From positions 1 to 54,370 of the forward strand of contig CALMZQ010000046.1 in assembly GCA_937870915.1 (NCBI GenBank): a DNA stretch of 54,370 nt. The letters are read 5' to 3'. The position numbers and the translations under genes were made by a program. A model generated the notes under the pieces. The model had not been told where the DNA came from and searched no databases. It was given only the letters and a program-made list of their open reading frames with translations. Positions 1 to 54,370 of this stretch are shown piece after piece (the stretch's first letter is position 1; each line of letters starts with the position of its first letter). The stretch comes from an uncultured Ignavibacteria bacterium. GTDB lineage: Bacteria > Bacteroidota > Ignavibacteria > Kapaibacteriales > Kapaibacteriaceae.

Positions 1-1
1 T

Positions 2-77
2 CCTCCGTTTTGGTTTGTTGGTTGCAACTACAACCTACTACGGTCGGACCATGCGGTCGTTTAACATAGGGTCTCTC
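2..77. repeat. 76-bp terminal inverted repeat, left copy
   Basis: Bases 2-77 are an exact reverse complement of 54295-54370. The match stops at base 78. Further in, both ends share the same order of blocks: a stem-loop region, then GGGGTGAGCTGAG (147-159 on the left, reverse strand of 54244-54256 on the right), then GAACAGC heptamers. This marks a dispersed composite repeat longer than 76 bp, at which the contig probably breaks at both ends. No transposase is near, so a transposon terminus is less likely. Confidence 0.9.
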
Positions 78-139
78 ATCCTGAGAGGGGCAATTGTTGT
101 GTAAGTCATGAGCGCAGTGGCTCCCCTCTAAGGATGAGA
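74..139. repeat. Stem-loop inside the terminal repeat
   Basis: Bases 74-90 (TCTCATCCTGAGAGGGG) pair with 123-139 with one mismatch in 17, around a 32-nt loop. It lies directly inside the 76-bp terminal repeat and before the GAACAGC heptamers. The right end has a different small hairpin in the equivalent place (54257-54271), so the stem sequence is not conserved between the copies. A folded RNA or a REP-like palindrome are both possible. Confidence 0.55.
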
Positions 140-160
140 GGGGAAGGGGGTGAGCTGAGA

Positions 161-191
161 GAACAGCGAACAGCGAATAGCGAACAGCGAA
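161..191. repeat. GAAYAGC heptamer array A (4 units)
   Basis: Four tandem heptamers, GAACAGC, GAACAGC, GAATAGC and GAACAGC, followed by GAA. The array ends four bases from the stop codon of the downstream-facing DUF2442-DUF4160 gene, whose own last bases on the minus strand read GAATAG. It belongs to the dispersed heptamer family seen at five other places in the window. Confidence 0.9.
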
Positions 192-194
192 TTC

Positions 195-761
195 CTATTC
201 GAGAGGCTTAACACGCTCCGGCGCTAGCCCAGCCTTCATGAGCTCCCAGTTGGCCAGGAGTTCATCTCTGTGGAGTTCGATCCAGGCTTCTACAAGACGG
301 AGCTTTGGGCGCGGGAGCGATCCTGCCATCACATCGCCGGTGTGGATGTTCACCGATGCATTGTGTTCGGCATAACGGACATGGATGTGTGGGGTGTTGT
401 GCTGACGCTCATCAAAAAACATCGAAATGATGAGGCCAAAGAAGACAGATACAATAGGCATGTGATGCTCCGAAGGGTGGAGCATCGTTGTGTCTTCAAT
501 CAGGTCAAACGTGACGCGTGCCTGTTCTTCCGTGTTTGGTATGATGGCAGCAAACACGTTGTCGGGATCTATGTCAAAACCGCCTGGCCATACGATAGCG
601 CCTAACGCTGCCCTCAAAGTTGAGAAAACTGCTGGATCTGCGCACGGGGCTAGTCTGCCGTTCATGTAGGCGCTGAGGTCTGCAAGTGCATAAACTCCTG
701 CTTCGTCGCGAACAGCAACAGTAAATCCGCCGGCAGCACGAGCACTCTCTATGCTGATCAC
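195..761 (-). CDS. DUF2442-DUF4160 fusion protein
   Basis: This 188-aa protein joins two small domains that are usually encoded by separate neighbouring genes. Residues about 1-75 resemble DUF2442 (typical core TIVWP-G-DIDPD, here AIVWPGGFDIDPD at 55-67). Residues 101-188 resemble DUF4160, with the usual opening MPIVSVFFGLIISMFF and the HTPHIHVRY and ELLANWEL motifs. The start is GTG, overlapping the RNase R stop by four bases (GTGA), so translation is probably coupled. An internal ATG at 461 lies exactly where stand-alone DUF4160 proteins begin and has GGAG six bases upstream, so a second, shorter product is possible. DUF4160/DUF2442 pairs are often regarded as toxin-antitoxin-like, but their function is not established. 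Confidence 0.8.
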   Translation of the reverse strand: MISIESARAAGGFTVAVRDEAGVYALADLSAYMNGRLAPCADPAVFSTLRAALGAIVWPGGFDIDPDNVFAAIIPNTEEQARVTFDLIEDTTMLHPSEHHMPIVSVFFGLIISMFFDERQHNTPHIHVRYAEHNASVNIHTGDVMAGSLPRPKLRLVEAWIELHRDELLANWELMKAGLAPERVKPLE

Positions 762-2986
762 GACTCTCTTGTCCTGCGTTTTGGAGTTCTCTTGGCGGTG
801 GTCTTCTTCACTTCCTCGATCACTTCAACGGTCTCTTCCAGACCGGTTTGATCAAGGGAGAGTACGAGGTCGATCATACGCTTTTCAACGTTGGCCTTGG
901 CGATACGAATGCGGACAAGAGAGCCGTAGCGAAAGACGCGTTTGTTCTTGCGACCGTACAACCGCATGCGCTTCTCATCCCAAACGTAGTAATCATCGTT
1001 GATGTCACGAATATGTAGGAGGCCTTCGATCATGAGGTCTTGCAAGGTCACAAAGACACCGAATTGCGCTACGCCGGTCACATACCCCACATGGTCAGAG
1101 CCGATGTGCTCGCGAGCGAGAATTGTTTGTGCACACTTTACCGATGCACGCTCGGCCTCTACGGCGGCACGTTCGGTAAGGGAACATTGGTCACCAACAA
1201 TAGATGCCATCTCTCGCAGGTCGTTCCATCTCTTGCGATCTGGTTGCCCCTTTGCATACTCTTTTAATGCACGATGGACGTAGAGATCTGGGTATCGGCG
1301 GATGGGTGACGTGAAGTGAGCGTAATCAGCAAAGCCGAGTCCGAAGTGACCGATGTTGTGCTCTGCATACACGGCCTTGGCCATGGAACGCAAGAACAGG
1401 GTGTTCACAACGGGCTTCTCAACACGGTTAGCTGCTTGGGCCAAGATGTTGTTGATCTGCACGGGTGTGAGCTTGCCACTCGGCACGTCAAAGCCAAGTG
1501 CACGTACCACACCAACGGCGGCCTCCATCTTCTCTTTGTCGGGCTGATCATGAATACGGTAGACATAGGGAGGAAGCTCCTTGGTCTTCCACGCTTGTTT
1601 CAATACATGCAGGTGCTCGGCAACGGTGCGGTTGGCAGCCAGCATACATTCTTCAACGAGCGAGGTTGCATCTGTACGGGTTTTGACGATGGCACGCACA
1701 GGCATTTGATTCTCATCAAGGATGAACTTCACTTCCTGCGTTTCAAAGTCAATACCACCATTCTTCATCCTCAATGAAAAGAGCGTCTTGGCAAGTTTGT
1801 GAAGCTCGATAATGAGCTCAACGTTGTCGCCCTTGCCGGTCTCGATAACCTGCTGTGCCTCTTCATACGAATACCGACGTTTGCTTTCGATGAGTGTCTC
1901 TTCAATCCGGTAGTTCTTTCGCACGCCCTTTGCCGTGTACTCCATAAACACGGAATACGCAAAACGTGGTTTATTCGGAACCAAGGAGCAGATGTCATTG
2001 GAAAGATGCTCTGGTAACATCGGCACTACTCCGTCTACGAGATAGGTGCTGTTGCCGCGTTTGAGCGCTTCTACATCCAACGCAGAACCTTCTGTAACAT
2101 AGTGCGACACGTCGGCGATATGCACGCCGAGTTCCATGTTGCCATTCTCGAGTTCCTTAAGCGACAGCGCATCGTCAAAGTCTCGTGCATCAACAGGGTC
2201 GATGGTGATGATGAGTTCCTTGCGTAGGTCGGTTCTTCCTTTTGGAGCTTTAGAAGGGGGCTGAGGATAGGATGCTGCTTGGGCTTCAACGGAAGAGGGG
2301 AAACTTTGGGGTAGACGGAACTCTTTGCGAATGGCTGCAAATTCAACAGCGGCCTTGCCCGACGTGCCAAGAACTTCCTTGATCATTGCTTCGGGAGAAG
2401 CATTGGCATGTTCCCATCGCACAAAGGTGGCCATTGCCTTGTCACCAGGTTTGGCACCGTTGAGGTTCTTCTCACTTATGAGGAAGTCTACGTGATACTT
2501 TGCCTCGTCAGGAATGAGGTAGTAAAACGCCCCATCATATTCGATGGACCCGCTGATCGGGTGAAGAGACCGTTCAACAACGGCAACCACTTCGCCACGA
2601 ACCTTGCGGTCCTTAGGAATCGCATGTGGTCGAACGAGGACGGTGTCTCCGTCGAGAGCCGTTAGCATGTGCTGACGTCGGATGTGGACGATCGGCATCT
2701 CCGGATCGTCGGTCTTAACCGTTGCATTGTCGTGATACGTGGTAAGTACTCCGCGCAATCCTTCTGACATCTGCATCGGAAGCGAATACCTACGTCTACT
2801 GTGGCGCATGAGAGCCCCTTCCTCAGACATTACCGTGAGGAGGTCGCGCAGATGATCGTACTCTTCAGAATCGGCCCGTACTCGAAGTCGCTTTGAGATA
2901 TCAATGAGTTGAACGGGGCTTTTTGACGTGCGGAGCAATTCGAGGATCTCCGAACGCAGATCACGAATGGTTGGGAGTCTTTTCAT
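758..2986 (-). CDS. rnr: Ribonuclease R
   Basis: This 742-aa 3'-5' exoribonuclease of the RNB (RNase II) family degrades structured RNA in the cytoplasm. Residues 1-70 form the winged-helix segment, followed by cold-shock OB domains. The RNB catalytic centre is at 261-275 (TIDPVDARDFDDALS), with the metal-binding aspartates in place. An S1 domain lies near 633-710 (GYVTGVAQFGVFV), and the protein ends in a short basic tail, as RNase R does. Length is slightly below the E. coli enzyme. The gene begins 23 bases after the NRAMP gene and overlaps the next gene by four bases, so it is probably the sixth gene of the metal operon. A TAATTTG run sits just before the start codon. Confidence 0.95.
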   Translation of the reverse strand: MKRLPTIRDLRSEILELLRTSKSPVQLIDISKRLRVRADSEEYDHLRDLLTVMSEEGALMRHSRRRYSLPMQMSEGLRGVLTTYHDNATVKTDDPEMPIVHIRRQHMLTALDGDTVLVRPHAIPKDRKVRGEVVAVVERSLHPISGSIEYDGAFYYLIPDEAKYHVDFLISEKNLNGAKPGDKAMATFVRWEHANASPEAMIKEVLGTSGKAAVEFAAIRKEFRLPQSFPSSVEAQAASYPQPPSKAPKGRTDLRKELIITIDPVDARDFDDALSLKELENGNMELGVHIADVSHYVTEGSALDVEALKRGNSTYLVDGVVPMLPEHLSNDICSLVPNKPRFAYSVFMEYTAKGVRKNYRIEETLIESKRRYSYEEAQQVIETGKGDNVELIIELHKLAKTLFSLRMKNGGIDFETQEVKFILDENQMPVRAIVKTRTDATSLVEECMLAANRTVAEHLHVLKQAWKTKELPPYVYRIHDQPDKEKMEAAVGVVRALGFDVPSGKLTPVQINNILAQAANRVEKPVVNTLFLRSMAKAVYAEHNIGHFGLGFADYAHFTSPIRRYPDLYVHRALKEYAKGQPDRKRWNDLREMASIVGDQCSLTERAAVEAERASVKCAQTILAREHIGSDHVGYVTGVAQFGVFVTLQDLMIEGLLHIRDINDDYYVWDEKRMRLYGRKNKRVFRYGSLVRIRIAKANVEKRMIDLVLSLDQTGLEETVEVIEEVKKTTAKRTPKRRTRES

Positions 2987-3009
2987 GCTGCAAATTAGCC
3001 CTGAAACAC

Positions 3010-4917
3010 CTAGGACTTGCCTGGTATCACGATCACGGGAGCAAGTATCCGGTGACGTACGGCGTCGATTGTGGCTCCGTGAACCAGATCGCCCAGTCCT
3101 GTGTGTCCGTGACCAGCCATCACAACGAGGTCTGGAGTGGAGGAATTGACCAGATCTGGTATCGTTCGTCGTGGGTTTCCATAGCCAATTACCACCTCGG
3201 TCTGACGTCCGGTTGCATGAATCTGGGAAGCGTATGCTTCCAGCCGAACTTTGTCTGAGTGCGTCTCGGCGTCGGATGTTTCGTGACCCATCACGAGGGC
3301 GCTCACGGTTTCAACAACATGGATAAGGATTACGGTGCTGGTTGGGTGAGAAAGTGTCACTGCATACTTCAGGGCAACGGAATCCACGTTAGAGAAGTCA
3401 ACCGTTACTGCCACACGATTAAATGTATGCACCTCCGTGAGATCGAAGGCCATGGGTTGATCTGCATGCGGAATTGCAACACGTGTGCGCCATGGCCTGC
3501 CCCATATCGGAACAATGGCGATGTATGCTAACACCACGGCACAGAAGACGATTGCCGGAAGAATTACAAGCCACATGATGATAACGGAAACAGAGGCACT
3601 TGCGATCCATGACGTGACTTCTGCATAGACAAGTTTGGCATTGAGCCCTACGATGATCACTGCACTACACCATGCAAAGACCTTGGTGAGTGAGCCAATC
3701 ACGTGGTTTCCCATTGTTGATCTGTCACTCACAAAATGGATGAGTGGGATGATGGCAAAACCCAGCTGCAAACTCAATACAACCTGTGATAACACGAGTA
3801 AGTCCCCAACAGCATCATCTCCTGCAATCACGATCACTAAGACGGCTGGAATGATGGCGATACTTCGCGTAAGTATGCGGCGTACCCATGGCTGCAGACG
3901 AAGTCCGAGGTATCCTTCCATCACAACCTGTCCAGCCAAGGTGCCCGTTACCGTACTGCTCTGACCAGACGCTATCAGGGCAATGGCAAAGAGGATCGGA
4001 GCCATGGAGTTGCCAAGTAAAGGGGCGAGGAGTCTGTACGCATCTTGGATCTCGGTTACGTTCTGTAGGCCATTAGTGTAGAACGCTGCAGCAGCAACTA
4101 CGAGGATTGCACCATTCACAAAGAGGGCAAGGTTGAGTGCTATCGCAGAATCAATAAAGTTGAACTTGATAGCATCCTTGATGCCTTTAAGCGTGCGATC
4201 GAACCTCCGTGTCTGCACAAGTGCTGAGTGAAGGTAGAGATTATGGGGCATCACGGTTGCGCCGATAATGCCGATGGTGATGTAGAGTGCTTCGTCGTTC
4301 GGGATGGAAGGAATGAGTCCGGTGGCAAGGGTTGGCAGATGAGGGTCCGACATGATAACCTGCCACAAGAATGCAAGGCCGATGGTAGTAATAAGGCCAA
4401 GGACGATAGATTCCATGCGTCGTACGTTGCCACGCATGATGAACATCAAGAGAATGGTATCAACGAGCGTGAGGACCACAGCCCAACTCATCGGAATGCC
4501 CGTAAGAAGGTGGACGCCGATGGCCATTCCGAGCACTTCGGCAAGATCCGTTGCAGCAATGGCTAACTCTGCGAGACCGTAGAGCGTGTAGTTGACGAAG
4601 GGTGGATATGCCAAGCGAGATGCCTGTGCCAAATCGAGCCGGCGCACGAGACCAAGACGTGCACTGAGCGACTGCAACAACAGAGCGATCATGTTGGAGA
4701 GGACCAATACCCATAGGAGGGTATATCCAAACTTGCTTCCGCCGGCGATATCAGTGGCCCAGTTGCCTGGGTCCATATAACCTACGGCAATGAGGTAGGC
4801 CGGACCCATGAAGGCAGTGAGACGTTTCCAGAAGCCACCTACAACCTGTGTTTCTACGCTACCGTGAACTTCTTCAAGCGATGGAGAATTGGGTTTGTTC
4901 TTCTTCATAGTGGTCAT
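3010..4917 (-). CDS. mntH: NRAMP divalent metal transporter fused to a universal stress protein domain
   Basis: This 635-aa inner-membrane protein imports Mn2+ or Fe2+ with protons. Residues about 35-480 are the NRAMP core. The TM1 metal-binding motif is DPGN (GYMDPGNWATD), and the TM6 motif is MPHNLYLHS. From about 499 to the end is a UspA-type domain. Its nucleotide-binding loop is degenerate: the usual G-x2-G-x9-G-S/T reads A-G-H-G, nine residues, then G-A. ATP binding is therefore doubtful and a regulatory role is inferred. The start codon overlaps the stop of the DtxR-like regulator (ATGA), linking sensor and transporter translation. NRAMP-Usp fusions are known, but most MntH proteins are about 420 aa and lack this tail. 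Confidence 0.92.
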   Translation of the reverse strand: MTTMKKNKPNSPSLEEVHGSVETQVVGGFWKRLTAFMGPAYLIAVGYMDPGNWATDIAGGSKFGYTLLWVLVLSNMIALLLQSLSARLGLVRRLDLAQASRLAYPPFVNYTLYGLAELAIAATDLAEVLGMAIGVHLLTGIPMSWAVVLTLVDTILLMFIMRGNVRRMESIVLGLITTIGLAFLWQVIMSDPHLPTLATGLIPSIPNDEALYITIGIIGATVMPHNLYLHSALVQTRRFDRTLKGIKDAIKFNFIDSAIALNLALFVNGAILVVAAAAFYTNGLQNVTEIQDAYRLLAPLLGNSMAPILFAIALIASGQSSTVTGTLAGQVVMEGYLGLRLQPWVRRILTRSIAIIPAVLVIVIAGDDAVGDLLVLSQVVLSLQLGFAIIPLIHFVSDRSTMGNHVIGSLTKVFAWCSAVIIVGLNAKLVYAEVTSWIASASVSVIIMWLVILPAIVFCAVVLAYIAIVPIWGRPWRTRVAIPHADQPMAFDLTEVHTFNRVAVTVDFSNVDSVALKYAVTLSHPTSTVILIHVVETVSALVMGHETSDAETHSDKVRLEAYASQIHATGRQTEVVIGYGNPRRTIPDLVNSSTPDLVVMAGHGHTGLGDLVHGATIDAVRHRILAPVIVIPGKS

Positions 4918-5585
4918 TGCCTCGTTGTGCCAACGTACCTGTCAACAAAGATGTGGCTGCAGATGTCAATGGAGAGATCGATGATCTTGCGTTGATGGCG
5001 GACGGTAATCGATCGCACATCTTCGTTGCGCGAGACGATGCGAAGGGTGGAACCGATGCCGATGCCATGGTGGGTAAGTAGGCGAAGCATGGTGTTGTCG
5101 TGACTGCTCACGCGCCGAACGATCACAGACTCTTCGCGTTCTGCATCGGCCAAACGCTCAGATGTTGTTGGAGGTATACGTCCGTCCTTGGAAGGAATCG
5201 GATCTCCATGCGGATCGTATTGTGGATCTCCTAGGATCTTCGAGATCCGATCTTCAAATTCTTCGCTGATATGATGCTCTAGGCGTTCTGCTTCTTCGTG
5301 AACTTGATCCCAGCCATATCCCAGAGCTTCAGATAGATAGGTCTCGATAAGTCTATGATGCCGGAGGATCTCTAGTGCTATTTTCCTTCCGGCATGTGTT
5401 AGCGTCACGCCTCGATACGATTCGTGTTTCACAAGCTTTAGCTCATCAAGCTTTTTTATCATGCTCGTAACCGATGCCGGACTTACTTCGAGTCGGGCAG
5501 CGATATCCGATGTACTTGCCGTTCCATCTCGGCCGATCAACAGGATGGCCTTAAGATAGTCCTGCATGTTCTGTGAGAGGTTCAT
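4914..5585 (-). CDS. DtxR/MntR-family metal-dependent transcriptional regulator
   Basis: This 223-aa protein has an N-terminal winged helix (residues 1-65; TSDIAARLEVSPASVTSMIK is the recognition region), a metal-binding dimerisation domain (HRLIETYL to RLEHHISEEFEDRI, about 75-115) and a C-terminal SH3/FeoA-like domain (about 140-220). This is the full three-domain architecture of IdeR/DtxR and larger MntR proteins. It would repress metal uptake genes when Mn2+ or Fe2+ is abundant. It lies inside the operon it probably controls, 18 bases after the porin gene and overlapping the NRAMP gene by four. The metal specificity cannot be told from the sequence. Confidence 0.9.
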   Translation of the reverse strand: MNLSQNMQDYLKAILLIGRDGTASTSDIAARLEVSPASVTSMIKKLDELKLVKHESYRGVTLTHAGRKIALEILRHHRLIETYLSEALGYGWDQVHEEAERLEHHISEEFEDRISKILGDPQYDPHGDPIPSKDGRIPPTTSERLADAEREESVIVRRVSSHDNTMLRLLTHHGIGIGSTLRIVSRNEDVRSITVRHQRKIIDLSIDICSHIFVDRYVGTTRQ

Positions 5586-5603
5586 TGTTGTCGAAGTCTA
5601 TGA

Positions 5604-6812
5604 TCAAAAGTACGTTGACAGACCAAGCTGAAGGAATGCTGAAGCAATGGGTGGGTTGCCTAGCAGATCCGTTTGTTCTTGATATCGATAGTTTACACGA
5701 ATGATTGTTGTACCCACCGGACGAAGGGATATACCTGTGGTGAATGACCATATCGAATCGCCGATAGCGCCACCGGTTTCGCGGAACGTATCCTGATTGT
5801 AATCCACGTATTCGCCCCGAACGGAAACATTCACTTTGGCGTTTTCCCACTCAAACATCTTGGTTTCGAGAATGGTTGCGATCACATCAACATATCCGCC
5901 GAATTGTTGTGATCCATAGGACTGACTATACGATTCCGGTATGTCAACAAAGACCTTGGATAGTTCACCTTGTATGTGGATCCGGTCATTGAACATCGAA
6001 GCATTGGCATCGATGGCAAGCACCGAAACAGAACGGATGTCATCAACTGCCAGACCATCTACGTCGCTCGCATTGTAGTTGCCCAACATTGCAGATAGTC
6101 CAATCTCACCAACAGATCTATTGCGTACTGCAAGTTTGCCGGAGAACATCGCCGAGCCGCTGGGATTCTGAACATAGCGCAAGGGGTCTTGTTTAGCCGC
6201 TGCCAAAGAAGTTCTCCCATCTTCATTGTCAATGATCATATCATTGAAACCATTTGTGAGGTAGGCTTCGTATCCAAAAACCCAATCGCCTTCGTTGCGT
6301 TTACCATGGAGCCCCATACCAACACTTGATAGTGTAGATGGAATGATAGTTGTTGCACTGAGGGGGCGGTCCACGAACTCCCACTTAGGACCATCGTGAT
6401 TCTGGTTGAAAGCCCCGATCGGATTCATGACGATGCCGGCGCGCATGGTGAGCATTCGATCGAATTCGATATCCACAGCCGTATACTCGAGATTGATCTC
6501 CTCAACACCATTCTCAAACTCTAACTCAAGGAGAAACTTGATGCGTGGTGCGACAGTGGATGAGGCAAAAAGTGTTGTTCTCCGCATTTGAAAGGCGAAG
6601 GGGGCATGGACACCAAGAGATGATGCGTGTTGCGTGTTGACCTCGATGTATCCGCCAATGGCAACCGTTGATGTGTTGCCCATGAGGAACGGCCTGCTAT
6701 AGACGGCGTCCATATTGAGCGGTCCGGCAGATGTGTCACTCTGTGCGTGGAGCCCACTACCTATCATAAGAGTGAAGATCGTAAGGGTGATGATATTAGA
6801 GACGTATCGCAA
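5604..6812 (-). CDS. Outer-membrane beta-barrel porin of the metal operon
   Basis: The 402-aa protein opens with a signal peptide (MRYVSNIITLTIFTLMIGSG, predicted cut after HAQ). It continues as alternating amphipathic strands rich in aromatic and Gly residues and ends in Phe (LQLGLSTYF), as barrel proteins do. The overall pattern resembles porins of the phosphate-selective (O/P) type, for example the strands IGGYIEVNTQ and FLLELEFENGVEE. It overlaps the Rieske gene by 17 bases. From its place between the redox lipoproteins and the metal regulator it may pass metal ions or chelates through the outer membrane, which is an inference from context only. Confidence 0.75.
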   Translation of the reverse strand: MRYVSNIITLTIFTLMIGSGLHAQSDTSAGPLNMDAVYSRPFLMGNTSTVAIGGYIEVNTQHASSLGVHAPFAFQMRRTTLFASSTVAPRIKFLLELEFENGVEEINLEYTAVDIEFDRMLTMRAGIVMNPIGAFNQNHDGPKWEFVDRPLSATTIIPSTLSSVGMGLHGKRNEGDWVFGYEAYLTNGFNDMIIDNEDGRTSLAAAKQDPLRYVQNPSGSAMFSGKLAVRNRSVGEIGLSAMLGNYNASDVDGLAVDDIRSVSVLAIDANASMFNDRIHIQGELSKVFVDIPESYSQSYGSQQFGGYVDVIATILETKMFEWENAKVNVSVRGEYVDYNQDTFRETGGAIGDSIWSFTTGISLRPVGTTIIRVNYRYQEQTDLLGNPPIASAFLQLGLSTYF

Positions 6813-7239
6813 TGTTGCCCCCTTCTACCGTTACGGGAAACACCTGGAGATCTGAGAGGGCCGGTGGACCTTGCACTTTTCCGTGAATAGTGAATTCACT
6901 TCCGTGACATGGGCATACGAGATAGGTGGTCTGTGGCTGAAGTTCACAACTACGATGTGTGCACCGAAGAAGCAAAGCTGAATATGTCCCGTTTGCCAAC
7001 ACATATACACCGATTGGATATCGTTGTCCTTCTGGCGTGACAACCACAAATGGTCGTTGTGTTGTTGTTCCGTCTGGTTGCACGTCGTTGAATTCCGACA
7101 GTGGAATCAGGGCTGATTCCTTTGTCCGCGTATGTTGTGCATAGTACACAGAGCTTGAGCAACTCGTGGCCAACACTCCGAGCGGTATTGCTCCAAGGCA
7201 AACAAATCCACACGATGCAATGAAGTCCTTTCGGTCCAT
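6796..7239 (-). CDS. Rieske [2Fe-2S] lipoprotein
   Basis: This 147-aa protein has an N-terminal export signal with the lipobox LATSC near residue 27, preceded by a KDF motif that weakly recalls a Tat signal without twin arginines. The two cluster-binding motifs of the Rieske fold are present: CTHRSC and, 10 residues on, CPCHGSEF, giving two Cys and two His ligands. It is therefore a periplasmic or membrane-anchored one-electron carrier. Its ATG overlaps the di-haem protein's stop by one base (TAATG), so the two are probably made together and may exchange electrons, perhaps for iron reduction or oxidation during uptake. It is not next to cytochrome b, so it is not a bc1-complex Rieske. Confidence 0.88.
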   Translation of the reverse strand: MDRKDFIASCGFVCLGAIPLGVLATSCSSSVYYAQHTRTKESALIPLSEFNDVQPDGTTTQRPFVVVTPEGQRYPIGVYVLANGTYSALLLRCTHRSCELQPQTTYLVCPCHGSEFTIHGKVQGPPALSDLQVFPVTVEGGNIAIRL

Positions 7240-8435
7240 TAGAGCGACTCCAAGAACGTGATCAAAGCGTTTCGCTCACCCGCCTGTAGTGCCTCATAGT
7301 GGTTGCGACTTTTCAATGCTTCGCCACCATGCAACCGAATTGCTTCGTCAATTGATCTTGCTCGTCCATCATGAAGGAGAAAGACCTGACCACCTTGGGA
7401 CCGTGAAGAGAGGCCAAGCCCCCACAAAGCCGGCGTTTTCCATTCACTTGATGTAGCAGTGCCTTCTGTATACCCATCATCAAGGCCATTGCCCATATCA
7501 TGCAGGAGAAGATCCGTATAGGCCTGGAACTCCGTGTTGGCAAGCGCTGCCACGGGTGCTGGCCCCGTTTTGAGTGTGGGTACGTGGCAGGCCGCACATC
7601 CAATTTCCATGAACGTCTTCTTACCCGAGAGAACCGTTGGGTCAGAAGGTGTCCGTTGAATAGGTGACTTCAGCGTCTGAAGATAAAACACAATGTCATG
7701 TATCGATTGTGTTGCTACTTCGGGTTCAATAGCGAGTCCACTGAACACATCGATAGGAGCAAACTCAGATGCGATACCGATGTCTTGACTAAAGGCGTTT
7801 ACGGTCTGTTGGAGGAGGTCATAGGTTGATGCCTTCTTTCCGTATCGACCAATGACAAGTCCGCCTTGCATCTCAGCGCTTGACCGGGTTGTTACAAAGG
7901 GGGCTAGTGTTATCCAATTCGGTCTGCCCGATATCCCATCACCATCATCATCATTTGGATCTGCATTTGCTAGGATGGACGCATCGGTTACATAATCCAG
8001 ATAACCTAGGCCTGTGTTGGCAGGAGGTAAGAACGTTGCATGTGGAGCCCCTGCCGGGAGGACTTCCGGAGTAAAGCCTGGAATGGAACGATTCTGGAGC
8101 TGTGGACCACCAAGATTGAGGAAGGTATTGCCCGACTCATCGCGTTGACCAAAGCGAACAAGAGAAGTAGAGGGATGCCCCTTACCATCTCCGGCATGGC
8201 AACTTCCACAACTATTGGAAACGAATGTTGGGCCAAGTCCTGTTTGCGTTGTAAAGATGAGGTCATTGAATGCAACATCACCCCGCAAGAACATGCGCGC
8301 TTGTGAGGTCGTGAGCCCGGCAACAGGTCCATCTAGCAACTGATCTTCTTGTGGTGCCGACGGAAAAACGGCGTCACATGCAGTGACGATCGTACCCAGG
8401 GTAAGGGCCAATATGACCTGTTCGTAATACTTCAT
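7239..8435 (-). CDS. Di-haem oxidoreductase lipoprotein (DHOR / DUF1111, putative peroxidase)
   Basis: The 398-aa protein has a lipoprotein-type signal (lipobox-like VTAC near residue 20) and two haem-c motifs, CGSCH (about residue 76) and CAACH (about residue 285). With GDGKGHP near the first haem and the HDMGNGLDDG and LHDGRARSIDEAI segments, this is the DHOR family often annotated as thiol oxidoreductase. Family members commonly neighbour imelysin-type iron-regulated proteins, and here the neighbours are a metal regulator and a metal transporter. It is the first gene of the minus-strand operon. A periplasmic redox role in iron acquisition is a reasonable inference, and the substrate is unknown. 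Confidence 0.85.
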   Translation of the reverse strand: MKYYEQVILALTLGTIVTACDAVFPSAPQEDQLLDGPVAGLTTSQARMFLRGDVAFNDLIFTTQTGLGPTFVSNSCGSCHAGDGKGHPSTSLVRFGQRDESGNTFLNLGGPQLQNRSIPGFTPEVLPAGAPHATFLPPANTGLGYLDYVTDASILANADPNDDDGDGISGRPNWITLAPFVTTRSSAEMQGGLVIGRYGKKASTYDLLQQTVNAFSQDIGIASEFAPIDVFSGLAIEPEVATQSIHDIVFYLQTLKSPIQRTPSDPTVLSGKKTFMEIGCAACHVPTLKTGPAPVAALANTEFQAYTDLLLHDMGNGLDDGYTEGTATSSEWKTPALWGLGLSSRSQGGQVFLLHDGRARSIDEAIRLHGGEALKSRNHYEALQAGERNALITFLESL

Positions 8436-8462
8436 GAATGAAGTCGCAAGAGTGACAGAAAA

Positions 8463-8498
8463 TCTAATCGCAGCAAATATAGATTAGACGTATCTAAA
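8463..8498. promoter_or_regulatory. Candidate DtxR/MntR-type operator
   Basis: In the gap between the divergent metal operon and pntA lie three related hexamers: TCTAAT (8463-8468), ATTAGA (8483-8488) and TCTAAA (8493-8498). The central pair forms TTAGA-CGTA-TCTAA (8484-8497), a perfect 5-bp inverted repeat. AT-rich TTAG..CTAA dyads are typical of DtxR/MntR-family boxes, and a regulator of that family is encoded in the downstream operon. Binding is inferred. Confidence 0.4.
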
Positions 8499-8540
8499 TC
8501 ATTGCGAGAAACATCAAACGAAGGGATTGGAAAAAAGTTG

Positions 8541-8548
8541 TACGTTTG
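8541..8548 (+). promoter_or_regulatory. TAnnTTTG-like promoter element close to the pntA start
   Basis: The octamer TACGTTTG matches the Bacteroidota -7 element TAnnTTTG and ends five bases before the pntA ATG. No clear Shine-Dalgarno sequence precedes this ATG, and no good -33 TTTG was found at the usual spacing. If used, it would give a nearly leaderless transcript. Confidence 0.35.
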
Positions 8549-8553
8549 GGGCT

Positions 8554-9654
8554 ATGATCATAGGCGTACTCAAGGAGACTCTACCTGGTGAACGGCGTGT
8601 GGCCCTCGTTCCATCAGCTTGTCTTCAACTATCCAAACAGGGTCACGCCGTTCATGTGGAGCAGGGGGCTGGGTTAGCCGCCGGGTTCGACGATGCTGCC
8701 TATCAGACTGCCGGAGCCGTGGTGGCATCCCGCAGCGAGGTCATCGCCGCTGCTGCCACTCTCATCAGGGTGGCCGTTCCAAGCACCGCAGAGATCGCAG
8801 AAATGCGCGGCGGTACGTCGGTTGTCTCCTATATCTACCCGAAGAGACATCGCAATGTTCTCGACGCGTTAGCAGCACAAGGCGTCAATGCCTTTGCGCT
8901 TGATGCCATGCCTCGTATTACGCGGGCGCAGAGCATGGACGTGCTTTCGTCTCAGAACAACCTTGCCGGCTACAAGGCCGTTGTGTTGGGCGCGAACGCT
9001 TTGGGTCGGATATTCCCGCTCATGATGACTGCTGCCGGCACGGTCACACCGGCAAAGGTGCTCATCTACGGTGCAGGTGTAGCCGGACTTCAGGCAATTG
9101 CAACTGCAAAGCGCCTCGGTGCTCGTATCGAAGTGAGCGACATCCGCCCGGAGACAAAGGAACAGGTTGAATCCTTGGGCGGAAAGTTCATCATGGTAGA
9201 AGGTCTCGACAAAGTAAATATCGAAGGGGGCTATGTGGCCTCTGTAAGTCCGGAGATCCTTGCCAAGCAAAAAGAAGCAGTCGAAAAATCTCTTGTCGAA
9301 GCCGACCTCGTGATCACTACAGCACTTGTTGCCGGTGGAACGGCTCCAACACTCATTACGGCCGCTCAGGTTGGAAAGATGAAACGTGGTTCGGTGATCA
9401 TCGACATGGCCACGGAAGCCGGCGGTAATTGCGAGCTCAGCAAACCTGATGAGACAGTGGAGCACAATGGCGTTACGATCATCGGATGTAATAACCTTGC
9501 ATCGTCGGTCCCAACACATGCAAGTGAGCTCTATGCCAAGAACGTCACAACATTTCTTGCAGCGGTTACCAAGCCAGAAGGGTTCACCTTCGACCTCGCA
9601 GACGAAGTGGTAGCAGCAACACTCGTTACGTATAACAAGGAGGTTCGAGCATAA
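8554..9654 (+). CDS. pntA: NAD(P) transhydrogenase subunit alpha, part 1 (NAD-binding domain I)
   Basis: This 366-aa cytoplasmic subunit binds NAD(H) for the proton-translocating transhydrogenase. It opens with MIIGVLKETLPGERRVALVP, the standard beginning of the AlaDH/PNT family, which sets the start at 8554 rather than at the TTG 27 bases upstream. The Rossmann motif YGAGVAGLQAIATAKRLGA lies near residue 165, and the family segment RITRAQSMDVLSSQNNLAGY near residue 120. It is full length for the split form, in which domain I and the membrane part of alpha are separate proteins. Its TAA overlaps the next ATG by one base. Confidence 0.95.
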   Translation: MIIGVLKETLPGERRVALVPSACLQLSKQGHAVHVEQGAGLAAGFDDAAYQTAGAVVASRSEVIAAAATLIRVAVPSTAEIAEMRGGTSVVSYIYPKRHRNVLDALAAQGVNAFALDAMPRITRAQSMDVLSSQNNLAGYKAVVLGANALGRIFPLMMTAAGTVTPAKVLIYGAGVAGLQAIATAKRLGARIEVSDIRPETKEQVESLGGKFIMVEGLDKVNIEGGYVASVSPEILAKQKEAVEKSLVEADLVITTALVAGGTAPTLITAAQVGKMKRGSVIIDMATEAGGNCELSKPDETVEHNGVTIIGCNNLASSVPTHASELYAKNVTTFLAAVTKPEGFTFDLADEVVAATLVTYNKEVRA

Positions 9655-9938
9655 TGGATCCCGCAACCCTCAATATGGTCTACCTCGTTATCCTGATGAT
9701 CTTCCTCGGGATCGAGCTTATCACACACGTTCCAAGTGTTCTGCATACACCTCTGATGAGCGGCGCAAACGCCATTCACGGCGTGGTAATCATTGGCTCC
9801 ATCATTGTGATGGGCGAAGCAACGGATATGTTCTCGATGACCCTCGGCTTTCTGGCCGTCATCCTCGGAACCCTCAACGTGGTCGGCGGCTTCGTCGTCA
9901 CAAATCGCATGCTCGAAATGTTCAAGAAGAGGCAATGA
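9654..9938 (+). CDS. pntAB: NAD(P) transhydrogenase subunit alpha, part 2 (membrane)
   Basis: This 94-aa, almost wholly hydrophobic protein supplies three transmembrane helices of the proton channel. It contains the family signature VPSVLHTPLMSGANAIHG (residues about 26-43). The start overlaps the domain I stop (TAATG), and its own stop overlaps the beta gene, so the three subunits are translationally chained. The split alpha arrangement is common in bacteria outside the enterobacteria. Confidence 0.95.
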   Translation: MDPATLNMVYLVILMIFLGIELITHVPSVLHTPLMSGANAIHGVVIIGSIIVMGEATDMFSMTLGFLAVILGTLNVVGGFVVTNRMLEMFKKRQ

Positions 9939-11338
9939 TGGACAGTATTCTACCGATTCTCTATCTCATTGCCTCCATCACGTTTATCATCGGCATTAAG
10001 ATGCTCGGCTCGCCGGCAACTGCCCGCAAGGGTAATCTTGTTGCTGCATTTGGAATGGGGCTTGCCATTTTTGGTACGATCTTCCTCTACAAGACGTCAA
10101 GCGGCGAACACCTGGGGAATCTCCCGTTGATCTTTGGTGGACTCATCGTTGGTACGGTGGTTGGTTGGATCATGGCAAAACGTGTGAAGATGACGGCTAT
10201 GCCACAAATGGTGTCTTTCTTCAACGGGATGGGTGGCGCCTGCGCCGCATTGATCTCACTCATCGAAGAAGCGCACCGCGACCCATCAGCCACGCACGAT
10301 CCTGTGCATTCTCTTACGATTATTGCCGGTCTTGTGATCGGAAGTGTTTCGTTCAGCGGTTCGATCATTGCCTTTGGCAAGCTCGCCGAAAAGATCAAGG
10401 ACTTATCCTTTAGTGGACAGCAATTCCTCAACATCCTCGTTCTTGGTGGTGTTGCTGTTCTTTCCGTCATGTTTGTGCTTGGCTCTCTCTCAGGACTCAC
10501 GTTCCTCTTAGTACTCTGCGCACTTGCCCTCGCCTACGGCGTCCTCTTTGTGATGCCGATCGGTGGCGCAGATATGCCCGTGGTGATCTCGTTGCTGAAT
10601 TCCTTTACGGGTGTTGCCGCAGCGTGCGGCGGATTCCTCTACGACAACATGGTGATGCTCATCGGTGGTATCCTCGTTGGCTCTGCAGGTACGATCCTGA
10701 CGATCATCATGTGCAAGTCGATGAACCGTTCGTTGGCTAATGTGCTCTTTGGCGGACTCATGAGCGCAAAGGCGGCAGCCACCGGTGGCGGCAAAACGGC
10801 TACTGGATCCATTCGCGAAGTCTCTGCTACGGACGGTGCAGTGCTCATGGCATATGCAAAACAAGTGGTGATCGTGCCTGGCTACGGCTTGGCGGTTGCT
10901 CAAGCTCAACATATCTGTCACCAACTCGAGCACGAGCTCGAAGCCAAGGGTGTCATTGTCAAATACGCCGTTCACCCTGTAGCCGGACGTATGCCTGGTC
11001 ACATGAACGTTCTCCTTGCTGAAGCAGACGTGTCCTACGATAAGCTCGTAGAGATGGAAGAAATCAATCCGGAGTTCGCAACAACAGACGTCGTACTTGT
11101 GGTTGGCGCGAATGACGTAGTGAACCCTGCCGCAAAGACCGACCCAGATTCTCCGATCTATGGCATGCCGATTCTCGATGTAGAAGCGTCACGTCAGGTG
11201 ATCGTGATGAAACGTTCGATGAAGGCCGGCTATGCGGGCATCGAAAACGAACTCTTCTATCGCCCAAATACATCCATGCTCTTCGGTGACGCAAAGGCAT
11301 CGCTAACAGCTCTCGTGAATGAAGTAAAGGCGTTGTGA
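9935..11338 (+). CDS. pntB: NAD(P) transhydrogenase subunit beta
   Basis: This 467-aa subunit has an N-terminal membrane part (residues 1-280, several helices) and a C-terminal NADP(H)-binding domain III. The NADP motif is VPGYGLAVAQAQH (about residue 314). VHPVAGRMPGHMNVLLAEA and GANDVVNPAA are the standard domain III loops. With the two alpha proteins it uses the proton gradient to reduce NADP+ with NADH. Two in-frame ATGs stand side by side at 9935 and 9938, and the first gives a four-base overlap. Its TGA stop is the first bases of a GAATAGC array that fills the whole gap to metZ. Confidence 0.95.
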   Translation: MMDSILPILYLIASITFIIGIKMLGSPATARKGNLVAAFGMGLAIFGTIFLYKTSSGEHLGNLPLIFGGLIVGTVVGWIMAKRVKMTAMPQMVSFFNGMGGACAALISLIEEAHRDPSATHDPVHSLTIIAGLVIGSVSFSGSIIAFGKLAEKIKDLSFSGQQFLNILVLGGVAVLSVMFVLGSLSGLTFLLVLCALALAYGVLFVMPIGGADMPVVISLLNSFTGVAAACGGFLYDNMVMLIGGILVGSAGTILTIIMCKSMNRSLANVLFGGLMSAKAAATGGGKTATGSIREVSATDGAVLMAYAKQVVIVPGYGLAVAQAQHICHQLEHELEAKGVIVKYAVHPVAGRMPGHMNVLLAEADVSYDKLVEMEEINPEFATTDVVLVVGANDVVNPAAKTDPDSPIYGMPILDVEASRQVIVMKRSMKAGYAGIENELFYRPNTSMLFGDAKASLTALVNEVKAL

Positions 11339-11399
11339 ATAGCGAATAGCGAATAGCGAATAGCGAATAGCGAATAGCGAACAGAGAACAGAGAACAGA
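11337..11399. repeat. GAAYAGC heptamer array B (9 units)
   Basis: Six perfect GAATAGC units are followed by three GAACAGA units. The first unit overlaps the pntB stop codon (TGAATAGC), and the last ends two bases before the metZ ATG. The array is therefore the entire pntB-metZ gap, including the place where a ribosome binding site for metZ should be. Confidence 0.95.
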
Positions 11400-11401
11400 G
11401 A

Positions 11402-12550
11402 ATGAATACATCGAACATCAGAACTCAAATTAAACAGACGCAGGAACACGAACACTCGACGCCATTGTATATGACGTCGAGTTTTGTGTTTGATGATGCG
11501 GAGCACATGCGTGCGTTGTTTGCAGAGGAGCAGCAGGGCAACATCTACTCGCGGTTCACGAATCCGAATACAACCGAGTTTGTGAACAAGATGGTTGCGA
11601 TGGAAGGTGCAGAGGCTGGTGTAGCCACTTCCACTGGGATGGCTGCAGGTTTTGCATCCATCATGGGGCTTTTGAGATCGGGAGATCATATCGTTGCGTC
11701 GCGTGCGGTGTTTGGAAGCACCCATGCCTTGCTTACGCAGTTCTTGCCGCGTTGGGGTATCACGCATACCTATGTTGACATCGACAACAATGCGCAATGG
11801 GAAGAAGCTGTCACCGAATCAACAAAGATGCTCTTGGTAGAGAGTCCGTCAAACCCCGGACTTGAGATCGCTGATCTTGCCTTCCTTGGAGAGCTTGCAG
11901 CTCGGCGCAATGTGATCCTTAACGTGGATAACACGTTTGCAACGCCCCTTCTCCAACGTCCAATAGAGTTCGGTGCTCATATCGTCTGGCACTCTGCAAC
12001 AAAGTGGATAGACGGTCAGGGTAGGGGGCTAGGTGGCGTGGTTGTTGGACGTGCCGATCTTCTGCGCGAGATCTATCTCTTTGCGCGTAACACAGGTCCA
12101 ACAATGTCGCCATTTAATGCATGGATGTTCTCAAAGAGTCTGGAAACACTCCACGTCCGGCTTGACCGACATTGCTCCAATGCCCTTGCCGTTGCGCAGT
12201 TCCTTGAGTCACATCCAAACGTTGGACGTGTGATGTATCCATTTCTTCCCTCACACCCGCAACATGAGGTTGCACTACAACAAATGAAGCTCGGTGGTGG
12301 CTTGGTTTCCTTTATACACAAGGACGGCGCTGAAGGGGGCAAACGTTTCGTTAATGGACTGCGGTTGGCATCGGTCACAGCAAACATCGGTGATACACGC
12401 ACCATCGTGACGCATCCAGCTACCTCCACCCATGCACGCCTAACCGAAGAAGCACGTCAGGCCGTTGGAATCACACAAGGCATGGTACGGCTCAGCATTG
12501 GGTTGGAAGATGTTGGGGATATTATAGGTGATCTCGCGCAAGCTCTCTGA
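11402..12550 (+). CDS. metZ: O-succinylhomoserine sulfhydrylase / cystathionine gamma-synthase family enzyme
   Basis: This 382-aa cytosolic PLP enzyme of the Cys/Met metabolism family makes homocysteine for methionine synthesis. The PLP lysine is K201 in HSATKWIDGQGRG; the IDGQGR continuation is typical of MetZ rather than MetB. YSRFTNP (49-55) binds the phosphate from the neighbouring subunit, and DNTFATP (176-182) holds the PLP ring aspartate. Length is normal. Its ATG directly follows array B and its TGA starts array C, so it is bracketed by heptamers. No Shine-Dalgarno sequence is visible other than AGAGA-like bases of the repeat. MetB-type activity cannot be excluded from sequence alone. 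Confidence 0.9.
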   Translation: MNTSNIRTQIKQTQEHEHSTPLYMTSSFVFDDAEHMRALFAEEQQGNIYSRFTNPNTTEFVNKMVAMEGAEAGVATSTGMAAGFASIMGLLRSGDHIVASRAVFGSTHALLTQFLPRWGITHTYVDIDNNAQWEEAVTESTKMLLVESPSNPGLEIADLAFLGELAARRNVILNVDNTFATPLLQRPIEFGAHIVWHSATKWIDGQGRGLGGVVVGRADLLREIYLFARNTGPTMSPFNAWMFSKSLETLHVRLDRHCSNALAVAQFLESHPNVGRVMYPFLPSHPQHEVALQQMKLGGGLVSFIHKDGAEGGKRFVNGLRLASVTANIGDTRTIVTHPATSTHARLTEEARQAVGITQGMVRLSIGLEDVGDIIGDLAQAL

Positions 12551-12580
12551 ATAGCGAATAGCGAATAGCGAATAGCGAAT
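12549..12580. repeat. GAAYAGC heptamer array C (4 units)
   Basis: Four perfect GAATAGC units and a final GAAT fill the gap between two convergent genes. The first unit overlaps the metZ TGA, and the last partial unit runs into the stop of the minus-strand ligase homologue at 12581. Nothing that looks like a terminator lies between these genes. Confidence 0.95.
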
Positions 12581-13423
12581 TCAATCGATCGAATCAACGT
12601 GCGCCAAGGCGTGGTTCGGCAGCCACGCTACAATGCGTGCTCCTAAGAGTTTGATGCCGCTCTTGGTTCGGGTTGATGGTACGATATCGGTGTAGGCGAT
12701 CTCCACAATGATCCCTACAGAAACCCAATGGGTGGGTCCGAACTTCTCAACGGTGCGTTGTGTTGCCAGACCTTCAACGATAGTGCTGATCTCCTCGTTG
12801 AAGGTGTTGGGGATTTTGGCAAGGGGCACGTAGATCTCACCTTTCTTTACGCCAACGGTGAAGTGACTATAGGTTTGTTGGCCGATGCTTGGTGCCTTGT
12901 GTGCATAGAGCACGGTTGTGATCATGCGGTGTTCAGTTGCTTCGGCCGCTTCTACATGTTGTTGTGGTAGGTCACAACGGGTTGGACGTGAACCAGTAAT
13001 GATGCGGGTAAGCACGATGCGTTCCCAAACGGAACACACCTGCAGCATAGCGAGGATCACTTCAGAGCGAGAGCGGAGGTCACTGTGTTGGAGAGATGTC
13101 AGTAACGAGATTGTTGACTCTAGTGAGTGCTCGCAATGCGAATCAGAACGAGGGAGGAGTAGAGCTGATGTTTCTGCAAGTGTGCCGCCCATTGTGCGTG
13201 ACTGATCGATAAGCCACTGTGGAAGTGGCGCGACGGATTGTACAGCAGATGCAACTTCACGTGGACGAAGTATGCGAAGGCATAGCGATCCATCGATCAA
13301 CGACATAGCAAGGGCAGCGGTCTCTGAGGATACAGAAGAACCATACGTATCGATCATCTGGCGCATCACGTTCGGTCGTGTTGTGCGTTCGAGATCTGCG
13401 CAGAGTTCGGCGAAACGATTCAT
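12581..13423 (-). CDS. ATP-dependent DNA ligase homologue lacking the nucleotidyltransferase core
   Basis: The 280-aa protein matches the two ends of the ligase family found next to ligase-associated exonuclease (the PP_1105-type family, about 530 aa) without its middle. Residues 1-150 are the N-terminal DNA-binding domain (FAELCADLERTT, LAETSALLLP, ERIVLTRIITG). Residues about 167-280 are the C-terminal OB-fold part (TTVLYAHKA, VPLAKIPNTFNEEI, ERFGP-like VEKFGP). Motif VI survives as R252-T-K254-S-G. The adenylation domain, including the KxDG nucleophile motif, is absent with no frameshift. It should be unable to form the enzyme-AMP and may instead bind nicked DNA or a partner. Its ATG overlaps the exonuclease stop (ATGA). 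Confidence 0.8.
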   Translation of the reverse strand: MNRFAELCADLERTTRPNVMRQMIDTYGSSVSSETAALAMSLIDGSLCLRILRPREVASAVQSVAPLPQWLIDQSRTMGGTLAETSALLLPRSDSHCEHSLESTISLLTSLQHSDLRSRSEVILAMLQVCSVWERIVLTRIITGSRPTRCDLPQQHVEAAEATEHRMITTVLYAHKAPSIGQQTYSHFTVGVKKGEIYVPLAKIPNTFNEEISTIVEGLATQRTVEKFGPTHWVSVGIIVEIAYTDIVPSTRTKSGIKLLGARIVAWLPNHALAHVDSID

Positions 13424-14394
13424 ATTGCAAGCACCTCTGCGGACCGTCCCTGTTCGCGTAGGTATTGAACCACCTCTGAGGCAAAGCCATGTGTCACTAC
13501 GATGTGTTCTGCTTCGGTCTCTGAAATTGCCTTGTGAAGATCGTCCCAGTCAACATGGTCACTCATCACAAACCCCGCCCCTGCATTTCGTCTTCGGCCC
13601 GGCTCTGTTGCTGTCCAACCCGATGCGAATGCCATATCAACACCAACAGAACGTGCTGCAGGGAGATCCTGCAGGTCTCTAGCTCCGGAGGCAAGGATTA
13701 GCCCCCTTATCAACGTTTCTTGCGAAATGGAGTGTGACAATATGGACGTCTCTGCTACGGAGATGCCGGAAGCACGAATGCACTCGTTTGCAGCATGTAT
13801 TCCCGGACTAACGGTAAGGGGCACGTGGTGAGCAAGGAGTCCAATCAGTCGCTGCGCTTTTCCAAGCGAATACACCTGCACAGCACTTGCAACACCACAC
13901 GCCGTATTGGCTCTATGCCAGCGCAGGATGGCGGCCACAACCTCGTCATCAGACGGCCAATGGTAAATAGGTAATCCGAACGTTGATTCTGTGATGAATG
14001 TATCGCATCGTAGTGGGTGGAAGGGGGCGGCATATGGGTCGGGTTGACGTTTGTAATCACCGGAAACCACCCATACCTCGCCCCCTGCTTCAACGCGGAC
14101 CTGTGACGAACCGATCATATGGCCGGCAGGGAAGAGCGAGACCGAGACATCGTTCATTTTGACCACCTCCCCATATTCCACGGACTGCGTAGATATCGAC
14201 CGAGATATTCGATGAAGCAGCAATCGAACCGTGTGGCGGTGGGCTAGGTAATGTCGCATTCCCGGCCGTGCATGATCGCTATGGGCGTGGGTGATCACGG
14301 CCCGTTCTACTGACCGAACGGGGTCGATGTAAAAGTTGCCCCGTTCACAGAACAAACCACGATCTGTTAGCGTCAATAGTCCTGAGGAAGCCAT
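13420..14394 (-). CDS. Ligase-associated DNA exonuclease (metallo-beta-lactamase fold)
   Basis: This 324-aa protein belongs to the beta-lactamase-fold nucleases of the CPSF73/SNM1 group that travel with ATP-dependent DNA ligases. The metal motif HAHSDHARPG (H36, H38, D40, H41) is intact. Further ligands are likely in PAGHMIGSSQ, VSGDYKRQPDPY, TESTFGLP and VVTHGF. Length is normal, so unlike its ligase partner it looks active. The usual partners of this locus are a ligase, a DEXH-box helicase and a phosphoesterase; here only the truncated ligase is next to it, four bases overlapping. TAGTTTG sits shortly before the start codon on the minus strand. Confidence 0.88.
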   Translation of the reverse strand: MASSGLLTLTDRGLFCERGNFYIDPVRSVERAVITHAHSDHARPGMRHYLAHRHTVRLLLHRISRSISTQSVEYGEVVKMNDVSVSLFPAGHMIGSSQVRVEAGGEVWVVSGDYKRQPDPYAAPFHPLRCDTFITESTFGLPIYHWPSDDEVVAAILRWHRANTACGVASAVQVYSLGKAQRLIGLLAHHVPLTVSPGIHAANECIRASGISVAETSILSHSISQETLIRGLILASGARDLQDLPAARSVGVDMAFASGWTATEPGRRRNAGAGFVMSDHVDWDDLHKAISETEAEHIVVTHGFASEVVQYLREQGRSAEVLAI

Positions 14395-14457
14395 ACAAGC
14401 AAACTACGAGGATAGTCCATTCTTCCACCTCTCACACGAAGTCCGTATTCTCGCACT

Positions 14458-14976
14458 ATGAAATTCACACTCATCGCTCTCGCCGTAGTATGTACGTCTG
14501 CTCTTGTTATTGCTCAAGACGAGCAAGATCAGATCCAAGAGTTGTTCGGAAAGGGGCTCAATGCCTTTAATAAGGGCAATTATGGAGAGGCCGTGGTGTT
14601 CTATTCGCGGTGTATCGAGCGCGACTCCTTTACAATGAATGTATGGTTCAATAGGGCTTCGGCATATCTCCGGATGCGCGAATACAGCAATGCAAAGTTC
14701 GACCTCGATCACATCCTCTCGATTCAGCCAGAACTTTTAAATGCCAAGATGCAACGGGCGGTGGTCCATGCCGAGATGGGACTTGTGCAACTGGCATTTA
14801 GTGATGTTTCGGATGTGATCAAACAAGACAGCACCTTCCCGAAGGCCTATCTCTTAAGAGGTAGACTACGCCTTCGGGCCATGCAGGACACTGCCGGTGC
14901 CTGTGATGACCTCAAGAATGCCTTTGCAGCGGGTGATAGCACGGCGCTACGGTTTATGCCTCCTCCGTGTCGTTAA
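14458..14976 (+). CDS. Secreted tetratricopeptide-repeat protein
   Basis: The 172-aa protein has a signal peptide (MKFTLIALAVVCTSALVIAQ) and then three to four TPR units starting near residue 25 (FGKGLNAFNKGNYGEAVVFY, NRASAYLRMREYSNAKFDLD, MQRAVVHAEMGLVQLAFSDV, LLRGRLRLRAMQDTAGACDD). It would be a periplasmic or surface scaffold for protein contacts. It is divergent from the exonuclease gene with only 63 bases between the starts. No enzymatic motif is present. Confidence 0.8.
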   Translation: MKFTLIALAVVCTSALVIAQDEQDQIQELFGKGLNAFNKGNYGEAVVFYSRCIERDSFTMNVWFNRASAYLRMREYSNAKFDLDHILSIQPELLNAKMQRAVVHAEMGLVQLAFSDVSDVIKQDSTFPKAYLLRGRLRLRAMQDTAGACDDLKNAFAAGDSTALRFMPPPCR

Positions 14977-15013
14977 ATTTTGGTGAATGGAAAATAATTG
15001 TAGTGACACGTCG

Positions 15014-15040
15014 TTTGAATAGATCGACTATGTAGCTTTG
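15014..15040 (+). promoter_or_regulatory. Candidate Bacteroidota-type promoter with a very short leader
   Basis: TTTG at 15014-15017 and TAGCTTTG at 15033-15040 match the -33 and -7 elements of Bacteroidota promoters (TTTG / TAnnTTTG), with a 15-base spacer that is somewhat short. The ATG of the small secreted protein follows six bases after the -7 element, so the transcript would be leaderless or nearly so. Confidence 0.4.
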
Positions 15041-15046
15041 CACCAA

Positions 15047-15346
15047 ATGAAAATCCTCGTTTCACTTCTCCTCTTCACCCTCAGCCTTGCATTTGTCGTC
15101 CCGACACCTGCACGAGAGAGTGTATGTCTGCATGGCGATGGAGTGGCGATGTTCTTATCGCATCATCACGTTGGTGCCGTAGAAGAGATAGATCTCGAGA
15201 CTGACCTCGAGATGGAGATAGAGGTCTCCGAGCTGCCCCAATCGGCAGTGTACATCGCGGATGCGATCCAACCAATTAACCTTCCTGAACTCGACCTTGA
15301 TAGTGGAGTTCCGCTGTATATCCAGGTTCGAACCCTGTTGATCTAG
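15047..15346 (+). CDS. Small secreted acidic protein of unknown function
   Basis: This 99-aa protein has a signal peptide (MKILVSLLLFTLSLAFVVPT) followed by a strongly acidic middle (VEEIDLETDLEMEIEVSELP) and a short hydrophobic C-terminal strand. The ATG at 15047 is preferred over the upstream TTG because it begins the signal peptide. It is 92 bases upstream of the Ehr-like operon and may be transcribed with it. I do not recognise a family. It contains a His cluster, SHHHVG, which could bind metal. Confidence 0.55.
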   Translation: MKILVSLLLFTLSLAFVVPTPARESVCLHGDGVAMFLSHHHVGAVEEIDLETDLEMEIEVSELPQSAVYIADAIQPINLPELDLDSGVPLYIQVRTLLI

Positions 15347-15438
15347 AGCAACGGACGCCTCAAGCGTTAGCCGTTCCGTGCTGCAGTAGCAGCATCCTAC
15401 AACCCGACATCTTCCATTCTCCTCTTCGGGAATAGACC

Positions 15439-17334
15439 ATGCGTCTAACCTTTATGGTGGCATGCGTCGTGTCCCTCGTGATTGCCTTTGTAACTAGTAT
15501 TCCAGCTGTTACGGTCCTTGTGACCGGTATGGCGTGGAGTGCTGACATTGGTTCTGTCACGTATGTGGCCGACAGTTTCAGCGCCTTTATGGTGCTCGTC
15601 ATTAACACTGGAAGTGTGCTTGCGGCACTTTATGGCGTACGGTATCTGGCTGACGATCCCGATGGCCGGTCGCTCACTGAATCCATCCTCCACGGTACCT
15701 CCTTTGTTGCCTTGCATGCAGCAATGATCGGAGTAGTGATCTCTTCTGATCTCTATAGCCTCTTCTATTTCTGGGAGGCAATGTCCATCTCTTCGTTCTT
15801 GCTTGTGTTGTTTGACGCCCGTCAGACAAAGGCGCGCACTGCCGCTATCCGCTATATCCTGCAGATGCATATAGGTGCCGTTGGCATCCTCGTTGCCATC
15901 GGATTTGTTTCAAGCGCCATGGGGGGTGTCACGTATTCTCTTGTGCATGACTACGCCGCATCACACCAAACGTGGATCGTTCTGCTCCCGCTCGCAGTTG
16001 CCTTTGCAATGAAGGCAGGATTATTCCCGTTGCATTCGTGGCTCCCGGATACCCATGCTGCTGCCCCTTCTCATGTTTCGGGACTTATGTCAGGTGTGAT
16101 GATCAAACTTGGTGCCTATGGTCTCATTCGGTTTGGACTCCTTACGGACCCTTCTACGGAACTAGGTACAGTGTTGCTAGTGATCGGAATAGCCACGGCA
16201 TTGTTTGGCATCGTCAATGCCATTGGACAAAGAGATCTTAAGAAGCTGTTGGCCTATTCCAGTGTTGAGAATATGGGGCTTATCGTAATGTCTGTTGGAA
16301 TGGCCTTTATCGCACGAGGAATTGATGCCCCCTACATAGAAATCGCCGCATGGTCAGGAGTTGTGCTTCACATCCTTCATCACATGTTGATCAAGGCCGT
16401 GCTCTTTCAAAGTGCCGGAAATATCCTCCATGGCACACATACGCGGGATCTCAACAACCTTGGTGGATTGATTCATACGATGCCCGGGACGGTGAATTTG
16501 CTACTACTCGGCGGACTCGGAATCAGTGCTTTGCCTGGGTCCAGTGGGTTTGTGTCAGAGTTCCCAATGTACATCTCCGGCATAAAAACCATGATGATGT
16601 CCAGCACGTCCATCAGCATGCTTGGAGTGTTCTCTGTGGTTACCCTTTGTTTGGCAGGGGGCTTTGCAATCATTGCTTTCACAAAGGCCATTGGAATTGG
16701 AGCACTTGGTACGGCACGTACGAAGGCTCCACTTACAGCGCATGACCCACATTGGACAACGCGATTCCCTCAGTGGTTGGCGTTTGGAGGTGCACTTTTC
16801 ATAGCGGTTGCACCCGGAATGTTTATCCGAGCATTGAGCGGAGTCTTGTATGGTCTTTCAGAAAAACATATTCCGCATGATCTGCTCACCACACTTGATA
16901 CAGTAGGAATTGGTCAAGCCGTATTGATCATTGTTGTGGGCATCGTATGGCTGTTACGAATGTTGGCTACGCGCACCAAACCCGTGGCCGAAGGACCAAC
17001 ATGGGGCTGTGGCTTTCAAGAGGGTGATGCACGGATCCAATACACCGCCACAACCTATGCTGATAGCACAATAGAGATCATGTCCCCGGTAACGGATGTA
17101 TCTGTTTCGTACCGTCACATCGATCCTGCGGACATGTTCCCACGTACGCGATCCTACCACACAGAAGAGAAGGATCTCATTGCCAACAAGGTGTTCGATC
17201 CCCTTGCAATAGGTGTTGAGCGAGTGCTACGGGCGTTGGCAGTGCTGCAGTCCGGCAACATGCGCTCCTATATCCTGTATGCCTTTGTCTTCATAGTGGT
17301 TGTTGTTGTTCTGACACTAGCGGAGGTCCTATGA
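15439..17334 (+). CDS. hyfB: Ehr-like complex antiporter-type subunit A (HyfB/NuoL family)
   Basis: This 631-aa inner-membrane protein has about 14-16 helices of the Proton_antipo_M family. The channel residues of the family are visible: the Glu in FYFWEAMSISSF, the Lys in FAMKAGLFPLHSWLPDTHAAAP, and the Lys in HHMLIKAVLFQSAGNI. A C-terminal extension after the last family helices contains WGCGFQEGDARIQYTATTYA, as in HyfB/HycC. It would conduct protons driven by the redox arm of the complex. It is the first gene of a plus-strand operon; the next ATG overlaps its stop (ATGA). The order of the six genes matches the ehrABCDLS arrangement described in Geobacter, so EhrA is an alternative name. 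Confidence 0.88.
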   Translation: MRLTFMVACVVSLVIAFVTSIPAVTVLVTGMAWSADIGSVTYVADSFSAFMVLVINTGSVLAALYGVRYLADDPDGRSLTESILHGTSFVALHAAMIGVVISSDLYSLFYFWEAMSISSFLLVLFDARQTKARTAAIRYILQMHIGAVGILVAIGFVSSAMGGVTYSLVHDYAASHQTWIVLLPLAVAFAMKAGLFPLHSWLPDTHAAAPSHVSGLMSGVMIKLGAYGLIRFGLLTDPSTELGTVLLVIGIATALFGIVNAIGQRDLKKLLAYSSVENMGLIVMSVGMAFIARGIDAPYIEIAAWSGVVLHILHHMLIKAVLFQSAGNILHGTHTRDLNNLGGLIHTMPGTVNLLLLGGLGISALPGSSGFVSEFPMYISGIKTMMMSSTSISMLGVFSVVTLCLAGGFAIIAFTKAIGIGALGTARTKAPLTAHDPHWTTRFPQWLAFGGALFIAVAPGMFIRALSGVLYGLSEKHIPHDLLTTLDTVGIGQAVLIIVVGIVWLLRMLATRTKPVAEGPTWGCGFQEGDARIQYTATTYADSTIEIMSPVTDVSVSYRHIDPADMFPRTRSYHTEEKDLIANKVFDPLAIGVERVLRALAVLQSGNMRSYILYAFVFIVVVVVLTLAEVL

Positions 17335-18245
17335 TAGCCCTGGTCGTTATACTCGTTGTGGCCCTGTTCTTTATTGGTATCGTGAATAGAACCAAGAGTT
17401 TGCTTGGTGGGCGTGTTGGGCCCGGACTCTTTCAACATGTTCATGATGTGGTCAGACTCTTCCGCAAGGGAGCTGTGATCAGTACAACATCAAGTATTGT
17501 TTTTCGACTAGCGCCAACGATTTCCTTCGTTGCCATCTTGATGGCTTGCACGCTCATCCCCTTCGGCACACAGCCTGCACTCCTTCCGTTCCAGTATGAT
17601 GTAGTTGCATTTGCCTATCTCTTGGCTCTGAGTCGGTTTGTCATGATCCTAGCTGCACTCGACACTGGGAGCCCCTTTGAAGGCATGGGTGCCAATAGAG
17701 AAGGCATCTATGGGATGTTGGTAGAGCCCGCATTTTTTGTGGTATTCGGTTCCCTGGCCATTCTTACCGGACACACGTCATTCACTGAGCTCTTCTCCAC
17801 GCTTCACGTTGGGTCTGGCGGTGTTTCTATCCTCATCTCCGTCCTTGCAGTGTACGTGATCCTTCAAATCGCAATGATAGAGAGTTCACGACTTCCAATT
17901 GATGATCCAAAGACGCACTTGGAACTCACCATGATTCATGAGGTAATGATTCTCGATCATAGTGGATTCGATCTGGGGCTCATCATGGTGAGCTCGAGTA
18001 TGAAGTTCGCCCTCTTTGGACTACTCCTGGCCAACTTTCACCTAACACCCAGCGCGCCCTTGTGGTTGTTGCTCATCATCGCCTTCGGCGTGAATATCGT
18101 CTTCGCAATGACCGTTGGTGCCATCGAGTCCTTCCGTGCTCGCAATAGAATGAAGCGCAATCCGCAGTTCATTCTCACCCTCACCTCCGTTGCCGTGCTG
18201 ATTTACTTCTCAGTGCTCATCCTCACCAACAAGCTGGTGCTTTGA
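17331..18245 (+). CDS. hyfC: Ehr-like complex subunit B (HyfC/NuoH family)
   Basis: The 304-aa membrane protein belongs to the respiratory-chain subunit 1 family (NuoH, HyfC, EchB), which connects the soluble redox module to the proton channels. Family motifs are visible: GRVGPGLFQHVHDVVRLF near residue 27, the acidic loop LDTGSPFEGMGANREG near 110, and ESSRLPIDDPKTHLELTMIHEVM near 184. These acidic residues line the proposed quinone/proton path. It overlaps hyfB by four bases. Length is normal for the hydrogenase-4 type. Confidence 0.9.
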   Translation: MIALVVILVVALFFIGIVNRTKSLLGGRVGPGLFQHVHDVVRLFRKGAVISTTSSIVFRLAPTISFVAILMACTLIPFGTQPALLPFQYDVVAFAYLLALSRFVMILAALDTGSPFEGMGANREGIYGMLVEPAFFVVFGSLAILTGHTSFTELFSTLHVGSGGVSILISVLAVYVILQIAMIESSRLPIDDPKTHLELTMIHEVMILDHSGFDLGLIMVSSSMKFALFGLLLANFHLTPSAPLWLLLIIAFGVNIVFAMTVGAIESFRARNRMKRNPQFILTLTSVAVLIYFSVLILTNKLVL

Positions 18246-18247
18246 CC

Positions 18248-18877
18248 ATGGAAACCATCTTTATCATCCTGTTTGTTCTCACGTTGCTCTACATCGGGAT
18301 GGCCGACCGATTGAGCACCTTGGTACGTATCCTCGGGGTTCAAGGAATTCTCCTCTTTGCAACGGCCTTTGTTGCGCTCGACAAGGTGGATGCACTCAAC
18401 TTGTCATTCATACTTATTGAGACGATCCTTGTTAAGGGTCTTCTTATTCCTGCAATGCTCAGGCGGACACTTCAGCGCAATGGAATTGTGCGAGAGACCG
18501 AACATACCGTTACCCAGTTTCAGTCCTTGCTTGTTGTGACGGTGATCATTGTCCTCAGCTTCATCCTCGCAAATAGTATACACCAGCCCCATCTACGCAT
18601 CGGATACTTCACCGCTTCCATCTCGGCCGTTTTTGTTGGTCTCTTCATCGTGATGACGCGTATGAAGATCATCACACACATGATTGGCTATCTCATCCTC
18701 GAGAACGGAATATTTCTGCTCTCCCTCGCAGTTGGGAATGAGATGCCACTTGCTGTGAACACGGCCATACTTCTCGATCTGCTCACCAGCGTGCTCCTCC
18801 TTGCCTTCCTTGTTGATAAGGTCGGCGAAACGTTCCAGACTGTGAACGTCCATGATCTCAACGAACTCAACGATTGA
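18248..18877 (+). CDS. hyfE: Ehr-like complex subunit C (HyfE family)
   Basis: This 209-aa membrane protein with about six helices resembles HyfE (a NuoK-related subunit). The ATG at 18248, two bases after the hyfC stop, is preferred to the TTG that overlaps it. The conserved Glu and Lys of the family lie in LIETILVKGLLIPAML (about 56-71) and GYLILENGIFLLSLAVG (about 146-162). It sits in the usual position between HyfC and HyfF. A HyfD-type second antiporter subunit is absent. Confidence 0.87.
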   Translation: METIFIILFVLTLLYIGMADRLSTLVRILGVQGILLFATAFVALDKVDALNLSFILIETILVKGLLIPAMLRRTLQRNGIVRETEHTVTQFQSLLVVTVIIVLSFILANSIHQPHLRIGYFTASISAVFVGLFIVMTRMKIITHMIGYLILENGIFLLSLAVGNEMPLAVNTAILLDLLTSVLLLAFLVDKVGETFQTVNVHDLNELND

Positions 18878-18882
18878 TCGCC

Positions 18883-20322
18883 ATGAACACCCTTATGCAT
18901 CCCTATGTGTTCTTTGCCGGTGCTGCGATCATCGCCGGCTTGCTCATCATTGCACGTACAATGAGTGCCCAGATACTGCTTCTCGCATCGTACATCGTCC
19001 TACTTGCCTCCCTCACGTGGCATGAGTTCACAACACTGAACGTGATCGAAGCGCAATACCTCAAGGCAGATCCCCTCACTGTTACGCTGCTGAGCGTGTT
19101 AACTATTCTTGGTGCAGTTGCTGCTTTTCAGGGTGTGTTGTATGCAAAACACCGTGGAGATTCCATATCGCACCTGGCGTTACACAATGCAGCCCTAGTT
19201 GGATTCCTCTCCATGCTCGTTGGCGTGTATCTCTCTCGACATATCGGACTTGTGTGGGCCTTCCTAGAAGCATCAACACTCACGGCAGCCGTTCTGATCT
19301 ATCACAACCGGAATCGAAACTCGGTTGAGGCAACCTGGAAGTATGTCTTTGTCTGCTCCATTGGTATTGCCATTGCATTTGCCGGCATTCTTTTCTTGAG
19401 CATCGCCGGTAGTGCCACCGACGCTCACGATCTGTCCTTTGAGGCATTACGTGCGGGCGCACACACGATGGATCCAACGTGGTTGAAGATCAGCTTCCTG
19501 TTCCTCCTTGCAGGGTTCAGCGTGAAGCTTGGAGTAGTTCCACTCTTCAATGTTGATATCGATGCGAAAGATGCCGCCCCTTCCCACATCTCGGCCCTAC
19601 TATCGAGTGTCTTGATGAATGCAGGGTTCTCTGCCGTCTACCGAATCTATTCAGTCTACAGTGGGACCTCGATACGTCCGTGGCTCAATAGCGTGCTGCT
19701 CTTGTGTGGAACGCTGAGCATTCTTGCAGCGGCAGTCTACATCCTCAAGGTGAAAAACCTCAAAAGGCTGCTTGCCTATTCAAGTCTTGAACATGCCGGG
19801 ATCGTTCTGATTGCTGTGGGCTCGGGAGCGTGGTTCGCCGCATTGCTCCATCTAGTGTTGCACTCGTTTGCGAAGTCGGCCATGTTCCTGCAATACGGCC
19901 ACTACTTCCGTTTGACGAAGTCAAAGAAGATCAATGCAGGGGGCGATTACCTATCCGCTCATCCGGCCGGTGCAGGAGTGTTTATCGTGGGACTCTTGGC
20001 GTTGTGTGCCGTTCCACCCATGGGGACATTCCTCAGCGAGATGCTTGCCCTTACAACACTATTGGGTACTGCATGGTGGTGGTGGGCACTGATCATCATC
20101 CCGTTGCTAGCTGTGATCCTTTGGGCTATGACAAAACGTATTGTGTCCATTCTGTATCGACCTCGTCACCACACTTCGGTGAATGGATCCAGGGCAACAA
20201 TGTCTATGGCTATGGAGACCATACCCCAATACGCACTACTTGCTGTGGTGATATGGCTCGGCTTTTTTGCCCCGCCTGCAGTGGTTGATTTCCTTCATCG
20301 TGCATCCATTCTACATCCATGA
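18883..20322 (+). CDS. hyfF: Ehr-like complex antiporter-type subunit D (HyfF family)
   Basis: This 479-aa membrane protein of the NuoL/M/N family has the Glu in WAFLEASTLTAAVLI, the Lys in FSVKLGVVPLFNVDIDAKDA and the Lys in LHSFAKSAMFLQYGHY, the set expected of a proton channel. The start at 18883 gives MNTLMHPY; the TTG at 18874 overlapping the previous stop is less likely. Together with subunit A the complex has two antiporter-like channels. The stop overlaps the next ATG (ATGA). Confidence 0.88.
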   Translation: MNTLMHPYVFFAGAAIIAGLLIIARTMSAQILLLASYIVLLASLTWHEFTTLNVIEAQYLKADPLTVTLLSVLTILGAVAAFQGVLYAKHRGDSISHLALHNAALVGFLSMLVGVYLSRHIGLVWAFLEASTLTAAVLIYHNRNRNSVEATWKYVFVCSIGIAIAFAGILFLSIAGSATDAHDLSFEALRAGAHTMDPTWLKISFLFLLAGFSVKLGVVPLFNVDIDAKDAAPSHISALLSSVLMNAGFSAVYRIYSVYSGTSIRPWLNSVLLLCGTLSILAAAVYILKVKNLKRLLAYSSLEHAGIVLIAVGSGAWFAALLHLVLHSFAKSAMFLQYGHYFRLTKSKKINAGGDYLSAHPAGAGVFIVGLLALCAVPPMGTFLSEMLALTTLLGTAWWWWALIIIPLLAVILWAMTKRIVSILYRPRHHTSVNGSRATMSMAMETIPQYALLAVVIWLGFFAPPAVVDFLHRASILHP

Positions 20323-21818
20323 TCACCATACACCATCTTCCACTTGCCGTTCGGCTTGATGAGATACCTGTAGTGTCGGTAGAAGAAGCATTTGCTTGTA
20401 TCAACCAGTATCTGCGTGTAGGCCAGTCTCGACATGTCTTCCATATGGTGGCACTCCCTCATACTGATGGACATCGTGTGATAACTGTGCTTGCCGATGA
20501 TCATACACATAGCGTCTCGCTCACATCGTGCATCGTTCGAACAGGCAATCCGGTACCAAGCCTCACGCCGTCCAACGCTCAAATGCACATCTTTGAACGC
20601 GATCTGTGGGAACGGTACGGGCTGGAGTTCACAGATCATCCGTGGTGTAAGCCTGTCAGATTCCCGGTGGACTCTTTTCACAGAAAGGGAATCGATGACT
20701 ATCCGTTCTTCAGACTTGAAGGGGGCGAATCGCACGAGGTTGGTGTTGGCCCTATTCATGCCGGAGTGATCGAGCCTGGGCACTTTCGTTTTCAATGTAC
20801 CGGCGAAGACGTTGTCCACCTCGAGATCAAGCTCGGGTATCAACATCGCGACGTGGAAGGTGAACTTGAACGGGCTCGAACTCTTCAGCGCAGAAGTGTA
20901 TTGGCCGAATCCATCGCTGGTGATACAACAATTGGTCACGCATGGGCACACGCAATGGCCATTGAGGTACTCACTGAACAACAATGTGATCCCATCACCG
21001 AACATGAGCGCGTTATTGCCTTAGAGCTAGAGAGGATGGCCATACATGTTGGTGATCTTGGCGCATTGTCTCTTGATGTTGCATGGCAACTCGGCAGCTC
21101 CTATTTCGGTGCGCTCAGAACGCCCCTTATCAACTTCTTCCAACTGTGGTGTGGGAACCGATTTGGCAAGGGGCTTATCAGACCAGGAAGGAACCGGTTC
21201 CCGTTAGATGAAGAACGTCGGAAAGCGATGCGTTTGATGCTCGCGCAGTTTGAGAAGAAGTTCACCCTGCTTGCCAATGAAATGTTCTCGTTGCCAAGTG
21301 TGGTTGCACGGTTTGAAGGTACTGGCGTTGTTACGCACGATCAAGTAGCCGCGATAGGAGCCGTTGGAATGTCTGCGCGCATGTCCGGACTGGGCAGGGA
21401 TATCCGACGGTCTCATCCCCATGGATCGTACCGAGCGCTCGACCACGTAAGCGTGATCGAACATGGTGGTGATGTGTTGGCAAGAGCTGCTGTGCGACGG
21501 AGAGAGGTTGACGCGTCGATGCGACGTATTCGAATTGTACTCAATGAGCTCAGTGAGATGTCCGGTAGTGATGCACCCACCGTGCCAAGCACATTCACAC
21601 CCAATACCTTAGCAATCAGCGCTGTAGAGGCATGGCGTGGGGAAGTGGTGCATGTGGCTGTCACCGACCAAGACGGTCAGATTCAAGCCTATCGTATCAA
21701 AGACCCTTCTATGCACAATTGGTTCGCTTTGGCACTTGCAGTGCGCAATAACGAGATAAGCGATTTCCCGATCTGCAATAAGAGCTTCGATCTTTCTTAC
21801 TGCGGACATGATCTTTAA
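20319..21818 (+). CDS. hyfG: Ehr-like complex large subunit without [NiFe] ligands (HyfG/NuoCD family)
   Basis: This 499-aa protein joins a NuoC-like domain (residues about 1-115, FERDLWERYGLEFTDHPW) to a NuoD/[NiFe] large-subunit domain. In hydrogenases four cysteines hold nickel and iron: RxCGxC near the start and DPCxxC near the end. Here the first motif reads ESIAGDT (197-203; Cys replaced by Ala and Thr), and the second reads DPSMHNW (462-468; Cys replaced by Ser and Asn). It therefore cannot be a hydrogenase and fits the Ehr (energy-converting hydrogenase-related) group, which resembles complex I in this respect. The physiological electron donor and acceptor are unknown. Confidence 0.85.
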   Translation: MITIHHLPLAVRLDEIPVVSVEEAFACINQYLRVGQSRHVFHMVALPHTDGHRVITVLADDHTHSVSLTSCIVRTGNPVPSLTPSNAQMHIFERDLWERYGLEFTDHPWCKPVRFPVDSFHRKGIDDYPFFRLEGGESHEVGVGPIHAGVIEPGHFRFQCTGEDVVHLEIKLGYQHRDVEGELERARTLQRRSVLAESIAGDTTIGHAWAHAMAIEVLTEQQCDPITEHERVIALELERMAIHVGDLGALSLDVAWQLGSSYFGALRTPLINFFQLWCGNRFGKGLIRPGRNRFPLDEERRKAMRLMLAQFEKKFTLLANEMFSLPSVVARFEGTGVVTHDQVAAIGAVGMSARMSGLGRDIRRSHPHGSYRALDHVSVIEHGGDVLARAAVRRREVDASMRRIRIVLNELSEMSGSDAPTVPSTFTPNTLAISAVEAWRGEVVHVAVTDQDGQIQAYRIKDPSMHNWFALALAVRNNEISDFPICNKSFDLSYCGHDL

Positions 21819-21827
21819 GGAACCAGC

Positions 21828-22598
21828 ATGCTTCAGTCACTGAAAATATTGGCAACAACCGGACGGCAAACTATACCGGATGTTACCACGGCCACGTTGC
21901 CGAAGAGCTATCGAGGTAGGCCGGTGATCTCGGACACAACCTGTGCGACTGACTGCACAATGTGTAAAGACCACTGTCCAACAACGGCAATTGCCATCAC
22001 CGATCATCATGTATCACTCGATCTTGGTGCATGTGTGTTGTGTGGCGAGTGCGCAGATGTATGTCCGGAGCAGAAGATCACGTTTACCAATGACCATCAA
22101 CTGGCCACCAATGACCGGTCTGCCTTGATCATCGCCGAAGGCAACGTATCGGGGATATCTTTCGATCCGAATCTCGTTCGATCGGAGATCACGTCCACCT
22201 TTGGTTCTTCACTCAAACTCCGTCAGGTATCTGCAGGAGGTTGCAACGCCTGCGAGTTGGAGCTCAATGCATGTGGCAATGTGAACTTTGATATGGGGCG
22301 GTTTGGAATCGAGTTTGTTGCCTCACCAAGACATGCCGATGGTATTGTGATTACCGGACCAATTTCACTGAACATGAGTGAAGCCAATCAGATCTGCTAC
22401 GATGCTATTCCACATCCAAAGATCATTATCCTCACGGGCGCATGCGCAATCACGGGAGGGATCTTTGCCAACAGTCCGGCTCTACAACGCGCATACGTAG
22501 ACACTCATCACGTAGACCTTTACGTGCCCGGATGTCCGCCACATCCACTCACGTTCATCAACGGCATCCTCACCATGATCCGGAGCAGACGTACATGA
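21828..22598 (+). CDS. Ehr-like complex small subunit: 2x[4Fe-4S] ferredoxin fused to NuoB-like domain
   Basis: The 256-aa protein carries a ferredoxin region and a NuoB/HyfI region in one chain. Cys39, 43, 46 and 50 form the first cluster site, with an unusual C-x3-C opening; Cys69, 72, 75 and 79 form a standard CxxCxxCxxxCP site. The NuoB-like part keeps its four ligands of the proximal (N2-type) cluster: Cys139, 142 (GGCNACELE), 206 (TGACAITGG) and 236 (VPGCPPHP). Electron transfer to the large subunit is thus still possible although the nickel site is gone. A GGAA precedes the ATG, and the stop overlaps sulP (ATGA). Confidence 0.88.
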   Translation: MLQSLKILATTGRQTIPDVTTATLPKSYRGRPVISDTTCATDCTMCKDHCPTTAIAITDHHVSLDLGACVLCGECADVCPEQKITFTNDHQLATNDRSALIIAEGNVSGISFDPNLVRSEITSTFGSSLKLRQVSAGGCNACELELNACGNVNFDMGRFGIEFVASPRHADGIVITGPISLNMSEANQICYDAIPHPKIIILTGACAITGGIFANSPALQRAYVDTHHVDLYVPGCPPHPLTFINGILTMIRSRRT

Positions 22599-24196
22599 AA
22601 GATCTGTTTGTAACACTGCGCGCTACATTGCGGGCGGATCTCATCAGCGGGTTTCTTGTCTTTCTCATTGCCTTGCCCTTATGTCTGGGTATTGCCTCTG
22701 CTAGTGGTTTCCCGCCAATTGCGGGTATCATGACGGCAGTGGTAGGGGGCTTACTCGTTACGTTCCTCTCAGGTTCTGAGATGACGATTAAGGGTCCGGC
22801 TGCCGGACTTATCGTTATCGCTCTGGCTGCGGTAGAGGAACTAGGACGTGGAAATGCATTTGATGGATATCGTTTGGCCCTTGCAGCGATTGTGGTGGCC
22901 GGCATTCTTCAGATCGTCTTTGGCATTCTCCGCTCGGGAGTGCTCGGCGATTTCTTCCCAACGTCTGCTGTTCATGGAATGTTGGCGGCTATCGGCATCA
23001 TCATCATGTCCAAGCAGATCCACATTCTTCTTGGTGTGAAACCGGATGGAAAGGAGCCCCTTGAACTATTAGCCGAGATTCCAAAGAGTTTTGCGAACAT
23101 GAATCCGGAGATCGCCATCATTGGCGGGCTATCCTTGATCATCCTCTTTGCTCTTCCATTGATCAAGAACAAGTACATCCGGATGGTGCCCGGACCTATG
23201 GTGGTTTTACTTGCAGCCATTCCCTTGGGGATGTTTTTTGATCTGGGCCATGAACATACCTATCTCTTCCTCGATCACCATTCCTATACTCTTGGGCCGA
23301 AGTATCTGGTAACGTTGCCCGCTGACCTGATGAGTGGAATCGTGTTTCCGGATTTCTCACAGGTGTTTTCAGTAGCATCCATCAAATACATAGTGATGTT
23401 CTCCCTTGTTGGAAGCATCGAATCGTTGTTAAGCGGAAAGGCCATTGATGGGCTGGATCCGCAACATCGCAAGAGTGATCTCAATAAAGATCTCGTGGCG
23501 GTAGGGGTGGGGAATACAGTGAGTGGACTTATTGGCGGCCTACCCATGATTTCCGAGATCGTTCGCAGTAGTGCCAACGTGAATAATGGAGGAAAGAGCC
23601 GCTGGTCGAATTTCTTTCATGGAGCATTCCTCCTCTTCTTTGTGGCCCTCTTACCCGGACTCATCCACAGTATTCCAATGGCAGCTCTTGCAGCCATGTT
23701 GATCTATACAGGGTTCCGTCTGGCATCGCCCCTTGAATTCATCAAGATGTATAAGGTGGGAAGAGAACAGATGGTGATCTTTCTCGTGACCATCGGTGTA
23801 ACTCTGGCTACCGACCTCTTGATCGGGATAGGCATTGGTATTGCAACAAAGTTCTTCATCCACCTACTTAACGGTGTACCACGTGAGTCGATCTTTCGTC
23901 CGTTCTTGACCATCAAGAAAGAAGGGGAGAGCACCTACATTATCGATGTCTCCCATTCGGCTGTGTTCTCCAATCTCATCTCCCTCAAGAAGCATCTGGA
24001 TGAATTGGATCGAGATCACGATCTCGTGATCGACTTCTCAAACACACAGCTCGTTGATCATACCGTAATGCATTACATGCATACGCTTGCTCACGACTAT
24101 GAAATCCGTGGCAGATCTCTCGTTATCCGCGGACTTGACCAGCACGTGGCCTTTTCCGATCACCCCGCGGCGACGCGCAGAAAGCCATTCGCATGA
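22595..24196 (+). CDS. SulP/SLC26 anion transporter with STAS domain
   Basis: This 533-aa inner-membrane protein starts at the ATG overlapping the small-subunit stop; the longer reading frame upstream lies inside that gene. It has the SulP N-terminal signature (DLISGFLVFLIALPLCLGIA, then GSEMTIKGPAAGL) and about 12-14 helices. A C-terminal STAS domain covers residues about 440-533 (DLVIDFSNTQLVDHTVMHYM). Family members carry bicarbonate or sulfate, and some act as sodium-bicarbonate symporters. Its operonic place after a redox-driven pump suggests that its transport is tied to the ion gradient of that complex. There is no carbonic anhydrase gene nearby. Confidence 0.9.
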   Translation: MKDLFVTLRATLRADLISGFLVFLIALPLCLGIASASGFPPIAGIMTAVVGGLLVTFLSGSEMTIKGPAAGLIVIALAAVEELGRGNAFDGYRLALAAIVVAGILQIVFGILRSGVLGDFFPTSAVHGMLAAIGIIIMSKQIHILLGVKPDGKEPLELLAEIPKSFANMNPEIAIIGGLSLIILFALPLIKNKYIRMVPGPMVVLLAAIPLGMFFDLGHEHTYLFLDHHSYTLGPKYLVTLPADLMSGIVFPDFSQVFSVASIKYIVMFSLVGSIESLLSGKAIDGLDPQHRKSDLNKDLVAVGVGNTVSGLIGGLPMISEIVRSSANVNNGGKSRWSNFFHGAFLLFFVALLPGLIHSIPMAALAAMLIYTGFRLASPLEFIKMYKVGREQMVIFLVTIGVTLATDLLIGIGIGIATKFFIHLLNGVPRESIFRPFLTIKKEGESTYIIDVSHSAVFSNLISLKKHLDELDRDHDLVIDFSNTQLVDHTVMHYMHTLAHDYEIRGRSLVIRGLDQHVAFSDHPAATRRKPFA

Positions 24197-25521
24197 AGAT
24201 CATCCTCCTAGCAGCTGTGCTTGCCGCCGGGACATTGCAAGCACAGGAGATGAAATGGAATCTCTCAGCCGACAGCACACGATGGGTGAAGCTGAATGTA
24301 ACCGCACAGACATGGCTCAGGTATACCGACGCAAATCCCGGAACATTGGTCGATGATGAGCCCCGGAACTCCATTGTTGATATTGGAATCAGGCGAGGAA
24401 GAATCCAATTCACGGCTCAAGTAACAAACAGAGCGCTCCTCTATTTCCAATACGGGTTGAACAACTTTAACGCGGCAACGAGTATCAATGGCAACCGTAA
24501 GCTGCAGGCGTTCTTTCACGACATCTTTGCTGAGTACCGTGTTTCTCATAATGATGAGGTCAAACTCGGACTCGGTCTTACCATCGCCAACGGACTATCG
24601 CGGTTTTCACAGCCGAGTATTGGTACGATCATGACCACGGACGTTCCTGTGTTTGCGCAGACTACCGTTGATCAAACTGATGAGTTCTCTCGCAAGCTCA
24701 GTGCAACTATTCGTGGTCAGGTTGGACCTATCGACTATCGATTCGCCGTCTCAGATCCATTCCCCATCACTTCGAATGGGAATACGCCGCCACCCATTTC
24801 TCAGAATGCGTCCTTCTCTCAGTACGGGCACCGGCTCCAAGGTCAGGGTTACGTGATTTGGCAGTTTATGGACCACGAGCCCCATACCACACCCTATATG
24901 ACCGGTACCTATCTAGGTTCACGTTCTGTATTCAATGTTGCGGTAGGGGGCATCTATCAACCAAGGGCTATGTGGAGAACAACATCCCTTGGAGACACTG
25001 TTTTCGATGCCATGGCACATCTGGCTATCGAAAGTTTCTTTGATGCACCAATCAACCATAACGGCACTGCACTCTCAGCATACGCAGGCTTCTTCCACAC
25101 CAGTTATGGCAAGAACTATCTTCGATACAACGGCATTATGAATCCGGCTACGGCAATGAGCTCACAAGGCGTGAATCCCAAACCGCTTGGTGGAGTAGGA
25201 CCAACATATGGTAATGCATTCCCGATGTTTGGGACGGGTAATGTGATCTATGCCCAATGTGGTATCTATTTGCCCCAATCCATGCCTGGTGGAACCGGCT
25301 TGATGCCATACGTGAGTGCATCATATGCATCCTATGACCGATTAGATGGGCGTGGTTGCCTTGTTGGAAACATGGGTGCATCGTGGATGTTAGACGGACA
25401 TCGAAGCAAGATCTCCGTTGATGTACAGAATCGCCCTACCTATGGTGAGTTGCCATCCGGAGATATCGTAAATGGGGCTCGACAGTGGCAAGTCCTCATG
25501 CAATATCAATTGAGTCTCTGA
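24193..25521 (+). CDS. Outer-membrane porin of the Ehr-SulP operon
   Basis: The 442-aa protein has a signal peptide (MKIILLAAVLAAGTLQAQ) and a beta-barrel pattern with many aromatic-ended strands, for example RRGRIQFTAQVTNRALLYFQ, ending in VLMQYQLSL. It overlaps sulP by four bases (ATGA), so it is made with the inner-membrane transporter and probably brings the same anion across the outer membrane. Short runs in the N-terminal third resemble porins of the O/P type. The substrate is an inference from context. Confidence 0.75.
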   Translation: MKIILLAAVLAAGTLQAQEMKWNLSADSTRWVKLNVTAQTWLRYTDANPGTLVDDEPRNSIVDIGIRRGRIQFTAQVTNRALLYFQYGLNNFNAATSINGNRKLQAFFHDIFAEYRVSHNDEVKLGLGLTIANGLSRFSQPSIGTIMTTDVPVFAQTTVDQTDEFSRKLSATIRGQVGPIDYRFAVSDPFPITSNGNTPPPISQNASFSQYGHRLQGQGYVIWQFMDHEPHTTPYMTGTYLGSRSVFNVAVGGIYQPRAMWRTTSLGDTVFDAMAHLAIESFFDAPINHNGTALSAYAGFFHTSYGKNYLRYNGIMNPATAMSSQGVNPKPLGGVGPTYGNAFPMFGTGNVIYAQCGIYLPQSMPGGTGLMPYVSASYASYDRLDGRGCLVGNMGASWMLDGHRSKISVDVQNRPTYGELPSGDIVNGARQWQVLMQYQLSL

Positions 25522-25564
25522 CACTGGCTATCTTCGCTGACGTCAACGAAGAAAGGGCCGGAAT

Positions 25565-27679
25565 ATGCGTTCATTGAACGCTGTGGGGACATGTTTGATC
25601 ATTCTCTTGGCAATGTGCCAAACATCGGAGAATTCATCTGCGCAGACCGCTGCACCGGACCGACGTCCCTTGCTGAAGGTTGGAGTGGAGATAGTGGACG
25701 TAGCCCAGCAGCCCTCAGGGCGGGTATGGGTCACAACCCGAACGTTTGATGTCTACACATCCATGCCAGGAGACAGATCATGGTCGCGCTGGGATCTGCG
25801 TTTTGACGGACTCAAGGCAAAGCTCGAGGTGAAACGTGTCTCACGTCTGATCTTTCTTACCGACTCGATTGGTGTGTTAGCAGGAGACATCCTTACATAT
25901 GAGCTAGGAAAGCCTGTTTCCTGCGTGCTGCGAACAACCAATGGTGGTTCAACGTGGAGTACATCCATCATAGGTCCGGATTCTTTGGCCGTAAGTGATG
26001 CCTTGCGTGTAACGAGTGATGGAATGATGTTTATGCTCGATCTCGGAGGGCGGTTCTGGACCTCAAATGATAAGGGGCTTCATTGGACACAAGGCAAACT
26101 TCCAATGCAGATGCAAACCGCAGACATCAAGGAGATGGACATGACGTCTTCAAAGATGGGGGCGGCTATTGATCGAAGTAGAACGATCTCGTTTACAACA
26201 AATTCGTGGCAAACGGTGATACCGGCAAGATCTTCTGCTCGACCGATCGTCCGGACACAGCCAAATCTTCTGGATCGATTTGCATGGACCCGGGACCTCG
26301 TACTGTGGAATGATCGCTTGATCCTCACTGAGGGGAGGGACATCTACATCTCTATGCTCGGAGATCTCCTCTGGGAGCGTTGGGACGGTGTAACGAGCGT
26401 CTGTATGTCCGATGATCGGCAGCTCGTTTATTATGTGGATGCTCAGGGTCAACTCTGGAAATGGAAGAATGGAGAATCGGCCGGTGTTAAGATCGCCGAC
26501 GGGTTTCTTACTCCACGCACCATGCGCGCTGCGCATGGAAGAGTGATCCTTTATCGACCGGATACTGGGCCGATCGTTGTTGACGGCAGCACGACGACCT
26601 ACATGCGCATGTATGCCGATAAAGGCGAGATAGAACACCCTTTGCGTACACAGCGAGATGTTGACACTGAGTGGGGAATAGATTGGGTGGAACCCAATGA
26701 TCTCTTCGTTGATATTTACCGAAGAAAGGTTCCTTCAGGACAATGGCAGCGAGATACCTTTACGATCGCCGGAAAGTCGTTCTTCAGAGCAATTGGAGAT
26801 GACAGTTTGGTTCTTGGAGAAGGATCGCAGGCAACATTGTATGATGGAAAGGCGCGGAGATTCTCTCGGTATACGCTTACAAAGCCAATCGAGTCCTTCT
26901 TTAAAGCTCCACTCTCAAGTTTCCGATTCCTCATCGAACGACGTAATGGGCAGACCACACGAAAAATGTGGTGTGACTACCGTGTAAAAGCAGGACAGTT
27001 TCAGTGTAATGAAATGGTAGATAGCACAGGCGAAGGTGTGCGTTCAACATCGTTTCAGAAGACGTATTCGCGAGATGACGTTACCAAGCTTCTCTCGAGC
27101 TTGAATACAGATGCAAACGCCTATCCTAGCGCAAAATCTATCTCCTTCTCTGAAGATGACAAGCTGCGATATCGAAGAATGTTGGATACGATCTTTCGAT
27201 ATGATGGATACTTCGACACGCTCGACATCTACCGTCCACCGCCGTCAACGGATGTTCAGATAGCCTCAACGATCAAGAGCTTTGCCGATGTAGTCCATGA
27301 GATCGCAAGTATCTCAGACGAGCAGTTCGGAAGAGCCATACTCGGATTCAGACATTGGCCCTCGGATCACGACGTGCGATACATGGTGGAATTCACGAAT
27401 ACCGCCGGTGATATCGTATTTGCAGAATTGGACCGGTCAAATGAAGTTCACCTTCCCATGTTGATGCCGTGGAAGGTTACTTATCGTGGCCAGGCCTGGC
27501 ATTGGTACGGAAGAGACATGGGCCCATTCTTTCTTGGTTCTATACCACAGGCCTCGGTGCCTCCGATGTTGTCCCGCATGATGGATCCTGCATGGCTACT
27601 TCTTGCCGTTGCATCGTCTCTCGATGCTGAACGTTACGGTCGCATTCACCGATGGTATCAACGACCATGGAAAAACTAG
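25565..27679 (+). CDS. Secreted beta-propeller (BNR-like) protein of unknown function
   Basis: The 704-aa protein has a signal peptide with a Cys near the cut site (LLAMCQTSENSSAQ), so it may be a lipoprotein. Repeats with Asp-box-like motifs (RTTNGGSTWS, WTSNDKGLHWTQ, SMLGDLLWERW) indicate a propeller in the first 330 residues. The C-terminal half has no recognisable domain and no T9SS sorting signal. It overlaps the MscS gene at its 3' end and is probably cotranscribed with it. A role in sensing or binding at the surface is possible but unsupported. Confidence 0.65.
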   Translation: MRSLNAVGTCLIILLAMCQTSENSSAQTAAPDRRPLLKVGVEIVDVAQQPSGRVWVTTRTFDVYTSMPGDRSWSRWDLRFDGLKAKLEVKRVSRLIFLTDSIGVLAGDILTYELGKPVSCVLRTTNGGSTWSTSIIGPDSLAVSDALRVTSDGMMFMLDLGGRFWTSNDKGLHWTQGKLPMQMQTADIKEMDMTSSKMGAAIDRSRTISFTTNSWQTVIPARSSARPIVRTQPNLLDRFAWTRDLVLWNDRLILTEGRDIYISMLGDLLWERWDGVTSVCMSDDRQLVYYVDAQGQLWKWKNGESAGVKIADGFLTPRTMRAAHGRVILYRPDTGPIVVDGSTTTYMRMYADKGEIEHPLRTQRDVDTEWGIDWVEPNDLFVDIYRRKVPSGQWQRDTFTIAGKSFFRAIGDDSLVLGEGSQATLYDGKARRFSRYTLTKPIESFFKAPLSSFRFLIERRNGQTTRKMWCDYRVKAGQFQCNEMVDSTGEGVRSTSFQKTYSRDDVTKLLSSLNTDANAYPSAKSISFSEDDKLRYRRMLDTIFRYDGYFDTLDIYRPPPSTDVQIASTIKSFADVVHEIASISDEQFGRAILGFRHWPSDHDVRYMVEFTNTAGDIVFAELDRSNEVHLPMLMPWKVTYRGQAWHWYGRDMGPFFLGSIPQASVPPMLSRMMDPAWLLLAVASSLDAERYGRIHRWYQRPWKN

Positions 27680-29298
27680 CCGTGCACTCCGCTACTCAAA
27701 GACTCGTGGTGTTGATGCTGTGTGTGTTTACAGCAACCCAACTTCGAGCAGATCTCCTCGACTCAGCCAAAGCTCTCGGTGTGTATCGTCCCGGCCAACC
27801 ATCTGCCGTGATCGTTAACAACAGAGAGATAGCTGTGTTACGAACAAATGTGTTCGCAAATGCACCCGAGCAAAGAGCACATGCTGCAATAGAGCGGATC
27901 CAGAAAATCCTCAAAACAGCATACACAGGAAACGTAACACATAGAGCGTATGGAGACGGTCAGCTCATAGAAGTTGATGGCACTCCGGTGTTCTTTCTTT
28001 CACCGGCAGACGTTGATCTGGAAAGTGGACAGACACATGCGCAACTTGTTCGGCAGACCGTGGAGAGACTTAGGCTGACTCTTCAGGAATTGCGGGAGTT
28101 GTCTGATCCCACAATGTTGCTCTGGGCTCTCCTGTGGTCAGCCGGATATCTTATCGGATGGCTTGCAGTGATCCGACTGATCTTTATGCTGAAGAAGCGT
28201 TCCCATCATTGGATCAACGTGAAGGTCGCGGAGAAGGTTGAGCAAACGAAGATCGGCGGGATCGTCCGCGGAACGGCGTCCCATACCATCTTTACGGTTG
28301 TGGATCGATCGGTGACCACAGTGGCATGGTTGTGCGTGATGATAGCAACCTATGGGTGGGTGACGATAACACTTGAGCAATTCCCGGTTACTCGGTCATG
28401 GGGCGAGGGCATGGCTCAGTCTGTCCTTGACGCCGGAACGTGGGTTGTCACCGGAATGTTGAGTGCACTTCCCGGGCTTGCCACGGTACTTGTGATCGTT
28501 GCAGTCACACGCATACTCATCAAGGTTGTTGGATATGTTCTTGAACGTGTTCAGGATGGTGAGTATGAACTTCCGTGGGTAGACCGAGATACCATCGCTC
28601 CAACAAAACGCATCATCACGCTGGTTCTCTGGATATTTGCACTTGCCTTTGCCTATCCATATCTACCCGGCTCGAGCAGTGAGGCATTCAAGGGTGTTAG
28701 CGTATTGGTTGGTCTGATGATCTCCTTCGGAACGACCGGCGTTGTTGGTCAGGCAGCAAGCGGATTCATCTTGATGTATTCACGTATTATTCGAATTGGC
28801 GAATATGTTGTGATAGGAGACCACAAGGGCACGGTGCAACGGATCGGCTTTTTCAACACGATCATCACAACACCATATCGAGAAACCGTAACCATCCCCA
28901 ATTCCGTGATCCTTTCCTCAACGGTGGTGAACTCTACGCGACTTTCAGAGACCGGACTTGTTGCCTCTACCAACGTTACTATCGGCTATGACACTCCTTG
29001 GCGCTTGGTTCACGAAATGCTCATCACTGCCGCAACTCGCACTCCCGGTGTTGATTCTGATCCTGCCCCCTTTGTATCTCAAACGGCGCTTGATGATTTC
29101 TTCGTTGAGTACAGACTAACCTTCAACATCATTGATCGAACTGCGAGGCGAGCTACGATGTCGGCGTTGCTTGGTAATATCCAAGACGTCTTCAATGAGA
29201 ATGGCCAACAGATCATGAGCCCGCATTACCTTACAGATCCACAGGCACCAAAGGTAGTCCCACCGGACAAGTGGGATCCGCCCATGGTTTCATCATGA
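27667..29298 (+). CDS. MscS-family mechanosensitive channel
   Basis: The 543-aa protein has a signal-like N-terminus, a periplasmic domain to about residue 140, and then several transmembrane helices. The MscS pore and upper beta domain lie near 345-440: VGLMISFGTTGVVGQAASGF is the pore helix, and GEYVVIGDHKGTVQRIGFFN is the beta domain. It is larger than E. coli MscS (286 aa) because of the added N-terminal part. The ATG at 27667 is chosen; one at 27652 is also in frame. Both lie inside the preceding gene's 3' end. It would release ions on osmotic downshift, though ligand-gated functions are known for large MscS proteins. Confidence 0.87.
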   Translation: MEKLAVHSATQRLVVLMLCVFTATQLRADLLDSAKALGVYRPGQPSAVIVNNREIAVLRTNVFANAPEQRAHAAIERIQKILKTAYTGNVTHRAYGDGQLIEVDGTPVFFLSPADVDLESGQTHAQLVRQTVERLRLTLQELRELSDPTMLLWALLWSAGYLIGWLAVIRLIFMLKKRSHHWINVKVAEKVEQTKIGGIVRGTASHTIFTVVDRSVTTVAWLCVMIATYGWVTITLEQFPVTRSWGEGMAQSVLDAGTWVVTGMLSALPGLATVLVIVAVTRILIKVVGYVLERVQDGEYELPWVDRDTIAPTKRIITLVLWIFALAFAYPYLPGSSSEAFKGVSVLVGLMISFGTTGVVGQAASGFILMYSRIIRIGEYVVIGDHKGTVQRIGFFNTIITTPYRETVTIPNSVILSSTVVNSTRLSETGLVASTNVTIGYDTPWRLVHEMLITAATRTPGVDSDPAPFVSQTALDDFFVEYRLTFNIIDRTARRATMSALLGNIQDVFNENGQQIMSPHYLTDPQAPKVVPPDKWDPPMVSS

Positions 29299-30155
29299 TG
29301 CGTTGTTTCCTTCTTGGTATTGCCTTCATTTTCCTCACGTCAATCTCTGGCGCTCAACACGCCCCCTTGATCGATGTTCAGGGGGCAGTATCGGAGTTCA
29401 TTAGTGATGATGAGATCCCACAATTCGTGATTCGTGGGATCTATGTCACCGGTAGAGTAGACACGATGAAGGCTGTGATCAAGACGTCCACGGTACGCGC
29501 ACTTGGGTCGGACTATGCACGATATAAGCCCGTACTTGATAAGGTTGCATGGATAGCGCTCGACTCTTCGCGATCAGAGGTGATCCTTACACTACATCTC
29601 GATGGGAAATCAATTCCATTGCCGCAAGATTCTGTCCGTGGTTCTGTGAGACTTACCGTTAGTGCTGCTACCTGGAACGGCACAGATTGGTTGGGCACAA
29701 CATCTGAGGCATTTACCGTTCCTGTGGCAAATGTCAGTGTTCCACGACCTCTTATCTCAACTCATGCGATGAAGGTTGTCCGGTCCATTACTCCAAATGG
29801 AGGGATTGGATGTGTTGTTACGGGTATACGATTGGTACGTCCCTCACCCGATTCTGTAGATCGGATGCCCGATGTTCGTGTGATCGAATTTGGCGATGTT
29901 ATTGTAGCCCAAGAAACCGGATCACTGAGAACGATGGATGGAGAGAAGGATGGAAAGAGGACTGTTACTCTTACGTCCGAGATTGATAGTCAGGGCAACG
30001 TTACTGTTCGCGCCACCCTCGAAGGTCAGGCCCTACCACCATCAGCCGCCAAAGAACCTTTTTCTTTTGTAATGTCCATAAAGGGGCGCCTGCGCCACGG
30101 CCATGTTTTTGGGTCAATGAGGAACAAATCAGTTCCTGTTACCGTCTCTCGGTAG
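29295..30155 (+). CDS. Secreted protein of unknown function
   Basis: The 286-aa protein starts with a signal peptide (MMRCFLLGIAFIFLTSISGAQ) at an ATG that overlaps the mscS stop, with an alternative ATG three bases later. The mature part is rich in beta strands and shows two similar halves ending in short proline motifs. No family is recognised. The tight overlap points to a function related to the MscS channel or the propeller protein. Confidence 0.6.
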   Translation: MMRCFLLGIAFIFLTSISGAQHAPLIDVQGAVSEFISDDEIPQFVIRGIYVTGRVDTMKAVIKTSTVRALGSDYARYKPVLDKVAWIALDSSRSEVILTLHLDGKSIPLPQDSVRGSVRLTVSAATWNGTDWLGTTSEAFTVPVANVSVPRPLISTHAMKVVRSITPNGGIGCVVTGIRLVRPSPDSVDRMPDVRVIEFGDVIVAQETGSLRTMDGEKDGKRTVTLTSEIDSQGNVTVRATLEGQALPPSAAKEPFSFVMSIKGRLRHGHVFGSMRNKSVPVTVSR

Positions 30156-30188
30156 TTCTGAAAAAAGGAGTAGGAAACGGAACGCGAG

Positions 30189-30204
30189 TACGTATATTTA
30201 CGTA
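30189..30204. promoter_or_regulatory. Twin TACGTA palindromes before the zinc-ribbon gene
   Basis: Two TACGTA hexamers, each self-complementary, flank TATT at 30189-30204 in the 79-base gap before the zinc-ribbon ATG. The symmetric AT-rich layout could be an operator or a promoter; no regulator is known for it. Confidence 0.3.
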
Positions 30205-30222
30205 TTGGTCTATTGTTCACTT

Positions 30223-30230
30223 GGGGGAGG
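30223..30230 (+). promoter_or_regulatory. Strong Shine-Dalgarno sequence fixing the zinc-ribbon start
   Basis: GGGGGAGG lies four bases before the ATG at 30235. It is one of the clearest ribosome binding sites in the window and decides against the upstream TTG start. Confidence 0.65.
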
Positions 30231-30234
30231 ACCC

Positions 30235-30456
30235 ATGGAGCATCAGAGAGATGAGCGGGCAGTGAACAGACGCTGCCCACATTGTAAGACACATGGTCCA
30301 AAGGACTTGGTTCCTTCGCGACGTAGTGTACGATGGATATTCATGCACCGGCCAACACATGAAGCCATGTGTCCGAATTGTTTGCGTGTATTTAACCCGG
30401 CTGCCAGACAACTTCTGCGAAGATTTCGTGAAACGTTGGCACTGTGGGTAGCGTGA
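30235..30456 (+). CDS. Small zinc-ribbon protein
   Basis: This 73-aa cytosolic protein has two knuckles, CPHC (near residue 14) and CPNC (near residue 46), separated by a basic, aromatic segment (RRSVRWIFMHRP). It ends in an arginine-rich helix. Such four-Cys ribbons bind one zinc ion and often contact nucleic acid or protein. It is a real gene by its strong ribosome binding site and motif, though the function is unknown. It converges with the phospholipase-like gene at 30458, with the stops one base apart. Confidence 0.65.
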   Translation: MEHQRDERAVNRRCPHCKTHGPKDLVPSRRSVRWIFMHRPTHEAMCPNCLRVFNPAARQLLRRFRETLALWVA

Positions 30457-30457
30457 T

Positions 30458-32368
30458 CTACCAGTAATAGCGCCAATCAAAGACGAACCGGAGACCGAGG
30501 TGGACGATGGCCTGCAGATCGGGTCCTGTTTTTGACGTGCCATCGGTATTAAACGCTTCCGACCCGATCGGCAGATCAACACCGGTGAACAATTGCACCG
30601 TGAGGCCTGAGCTCTGATTACTCGCAAACGACCGGAACGGCTTGTATTCAAGGAACGGCACGTCGAGATAGATGGACCGAATTCCAACAAACAAGGCTGT
30701 GACGCCGTTCTCTGATTCCTCCGGCATAAAGGCTCGATCAGTTTCATCATACCCGTAGAACGAAGCTCCCACCTCTCTACCAAGCATGAATTGGAACCGT
30801 CCAATAGGCGTAGCGATTGCCGTTTGCCAGGGGATGATGCCGCCATTGCCGGCTACCACAGCCATTTGTTGGTAGGTCTGCGGTGAAAAGATGAGAAGAG
30901 GTACGGCAAGAATGAGGTCTCCCGGCACCAACCAGAATGGCAGGCGGATGCGCATTTGATAGGCATTGCGTGAGGGAACAGCTGCAGTAACAGCGCCACC
31001 AACAGAGAGTGACTTTTCGGGATAGAATGACTGTGTTGAGGCACCATCGATCCGGAAGCCCCCTTCAAGAAAAACGAGTCCATCACCCGACTCATTGAGA
31101 ACACCTTCCAGGCCCATACCAAGACGGATGTTAAGATCGAGCGAGGCCATGCCACCTGCGTCTGCCTGAAGAGCATTAAATCCGTTACTCATGGCTGCTA
31201 ACCGTGCTCCTGAATTGAAACCGATAAAGCCACCAAGTTCAGCCCGGAAACGAGGAAGTGAGCCGGAACCGTCTGCGAGACCTGGAACAGGGAGGTCTTG
31301 AATGATGTCCGTTAATCGATCAATCGTTCCCGAGTCGATATCCACAAGAGCCGGCATGGCGTTGTTCTGACAGACATTATAGGGGTAAGCAAGGAACTCA
31401 GATCCATTTTCTGCTGCGATGTTATTCACTGCTCCTGTATAGGCATCAATGAGTTGTTCGAGACTTGTACGAATGGTCTTGGCGGCATTTTCAGCATCTG
31501 CCGGACGCATATACGCATCACCCTTGATGATGGTCTGACGTCCACCCCATGTTGTGACCTCCATACCGTGTTCGCAGTAATAATCGTGTGTTCCTTTACG
31601 GATGGACGTTTCGCCCCATGTTCCGGCCACATGCCCTGAGGCGAATGTGTCTTCGAGGAAGTGGAGTGCAAATGCTTCATCGGCCATTGCAGCTAGCGCC
31701 AGGTCTCTGCGCTGATCTTCGGAGAGTATTTTATCTATCCGAAGTCTCGTGACCTTTCGCATCGCACTCTGATGAAAGATCGCATATGCCCCCAGTGCAT
31801 TCAGTTCTGCTCCCGGAATTAGACAGTCATGGGCGTACTGTCTCATGTCAATAGTAGCAGACGTCCGTGCCAACAAGAAGTGAACGTTGTTCGAACCGGC
31901 TCGTGTAGCATAGTTCGGATCTGTGCGCTGCATGCGTATGTCTGAATTGCGCAGTGCATTCACACGGTCATAGTTGCCGGACGAAGAAGCTAGGTCGTCC
32001 TTGAGTCGAGCTGCGATATCAGCTACTCCTAGGATCCAATCGGATCGTAAGACGTTATCGAGAAGTTGTTGCGGTGAACACGAATGATCTCCACCGATTG
32101 CCGGCCACGCTGCCCAATCAAGGCACTGGGGATCTCGGCCCTGCAACGGATCAACAACCAAACTGCAGAGTCGCGCTTCATTGCCACGCCGTGCCATAGC
32201 CCAAATCGAATCAAACGTTGCCCTACGCTGCGGACTCAGCCGAACCACAGCCTGCACAGCGATGTCTCTGTGCTCGGGATAGACCCATGCCTTGGCCTCA
32301 TTGGCCTGGCACAACAATGCTCCTACGGATAGGATCGCAATAGCCAGATGACGTGCGTGTGACTTCAT
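30458..32368 (-). CDS. Zinc-dependent phospholipase C-like domain with outer-membrane barrel
   Basis: The 636-aa protein has a signal peptide (cut near AKA-WVYPEHRD). The N-terminal half carries the helical phospholipase C/P1 nuclease-like fold: an early His in PEHRDIAVQAVVRL, then ALGAYAIFHQSAMRKVTRLR, and the family stretch ALHFLEDTFASGHVAG near residue 232, whose His and Asp residues bind zinc. From about residue 370 on it becomes strand-rich and ends in LGLRFVFDWRYYW, as a beta-barrel would. The likely picture is a hydrolase held at the outer membrane; the substrate is not known. It is the only gene of its unit and diverges from the beta-helix gene across a tandem-repeat gap. Confidence 0.68.
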   Translation of the reverse strand: MKSHARHLAIAILSVGALLCQANEAKAWVYPEHRDIAVQAVVRLSPQRRATFDSIWAMARRGNEARLCSLVVDPLQGRDPQCLDWAAWPAIGGDHSCSPQQLLDNVLRSDWILGVADIAARLKDDLASSSGNYDRVNALRNSDIRMQRTDPNYATRAGSNNVHFLLARTSATIDMRQYAHDCLIPGAELNALGAYAIFHQSAMRKVTRLRIDKILSEDQRRDLALAAMADEAFALHFLEDTFASGHVAGTWGETSIRKGTHDYYCEHGMEVTTWGGRQTIIKGDAYMRPADAENAAKTIRTSLEQLIDAYTGAVNNIAAENGSEFLAYPYNVCQNNAMPALVDIDSGTIDRLTDIIQDLPVPGLADGSGSLPRFRAELGGFIGFNSGARLAAMSNGFNALQADAGGMASLDLNIRLGMGLEGVLNESGDGLVFLEGGFRIDGASTQSFYPEKSLSVGGAVTAAVPSRNAYQMRIRLPFWLVPGDLILAVPLLIFSPQTYQQMAVVAGNGGIIPWQTAIATPIGRFQFMLGREVGASFYGYDETDRAFMPEESENGVTALFVGIRSIYLDVPFLEYKPFRSFASNQSSGLTVQLFTGVDLPIGSEAFNTDGTSKTGPDLQAIVHLGLRFVFDWRYYW

Positions 32369-32390
32369 GCGCGAAGATACTGTTTGTCGC

Positions 32391-32463
32391 TATGACGAAA
32401 ATGACGGTATGACGAAAATGACGCTATGACGAAAATGACGGTATGACTAATATGACGTTATGC
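32391..32463. repeat. TATGACGAA satellite, 17-bp period
   Basis: About four copies of a 17-bp unit, TATGACGAAAATGACGN, fill the middle of the gap between the divergent phospholipase-like and beta-helix genes. Each unit is two half-units of 8-9 bases containing ATGAC. It is related to the TATGACAGT array at 50729-50907. It may include both promoters. Confidence 0.85.
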
Positions 32464-32476
32464 GTTTTCGCTTTTG

Positions 32477-32492
32477 TCGGGTTAAAGCCCGA
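32477..32492. repeat. TCGGG..CCCGA palindrome, copy 1
   Basis: TCGGGTTAAAGCCCGA is a short hairpin with five-base arms and a near copy of the perfect palindrome at 52723-52738. Such dispersed palindromes recall REP elements. It lies about 30 bases before the beta-helix start. Confidence 0.55.
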
Positions 32493-32522
32493 AGCTAGTC
32501 TTCGCCCTTCTTTGGAGTTACC

Positions 32523-33950
32523 ATGAAATGGATCATTAAAACGATCATCTTCGGTATGGCAAGTGTAGCCGCTACTGCCACGGTCCTCAATGTTGGCAGC
32601 GGACAGCAGTATTCGGACGTAGCGGTGGCGGTGAGAGCAGCCACGCCGGGAGATACTGTTCTGATCCATCCGGGGACCTATCGTGGGACGTTCTGGATAG
32701 AGAACACCAATGGAACGGTGGACCAACGGATCGTGATCCGTGGAGTAGATCGGTCCACGGTCGTCTTTGATGGTGGTTCTGAGTCGATGCACTTTTCAGA
32801 CTGTTCCTACATCACGCTTGAGAACTTTACCGTACGTGGACAGACGGGAAATGGGATGAATATTGATGATGCGGGGACCATAGAGACCCCTGCCCATCAC
32901 TTCATCATACAGAATGTGTCGTTCACAGACATGAATGCAACGGGGAACAACGACCATCTAAAACTCTCCGGACTTCGTGATTTCCAGATCACACAATGTC
33001 TCTTTGAAAGGGGCTCAACAGGCGGAAGTGGGATAGATATGGTGGGGTGTTTCAATGGCACGATCAATAACAACACATTTAGGTCACAAGGCTCCAATGC
33101 AATCCAAGCAAAGGGAGCAACACGCTACATTCTCATACATGCAAACATGTTCATCGATGCCGGACAACGTGCGGTGAACCTTGGCGGATCTACCGGACTT
33201 CAATTCTTCCGTCCTATGGACGCAACGTTTGAGGCCGCTGATCTGCAGGTTTACTCCAATGTCTTCATCCGCTCAGTGGCACCAATAGCCTACGTTGGAT
33301 GTGTACGCGTTGATGTTGCCAACAACACCATCATTAACCCGGAACGTTGGGTCTTCCGAGTGCTTCAAGAAACTGTAGATCCAACCCGTTTTGAGCCGTG
33401 TGGAGATAATTCCTTCCGCAACAACATCATCGTCTATCGGTCTACGATCAGTACACATGTGAATATCGGCGGCAACACTGCACCGGAGACGTTCACACTT
33501 TCGAACAATCTGTGGTACAATGCAGACGACCCATCGCGCTCGCGCCCGTCACTTGGAGTGATGACAGAGACCACGTCCATCTATGGTCAGGACCCACTTC
33601 TTGTAGACGTCCTGAATGATCACCACCTGCAAGCCACCAGTCCGGCCATTGGGAAGGGGCTCCTCATTTCCGACACACTCACAGACCTTTCGGGTAGACG
33701 TTTTGCATCGCCCCCTTCCATCGGAGCGTATGAAGGGGCTTCAACAACGAGCATGCATGACGGTTATGCTGCCGGACAACATGTTCGTCGACTATCAGCA
33801 CTTCAGGTGTTGATTACCATTCCAATAGGGAATGGCCAAGCCCATTACACGGTCTATGATCTGCGTGGCAGCATTGTACGATCCTCCTTCGTTGAAGAAG
33901 GTGAACACATAGTGAACGTATCGATGAATGAGTTCATCATGGTGAAATAG
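32523..33950 (+). CDS. Secreted right-handed beta-helix protein with T9SS-like C-terminus
   Basis: The 475-aa protein has a signal peptide, then a parallel beta-helix of the pectate-lyase type: N-terminal cap VGSGQQYSDVAVAVRAATPG, followed by rungs such as ITLENFTVRGQTGNG, FIIQNVSFTDMNATGNNDHL and GTINNNTFRSQGSNAIQAKG. The last 80 residues form a sorting-type domain (AHYTVYDLRGSIVRSSFVEE to the terminal VK). These helices usually bind or cleave polysaccharide; catalytic residues were not assigned. GGAG six bases before the ATG supports the start. A strong terminator follows directly. Confidence 0.78.
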   Translation: MKWIIKTIIFGMASVAATATVLNVGSGQQYSDVAVAVRAATPGDTVLIHPGTYRGTFWIENTNGTVDQRIVIRGVDRSTVVFDGGSESMHFSDCSYITLENFTVRGQTGNGMNIDDAGTIETPAHHFIIQNVSFTDMNATGNNDHLKLSGLRDFQITQCLFERGSTGGSGIDMVGCFNGTINNNTFRSQGSNAIQAKGATRYILIHANMFIDAGQRAVNLGGSTGLQFFRPMDATFEAADLQVYSNVFIRSVAPIAYVGCVRVDVANNTIINPERWVFRVLQETVDPTRFEPCGDNSFRNNIIVYRSTISTHVNIGGNTAPETFTLSNNLWYNADDPSRSRPSLGVMTETTSIYGQDPLLVDVLNDHHLQATSPAIGKGLLISDTLTDLSGRRFASPPSIGAYEGASTTSMHDGYAAGQHVRRLSALQVLITIPIGNGQAHYTVYDLRGSIVRSSFVEEGEHIVNVSMNEFIMVK

Positions 33951-33982
33951 AAAAGGCCGCATCCCTAGGGATGCGGCCTTTT
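33951..33982. terminator. Bidirectional rho-independent terminator
   Basis: A 15-bp perfect stem, AAAAGGCCGCATCCC paired with GGGATGCGGCCTTTT around a two-base loop, lies between two convergent genes. The A and T runs at the ends make it work on both strands, for the beta-helix gene and for the 1448-aa surface protein. Confidence 0.92.
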
Positions 33983-34004
33983 GTCTTTGCGATGTACCTG
34001 CGTT

Positions 34005-37000
34005 TTATCGAACGATACGCAATGCTTGAGAGTACACACCATGAGGTGTGCGCAACACAATCGTGTACGAACCTTGCGGAAGTGTATGCACATCTGCTTG
34101 GACCACGTGGTTGCCTTCATCGAGCGGACGATGCAGCAACGTGAGAAGCGTAGTGCCGCGAATGTCGGTCACAACAAGCTCTGCATCCGTTGTTGGTTGA
34201 TCGAGCGTAAGCGCAACGGTCACCTGTGAACCGGCCGGGTTGGGAACCACGCTGTTGATCTGCAGGCTAGGACGATCGTTGACGCCACCGTTGACCTTGG
34301 AGATCGGATCGGAGAGGGTGAACGTACCCTCGGAGATCAACCCGCCAGCCATGTCATACGATGCAAAGCCGAGGTCAACAGAAGCCCCTTCTACACCAGA
34401 AAGCATAAGGTAGATCGGTTGCACCGATGTCCCTGGGTCCACTCCGGCAAAACCGTTAAGTGCAGCGCTTACAGAATGACCATCATTGTCATTGGCAATA
34501 AGAGCAAGCAGAGCGCTGGATGCGTCTTCACTTGCAGGGCCAACAGCAAGGATGCGAACAGAGTCCGAAGTACGCAGACGCACAGCCGCTACACGTGCTT
34601 CGTAGCCATTGGCATTGCTGAACGTTATAGCATATGTGCGGACATTCTTCGGCTTCGTTGTTGGATCACCTGCAACAATATCAGGGGCTGAACCAGGAAT
34701 CCGAGCGATATAACGAACGGTCTCACTGAATTCCTGTCCGGATCCAGATGCGTCTGCAAACAGATATCGCACGTCTACCGGGAATTGTTTGAGGTTAGCA
34801 CTATTGTCAACAACGAGGTCAACCCCAAGGGTTGTTCCCGGAGGCGCATCAAAGGTTATGAAGCCTGTTGACCCAGTCATGATGCCATCGGTAGAGCCGC
34901 TCTTGAGGCTTACAAGTGGTGCACCAACAGAAACCACTTCTGCACCTTGCAACGTTGTTGTGTTGTCTGGACGAGCCGGGTTCACTATCCAGAGTGTACC
35001 CTTTGTATCATCCGTCATAACAACCGACATCGTAGTTGCTGTGTCTGCTTGCGCCTCTTCGGCACCCTTCACTCCATGCTTCACGCCCGTCCATTTTGGT
35101 CCGCCGGTCCAACCTGAATGATCCCACGGTACAAACGTGTACTTGCGTACGATTGTGTCATAGACAAGGTCTGTGCAGGTCACACACTTGCAATCCGTGA
35201 ACGAGTAGCGAATGGCAAAGATCAGTGTGTCTCTGCACTTGAAGCTAGCCGGTGTAGCCGGGAACAACATGTTGAGCTGGAGGCCTGCCCCCTGCATAAA
35301 GGACAAACACTCGCCCGGACCCCATTGTGCTTCGCGACTGTAGAGTTGCAGAAGTAGTGGGCCGGGAGCAAGAGTTGGAGTAATGGATCCGGAGAGAATA
35401 TCCCCAAAGCACCGTTGCCATGCGGACGGAATGTTATTGCAGACCGTTCTGCGCTGAACACTCACGATAGTTGCACTGAATTGCTTGATCGGCGTAGGAC
35501 CTGCTACCATCGTTGCGGTAAGCGAGACATTGCCCGCGTTGTTATACGTGAGTTTGGTATGGTTTACGCGTCTGATGAACTCTTTGCAGCAATCCGAAGG
35601 AGGAACGGTTGGGCATGGAGGAAGATCGCGCAAGATGCTGTCTCGGCAGATCACTTGTCCATTGATCACTAATGCCCAATGCATGGTGATCATCGCATCC
35701 ACAGGAGGAATATCGGTGAACGTTGAAGTGATCGTGAAGGCACCAGCAGGGATTGTGAACGATGAAGGGGAAAACGTTCCTTGTGGTGAGTTGAGCATCA
35801 ACACGCCTGCGGAATTGACGTTCCATCCGGACATCGTGAATGTGTATTGTTGATTACCAGCTGCGTCCTTGCCCGCACAGACCACATCCAGCTTGACGCT
35901 GTCTATGCATCCCACTTTTTGGATCGATACACAGGCCGTGCCCGACTCAAGCTGTCCGATGATTTGATCGGAAATGATCGAACTGGCAATGAGATGTCGG
36001 ACAGCAGCATTTGCCGCAAAAGTGTTGCATGACGTTGCTTTGTCTACGGCACCAGGCCCGATCATTGCATTGAACTCTGTAGTTGCTGAGAACGATGCTG
36101 CTATCGGCGTTGAACCAAAGTACCAGCCTCCATTCTTTGCACCGGACGTAAGTCCAACAGGCCATGTTCCCAATGTTCCGCAGCCACCAACGAACATCGC
36201 ACCGGGACCTCCCGAAGGGGCAAAGTTTGATACCCGCGCAAAACTCAATGGATTGTTGTACGCAGTTGCTACAGGAGTTGATGCAATCGGCGATGAATAC
36301 GCAATGTTAAAGGCACTGCCCCGTGGGGTACACGGACCTAGGATCAATTGATCGGTGGCACCATTGTCTCGTGGAAGGAGGTCAGCAAAGGTCACGTGAC
36401 GTAAACCAACACTTCCGGCTGCAACGGTAAGACCTAGTCTGTACGAGATCGTTCCGCCGGCAGTAGACGTTGTGCTAGCCGAATACGTAGGACCGCCTTG
36501 TTGCTTTACGCCCTTGGTGAGCGTAAAGCCTGCCGTTCCAACCACCGTTACGTATTCAATATTGGACGTTACAGTTGCCGGCAGGTTACCACCACTAATG
36601 GTGAATTTGTTCGGGATGTTTCCAAGGGCTGACGTATCAACCACCTTCACATCGAACTCGATGTAGTAGAATGGAACGCCGGCGGTGCCATACATGCCAC
36701 AATTGCTGAAGAACATGCTCTGGCAAACAGCCGGGATCGACGGCAATGTTGCCGTTACCGTATTTGTTACCGGGTTGTTCGATACCGTTACTCCCGCCCA
36801 CGTAGTGGCAGGTGAGCAAGGGGCGTTCCATGCCGTAGAAGAGTAATATGACGGATTGCCGATGTACTGCAGGTTGTTGTCGAGCACATCAGTAATTGTT
36901 GCGCCCGTGAGCGCTAGGCCGCCAATGTTTTGAACCCGTAGACGATACCGGAAGATCTGTCCCGGTGTGTAGGACGGCAGTTCACTACATACTTCCTTCC

Positions 37001-38351
37001 AGACACAGGCCGCAGGAGCCGGCGCAGCAACTACAAACGACGCACATGCCTTGATAGGTGCAAAGCCCGGAGCATTGAACCACGCACAGTTTGTAATAGT
37101 GGAGCCAACTGTGGCCGTAAGCGGAATGGTGAAGTTGATCTCAAAATATCTGCACTGACCAGGAGCTAATGAAGCACCCGTTGCGGTTACGATACCAGCT
37201 GTCAGGTTCGCAGTGAGTCCGGCAGAAACCGTTCCCAGAGAGATGCCCGTTAGTGTTGTTGGCACTGTGTCGGTCACCGTAAACGAGCTTATCGTGGTGG
37301 TACCATTGTTACAGATGTACACCATGTATTTGCCTGTGCAGCCTGGTTGACCGTTGGTGTAGGCCCATTTGCTGATGGTTGCACTGTTGATAGCCTTGAT
37401 CTCGACGCAGGTTGTATTGCTGGTATCGGCAATCTGACCACATGGTTGATTCACAGAACCTGTTGTTCCGGTGAGTACAGCCTGGTTGTTGATGGTAGTG
37501 CCATTAGGGAAGAGCGCACGCGGATAAAGAACGGCGAACTGACAGCACACCATATTGTACATAGATGTGGCCGACAAGTTGCCAACGTTCCATGTGATTG
37601 TTGTACCGGTTTGGGTAGCACCACACGTGGATGATTGCAGGATTGCTCCTGCTGGAAGTACATCCGTTACAACTCCGCCTACAAGATTGAGCTGTCCGGT
37701 TGTGCCAACATTCTTGTACACACACACTTGGTACGTCACAACAGAATCCGCAGTGGCATACGGGCACGGTCCACCTTGATAGGCAGCGCCGGTTACCCAC
37801 TTCGTGATGTTCCACGGCTCTGAGGCAATGGCACGAATGGACACAAATGGTGTGCAGAGATCTGTGGCCTGTCCGGCACCAAGAGTTCCCTGTAGACAGA
37901 CTCGATTTCGAGCTGTGGTACCATTACACGTAATTCCGTTGGGGAATTGCGCCGTTATGGTAAACGAGCCCGAGCACCCTGACGGAACTGATGCCCACGA
38001 AAGGGAATAAGTGCCCCCCATGGAATTGATCGTTGGGCTCACCACAGTAGGTGCCCCACATGGTGATGTGAAGGTTGCCCCGAGAAACTCCAAGGACCCG
38101 GGCAGCACGTCCGAAATGGTCACATTCGTGGCTCCCGCGGGGATGGAGAAATAGACCGTGTATGAGAATGTCTGGCCAATATTTATGGCCGTGTCACTCT
38201 CTACCTTTTTCAGCGTAAAGCCGTTCTGTTGTGCCTCAGCAACCCAAGATTGGGCCTTTGCCTGAGGCTGCGCCAGGATCGTCATGCAGATCGCAACGGC
38301 ACATGCGGTGAGGAGACGCCAAGCCCCCTCAAAGAGTAGGACTCTCTTCAT
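34005..38351 (-). CDS. Large secreted surface protein with DUF11-type repeats and T9SS sorting domain
   Basis: The 1448-aa protein has a signal peptide (cut after QAKAQ, near residue 34) and several Ig-like DUF11-type repeats. Their recurring pattern is ITDVLP-like: TISDVLPGSLEFLG, VVTDVLPAGAILQS, TVTDTVPTTLTGIS, TITDVLDNNLQYIG, TFADLLPRDNG. Many conserved cysteines suggest disulfides. The last 85 residues are a T9SS type A-like domain (INSVVPNPAGSQVTVAL to YSQALRIVR). It is therefore probably an extracellular or surface-anchored adhesin-like structure. AAAGGGG twelve bases from the ATG gives a plausible ribosome binding site. The gene stands alone and ends at the shared terminator. Confidence 0.82.
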   Translation of the reverse strand: MKRVLLFEGAWRLLTACAVAICMTILAQPQAKAQSWVAEAQQNGFTLKKVESDTAINIGQTFSYTVYFSIPAGATNVTISDVLPGSLEFLGATFTSPCGAPTVVSPTINSMGGTYSLSWASVPSGCSGSFTITAQFPNGITCNGTTARNRVCLQGTLGAGQATDLCTPFVSIRAIASEPWNITKWVTGAAYQGGPCPYATADSVVTYQVCVYKNVGTTGQLNLVGGVVTDVLPAGAILQSSTCGATQTGTTITWNVGNLSATSMYNMVCCQFAVLYPRALFPNGTTINNQAVLTGTTGSVNQPCGQIADTSNTTCVEIKAINSATISKWAYTNGQPGCTGKYMVYICNNGTTTISSFTVTDTVPTTLTGISLGTVSAGLTANLTAGIVTATGASLAPGQCRYFEINFTIPLTATVGSTITNCAWFNAPGFAPIKACASFVVAAPAPAACVWKEVCSELPSYTPGQIFRYRLRVQNIGGLALTGATITDVLDNNLQYIGNPSYYSSTAWNAPCSPATTWAGVTVSNNPVTNTVTATLPSIPAVCQSMFFSNCGMYGTAGVPFYYIEFDVKVVDTSALGNIPNKFTISGGNLPATVTSNIEYVTVVGTAGFTLTKGVKQQGGPTYSASTTSTAGGTISYRLGLTVAAGSVGLRHVTFADLLPRDNGATDQLILGPCTPRGSAFNIAYSSPIASTPVATAYNNPLSFARVSNFAPSGGPGAMFVGGCGTLGTWPVGLTSGAKNGGWYFGSTPIAASFSATTEFNAMIGPGAVDKATSCNTFAANAAVRHLIASSIISDQIIGQLESGTACVSIQKVGCIDSVKLDVVCAGKDAAGNQQYTFTMSGWNVNSAGVLMLNSPQGTFSPSSFTIPAGAFTITSTFTDIPPVDAMITMHWALVINGQVICRDSILRDLPPCPTVPPSDCCKEFIRRVNHTKLTYNNAGNVSLTATMVAGPTPIKQFSATIVSVQRRTVCNNIPSAWQRCFGDILSGSITPTLAPGPLLLQLYSREAQWGPGECLSFMQGAGLQLNMLFPATPASFKCRDTLIFAIRYSFTDCKCVTCTDLVYDTIVRKYTFVPWDHSGWTGGPKWTGVKHGVKGAEEAQADTATTMSVVMTDDTKGTLWIVNPARPDNTTTLQGAEVVSVGAPLVSLKSGSTDGIMTGSTGFITFDAPPGTTLGVDLVVDNSANLKQFPVDVRYLFADASGSGQEFSETVRYIARIPGSAPDIVAGDPTTKPKNVRTYAITFSNANGYEARVAAVRLRTSDSVRILAVGPASEDASSALLALIANDNDGHSVSAALNGFAGVDPGTSVQPIYLMLSGVEGASVDLGFASYDMAGGLISEGTFTLSDPISKVNGGVNDRPSLQINSVVPNPAGSQVTVALTLDQPTTDAELVVTDIRGTTLLTLLHRPLDEGNHVVQADVHTLPQGSYTIVLRTPHGVYSQALRIVR

Positions 38352-38442
38352 ACGTTTACCCCTTTGGTGATTGTCGGACTGAAACTACACGAAAACGCAA
38401 TACAGCCGACAGACCGAGGTACGAAAAGGTTCCAATCCTCTT

Positions 38443-40185
38443 TTAGCGGGCCTCGCCGATTTGCTGACGCCACATGGCATAATACAGCCCCTTCTCATCG
38501 AGCAGGGTGGCATGGGTGCCTGTTTCGATGATCCTGCCCTTCTCCAGAACGTAAATCCGGTCTGCGTGCATGATCGTTGAAAGCCTGTGGGCGATCATCA
38601 CCGTGATGTGATCCTTGCGCTCGGAGATGTCTCTAATGGTGCTGGTGATCTCTTCCTCTGTGATGGAATCGAGCGCGGATGTGGCTTCATCAAAGATCAA
38701 TACATCGGGCTGACGTAGTAGCGCGCGTGCAATGGAGAGACGCTGACGTTCTCCACCGGAGACTTTTACGCCCCCTTCACCTATCACTGAATCTAATCCT
38801 TTGTCGGCACGGGCTAAAAGAGAATTACATGCAGCCTTGGTGAGAACATCGAGACACTGCTCGTCTGTTGCTGTTGGATTCACAAAAAGAAGATTGTCGC
38901 GAATTGTGCCGGCAAAAAGCTGCGTCTCTTGTGTGACAAAACCGATGAGCTGCCGAACAGCATCAAAATCGAGATCCTTGGAATCGATTCCATTGTAAAG
39001 GAGTTTGCCTTCCTGTTGAGTATAAAGGCCAACGAGGAGCTTCACAAGCGTGGTCTTGCCGGATCCGGACGGACCAACAAAAGCTACGGTCTCCTTAGTC
39101 TGCACGTTTACAGTGATGTCTTGGAGTGCAGGTGTAGATGCACTTCGATGTTTAAAGCTCACGTTGCAAAGTTCAATGGTCTGCACTCGATCAAGACTGT
39201 AAGGGGCGTCTGGTTTGCGTTCAACAGGTGTGTCAAAGATCTTCTTGAGATTGTCGAGCGATGCCTCCGCTTCTCTATAGATGCTTATGATAGCTCCAAG
39301 TTCTTGAAGGGGGCCAAACAGGAAGAAGGAATAGACGAAAAGGGAGAACATTGCGCCGATGGTGATGGTACCATCGTAGACGAGGTAGAGCATCACAAAG
39401 AGGATGGCCGTGCGCATGAAGTTCACGATTGTGCCTTGGATGAAGCTCAGGGAGCGCACAAAACGCACCTTCTTGAGTTCGAGTCCGAGGATCTTTTCTG
39501 TTACGTTATTGAGCCTGCCAATCTCCTGATCGGCCAAGCCAAGCGACTTCACAAGTTCAATGTTTCGCAGAGATTCGGTGGTGCTGCCACTTAAAGCAGT
39601 TGTCTCTGCAACAATCACCTTCTGCATCTTCTTGATTCGCTTACTGAGGATGTTACTCACTACTCCGATTGAGGCTACTCCTACGAAGTACAATACAACG
39701 ATGATCCAATGCACACTGAATGCATAGAAGACCACGAAGATGATACCAATAAAGGTGGTGAAGAGGATGTTTACAGATGCGCCGATCACTCGTTCGGCAT
39801 CTGTACGCGCCTTCTGTAGGATGCCGAGCGTTTCACCACTACGCTGATCTTCAAAGTCTTGATAGCTCAATCTTAATGAGTGTCGCAGACCATCGGAATA
39901 GATGGCCGCCCCAACTTTTTGTACGATGTAGTTGACGAAATAGTCCTGGAAGTTCTTTGCCGTGCGCGACATAAACGCGGCACCTACGGCAAGACCAAGG
40001 AAGAGCAAGACCTTCCACAAGAATGCATCAGCCTCTAGGCGCGGTGTTGCCAGGATCACATTATCAATGGTATACCGAAAAATGAGCGGATCCAAGAGCG
40101 AGAAGAGTTGATTCACTGCCGCTAAGACCAGCGTCAGCAAAACCATTTTCTTATAGCGGGAGAGGTATTGGAGGAGAAGCTTCAT
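38443..40185 (-). CDS. ABC transporter, fused membrane and ATPase domains
   Basis: The 580-aa half-transporter has an exporter-type membrane domain with six helices (residues 1-310) and a nucleotide-binding domain. Walker A is GPSGSGKTT (about 370), the signature is VSGGERQRLSIARALL, Walker B is DVLIFDEATSALDS, and the switch His is in MIAHRLSTI. It would work as a homodimer and is of the MsbA/lipid or peptide exporter type. The substrate is not defined and no partner gene is adjacent. Its ATG is two bases from a heptamer array, so its leader and any promoter would lie inside the repeat or beyond it. Confidence 0.92.
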   Translation of the reverse strand: MKLLLQYLSRYKKMVLLTLVLAAVNQLFSLLDPLIFRYTIDNVILATPRLEADAFLWKVLLFLGLAVGAAFMSRTAKNFQDYFVNYIVQKVGAAIYSDGLRHSLRLSYQDFEDQRSGETLGILQKARTDAERVIGASVNILFTTFIGIIFVVFYAFSVHWIIVVLYFVGVASIGVVSNILSKRIKKMQKVIVAETTALSGSTTESLRNIELVKSLGLADQEIGRLNNVTEKILGLELKKVRFVRSLSFIQGTIVNFMRTAILFVMLYLVYDGTITIGAMFSLFVYSFFLFGPLQELGAIISIYREAEASLDNLKKIFDTPVERKPDAPYSLDRVQTIELCNVSFKHRSASTPALQDITVNVQTKETVAFVGPSGSGKTTLVKLLVGLYTQQEGKLLYNGIDSKDLDFDAVRQLIGFVTQETQLFAGTIRDNLLFVNPTATDEQCLDVLTKAACNSLLARADKGLDSVIGEGGVKVSGGERQRLSIARALLRQPDVLIFDEATSALDSITEEEITSTIRDISERKDHITVMIAHRLSTIMHADRIYVLEKGRIIETGTHATLLDEKGLYYAMWRQQIGEAR

Positions 40186-40187
40186 TT

Positions 40188-40264
40188 GAACAGCGAATGT
40201 TGAACAGCGAACAGCGAACAGCGATTGTTAAACAGCGAACAGCGAACAGCGAACAGCGAACGAA
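40188..40264. repeat. GAAYAGC heptamer array D (11 units, interrupted)
   Basis: Mostly GAACAGC units, with two degenerate insertions (GAATGTT and GATTGTT). It begins two bases from the ABC transporter ATG (minus strand) and fills the gap almost to the next gene's stop region. All units here are the C variant apart from the degenerate ones. Confidence 0.9.
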
Positions 40265-40324
40265 TGAGGGGCGCTTTAGTTGTAAGGTGACGTACGTATG
40301 GGGAAAGTGCCGACGACCCGTAGA

Positions 40325-41695
40325 TCAGTCCGGGCGTTTTATCTCGATGCGGCCCGTGCCGGAGAGGTCAATGAAGAATGTTCTGTAGACCAGAGCCCCT
40401 TCATCGTACTGAGCCACAAAGGCACGGCCGGAGCGGAATGTGCGGATACATCCTTGATTGACACGGGCTATAACAGGAGTACCGTTATATGTTACGAGCG
40501 TGTTACCCTTCTCATGGTGGATCACGTGCAGAGAGTCATCAAGTGCGGTCTGAATAATGATCTGCCATGGACGTAGGTCTCCAACCCAGGCGGTTGTTGG
40601 GTTGCGCAAGCGTCTCACTACGCCCCCTGTTGTATTGAGGACCAGCAGATCGTTTGGATCTGCTACGGGATTGAAGGCAAAAACTTGACGGTTCATGAAT
40701 GGTACGGGATGGGCAAGGATGGGCGAATCATCGATAACGGAACTTCCAACCTTCCATGCCCGGGCTGTTGGCTGACCGGCTAGATCCATGCTTCCATTGA
40801 ACGAGTTACGAGGATAGATTGCTACTTCTCCCAACGTATCGAGATATCCTATCATATGAGGCTCTGCAGCATCAAACACAAATCCCGCCCTACCCGAGGA
40901 AAAGTGACCTGGTTGATGTTCGTACCGAGGCTCGATAGCCATTCTACCACTGCGGTCAATAAACCCCCAGCGGAGTTCACCAGAGGATACTGCTGAACGT
41001 ACGGCCGCAAAATGCTCGGAGTAAATGCCGGCCTCTACGTAGCTCGGTTGGATAACAAACACGCCTGTAGTGTCGATGTATCCGAACAAATGTGTCTTGT
41101 AGTCTTGGGCAACAGATAGTCCGTCATGAAAAAGGGGCTGATGGAGCACTGGTCTGCCAGTATGATTACTCAATGTCTGACGAGATCCGGATAACTCAAC
41201 GCCCTTGGTGTTGATTGCATAGATGTGATACACGGCATGATCAGCGCTATGTGCAGGCTCGTCTACCTCGAGGACAAATGCTAGTCCCTGTGAGAATTGG
41301 GTTGCATCGATCACCCTCGGACCAAGGATCGGTACGGTTGAACCGCGCGTGTCCACAAAACGAACCCGAGGATCCGTTGATGTTAAACCCGGAGTGCGAA
41401 TGAGGCAGAGTCCATCATGAAAACTCGGATATCCGTTGCCCGCTACATGGTCGAGCACAGGCGGGATAACGATCTGTCCGTCGATATCAAAGAAGCCCCA
41501 ACGAGAATCTAGGCTGAACGCACAGAGACCATCATGAAACTCGCCTACATACTGTGCGCGGACAGTTGGCATGTTGGGGGGAAGCGAGATCGCAGTGCCC
41601 TGAGCCGTCATTTTCACAAACGTAATGCTGATCAACATCAGCGCTACAGAGAAGGATCGCAGGATCTTTGCGCAAAACATTCTGGTCCTCGGCAT
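40325..41695 (-). CDS. Secreted WG-repeat protein
   Basis: The 456-aa protein starts at the ATG at 41695 (MPRTRMFC), upstream of a signal peptide (FSVALMLISITFVKMTAQG); an in-frame TTG lies 18 bases before. The body carries WG beta-repeats, here RWGFFDIDGQIVIPP, FGYIDTTGVFVIQPSY, RWGFIDRSGRMAIEPRY and IGYLDTLGEVAIYPR. Between them is the recurrent FHDGLC / FSQGLA motif. The family is common in Bacteroidota surface proteins and its function is not settled. It is divergent from the cyclase gene. Confidence 0.8.
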   Translation of the reverse strand: MPRTRMFCAKILRSFSVALMLISITFVKMTAQGTAISLPPNMPTVRAQYVGEFHDGLCAFSLDSRWGFFDIDGQIVIPPVLDHVAGNGYPSFHDGLCLIRTPGLTSTDPRVRFVDTRGSTVPILGPRVIDATQFSQGLAFVLEVDEPAHSADHAVYHIYAINTKGVELSGSRQTLSNHTGRPVLHQPLFHDGLSVAQDYKTHLFGYIDTTGVFVIQPSYVEAGIYSEHFAAVRSAVSSGELRWGFIDRSGRMAIEPRYEHQPGHFSSGRAGFVFDAAEPHMIGYLDTLGEVAIYPRNSFNGSMDLAGQPTARAWKVGSSVIDDSPILAHPVPFMNRQVFAFNPVADPNDLLVLNTTGGVVRRLRNPTTAWVGDLRPWQIIIQTALDDSLHVIHHEKGNTLVTYNGTPVIARVNQGCIRTFRSGRAFVAQYDEGALVYRTFFIDLSGTGRIEIKRPD

Positions 41696-41799
41696 AGTGT
41701 ACTTAAGGGGCAATCTACCTCTACATGGTCAGTTTTGGAGATTGGCTTGGTTGTCCGCCTATGCCGTATGTTCGGGACTTCTTCTTCCATGGGGCCGAA

Positions 41800-44700
41800 A
41801 TGAAGAGTCTTGCGCAGACAATACTGATGGGTGTAATGTTCATCACGGGTATGAGCGCCGTAGCCCAACATTACACCGCACGCATACTCGACGTCAAACA
41901 TGGACTTCCGTCGTTTGATATCAATGCAACGCACGTAGACCGATACGGATATACGTGGATCGCAACGCAAGACGGACTCTGCCGCTGGAACGGTTGGCGA
42001 ATCGAGACCTTTATGCCTAGTCTCGAGGACTCATCATCGATCCTGAGTCAACGTTGTTATTCGATCACGGAACGTGCTGACGGAACCCTGAGATTCTCAT
42101 CCATCAATGGAATATCCACGTTCGATAAGGGGCGCCAAGCATTTAGAAATTGGAGTCCGCAAGGTGATCGCAATAGCACTGATCTCAAAGGTTCACTATT
42201 GCGTTGGTTGAACGATTCAGTGGCGGTATTCTGGCGGCAATCCGGTACATCCGAGCCTCCGATGAATATGGTGTGCACAATCGGATCGCGTGGCGTTTCC
42301 ACTGCCTATATCAAGGCTCCCGGAACAGGGAACATAGAGACGATGACGGGCTTTGCTACGATGGTGAGCGATATGCAGGGTCGACTCTGGGCGGCAACGA
42401 GCTATGGATTGGCAGTACGTGAGCTCGGCGATAGTGTGTTCGTGGTTATGCACTCTATTGCTTCTGAAGATGCAATGATGCCCGATATCACGCTGATCCC
42501 GGAGTCGGGGAGTACCGCTTGGCTTATCGATAAACATCGCCGACACCTCTTTCGGGTGAATCTCGGAAAGAAGGGTTCACTGAGCGAGGTCGTGCTACCA
42601 TCTTCATTTGATATCAGTGAACAATTCAGTGGAGTCACACTCTCAGAGAATCGACTTTTTCTCGTGAATTCGCGCTCTACAGTCTGCATCGTTGCCCCTG
42701 GGCCAACAGGTGACTACATCGCACGGGCTGTTGACTTTATGTCGGGTCCCGGCTCTGCACATCTCGTCTCATCCATCAACGGCGTATTCTCGTGTATCAC
42801 AGATCGTAAGGGGCGTGTGTGGTTCTCAGGCGTTGGTGGAGTGATGTGTTTTGATGTGAAGACGAATATCCTCCGACACGTCCGAATCGATCTGCCGCAA
42901 GAAATTGGAAGTAGTAACTACGTTGTAAATCCGATCAATGTAGACGACCAAGACCGCATCACGGCATACGATCCAGGTATTGGAGTGATCATTGCAGATC
43001 CACAACGCCCCTTTGCCATACATGCAAAAGACTGGCCGTCCACGATCATTCGGGCGGCGGGAGTTGATGAGGACACCTTCTTAGGGCTTATTGGCGGTGA
43101 AAGGCCTTCCCTCTCGTTCATCAATATTCGTTCAGGAACTGCCGAGGCGCTCAACGTTGGCGATCTTAACATGATGGGCAGTTTGTACCGCGCACGTGAT
43201 GGTAGAATTTGGATAGGGGGATACCGATCGGTCCTTGCCTTTTGGCCGAATGAACGCAATGCAAAACGATACTCGATTTCCTCGGGGATTCCAAACAGTG
43301 AGATGTATAGTGAGCTGATCGAACGGATGAGCGAGTCGCCCGACGGACGGCTTTGGGCCTTTACGGACTATGGAAAGTATGTTCTCGATCCAAGTACGGA
43401 TCGGTTTATTTTTCAGGAACCGCAAGGGGTATTCCGCGACTTCATTGTACAAGACGCTGTTCTGGACTTCATACCGAGTAGAGATGGCAAGCTCTGGGTC
43501 TATGGATATCGTGAACTGGGCACCATGGCTCAGAATGGAATGGTAACACCGGCTGATATTCGTCCGGTAAATGCTCAGACCGAACTGCTCGCGTCAATCA
43601 AATATGTGTCGATGATCGATAACGGTAAGGCCGTTATAGTAGATCGCAGAGGGGTTTCTATTGTAGACCTCGCGAAGCGAACGTATGAACGAATCAGAAG
43701 CCCCTTTGTAGAAGTTGGTCGTCAGCCATATCTGGGAGCTCAACGTGATCACCTTGGCAGGCTTTGGATTGTTGCATCTACGCATGTGGAGTTGTTCGAT
43801 GTAAAGACGTATCGGTTCCGACTCATTCCATTGGAAACGGTGAGCGGAAAGATGTACATCAAGGAAGCGTACTTCCCAAAGGTTGGCAACGTGATCAAGG
43901 TGGTGATGGTGCATAGTGAAGGCATCCACGTGCTAGATCCGCATACCGTGCCAACTGTGCGTACGGATATACGCGTGATGTTCAGCTCGTTGTTGGTGAA
44001 TGACTCGCTGCGTGCTCTCGACCCATGGTTGAATGATCGAGATACACTAACCGTTGCATACGAAGATTCGCCTTTCACGATACGATTCTCCGTTGTGGAT
44101 CCTACGTATGGCGAGTTTCTTCGATATCGATACCTCCTTGAAGGGTATGATGAGCGATGGATAGAAACGGCTGATCTGTTAGAGGGTCGCTATCAGAATG
44201 TAGGTCCGGGTACCTATCGCTTCCGCGTGCAGGTCTTTGACGTAGATGGAATCTGGAAGGAACCTCGAGAGCCCCTTACACTTATCGTTGAGCCGTCATG
44301 GTGGCAGACGTTGTGGCTAAAGATTGGGTCAGCACTTGTGATCGGTTTGGTCGGTTTTGGGTTCTATCGCAACCGTGTTCGCACGATCACCGCACGTAAT
44401 CATGAACTCGAGCGTCAGGTGCAAGACAGAACGCGAGATCTAAAGGCCGAGCAGGAACGCAGTGACGGGTTGTTGCTTAACGTTCTGCCTGAGGCTGTAG
44501 CACATCGATTGAAAAACGGTGAGCGACATATCGCAGATAGTTATTCCAATGCCTCGATCCTCTTTGCTGACCTCGTTGGGTTCACACCACTCACGTCAAC
44601 ACTTTCGCCACAAGAGGTCGTTCGGATCCTGAACGATCTCTTCTCCCGATTCGATCGTGCTGCTCGCGAACATGGAGTAGAGCGCATAAAGACTATTGGC

Positions 44701-45090
44701 GACGGATATATGGCTGCTTCCGGCGTTCCGGAACAGGCAGATGATCATGCCCGACGGATGGCTGCTTTTGCCATTGATATGAATGCAACAATGGTAGCCT
44801 TTGCAAAGGAGTCGGGATATGACCTGCACCTACGCGTAGGAATCAGTTGCGGAGACGTTGTGGCCGCTGTTGTCGGTGAGAGTCGGTTTGCCTACGATCT
44901 CTGGGGCGATGCCGTAAACGTTGCTGCACGTATGGAAGGACTGTGTGAATCCGACCGGATACACTGCTCCAAGGCATTTGTTGATGCACTCCTCGATCAA
45001 GGGGCTTCTCGGTTCGTGATCGACGAACGAGGTCACCTCGATGTAAAAGGAAAGGGTGTGATGCAGACCTATTGGCTCAGTGCCAGGTAG
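41800..45090 (+). CDS. Periplasmic propeller sensor fused to a class III adenylate cyclase
   Basis: The 1096-aa protein starts at MKSLAQTIL, a signal peptide; an upstream in-frame ATG at 41725 is less likely. Residues about 25-680 are a Reg_prop-type propeller (DVKHGLPSFDINATHVDRYG, GYTWIATQDGLCRWNG). The Y_Y_Y domain follows near 770-830 (RYRYLLEGYDERWIE), then one membrane helix near 840 and a coiled coil. The cyclase domain covers about 915-1096. FADLVGF and KTIGDG give the metal Asp residues, Lys before TIGD marks ATP use, and DLWGDAVNVAARM has the Asn and Arg of the transition state. This layout normally ends in a histidine kinase; here the output is cAMP. Confidence 0.9.
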   Translation: MKSLAQTILMGVMFITGMSAVAQHYTARILDVKHGLPSFDINATHVDRYGYTWIATQDGLCRWNGWRIETFMPSLEDSSSILSQRCYSITERADGTLRFSSINGISTFDKGRQAFRNWSPQGDRNSTDLKGSLLRWLNDSVAVFWRQSGTSEPPMNMVCTIGSRGVSTAYIKAPGTGNIETMTGFATMVSDMQGRLWAATSYGLAVRELGDSVFVVMHSIASEDAMMPDITLIPESGSTAWLIDKHRRHLFRVNLGKKGSLSEVVLPSSFDISEQFSGVTLSENRLFLVNSRSTVCIVAPGPTGDYIARAVDFMSGPGSAHLVSSINGVFSCITDRKGRVWFSGVGGVMCFDVKTNILRHVRIDLPQEIGSSNYVVNPINVDDQDRITAYDPGIGVIIADPQRPFAIHAKDWPSTIIRAAGVDEDTFLGLIGGERPSLSFINIRSGTAEALNVGDLNMMGSLYRARDGRIWIGGYRSVLAFWPNERNAKRYSISSGIPNSEMYSELIERMSESPDGRLWAFTDYGKYVLDPSTDRFIFQEPQGVFRDFIVQDAVLDFIPSRDGKLWVYGYRELGTMAQNGMVTPADIRPVNAQTELLASIKYVSMIDNGKAVIVDRRGVSIVDLAKRTYERIRSPFVEVGRQPYLGAQRDHLGRLWIVASTHVELFDVKTYRFRLIPLETVSGKMYIKEAYFPKVGNVIKVVMVHSEGIHVLDPHTVPTVRTDIRVMFSSLLVNDSLRALDPWLNDRDTLTVAYEDSPFTIRFSVVDPTYGEFLRYRYLLEGYDERWIETADLLEGRYQNVGPGTYRFRVQVFDVDGIWKEPREPLTLIVEPSWWQTLWLKIGSALVIGLVGFGFYRNRVRTITARNHELERQVQDRTRDLKAEQERSDGLLLNVLPEAVAHRLKNGERHIADSYSNASILFADLVGFTPLTSTLSPQEVVRILNDLFSRFDRAAREHGVERIKTIGDGYMAASGVPEQADDHARRMAAFAIDMNATMVAFAKESGYDLHLRVGISCGDVVAAVVGESRFAYDLWGDAVNVAARMEGLCESDRIHCSKAFVDALLDQGASRFVIDERGHLDVKGKGVMQTYWLSAR

Positions 45091-45099
45091 TTCACAACG

Positions 45100-45807
45100 T
45101 CACTTCCGCTCATCGCCGTAGAAGAGCAGTCGCCATGTGTCATTGCGTACCGACGGTGTTTTTGCTGCCTTTGCCATTTTCTTCGGCTCCGGAGCTAGTT
45201 TCTCATCACATCTGTGGAATGACTTCAGTGCCGCTTGGGCCTGAATCTGACATCCGCGTTCTTCAGAACCATACCGGATAGAGTATCCGGCAAGGCGGTT
45301 TTTATCATCACACATTGGTGTAACAACCACCTGTTCCGGTGTGAGACCGTCCGCTACTTCGATCCTCGGAAACGACGTAGCGCCGCCGCCTACTCGGTCA
45401 ACCGTTTGGCACTTGTGCGTGAGGAGAACTACATCTTTGCTCTTGTCAACTACGCGAAGTGTGACAGTCTTTGTGGCCTCGTCTATCCGCGACTCAATAG
45501 TTACCGCTGCAGGATTCAAACTGTCGAGCACGATGAAGATCGATTCTCCATATTTCATCACGATCTCGTCACCTACATTTTGCAAAGACTCTGTGCGCGG
45601 AGTGGCCTTGCCCTTTGGTGTTGGGGCATAGGTTAAGCCCCCTGCCGTTGCCACAGCCATCACGGTGTCTTCAACAACTGTGATCGGGCCATAGACCTTC
45701 TCCAGATCCTGCGTAGGTGCAGCTGCCTTGGTTGTTGATGTGGTGCTCGATCCGCAACCAATAGCAATCAGGCTGCAAACAAGAATGAAAAGTGTTGCAA
45801 ACTTCAT
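45100..45807 (-). CDS. Lipoprotein of unknown function
   Basis: The 235-aa protein has a lipoprotein signal (LIAIGC, lipidated Cys at residue 18) and then a Ser/Thr-rich linker. The C-terminal part has four cysteines and a basic tail. AGGAGA seven bases before the ATG is a good ribosome binding site. It converges with the cyclase gene (nine bases apart) and overlaps the next gene by four bases, so the two lipoproteins form a pair. No domain is recognised. Confidence 0.65.
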   Translation of the reverse strand: MKFATLFILVCSLIAIGCGSSTTSTTKAAAPTQDLEKVYGPITVVEDTVMAVATAGGLTYAPTPKGKATPRTESLQNVGDEIVMKYGESIFIVLDSLNPAAVTIESRIDEATKTVTLRVVDKSKDVVLLTHKCQTVDRVGGGATSFPRIEVADGLTPEQVVVTPMCDDKNRLAGYSIRYGSEERGCQIQAQAALKSFHRCDEKLAPEPKKMAKAAKTPSVRNDTWRLLFYGDERK

Positions 45808-46460
45808 CGTGTTTCTCCTGGCTGGTAGCTTATGGATGTAACCTGACTTTCGGCTTCAGTGAAGGCGCGCAGCAACATGTCGCGCAATACAGACGTTCCG
45901 GACGGTCCAATGATGATGAATCTATGGTCCGGCAGTTTTGACAGAGACTCCATCTCAGTGCGGGTGATGATCGGTCCTACACGTTCGAATTCAGCCCTCG
46001 TTTTGAGGAGAAGGGGCGGAAATGTACCGAGCACTACCGTGCGCGTGTGTTCACACGACGACTGAAGGCTGGATCCAATGGCCGAAGAAAGTGCCGTTGA
46101 GAAGTATGGTAGAGTTGCCGGAGCATCGGACTTGCGTAGTGACCGAGTGTTGCTCAGCGAGTCGAGCAGGCGTACTGCCGTGGAATTGTTGCTCTCTAGG
46201 ACATTTCCATTCCCATAGAAGATCTTCACTGCCGCTGGAGACGGGAGATCGTTCATATATGCCCGTATATCGTTCCAGCCCTGAGGATCCAAGGAGATCA
46301 CTGCAATGGCTACAGCTGAACTGTCCACCTGCCCCTTCTTGGGCTTCAGCGAGTCCGCTACGTCCTGCGGCGTATCCTTTGAAGTCTCCCCGGAACACCC
46401 TATGAGTAGGGCGGAGTAGGTAGCAATGACAGCCAAACACCTTGGTAAAGTACATATCAC
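45804..46460 (-). CDS. Lipoprotein of unknown function, paired with the previous one
   Basis: I start this 218-aa protein at GTG 46460, which gives a signal peptide ending in the lipobox ALLIGC. The open frame continues upstream to 46679 only because the heptamer array is open in this direction (RYSLFAI repeats). A GGGGG run lies eight bases before the GTG. The mature part has a Thr/Ser-rich stretch and FIIIGPSGTSVL near the C-terminus. Repeated VVLGTFP and GWNDIRAYMND segments have a von Willebrand-like feel, but I do not assign a family. Its stop overlaps the next ATG. Confidence 0.55.
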   Translation of the reverse strand: MICTLPRCLAVIATYSALLIGCSGETSKDTPQDVADSLKPKKGQVDSSAVAIAVISLDPQGWNDIRAYMNDLPSPAAVKIFYGNGNVLESNNSTAVRLLDSLSNTRSLRKSDAPATLPYFSTALSSAIGSSLQSSCEHTRTVVLGTFPPLLLKTRAEFERVGPIITRTEMESLSKLPDHRFIIIGPSGTSVLRDMLLRAFTEAESQVTSISYQPGETR

Positions 46461-46490
46461 TCGTGCGCCCCCTACAGACGGAAAAATGGA

Positions 46491-46567
46491 AAATAGGGAA
46501 TAGGGAATAGAGAATAGAGAATAGAGAATAGCGAATAGCGAATAGCGAACAGGGAATAGCGAATAGC
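46491..46567. repeat. GAAYAGC heptamer array E (11 units)
   Basis: Eleven units with a change in the last base along the array: two end in G, three in A, then six mainly in C. One unit is GAACAGG. The array lies in the gap between the divergent lipoprotein and beta-barrel genes and is followed by the GTAGCCCATGAC palindrome. On the minus strand it is open in all frames. Confidence 0.95.
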
Positions 46568-46579
46568 GAAATTCTGTAG

Positions 46580-46598
46580 CCCATGACGAAGTCATGGG
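46580..46598. repeat. CCCATGAC palindrome, copy 1
   Basis: CCCATGACGAAGTCATGGG is a perfect 8-bp hairpin with a three-base loop. It follows array E after AATTCTGTAG and recurs with the same AATTCTGTAG lead at 47311-47329. Confidence 0.85.
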
Positions 46599-46693
46599 TA
46601 TGGAAGGGGAGCTCCATTGGAACATCCTTCTCAAGATCAGCGTCTCAGCACCTTGTAATGCAACATGTTTGAACGACAAAAGGAAGAACGGCT

Positions 46694-47209
46694 ATGGCAA
46701 GAGTACGCACGGTAATGATGATGAGCCTCGTGGTTCTTGGGCTGACGGTTTCTCTGCAAGCACAGGGACCCAAGGGCAAGGACTTTGGATTTGGTATCGT
46801 TCTCGGTGAACCGCTAGGATTGACGTTGAAGTATTGGACCTCCAAAGAAAATGCATGGCAGGGAAGTATTGGCGCCTCGTATTTCGGTGCTCCACGTATT
46901 CAGGTTGACTACCTTTGGCACCTCAATGTCTTCAAATCCGATGTTGTAAAGCTCATTGCCGGCCCTGGGGCTGGTATTGGATTTGGCAAGGAAGGTAGTG
47001 GCTTCTGGTATAAGGATAAGGGGCAGAAGTACTGGTACTATCGCGACGATGCCGACTTCGGTGTTGGTGTTCGCGTGATCACCGGTATCAACATCATTCC
47101 TCGTAACACTCCAATCGAAATCTTCCTCGAGCTTGGTCCAAACATCGGTATCTATCCTGATTTCGGCGTTGGCCTAGATGCAGGGATTGGTATACGTTTT
47201 TATCCGTAG
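46694..47209 (+). CDS. Small outer-membrane beta-barrel protein
   Basis: The 171-aa protein has a signal peptide (MMMSLVVLGLTVSLQAQ) and a Gly/aromatic-rich mature part made of short strands, such as DFGFGIVLGEPLGLTLKYW and DFGVGLDAGIGIRFYP. Its size and pattern suit an eight-strand barrel of the OmpA-like or DUF3996 type. AGGAAG nine bases upstream supports the ATG. The stop TAG is directly followed by the GAACAGA heptamers of array F. Confidence 0.75.
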   Translation: MARVRTVMMMSLVVLGLTVSLQAQGPKGKDFGFGIVLGEPLGLTLKYWTSKENAWQGSIGASYFGAPRIQVDYLWHLNVFKSDVVKLIAGPGAGIGFGKEGSGFWYKDKGQKYWYYRDDADFGVGVRVITGINIIPRNTPIEIFLELGPNIGIYPDFGVGLDAGIGIRFYP

Positions 47210-47254
47210 AACAGAGAACGAATAGCGAATAGCGAATAGCGAACAGCGAACAGC
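47209..47254. repeat. GAAYAGC heptamer array F (6 units)
   Basis: One GAACAGA, a partial GAAC, three GAATAGC and two GAACAGC units start at the last base of the barrel gene's TAG stop. The array is followed by TGCCGAGCG..CGAGGCA and two CCCATGAC hairpins. Confidence 0.92.
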
Positions 47255-47262
47255 TAACGTCA

Positions 47263-47282
47263 TGCCGAGCGTAGTCGAGGCA
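47263..47282. repeat. TGCCGAGC..CGAGGCA imperfect palindrome
   Basis: TGCCGAGCGTAGTCGAGGCA is an imperfect inverted repeat between array F and the CCCATGAC hairpins. Similar sequences are often repeated in Bacteroidota genomes, but I saw only one copy here. Confidence 0.45.
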
Positions 47283-47310
47283 CAAAATTCTGTAGCCCAT
47301 GACGCAGTAG

Positions 47311-47329
47311 CCCATGACGTAGTCATGGG
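47311..47329. repeat. CCCATGAC palindrome, copy 2
   Basis: CCCATGACGTAGTCATGGG is a perfect 8-bp hairpin with three loop bases. A half copy (CCCATGACGCAG) begins 15 bases before it. The order heptamers, AATTCTGTAG, palindrome is the same as at copy 1, so the two form one composite element. Confidence 0.85.
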
Positions 47330-47354
47330 ACGATAAATTGACGATCAAAGGGAG

Positions 47355-48323
47355 TTAAAACGTTCGCCGAGCGGTGGGAGGTAAGCCTTCTATCATGTGT
47401 TTGCGGGCCTTGAGCAGTGTTTGTGGGTGGGTTGCCTGGAACGCATGTTTCATCTGGCGCAGTTGGGGCAGCAGTGAGTGCATACGCCTGAGGGCATTGT
47501 ACCATTGTCTGTCTCCAAACATCCAGCGGAGCAAGTAGTTCGCCGCGAGGTAGAGCTGGTAGCGGAGAAGGGGAGCCCCTTGCAGGTGAAAGAGATGAAA
47601 CAACATCTTATTGCAGCGAGAGACGATGCGCACGTGGTCCGAAGAGGATGTTCTGGCGATGGTTGATGAAGGGGCATGTGTGCATTTGGACGTAGGCACG
47701 TAGAGACACGTCCAGCCACGACGCCATGCGCGAACAGACAGATCCACGTCCTCCATATAGAATGGGGAGTAGATCTCGTTCATCCCACCGAGCTCCATGA
47801 GTTTACGCCTGTCCATCAGTGCATTGGCACCGGAGAGAAAGAACGTAGTTCGCAAAACATCAGGTTCATCAGGGTAGGTTGCATTCACGGTACTGTTGAA
47901 CGAGAAGCCATCATAGACCGGTAGCTTTGCCGAGTCGATTAGTCTGCCATCACCTTCATAGATGCTGCCCATGGTACCAAACAACAATGGGTCTTTAAAG
48001 AGCGGGAGCTGGTCAACGAAGTAGTTGATGTCCAAGGCTACGTCACTATTGAGTGCCAATACCAGATCCTTGGTGGCAAGTCGAAATCCGCAATTGATGT
48101 TCCCGGAGAATCCCTTGTTCTCGGTGTTGACAACAACACGTACGGTAGGATACTGCGAACGAAGGAAATCAACCGATCCATCAGTTGATGCGTCATCGGC
48201 AACAATGATCTCGTGATCAACGGCAATGCTGTCAAGAGCCGCTACCACTGTCGGTAGATACACTTCGAGCAAGTGCTTGCCGTTGTAGTTGGGGATGACG
48301 ACGGAGATGGAAAGCATAGGCAT
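47355..48323 (-). CDS. Family 2 glycosyltransferase
   Basis: The 322-aa cytosolic or membrane-associated enzyme adds a sugar to a surface glycan. It opens with SVVIPNYNGKHLLEVYLPTV. The nucleotide-sugar site has DDASTDGS (about 42-49) and the metal-binding NSDVAL (about 92-97). MEDVDLSVRAWRRGW (about 192-206) is the catalytic ED motif of rhamnosyltransferase-like GT2 proteins. The last 80 residues are basic and helical. Two in-frame ATGs stand 6 bases apart (48323 and 48317). There are no glycan genes beside it. Confidence 0.9.
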   Translation of the reverse strand: MPMLSISVVIPNYNGKHLLEVYLPTVVAALDSIAVDHEIIVADDASTDGSVDFLRSQYPTVRVVVNTENKGFSGNINCGFRLATKDLVLALNSDVALDINYFVDQLPLFKDPLLFGTMGSIYEGDGRLIDSAKLPVYDGFSFNSTVNATYPDEPDVLRTTFFLSGANALMDRRKLMELGGMNEIYSPFYMEDVDLSVRAWRRGWTCLYVPTSKCTHAPSSTIARTSSSDHVRIVSRCNKMLFHLFHLQGAPLLRYQLYLAANYLLRWMFGDRQWYNALRRMHSLLPQLRQMKHAFQATHPQTLLKARKHMIEGLPPTARRTF

Positions 48324-48518
48324 TCAATTTGCAACATGTTCAGTGAAATCGTACGTTGCGAACATGAAGATGATCCAATACAACATGCACAGCTGGACGT
48401 ATCTCGTTATGCGTGCCAGTTCTTGTTTACCGCCATGGAAAAGACTGAGAGGAACTGCGATACTCCTTGCGTCTCCGGGTGAGTCGGTGATCAATGACGG
48501 TGATTTTGATGCACTTCG

Positions 48519-48845
48519 ATGACCACCCTAGACCAATACCTCAAAACGCTCTCCGCTTCTCATCACGAGCTCGTTCAGCTTCTCGATAGTGTAATCACAC
48601 AAGCAGCTCCAATGCTAACGTCGTCGTTGAAATGGAGCAATCTCACATACGGTACGTCAAAGAATGTCTGTGCTATTGTCACACACAAGAGCCATGTGAA
48701 TCTGCAGTTCTTTGAGGGGGCTCACCTCAACGATCCTCAATCGGTGCTGACGGGAACGGGGAAGGATATGCGACACATAAAACTTGTCGGTATATCGGAC
48801 GTTGACAAAGAATACATTGCGTTCTTGCTTCAGCAGCTGGTTTAA
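48519..48845 (+). CDS. DUF1801-domain protein
   Basis: The 108-aa cytosolic protein matches the small DUF1801 (YdhG-like) fold: SLKWSNLTYGTSKNVCAIVTH, NLQFFEGAHLNDP and GKDMRHIKL are family landmarks. The function of this family is unknown. The ATG overlaps a short upstream reading frame by four bases. Its stop overlaps the stop of the convergent helicase gene (TAA and TTA share bases at 48842-48845). Confidence 0.82.
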   Translation: MTTLDQYLKTLSASHHELVQLLDSVITQAAPMLTSSLKWSNLTYGTSKNVCAIVTHKSHVNLQFFEGAHLNDPQSVLTGTGKDMRHIKLVGISDVDKEYIAFLLQQLV

Positions 48846-50722
48846 TACCCGCTCCACGCACTTACAACTGTTGCATTCTTCTCTGCGTACTCCCAAAGCC
48901 CCTTATAGAAGGGATGCGCAGCAATAGTTGACCCGTCTCCGATGATCACAAGTTTGCGTCGTGCGCGTGTCATAGCAACATTCATCCGGCGGATATCCTT
49001 GAGAAAGCCGATCTCCTGATCGTCATTGCTTCGTACAAGTGAGATGATGATCACATCACATTCCGACCCTTGGAATGAATCAACAGTATCGATATCGAGC
49101 GTTACATTGGGGTGTACGTTGGCAGCGCCCAAGATTGATGTGATGAGTCGCACCTGCCCCCTATACGGAGAAATGATACCCACACTCCATGTTTCGTGAC
49201 CTTCATTTTCCATGAGCTGATTGTATACAGCACACGCACACTCGGCTTCGCCTTTGTTGGCAAGAGACTCAGACCCTTCTCCGGGGGATTCCTCCCAGCC
49301 CCTTCCCGATGAATCGATAATGGTGAGACTTTCTTGTAAGGGGGCTCCTGCAGGCACAGTACGATCTTCCACGCTTGGATGTGATGTTACCTTGCCTTCA
49401 TAAAACGTGGAGTTAGAGTACGTCATGATCACGTGATTCATGCGGTACTGCTCTGTTAACAAACTCACTGCTGAAGGATGTGCCTTGATCGCACGTTCCA
49501 GCATGGTAGTTCCCAAAGCCATCTGTGCTGCTTGTTGGTCGATCACGGTAGGGGGCAGTTGGTGCGGATCGCCGGCCAAGATCACACGCTCGGCGCGCAA
49601 GAGGGGGATGCACATTGCGGGATCGAGTGCCTGTCCGGCCTCGTCGATCACAACGTATTCAAAGTGTCGACCTTTCAGTTCTTCATTTCTTGTTGCCACA
49701 AGGGTACACGCAACTACATCAGCCTGATCAATGATCAGATCGGTTACCTGCTGCTCCATACGGCGCACATCGGCAATGATGGACCGAGCTTCCTGAAGGA
49801 GAAGCTTGCGCTGTTCCATCTCTGCCTTGCCGAACGAGCGTTTGTATTTCATTGCAAGTCGGCGAAATTCATCGGCCCGTTTGCGCATGTCTTTTACGTC
49901 GGCAGACATCCCGTGACGTTTCCAACGTTCGCCAAGCGTGTGCTCCATCACCGACCGATCGATGCGTGCAAGATTACCGAGTCGGACAACGTCGAGTCCA
50001 GCAGCAGCGCATCGCTCCGTGAGCAAGTCAACAGCCGCATTTGAAGGGGCGCATACCAATACCGGACGTGCCCGTTTTGCACAGCGCCGTATCACTTCAA
50101 CAAGTGTTGTTGTTTTTCCCGTTCCGGGTGGACCATGGATGATTGCAACATCGTTTGCGCGTAATGCTAGATCAACTGCGGCAATCTGCGAGGCATTGAG
50201 CGATGGCACCTGTTCCATCGTTGAAGGCGGAGCAAACGAAGGCGATCCATCAGCAAAGAGAACATCGCGCAACGTCGCTAGTCGATCGCCATCGGCCTTG
50301 CGCACACGTTCAAGCGCATCAACCATGTCTTTGAAGCCCGATGCATCGAATGTGAGTTGCACACCCAACCGTCCGTCGTCGAGCCAATCCGGATGCTCAT
50401 TGTCGCGAAGGATAACATGCGCCACATTCCCCGTCACCCAATGAATCGTACCGTTCACAGCACGTTGTTCTGTACCCGACTGAGAGAACAGCTGACATGG
50501 CTTGCCCCCTCCCAACTGATGAGGTCCAGTCTGACCGGTGCGTTCTACGACTACGAACGGATATTCACCAAATCCATATCCCTTCTCACGTATGCGGAGC
50601 GGGAACCACGCCACACCCTCGGCAACACGCTGTCGGACGGGAGCAACACCTGTTAAGACACGAAACCGTTCTGCATGTGCATCACGTTCGCGTTGGAGAG
50701 CAAGGGAGAGGAGATCGAGCAT
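48842..50722 (-). CDS. Superfamily 1 helicase of the IGHMBP2/Dna2-like group
   Basis: The 626-aa protein unwinds nucleic acid with ATP. After an N-terminal OB-like region (residues about 40-160) come Walker A IHGPPGTGKTTT (about 195), CAPSNAAVD (motif Ia), Walker B YVVIDEAGQALDP, AGDPHQLPPT (motif III), LLTEQYRMN (motif IV), DSFQGSECDVI (motif V) and VAMTRARRKLVIIGD (motif VI). The set is complete. Homologues act in RNA or DNA processing, and some are part of defence loci, but nothing here points to that. Its ATG follows the TATGACAGT array. Confidence 0.9.
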   Translation of the reverse strand: MLDLLSLALQRERDAHAERFRVLTGVAPVRQRVAEGVAWFPLRIREKGYGFGEYPFVVVERTGQTGPHQLGGGKPCQLFSQSGTEQRAVNGTIHWVTGNVAHVILRDNEHPDWLDDGRLGVQLTFDASGFKDMVDALERVRKADGDRLATLRDVLFADGSPSFAPPSTMEQVPSLNASQIAAVDLALRANDVAIIHGPPGTGKTTTLVEVIRRCAKRARPVLVCAPSNAAVDLLTERCAAAGLDVVRLGNLARIDRSVMEHTLGERWKRHGMSADVKDMRKRADEFRRLAMKYKRSFGKAEMEQRKLLLQEARSIIADVRRMEQQVTDLIIDQADVVACTLVATRNEELKGRHFEYVVIDEAGQALDPAMCIPLLRAERVILAGDPHQLPPTVIDQQAAQMALGTTMLERAIKAHPSAVSLLTEQYRMNHVIMTYSNSTFYEGKVTSHPSVEDRTVPAGAPLQESLTIIDSSGRGWEESPGEGSESLANKGEAECACAVYNQLMENEGHETWSVGIISPYRGQVRLITSILGAANVHPNVTLDIDTVDSFQGSECDVIIISLVRSNDDQEIGFLKDIRRMNVAMTRARRKLVIIGDGSTIAAHPFYKGLWEYAEKNATVVSAWSGY

Positions 50723-50728
50723 ATCACT

Positions 50729-50907
50729 TTATGACGTTATGACGATTATGACAGTTATGACAGTTATGACAGTTATGACAGTTATGACAGGTATGACAGT
50801 TATGACGATATGACAGTTATGACAGTTATGACAGTTATGACAATCATGAAAGTTATGACGTAATGACAAGTGTGACGTCATAACGTCATAAAAGTCATAA
50901 CGTCATA
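50729..50907. repeat. TATGACAGT satellite with inverted ends
   Basis: About 15 units of a nine-base repeat, TATGACAGT with variants, fill the gap between the paralogue's stop (50913) and the helicase's start (50722). The ends are inverted: TATGACGTTATGAC at 50730-50743 is the exact complement of GTCATAACGTCATA at 50894-50907. The last 40 bases therefore read in the opposite direction and the whole block could fold into a long hairpin. Confidence 0.92.
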
Positions 50908-50912
50908 GTTCT

Positions 50913-51809
50913 TCATCGTACATCATACCGGTTCAGGGCATTCCCAAAACTTCTACGAATCGATTCAAACTCGCGTGAGGTTTGTTTGGAGCCCCTTGCA
51001 GCAATCACGGCGGACTCGATGGTGTCTGTTTCTCCAAACCACGGAAGAGGGGAGTGGCCGGCAACGGAGATCATAAGATCTTTGCCGTTCTTTCTGTCAA
51101 GGTAGAAGTGGTCTTTGAGTGCGCCGAGGATTTCACCTGCTTCATACAGCGAAAGGGCGTTCATCTCAATTGTGCCTGTACCATCGTGAATGATGCGTAC
51201 GATATCATCGGGACTCGTGATGAAGTACTGCACAGCACCAACAAATGCGCGCTCTGCCAAACTTGGCCTACGCTTCTCAACCTTCGCTGCAATAGGCGCT
51301 TGCAAAGGCGCTGAAACAGCCGCTTGCAAAGGCGCTTGTAAAGGCGCTTGCAAAGGCGCTTGTAAAGGCGCTTGAAAAGGCGCTTGAAAAGCCGAAGGCG
51401 CTGAAACAGGAATCACCGATTCCTTATCTATTCCTCCCTTTGTCTCATAACGTTTCTTGACCGCTTCCACATAAACATCAATCTCGGCGATTGCAAGATC
51501 TACAATGAAGTATGCCTTTCCGAGTCGGTCTACAAACGCATTGATCTTACGGAACCGCACATCTTTGCTTAGGTCCGTATACGCAAAGTGGTCAAAGCCC
51601 GTTGCCGCGCGTACAAGTTCCGCTTGACGTAGTTCCTCACGAGGATTATTCTTTGCTACCCAACGTTGAATCCGCCGAGCTCTATTGAGGGCCTGTTTCA
51701 GGTCCGAGTCAAAGTCGCCATTGTTCAACTGTTTCACACGCGCTTGGATCTCGCCATTGCTCGTGAGCTCAATGACCATAACGAGAAAGTCGAATTCTTC
51801 TTGTGTCAT
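50913..51809 (-). CDS. Paralogue 2 of a tandem pair with variable Pro/Ala/Gln linker
   Basis: The 298-aa protein starts at MTQEEFDFL to match its paralogue; an ATG 18 bases upstream overlaps the previous stop. Residues 1-150 are helical, with an RRIQRW-type segment. A linker of PLQAPLQAPLQA repeats (DNA 51292-51400, 12-bp period) follows. The last 130 residues (KRRPSLAERAFVGAVQYFIT to SREFESIRRSF) are almost the same as in paralogue 1. I do not recognise either domain. The genes were duplicated in tandem and the C-terminal part was kept alike. Confidence 0.7.
   Translation of the reverse strand: MTQEEFDFLVMVIELTSNGEIQARVKQLNNGDFDSDLKQALNRARRIQRWVAKNNPREELRQAELVRAATGFDHFAYTDLSKDVRFRKINAFVDRLGKAYFIVDLAIAEIDVYVEAVKKRYETKGGIDKESVIPVSAPSAFQAPFQAPLQAPLQAPLQAPLQAAVSAPLQAPIAAKVEKRRPSLAERAFVGAVQYFITSPDDIVRIIHDGTGTIEMNALSLYEAGEILGALKDHFYLDRKNGKDLMISVAGHSPLPWFGETDTIESAVIAARGSKQTSREFESIRRSFGNALNRYDVR
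51292..51400. repeat. Coding repeat, 12-bp period, in paralogue 2
   Basis: About eight copies of AGGCGCTTGNAA, read on the minus strand as the peptide unit LQAP. It is in frame and would change the linker length by four residues per unit if copies were gained or lost. Confidence 0.85.
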
Positions 51810-51823
51810 TACGTCACAACTCT

Positions 51824-52693
51824 TCATCGTACATCAAATCGATGCAGATCTCTCGTAAAGCTCCTACGGATCGATTCGAACTCGCGGGAGGTTTGTTTGG
51901 AGCCCCGTGCAGCTATTACAGCAGATTCAATAGTATCGGTCTCGCCGAACCATGGTAAGGGGGCATGTCCAGCCACGGAAATCAGAAGATCTTTGCCGTT
52001 CTTTCGGTCGAGATAGAAGTGGTCTTTGAGAGCGCCCAAGATCTCGCCCGCTTCATAGAGCGAGAGGGCATTCATTTCAATGGTGCCAGTGCCGTCTTGA
52101 ATGATACGTACGATATCGTCAGGTGACGTGATGAAGTACTGCACAGCACCAACAAAGGCGCGCTCTGCCAAACTCGGTCTACGCTTCTCAACCTTCGCTG
52201 CCACAGGCGCTTTCAAAGGCGCTGAAACAGGCGCTTGAACAGGCGCTGAAACAGGCGCTTGAACAGGCGCTGAAACAGGCGCTTGAACAGGCGCTGAAAC
52301 AGGCGCTTGCAAAGCCACCGGAACCGCATCAAATCGTTCTTTCACAGCACCCACATAGGCATCGATCTCGCGTCTGGAAGCATCGAGGATGCTATAGCAA
52401 ATGCCGAGACGTTCAACATGCGACTTCGCGGCACGCAGGCGTGCGTCTACCATCACGTCGGAACCAGCAAAATGGTTGAAGCCACGTTCTGCACGTTCCA
52501 GTTCATGAGCACGGACATCAGCGCTTGGGTCATTGCGTCCCACCCACCGGCGGAGTCTGCGTGCTCTGTTCAATGCGAGTTTTAGATCAGCGTCGTATTC
52601 GCCCCTTTTCAGAGCATCAATGCGTTTTTGGACCTCACCCGTAGCGGTAAGGTCAATGATCATCTCCAAAAATTCTAACTCTTCCTGGGTCAA
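51824..52693 (-). CDS. Paralogue 1 of the tandem pair
   Basis: This 289-aa protein begins at a TTG (MTQEELEFL), the position that aligns with the paralogue. The N-terminal 140 residues differ more (LATGEVQKRI, GRNDPSADVR) and resemble it only in pattern. The linker is QAPVSAPV repeats, from a 24-bp DNA unit. The C-terminal 130 residues differ from paralogue 2 at only a few sites. The stop overlaps the next ATG. The C-terminal domain has DDIVRII, GTGTIEMNALSLYEAGEILG and LYLDRK-like segments, a helical pattern that could bind nucleic acid or protein; the function is unknown. Confidence 0.72.
   Translation of the reverse strand: MTQEELEFLEMIIDLTATGEVQKRIDALKRGEYDADLKLALNRARRLRRWVGRNDPSADVRAHELERAERGFNHFAGSDVMVDARLRAAKSHVERLGICYSILDASRREIDAYVGAVKERFDAVPVALQAPVSAPVQAPVSAPVQAPVSAPVQAPVSAPLKAPVAAKVEKRRPSLAERAFVGAVQYFITSPDDIVRIIQDGTGTIEMNALSLYEAGEILGALKDHFYLDRKNGKDLLISVAGHAPLPWFGETDTIESAVIAARGSKQTSREFESIRRSFTRDLHRFDVR
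52201..52318. repeat. Coding repeat, 24-bp period, in paralogue 1
   Basis: Four full copies of the 24-bp unit made of GGCGCTTGAACA and GGCGCTGAAACA, read on the minus strand as QAPVSAPV. It lies at the same place as the 12-bp repeat of paralogue 2. Confidence 0.88.
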
Positions 52694-52722
52694 AGGGGGC
52701 TCCGAGTGAAAAAGGACTAACG

Positions 52723-52738
52723 TCGGGCTTTAGCCCGA
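52723..52738. repeat. TCGGG..CCCGA palindrome, copy 2
   Basis: TCGGGCTTTAGCCCGA is a perfect 7-bp palindrome with two central bases, upstream of paralogue 1. It matches copy 1 at 32477-32492 in its arms. Confidence 0.7.
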
Positions 52739-52809
52739 TGACGCGAAGGACAAAAATACGACCTAGGAGCCCCGTATCTCAATAAGAGTGTATTTCTTCT
52801 ACCACGACG

Positions 52810-54129
52810 TCATTGAACAACCACGAGGCCTGAGAGGCAGTCGATATCCGTACATACAACCACAATGACCACCCCCGAACGCAGAGAATGCCTGAGGAGC
52901 ATAGTTCCCGGTGTGGTTGGAGTAGGCGCTTCGTGTGATATCTCGCGACCTTGTATGTCGAATAGTGAAACGCTATGCACTGCAAAGTATGTAGGTAACG
53001 AGATCTCGATCACACCGGTTCCACTGTTCGATACACGCAAATCATTCATGGGCGCAACACCGAACCTCCCGTCATCGTCTGTGTGAGTAGGGGAGCCCCT
53101 TCTGTATACATACACTTGTGCGCCTGACGCATATCCTAACGTGTCTGAGAAAAACTGAAAGCGATTGACGGACCTCAAAACCGACGAGTCTTGTTGCCAA
53201 GACATACCGCCATTGGTTGTACTCCACGACGAAAATCCTCTCCCTCCAACCCAGCCGTATGTGGACGAACGTAACCCAACACTTTGAAGGCCTGTAAGAT
53301 TGAGATTTGTATCTGTCGATATCGAGCTTTCGTTCCAGGTGAGACCACCATCATGTGAGTAGATCACGTACGGTGTAGTAGCGCCGAACGCCTGCACAGC
53401 GCCGGCAATCACGCCATCACTACTCATAGAAAACTTCCACAGTTGTGTTCCTGGCTTCGACGATGTGTATACGGCTTTCCATGTGCGACCGGAGTCTTGA
53501 GTGTGAAGAACGGTGGCAAAGCCATTCTTTATACCACCGTTAACACCTCCTCCAACAACTCCTATTGCCCCATCAATAAAGTGTACGTCTACTATCGTAT
53601 TGGATAGCGAAGAGAGGTCGAGTGTTGTATAGTTCTGTCCGCCATCGCGTGTAGAGGTAAAGTGTGGCTTTCCATAAGGATCATTCATAAACGGTCCAGC
53701 AAAGTAGGCTGTGAGCTCATCAATCACGTTGATTCCACAAATGCCACCGACGCCGGATTCTTTTGGAAACGAATGTCTCGTCCAGGAATCTCCACCATCT
53801 GAAGTGTGAAAGATTTGATGCTTCCCACCCAATGCACCTAGCCATCCAACGCGTGAATTCGCCCATCCCATCGATCGAAAGTACGGCTTGTCGGTAGGGC
53901 TGTAATAGGCAGACGGTAGCTCCTGCCATGTTTCCCCAGCGTTGCGAGTGCGGAACACTCCACTCTTTGTGCCTGCAATCCACCCCGAATCTTGATGAAC
54001 AAAATGCATCGCATCCCACCGATCAATCGCCACCGGGCTGTTCGGCAGAACATGCCATGAGTCACTTTGAGCGTAGGTTGAAGCTATGGACAGAAATACG
54101 ATGGCGATGGCTGTTATGATAGGGGGCAT
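52810..54129 (-). CDS. Secreted BNR/YCF48-like propeller protein with T9SS C-terminus
   Basis: The 439-aa protein starts at MPPIITAIAIVF, a signal peptide cut near TYAQS; the open frame extends 20 codons upstream but carries no signal. Asp-box repeats of the BNR type recur: RTRNAGETW, HTSDGGDSW, STRDGGQNY, HTQDSGRTW, YSHDGGLTW and STTNGGMSW. The last 85 residues form a T9SS type A-like domain (VSLFDIQGREISHEAP to GLVVVQ). It is probably exported to the surface. Photosystem assembly annotations for this fold do not apply here. The gene stands alone. Confidence 0.82.
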   Translation of the reverse strand: MPPIITAIAIVFLSIASTYAQSDSWHVLPNSPVAIDRWDAMHFVHQDSGWIAGTKSGVFRTRNAGETWQELPSAYYSPTDKPYFRSMGWANSRVGWLGALGGKHQIFHTSDGGDSWTRHSFPKESGVGGICGINVIDELTAYFAGPFMNDPYGKPHFTSTRDGGQNYTTLDLSSLSNTIVDVHFIDGAIGVVGGGVNGGIKNGFATVLHTQDSGRTWKAVYTSSKPGTQLWKFSMSSDGVIAGAVQAFGATTPYVIYSHDGGLTWNESSISTDTNLNLTGLQSVGLRSSTYGWVGGRGFSSWSTTNGGMSWQQDSSVLRSVNRFQFFSDTLGYASGAQVYVYRRGSPTHTDDDGRFGVAPMNDLRVSNSGTGVIEISLPTYFAVHSVSLFDIQGREISHEAPTPTTPGTMLLRHSLRSGVVIVVVCTDIDCLSGLVVVQ

Positions 54130-54229
54130 ACATTGTTCGTTTACGTCAGGGTCTTGTGATTTGTGTCTGCTGTGTGGCAGAAGACACATGGAACAGTGTA
54201 GGCGTTACATCAACGAACGCTCGGCATAT

Positions 54230-54241
54230 CGTTCGCTGTTC
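54230..54241. repeat. GAACAGC remnant at the right end
   Basis: GAACAGCGAAC is read on the minus strand at 54231-54241 and adjoins GGGGTGAGCTGAG, as on the left. Only one and a half heptamers remain, so the right copy has fewer units. Confidence 0.75.
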
Positions 54242-54256
54242 ACCTCAGCTCACCCC

Positions 54257-54271
54257 GATGGCTTCGCCATC
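54257..54271. repeat. Small hairpin in the right terminal repeat
   Basis: GATGGCTTCGCCATC has six-base arms and a three-base loop. It occupies the position of the 74-139 stem-loop of the left end, with a different sequence. Confidence 0.55.
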
Positions 54272-54294
54272 TGCCCCTCTCTCACGCTGCGCAA

Positions 54295-54370
54295 GAGAGA
54301 CCCTATGTTAAACGACCGCATGGTCCGACCGTAGTAGGTTGTAGTTGCAACCAACAAACCAAAACGGAGG
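54295..54370. repeat. 76-bp terminal inverted repeat, right copy
   Basis: This is the exact reverse complement of 2-77. The last base of the window is one base short of the left end's first T. Confidence 0.9.

Follow-up and report, generated by a model that had tools for sequence, protein, structure and literature searches.

ATP-dependent DNA ligases wrap a nicked duplex with their N-terminal DNA-binding domain (DBD) and their OB domain, and the nucleotidyltransferase (NTase) domain transfers AMP. We take P. putida PP_1105 to be a LigB-type 'cisplatin damage response' ligase (TIGR04120/PRK09247), and the motif names I, III, IIIa, IV, V and VI used below to be the standard labels of the ligase superfamily. 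A cluster of genes for LigB, Lhr, a phosphoesterase and an exonuclease is credited to Ejaz and Shuman 2018 in two papers (PMC8301817, PMC10140301), the first of which describes its Lhr side, and in 2023 both the biological role of the LigB/Lhr/exonuclease cluster and the damage it targets were called unknown (PMC10140301). According to the latter report, natural nuclease-LigB fusions occur in Opitutus terrae and in Antarctic Dry Valley metagenomes, and the fusion tested carries DNA_ligase_A_M and has a ligase part that is active when produced separately (PMC10140301). A search by titles and the beginnings of abstracts, with most subscription journals outside its scope, found no account of a core-less or inactive LigB.

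The window analysed here, i.e. the whole stretch of 54,370 nucleotides, is contig C46 of a 3.32 Mb genome (G000; 233 contigs, 97% complete). On its reverse strand, positions 12581..13423 hold an uninterrupted, ATG-started frame for a LigB-like protein of 280 aa, composed of a DBD, a short linker and an OB domain. The preliminary description had read this protein as a ligase with both ends of the family and without the core, and had set similarity to both ends in a profile search beforehand as the test; NCBIfam indeed matches it in two homologous pieces in the correct order, DBD then OB (PRK09247: E 3e-31, 109 bits against a cut-off of 543; TIGR04120: E 5.9e-27, 94.8 bits against a cut-off of 400). 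The DBD covers TIGR04120 positions 2-143 (12989..13417, reverse strand) and the OB piece with the C-terminal tail positions 407-522 (12581..12913, reverse strand; the six-frame match extends 3 bases beyond the stop codon), while positions 144-406, the NTase core, are replaced by a junction of 25 unmatched residues (12914..12988, reverse strand), so that 263 model positions are gone. Pfam sees the DBD weakly (PF04675, E 0.029, below cut-off), and a PDB sequence search with the 280-aa protein returned nothing relevant, its one irrelevant hit having an E-value of 0.8. An AlphaFold2 model from two sequences (the window protein and that of L049) has a mean pLDDT of 36.9, too low for the fold to be used.

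Motif I (KxDG) and motifs III, IIIa, IV and V are all missing from the window protein when it is aligned with intact relatives (G016, G029, G195, G278, G234 and others), which bears out the earlier observation that the catalytic lysine motif is absent. Its OB domain is also without motif VI (RxDK) and the LRFPR stretch, with LLGAR and WLPNH standing at these columns. It retains E-K-F-G-P as well as, at residues 252-256, R-T-K-S-G, the RxKSG of the preliminary description, and the DBD retains its loop (G-T-L-A-E-T, compared with G-D-L-A-E-T in G016).

Immediately upstream, and overlapping the core-less gene by four bases (13420-13423), lies the gene for a ligase-associated metallo-beta-lactamase-fold exonuclease of 324 aa (13420..14394, reverse strand). 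As previously proposed, this partner is intact: it matches TIGR04122 with 367 bits, above the cut-off of 325 (NCBIfam), and retains all of its metal-binding motifs (HxHxDH, GD, SDH and HG), the first of which is found in 25 of 25 aligned exonucleases. TIGR04121 has no match over cut-off in G000, so that by profile search there is no Lhr beside the pair. The window also carries short arrays of a 7-base unit (GAATAGC or GAACAGC and rotations) at 161-191, 11337-11403, 12549-12580, 40202-40261, 46492-46570 and 47219-47254, two of which flank an ORF at 11402-12550, one ending beside the stop of the core-less gene, as well as other tandem arrays with 9-, 12- and 24-base units (50729-50868, 51288-51391 and 52196-52309).

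The association between the two genes extends well beyond the window. The 14 of 99 relatives that have an exonuclease over the cut-off are also the 14 that match the window protein; within the genus of the window, two of 11 genomes have both and nine have neither. Across the class, 30 of 391 genomes have an over-cut-off exonuclease, 26 of them together with a LigB-like gene by our counting rule (a TIGR04120 match starting before position 110, or an OB-only match starting after 398). In the other four, all from family f19 (G116, G151, G158 and G169), the TIGR04120 search found no LigB-like protein and the exonuclease neighbourhoods contain no gene with a LigB-family profile; the exonuclease can thus exist without a LigB-like protein, and the corresponding loci (L180-L183, in G116, G151, G169 and G158) represent a lone form of this ligase-associated nuclease. 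Conversely, three of 29 genomes with a LigB-like gene are without an over-cut-off exonuclease: G121, which is 81% complete, G280, which is 75% complete and whose ligase sits at the edge of a contig, and G246, where the frame is broken. At the locus of the latter (L149), the exonuclease frame (8737-9736), split into two ORFs, stands beside a motif-V-less ligase, perhaps reflecting decay of the whole pair. The genes may also lie apart, as in genus g48, where about 40 kb of one contig separate them in G102 and two contigs carry them in G112 and in G130, in G013, where the exonuclease lies about 10 kb from a core-less gene that adjoins lhr, and likewise in G251, whose dead ligase is separated from its exonuclease. 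The partnership is therefore strong and not obligatory. Lhr exceeds the TIGR04121 cut-off in G013, G016, G019 and G021 and, split into two pieces that lie on two contigs, in G020. It shares four bases with the core-less gene in G013, and likewise with the fusion gene (see below) in G020 and in G021.

The same short form, which had been expected in related genomes, is present in G003 of the same genus, with the same 280-aa layout and 66% identity to the window protein. A search of genome contigs found one relative of the window, Candidatus Kapaibacterium sp. contig JAPLFN010000016.1, and this is apparently the record of the G003 contig itself. In the family, TIGR04120 matches 13 of 23 genomes and none of the other ten, and core-less forms make up ten of these, five as separate genes (G000, G003, G011, G013 and G015) and five (G018-G022, genus g5) as fusions, in which the exonuclease is continued in the same frame by one DBD segment and the OB domain, giving proteins of 519-559 aa with the start codons chosen here. 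Three of the five fusions were scanned (G018, G020 and G021), and all three exceed the exonuclease cut-off and match the OB part of PRK09247 (E 4e-17 to 2e-14). In G015 the DBD is shorter, and in the fusions a single segment of it is left, so that DNA binding by the N-terminal part may be lost in these forms. The remaining three members are longer: G016 encodes a LigB that is intact by motif, G017 a full-length one in which motif I has become T-Y-D-G and motifs V and VI are lost, and G012 one with an eroded core.

A TIGR04120 search of the 391 genomes of the class added two further core-less lineages, genus g48 (G102, G112, G121 and G130, with proteins of 286-298 aa as listed) and G329 of family f28, whose gene is interrupted by contig ends and was treated as two separate pieces. 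Under the counting rule, which omits G138 (match 115-525), and with G022 outside the sample, the class contains 29 LigB-like genes: 14 core-less, four core-dead or eroded, three without motif V and eight apparently intact. The core-dead or eroded set comprises G012, G017 and two further full-length proteins, G248 (motif I S-I-D-G) and G251 (without K-x-D-G). Those without motif V (G113, G140 and G246) retain K-x-D-G but no longer show the lysine pattern of motif V, and G246 passes the TIGR04120 cut-off (409 bits) despite this loss. Of the apparently intact genes, G016, G029, G195, G234 and G278 are so by motif, and G226, G280 and G344 by score only. All 15 core-less OB domains retain R-x-K-(S/C/V)-G together with the G-P pair, and none has a complete motif VI: 14 have no R-x-D-K at these columns and G329 retains D-K alone, motif VI being somewhat variable among ligases with K-x-D-G too (e.g., R-K-D-L in G278). 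The LRFPR stretch is lost in the core-less forms of the family, and part of it (S-P or C-P) is retained in g48 and G329.

No core-less form was found outside the class among the matches listed for a phylum sample of 395 genomes; these reach down to about 72 bits, whereas core-less pieces score 20-80 bits in the class search, and G406 and G649, which had the weakest best matches in the sample, have no match among those listed. In the motif table, which includes 17 of the 18 ligase loci fetched, K-x-D-G is present in 15 of these 17. G410 and G414 (L167 and L168; family f32, another class) carry K-P-S-G and K-L-S-G, respectively, and have lost motifs III and V; by this motif loss they are likely pseudo-ligases, and full-length dead LigB proteins would thus have arisen outside the class too. 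Ligases of family f43, again from another class and suspected to be dead at 300-350 bits, were discarded as candidates, as KxDG is present in those inspected.

The core appears to have been lost more than once. For the five separate genes of the family the DBD piece stops within TIGR04120 positions 141-150, for g48 within 153-160 and for G329 at 185, and these differing ends fit separate deletion events. A tree built from 42 rows of DBD and OB columns requires at least three state changes for the core-less rows, and a single origin, with all 15 rows in one clade, is rejected (p-AU 0.014), in a tree with long branches. This tree joins g48 with the core-less rows of family f1 (support 97/91), and in a tree of the exonucleases (25 rows) g48 and G329 fall in with other families; given these different placements of g48 and the long branches, we put the number at no fewer than two separate losses, and probably three or more. 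The exonuclease tree also groups G017, G012 and G000 with G003 (support 91/83), which matches the expectation for a stepwise erosion.

What remains of the ligase is under purifying selection, most strongly in the OB domain. Between G000 and G003, the ligase gene as a whole has a pN/pS of 0.33; by region, the value is 0.118 for the OB domain, 0.43 for the DBD, 0.575 for the linker and 0.66 for the tail, and the exonuclease has 0.13. The values come from plain Nei-Gojobori counting and synonymous sites are close to saturation, so they are fit for comparison and are not exact rates. The OB part is thus constrained as tightly as the exonuclease, and the DBD less so. In the fused pair G018/G022, w is 0.078 in the DBD segment, 0.24 in the OB domain and 0.78 in the linker. 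Mean identities to intact ligases are 0.35-0.42 (DBD), 0.45-0.52 (NTase) and 0.56-0.71 (OB) for nine intact ligases themselves, 0.29-0.30, 0.36-0.39 and 0.50-0.52 for the three motif-V-less ones, in which the core exceeds the DBD, and 0.24-0.34, 0.21-0.40 and 0.33-0.46 for six with a dead or eroded core (G017, G012, G251, G248, G410 and G414), in four of which core identity falls below DBD identity, the exceptions being G248 and G012. For the core-less OB domains, the mean is 0.50 in G329, 0.39-0.45 in g48 and 0.25-0.34 in the ten forms of the family, which have thus drifted far, despite the constraint now seen on them between G000 and G003.

As for other ligases, PF01068 (ATP-ligase core) has no match in the 97%-complete G000, nor in any of the ten core-less family genomes, nor in the core-less G102, G112, G121, G130 and G329, three of which (G112, G121 and G130) are 79-88% complete. 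In the family it is present in three of 23 genomes, G016, G012 and, in two places, G017, where a separate short ATP-ligase core gene (L106, G017:C21:226420-227307) accompanies the motif-dead full-length LigB. PF01653 (NAD+ ligase) is present in all 23, G000 included. The preliminary description had envisaged a possible nick or end clamp for the exonuclease or for another ligase, and had suggested looking through the genome for a second, complete ligase. The exonuclease part of this proposal gains from the fusions in g5 and from the 14 relatives shared by nuclease and core-less match; service to another ATP-dependent ligase is unlikely, because none was detected in the genome, where the ligase found is the NAD+-dependent one.

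Several other explanations could account for such a gene. A host genome in 233 contigs invites the suspicion of an assembly or gene-calling artefact, but the same layout recurs in G003 with 66% identity and an OB constraint like that of the exonuclease, so that this is no assembly error, and with core-less forms in 13 further genomes the artefact is almost certainly not the answer. It is also extremely unlikely that the protein is one half of a split ligase whose core is provided in trans: a separate core gene does exist in G017, yet PF01068 has no match in G000 or in the other 14 genomes with a core-less form, and no core-less OB domain has the complete motif VI. A fresh pseudogene is ruled out by the other genomes and by selection. 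Slow decay, in which the ligase is being lost and what is left of it merely travels with the operon, would find an apt illustration in the graded series from G016 (intact) through G017 (dead motif I), G012 (eroded core) and G000 (core-less) to G015 (shorter still), in the absence of the pair from nine of 11 genomes of the genus, in the DBD pN/pS of 0.43 and in the low identity of the family's core-less OB domains to intact ones. Against it stand the pN/pS of the OB domain, at near-saturated synonymous sites, the retention of RxK(S/C/V)G and G-P in 15 of 15 core-less OB domains, the absence of internal stops from the listed core-less frames, in which the single TGA is the window gene's own end, and the repeated arrival at the same DBD-OB layout. 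The selection results refute neutral decay, and we consider decay in general very unlikely.

A more serious competitor, unlikely as we find it, holds that the protein is a nick shield or handover factor for the NAD+ ligase, marking nicks and recruiting or pacing LigA, and that its link to the exonuclease is an inherited operon only. The NAD+ ligase is available in every family genome, and the core-less gene lies apart from the exonuclease in g48 and G013; against such a role count the fusion of the core-less ligase to the exonuclease in five genomes and the nine of 11 genus genomes that have an NAD+ ligase and neither an over-cut-off exonuclease nor a core-less match. Because of this fusion to, and co-occurrence with, a nuclease whose active site is intact, a DNA-holding subunit of the exonuclease is the best-supported reading, and we regard it as probable that the 280-aa protein is a non-catalytic DNA-binding subunit of this kind, a retired ligase kept for its grip on DNA. 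Counting against it are the looser hold on the DBD between G000 and G003, the drift of the family's core-less OB domains, the four exonuclease genomes with no LigB-like protein detected, the separated genes in g48, G013 and G251, and the reduced DBDs of G015 and the fusions.

For such an exonuclease subunit, the sequences suggest the following course. An ancestral LigB with DBD, NTase and OB domains would have resided in a repair operon with the exonuclease and, often, the Lhr helicase. Catalysis would have been lost first and the entire catalytic domain thereafter; removal of the NTase domain from an architecture that wraps DNA between DBD and OB leaves two tethered DNA-facing modules. On their short linker these may hold double-stranded DNA, with nicks, gaps or ends as the probable sites, and position the exonuclease there, perhaps by direct contact, and the NAD+ ligase would take over sealing. 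Whether the LigB-exonuclease repair pathway of this class of bacteria runs without ligation by LigB, which would have been turned repeatedly into a DBD-OB recognition module and in one genus joined into the exonuclease, is to us an evenly balanced question. If so, directing the nuclease without catalysis would be part of what LigB did in this pathway ancestrally. The variants form a natural separation-of-function set, with ligation removed and the DNA-binding ends and the nuclease kept, which points to the selected part of the pathway and makes direction of the exonuclease by LigB a testable idea. They also outline a plausible path from enzyme to pseudoenzyme, by way of a dead motif, an eroded core, a deleted core and fusion to the partner.

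Compared with the described systems, the window protein shares with the LigB-type ligases (TIGR04120/PRK09247) homologous DBD and OB domains and an operon site beside a TIGR04122 exonuclease, in some relatives also beside a TIGR04121 Lhr, but differs from them in being without the NTase domain, motif VI and LRFPR, and in scoring 95 and 109 bits where 400 and 543 are the cut-offs. As in the cluster credited to Ejaz and Shuman 2018, the exonuclease is present and Lhr accompanies it in some genomes (G013, G016, G019, G020, in two pieces, and G021); in contrast to that cluster, the core-less members cannot ligate by the known mechanism, and G000 has no TIGR04121 match over cut-off. The g5 proteins resemble the Opitutus terrae and Dry Valley fusions in placing an operon-type nuclease ahead of a ligase DBD, but whereas the fusion tested is reported to carry a complete ligase (PMC10140301), those of g5 have no core and a single DBD segment.
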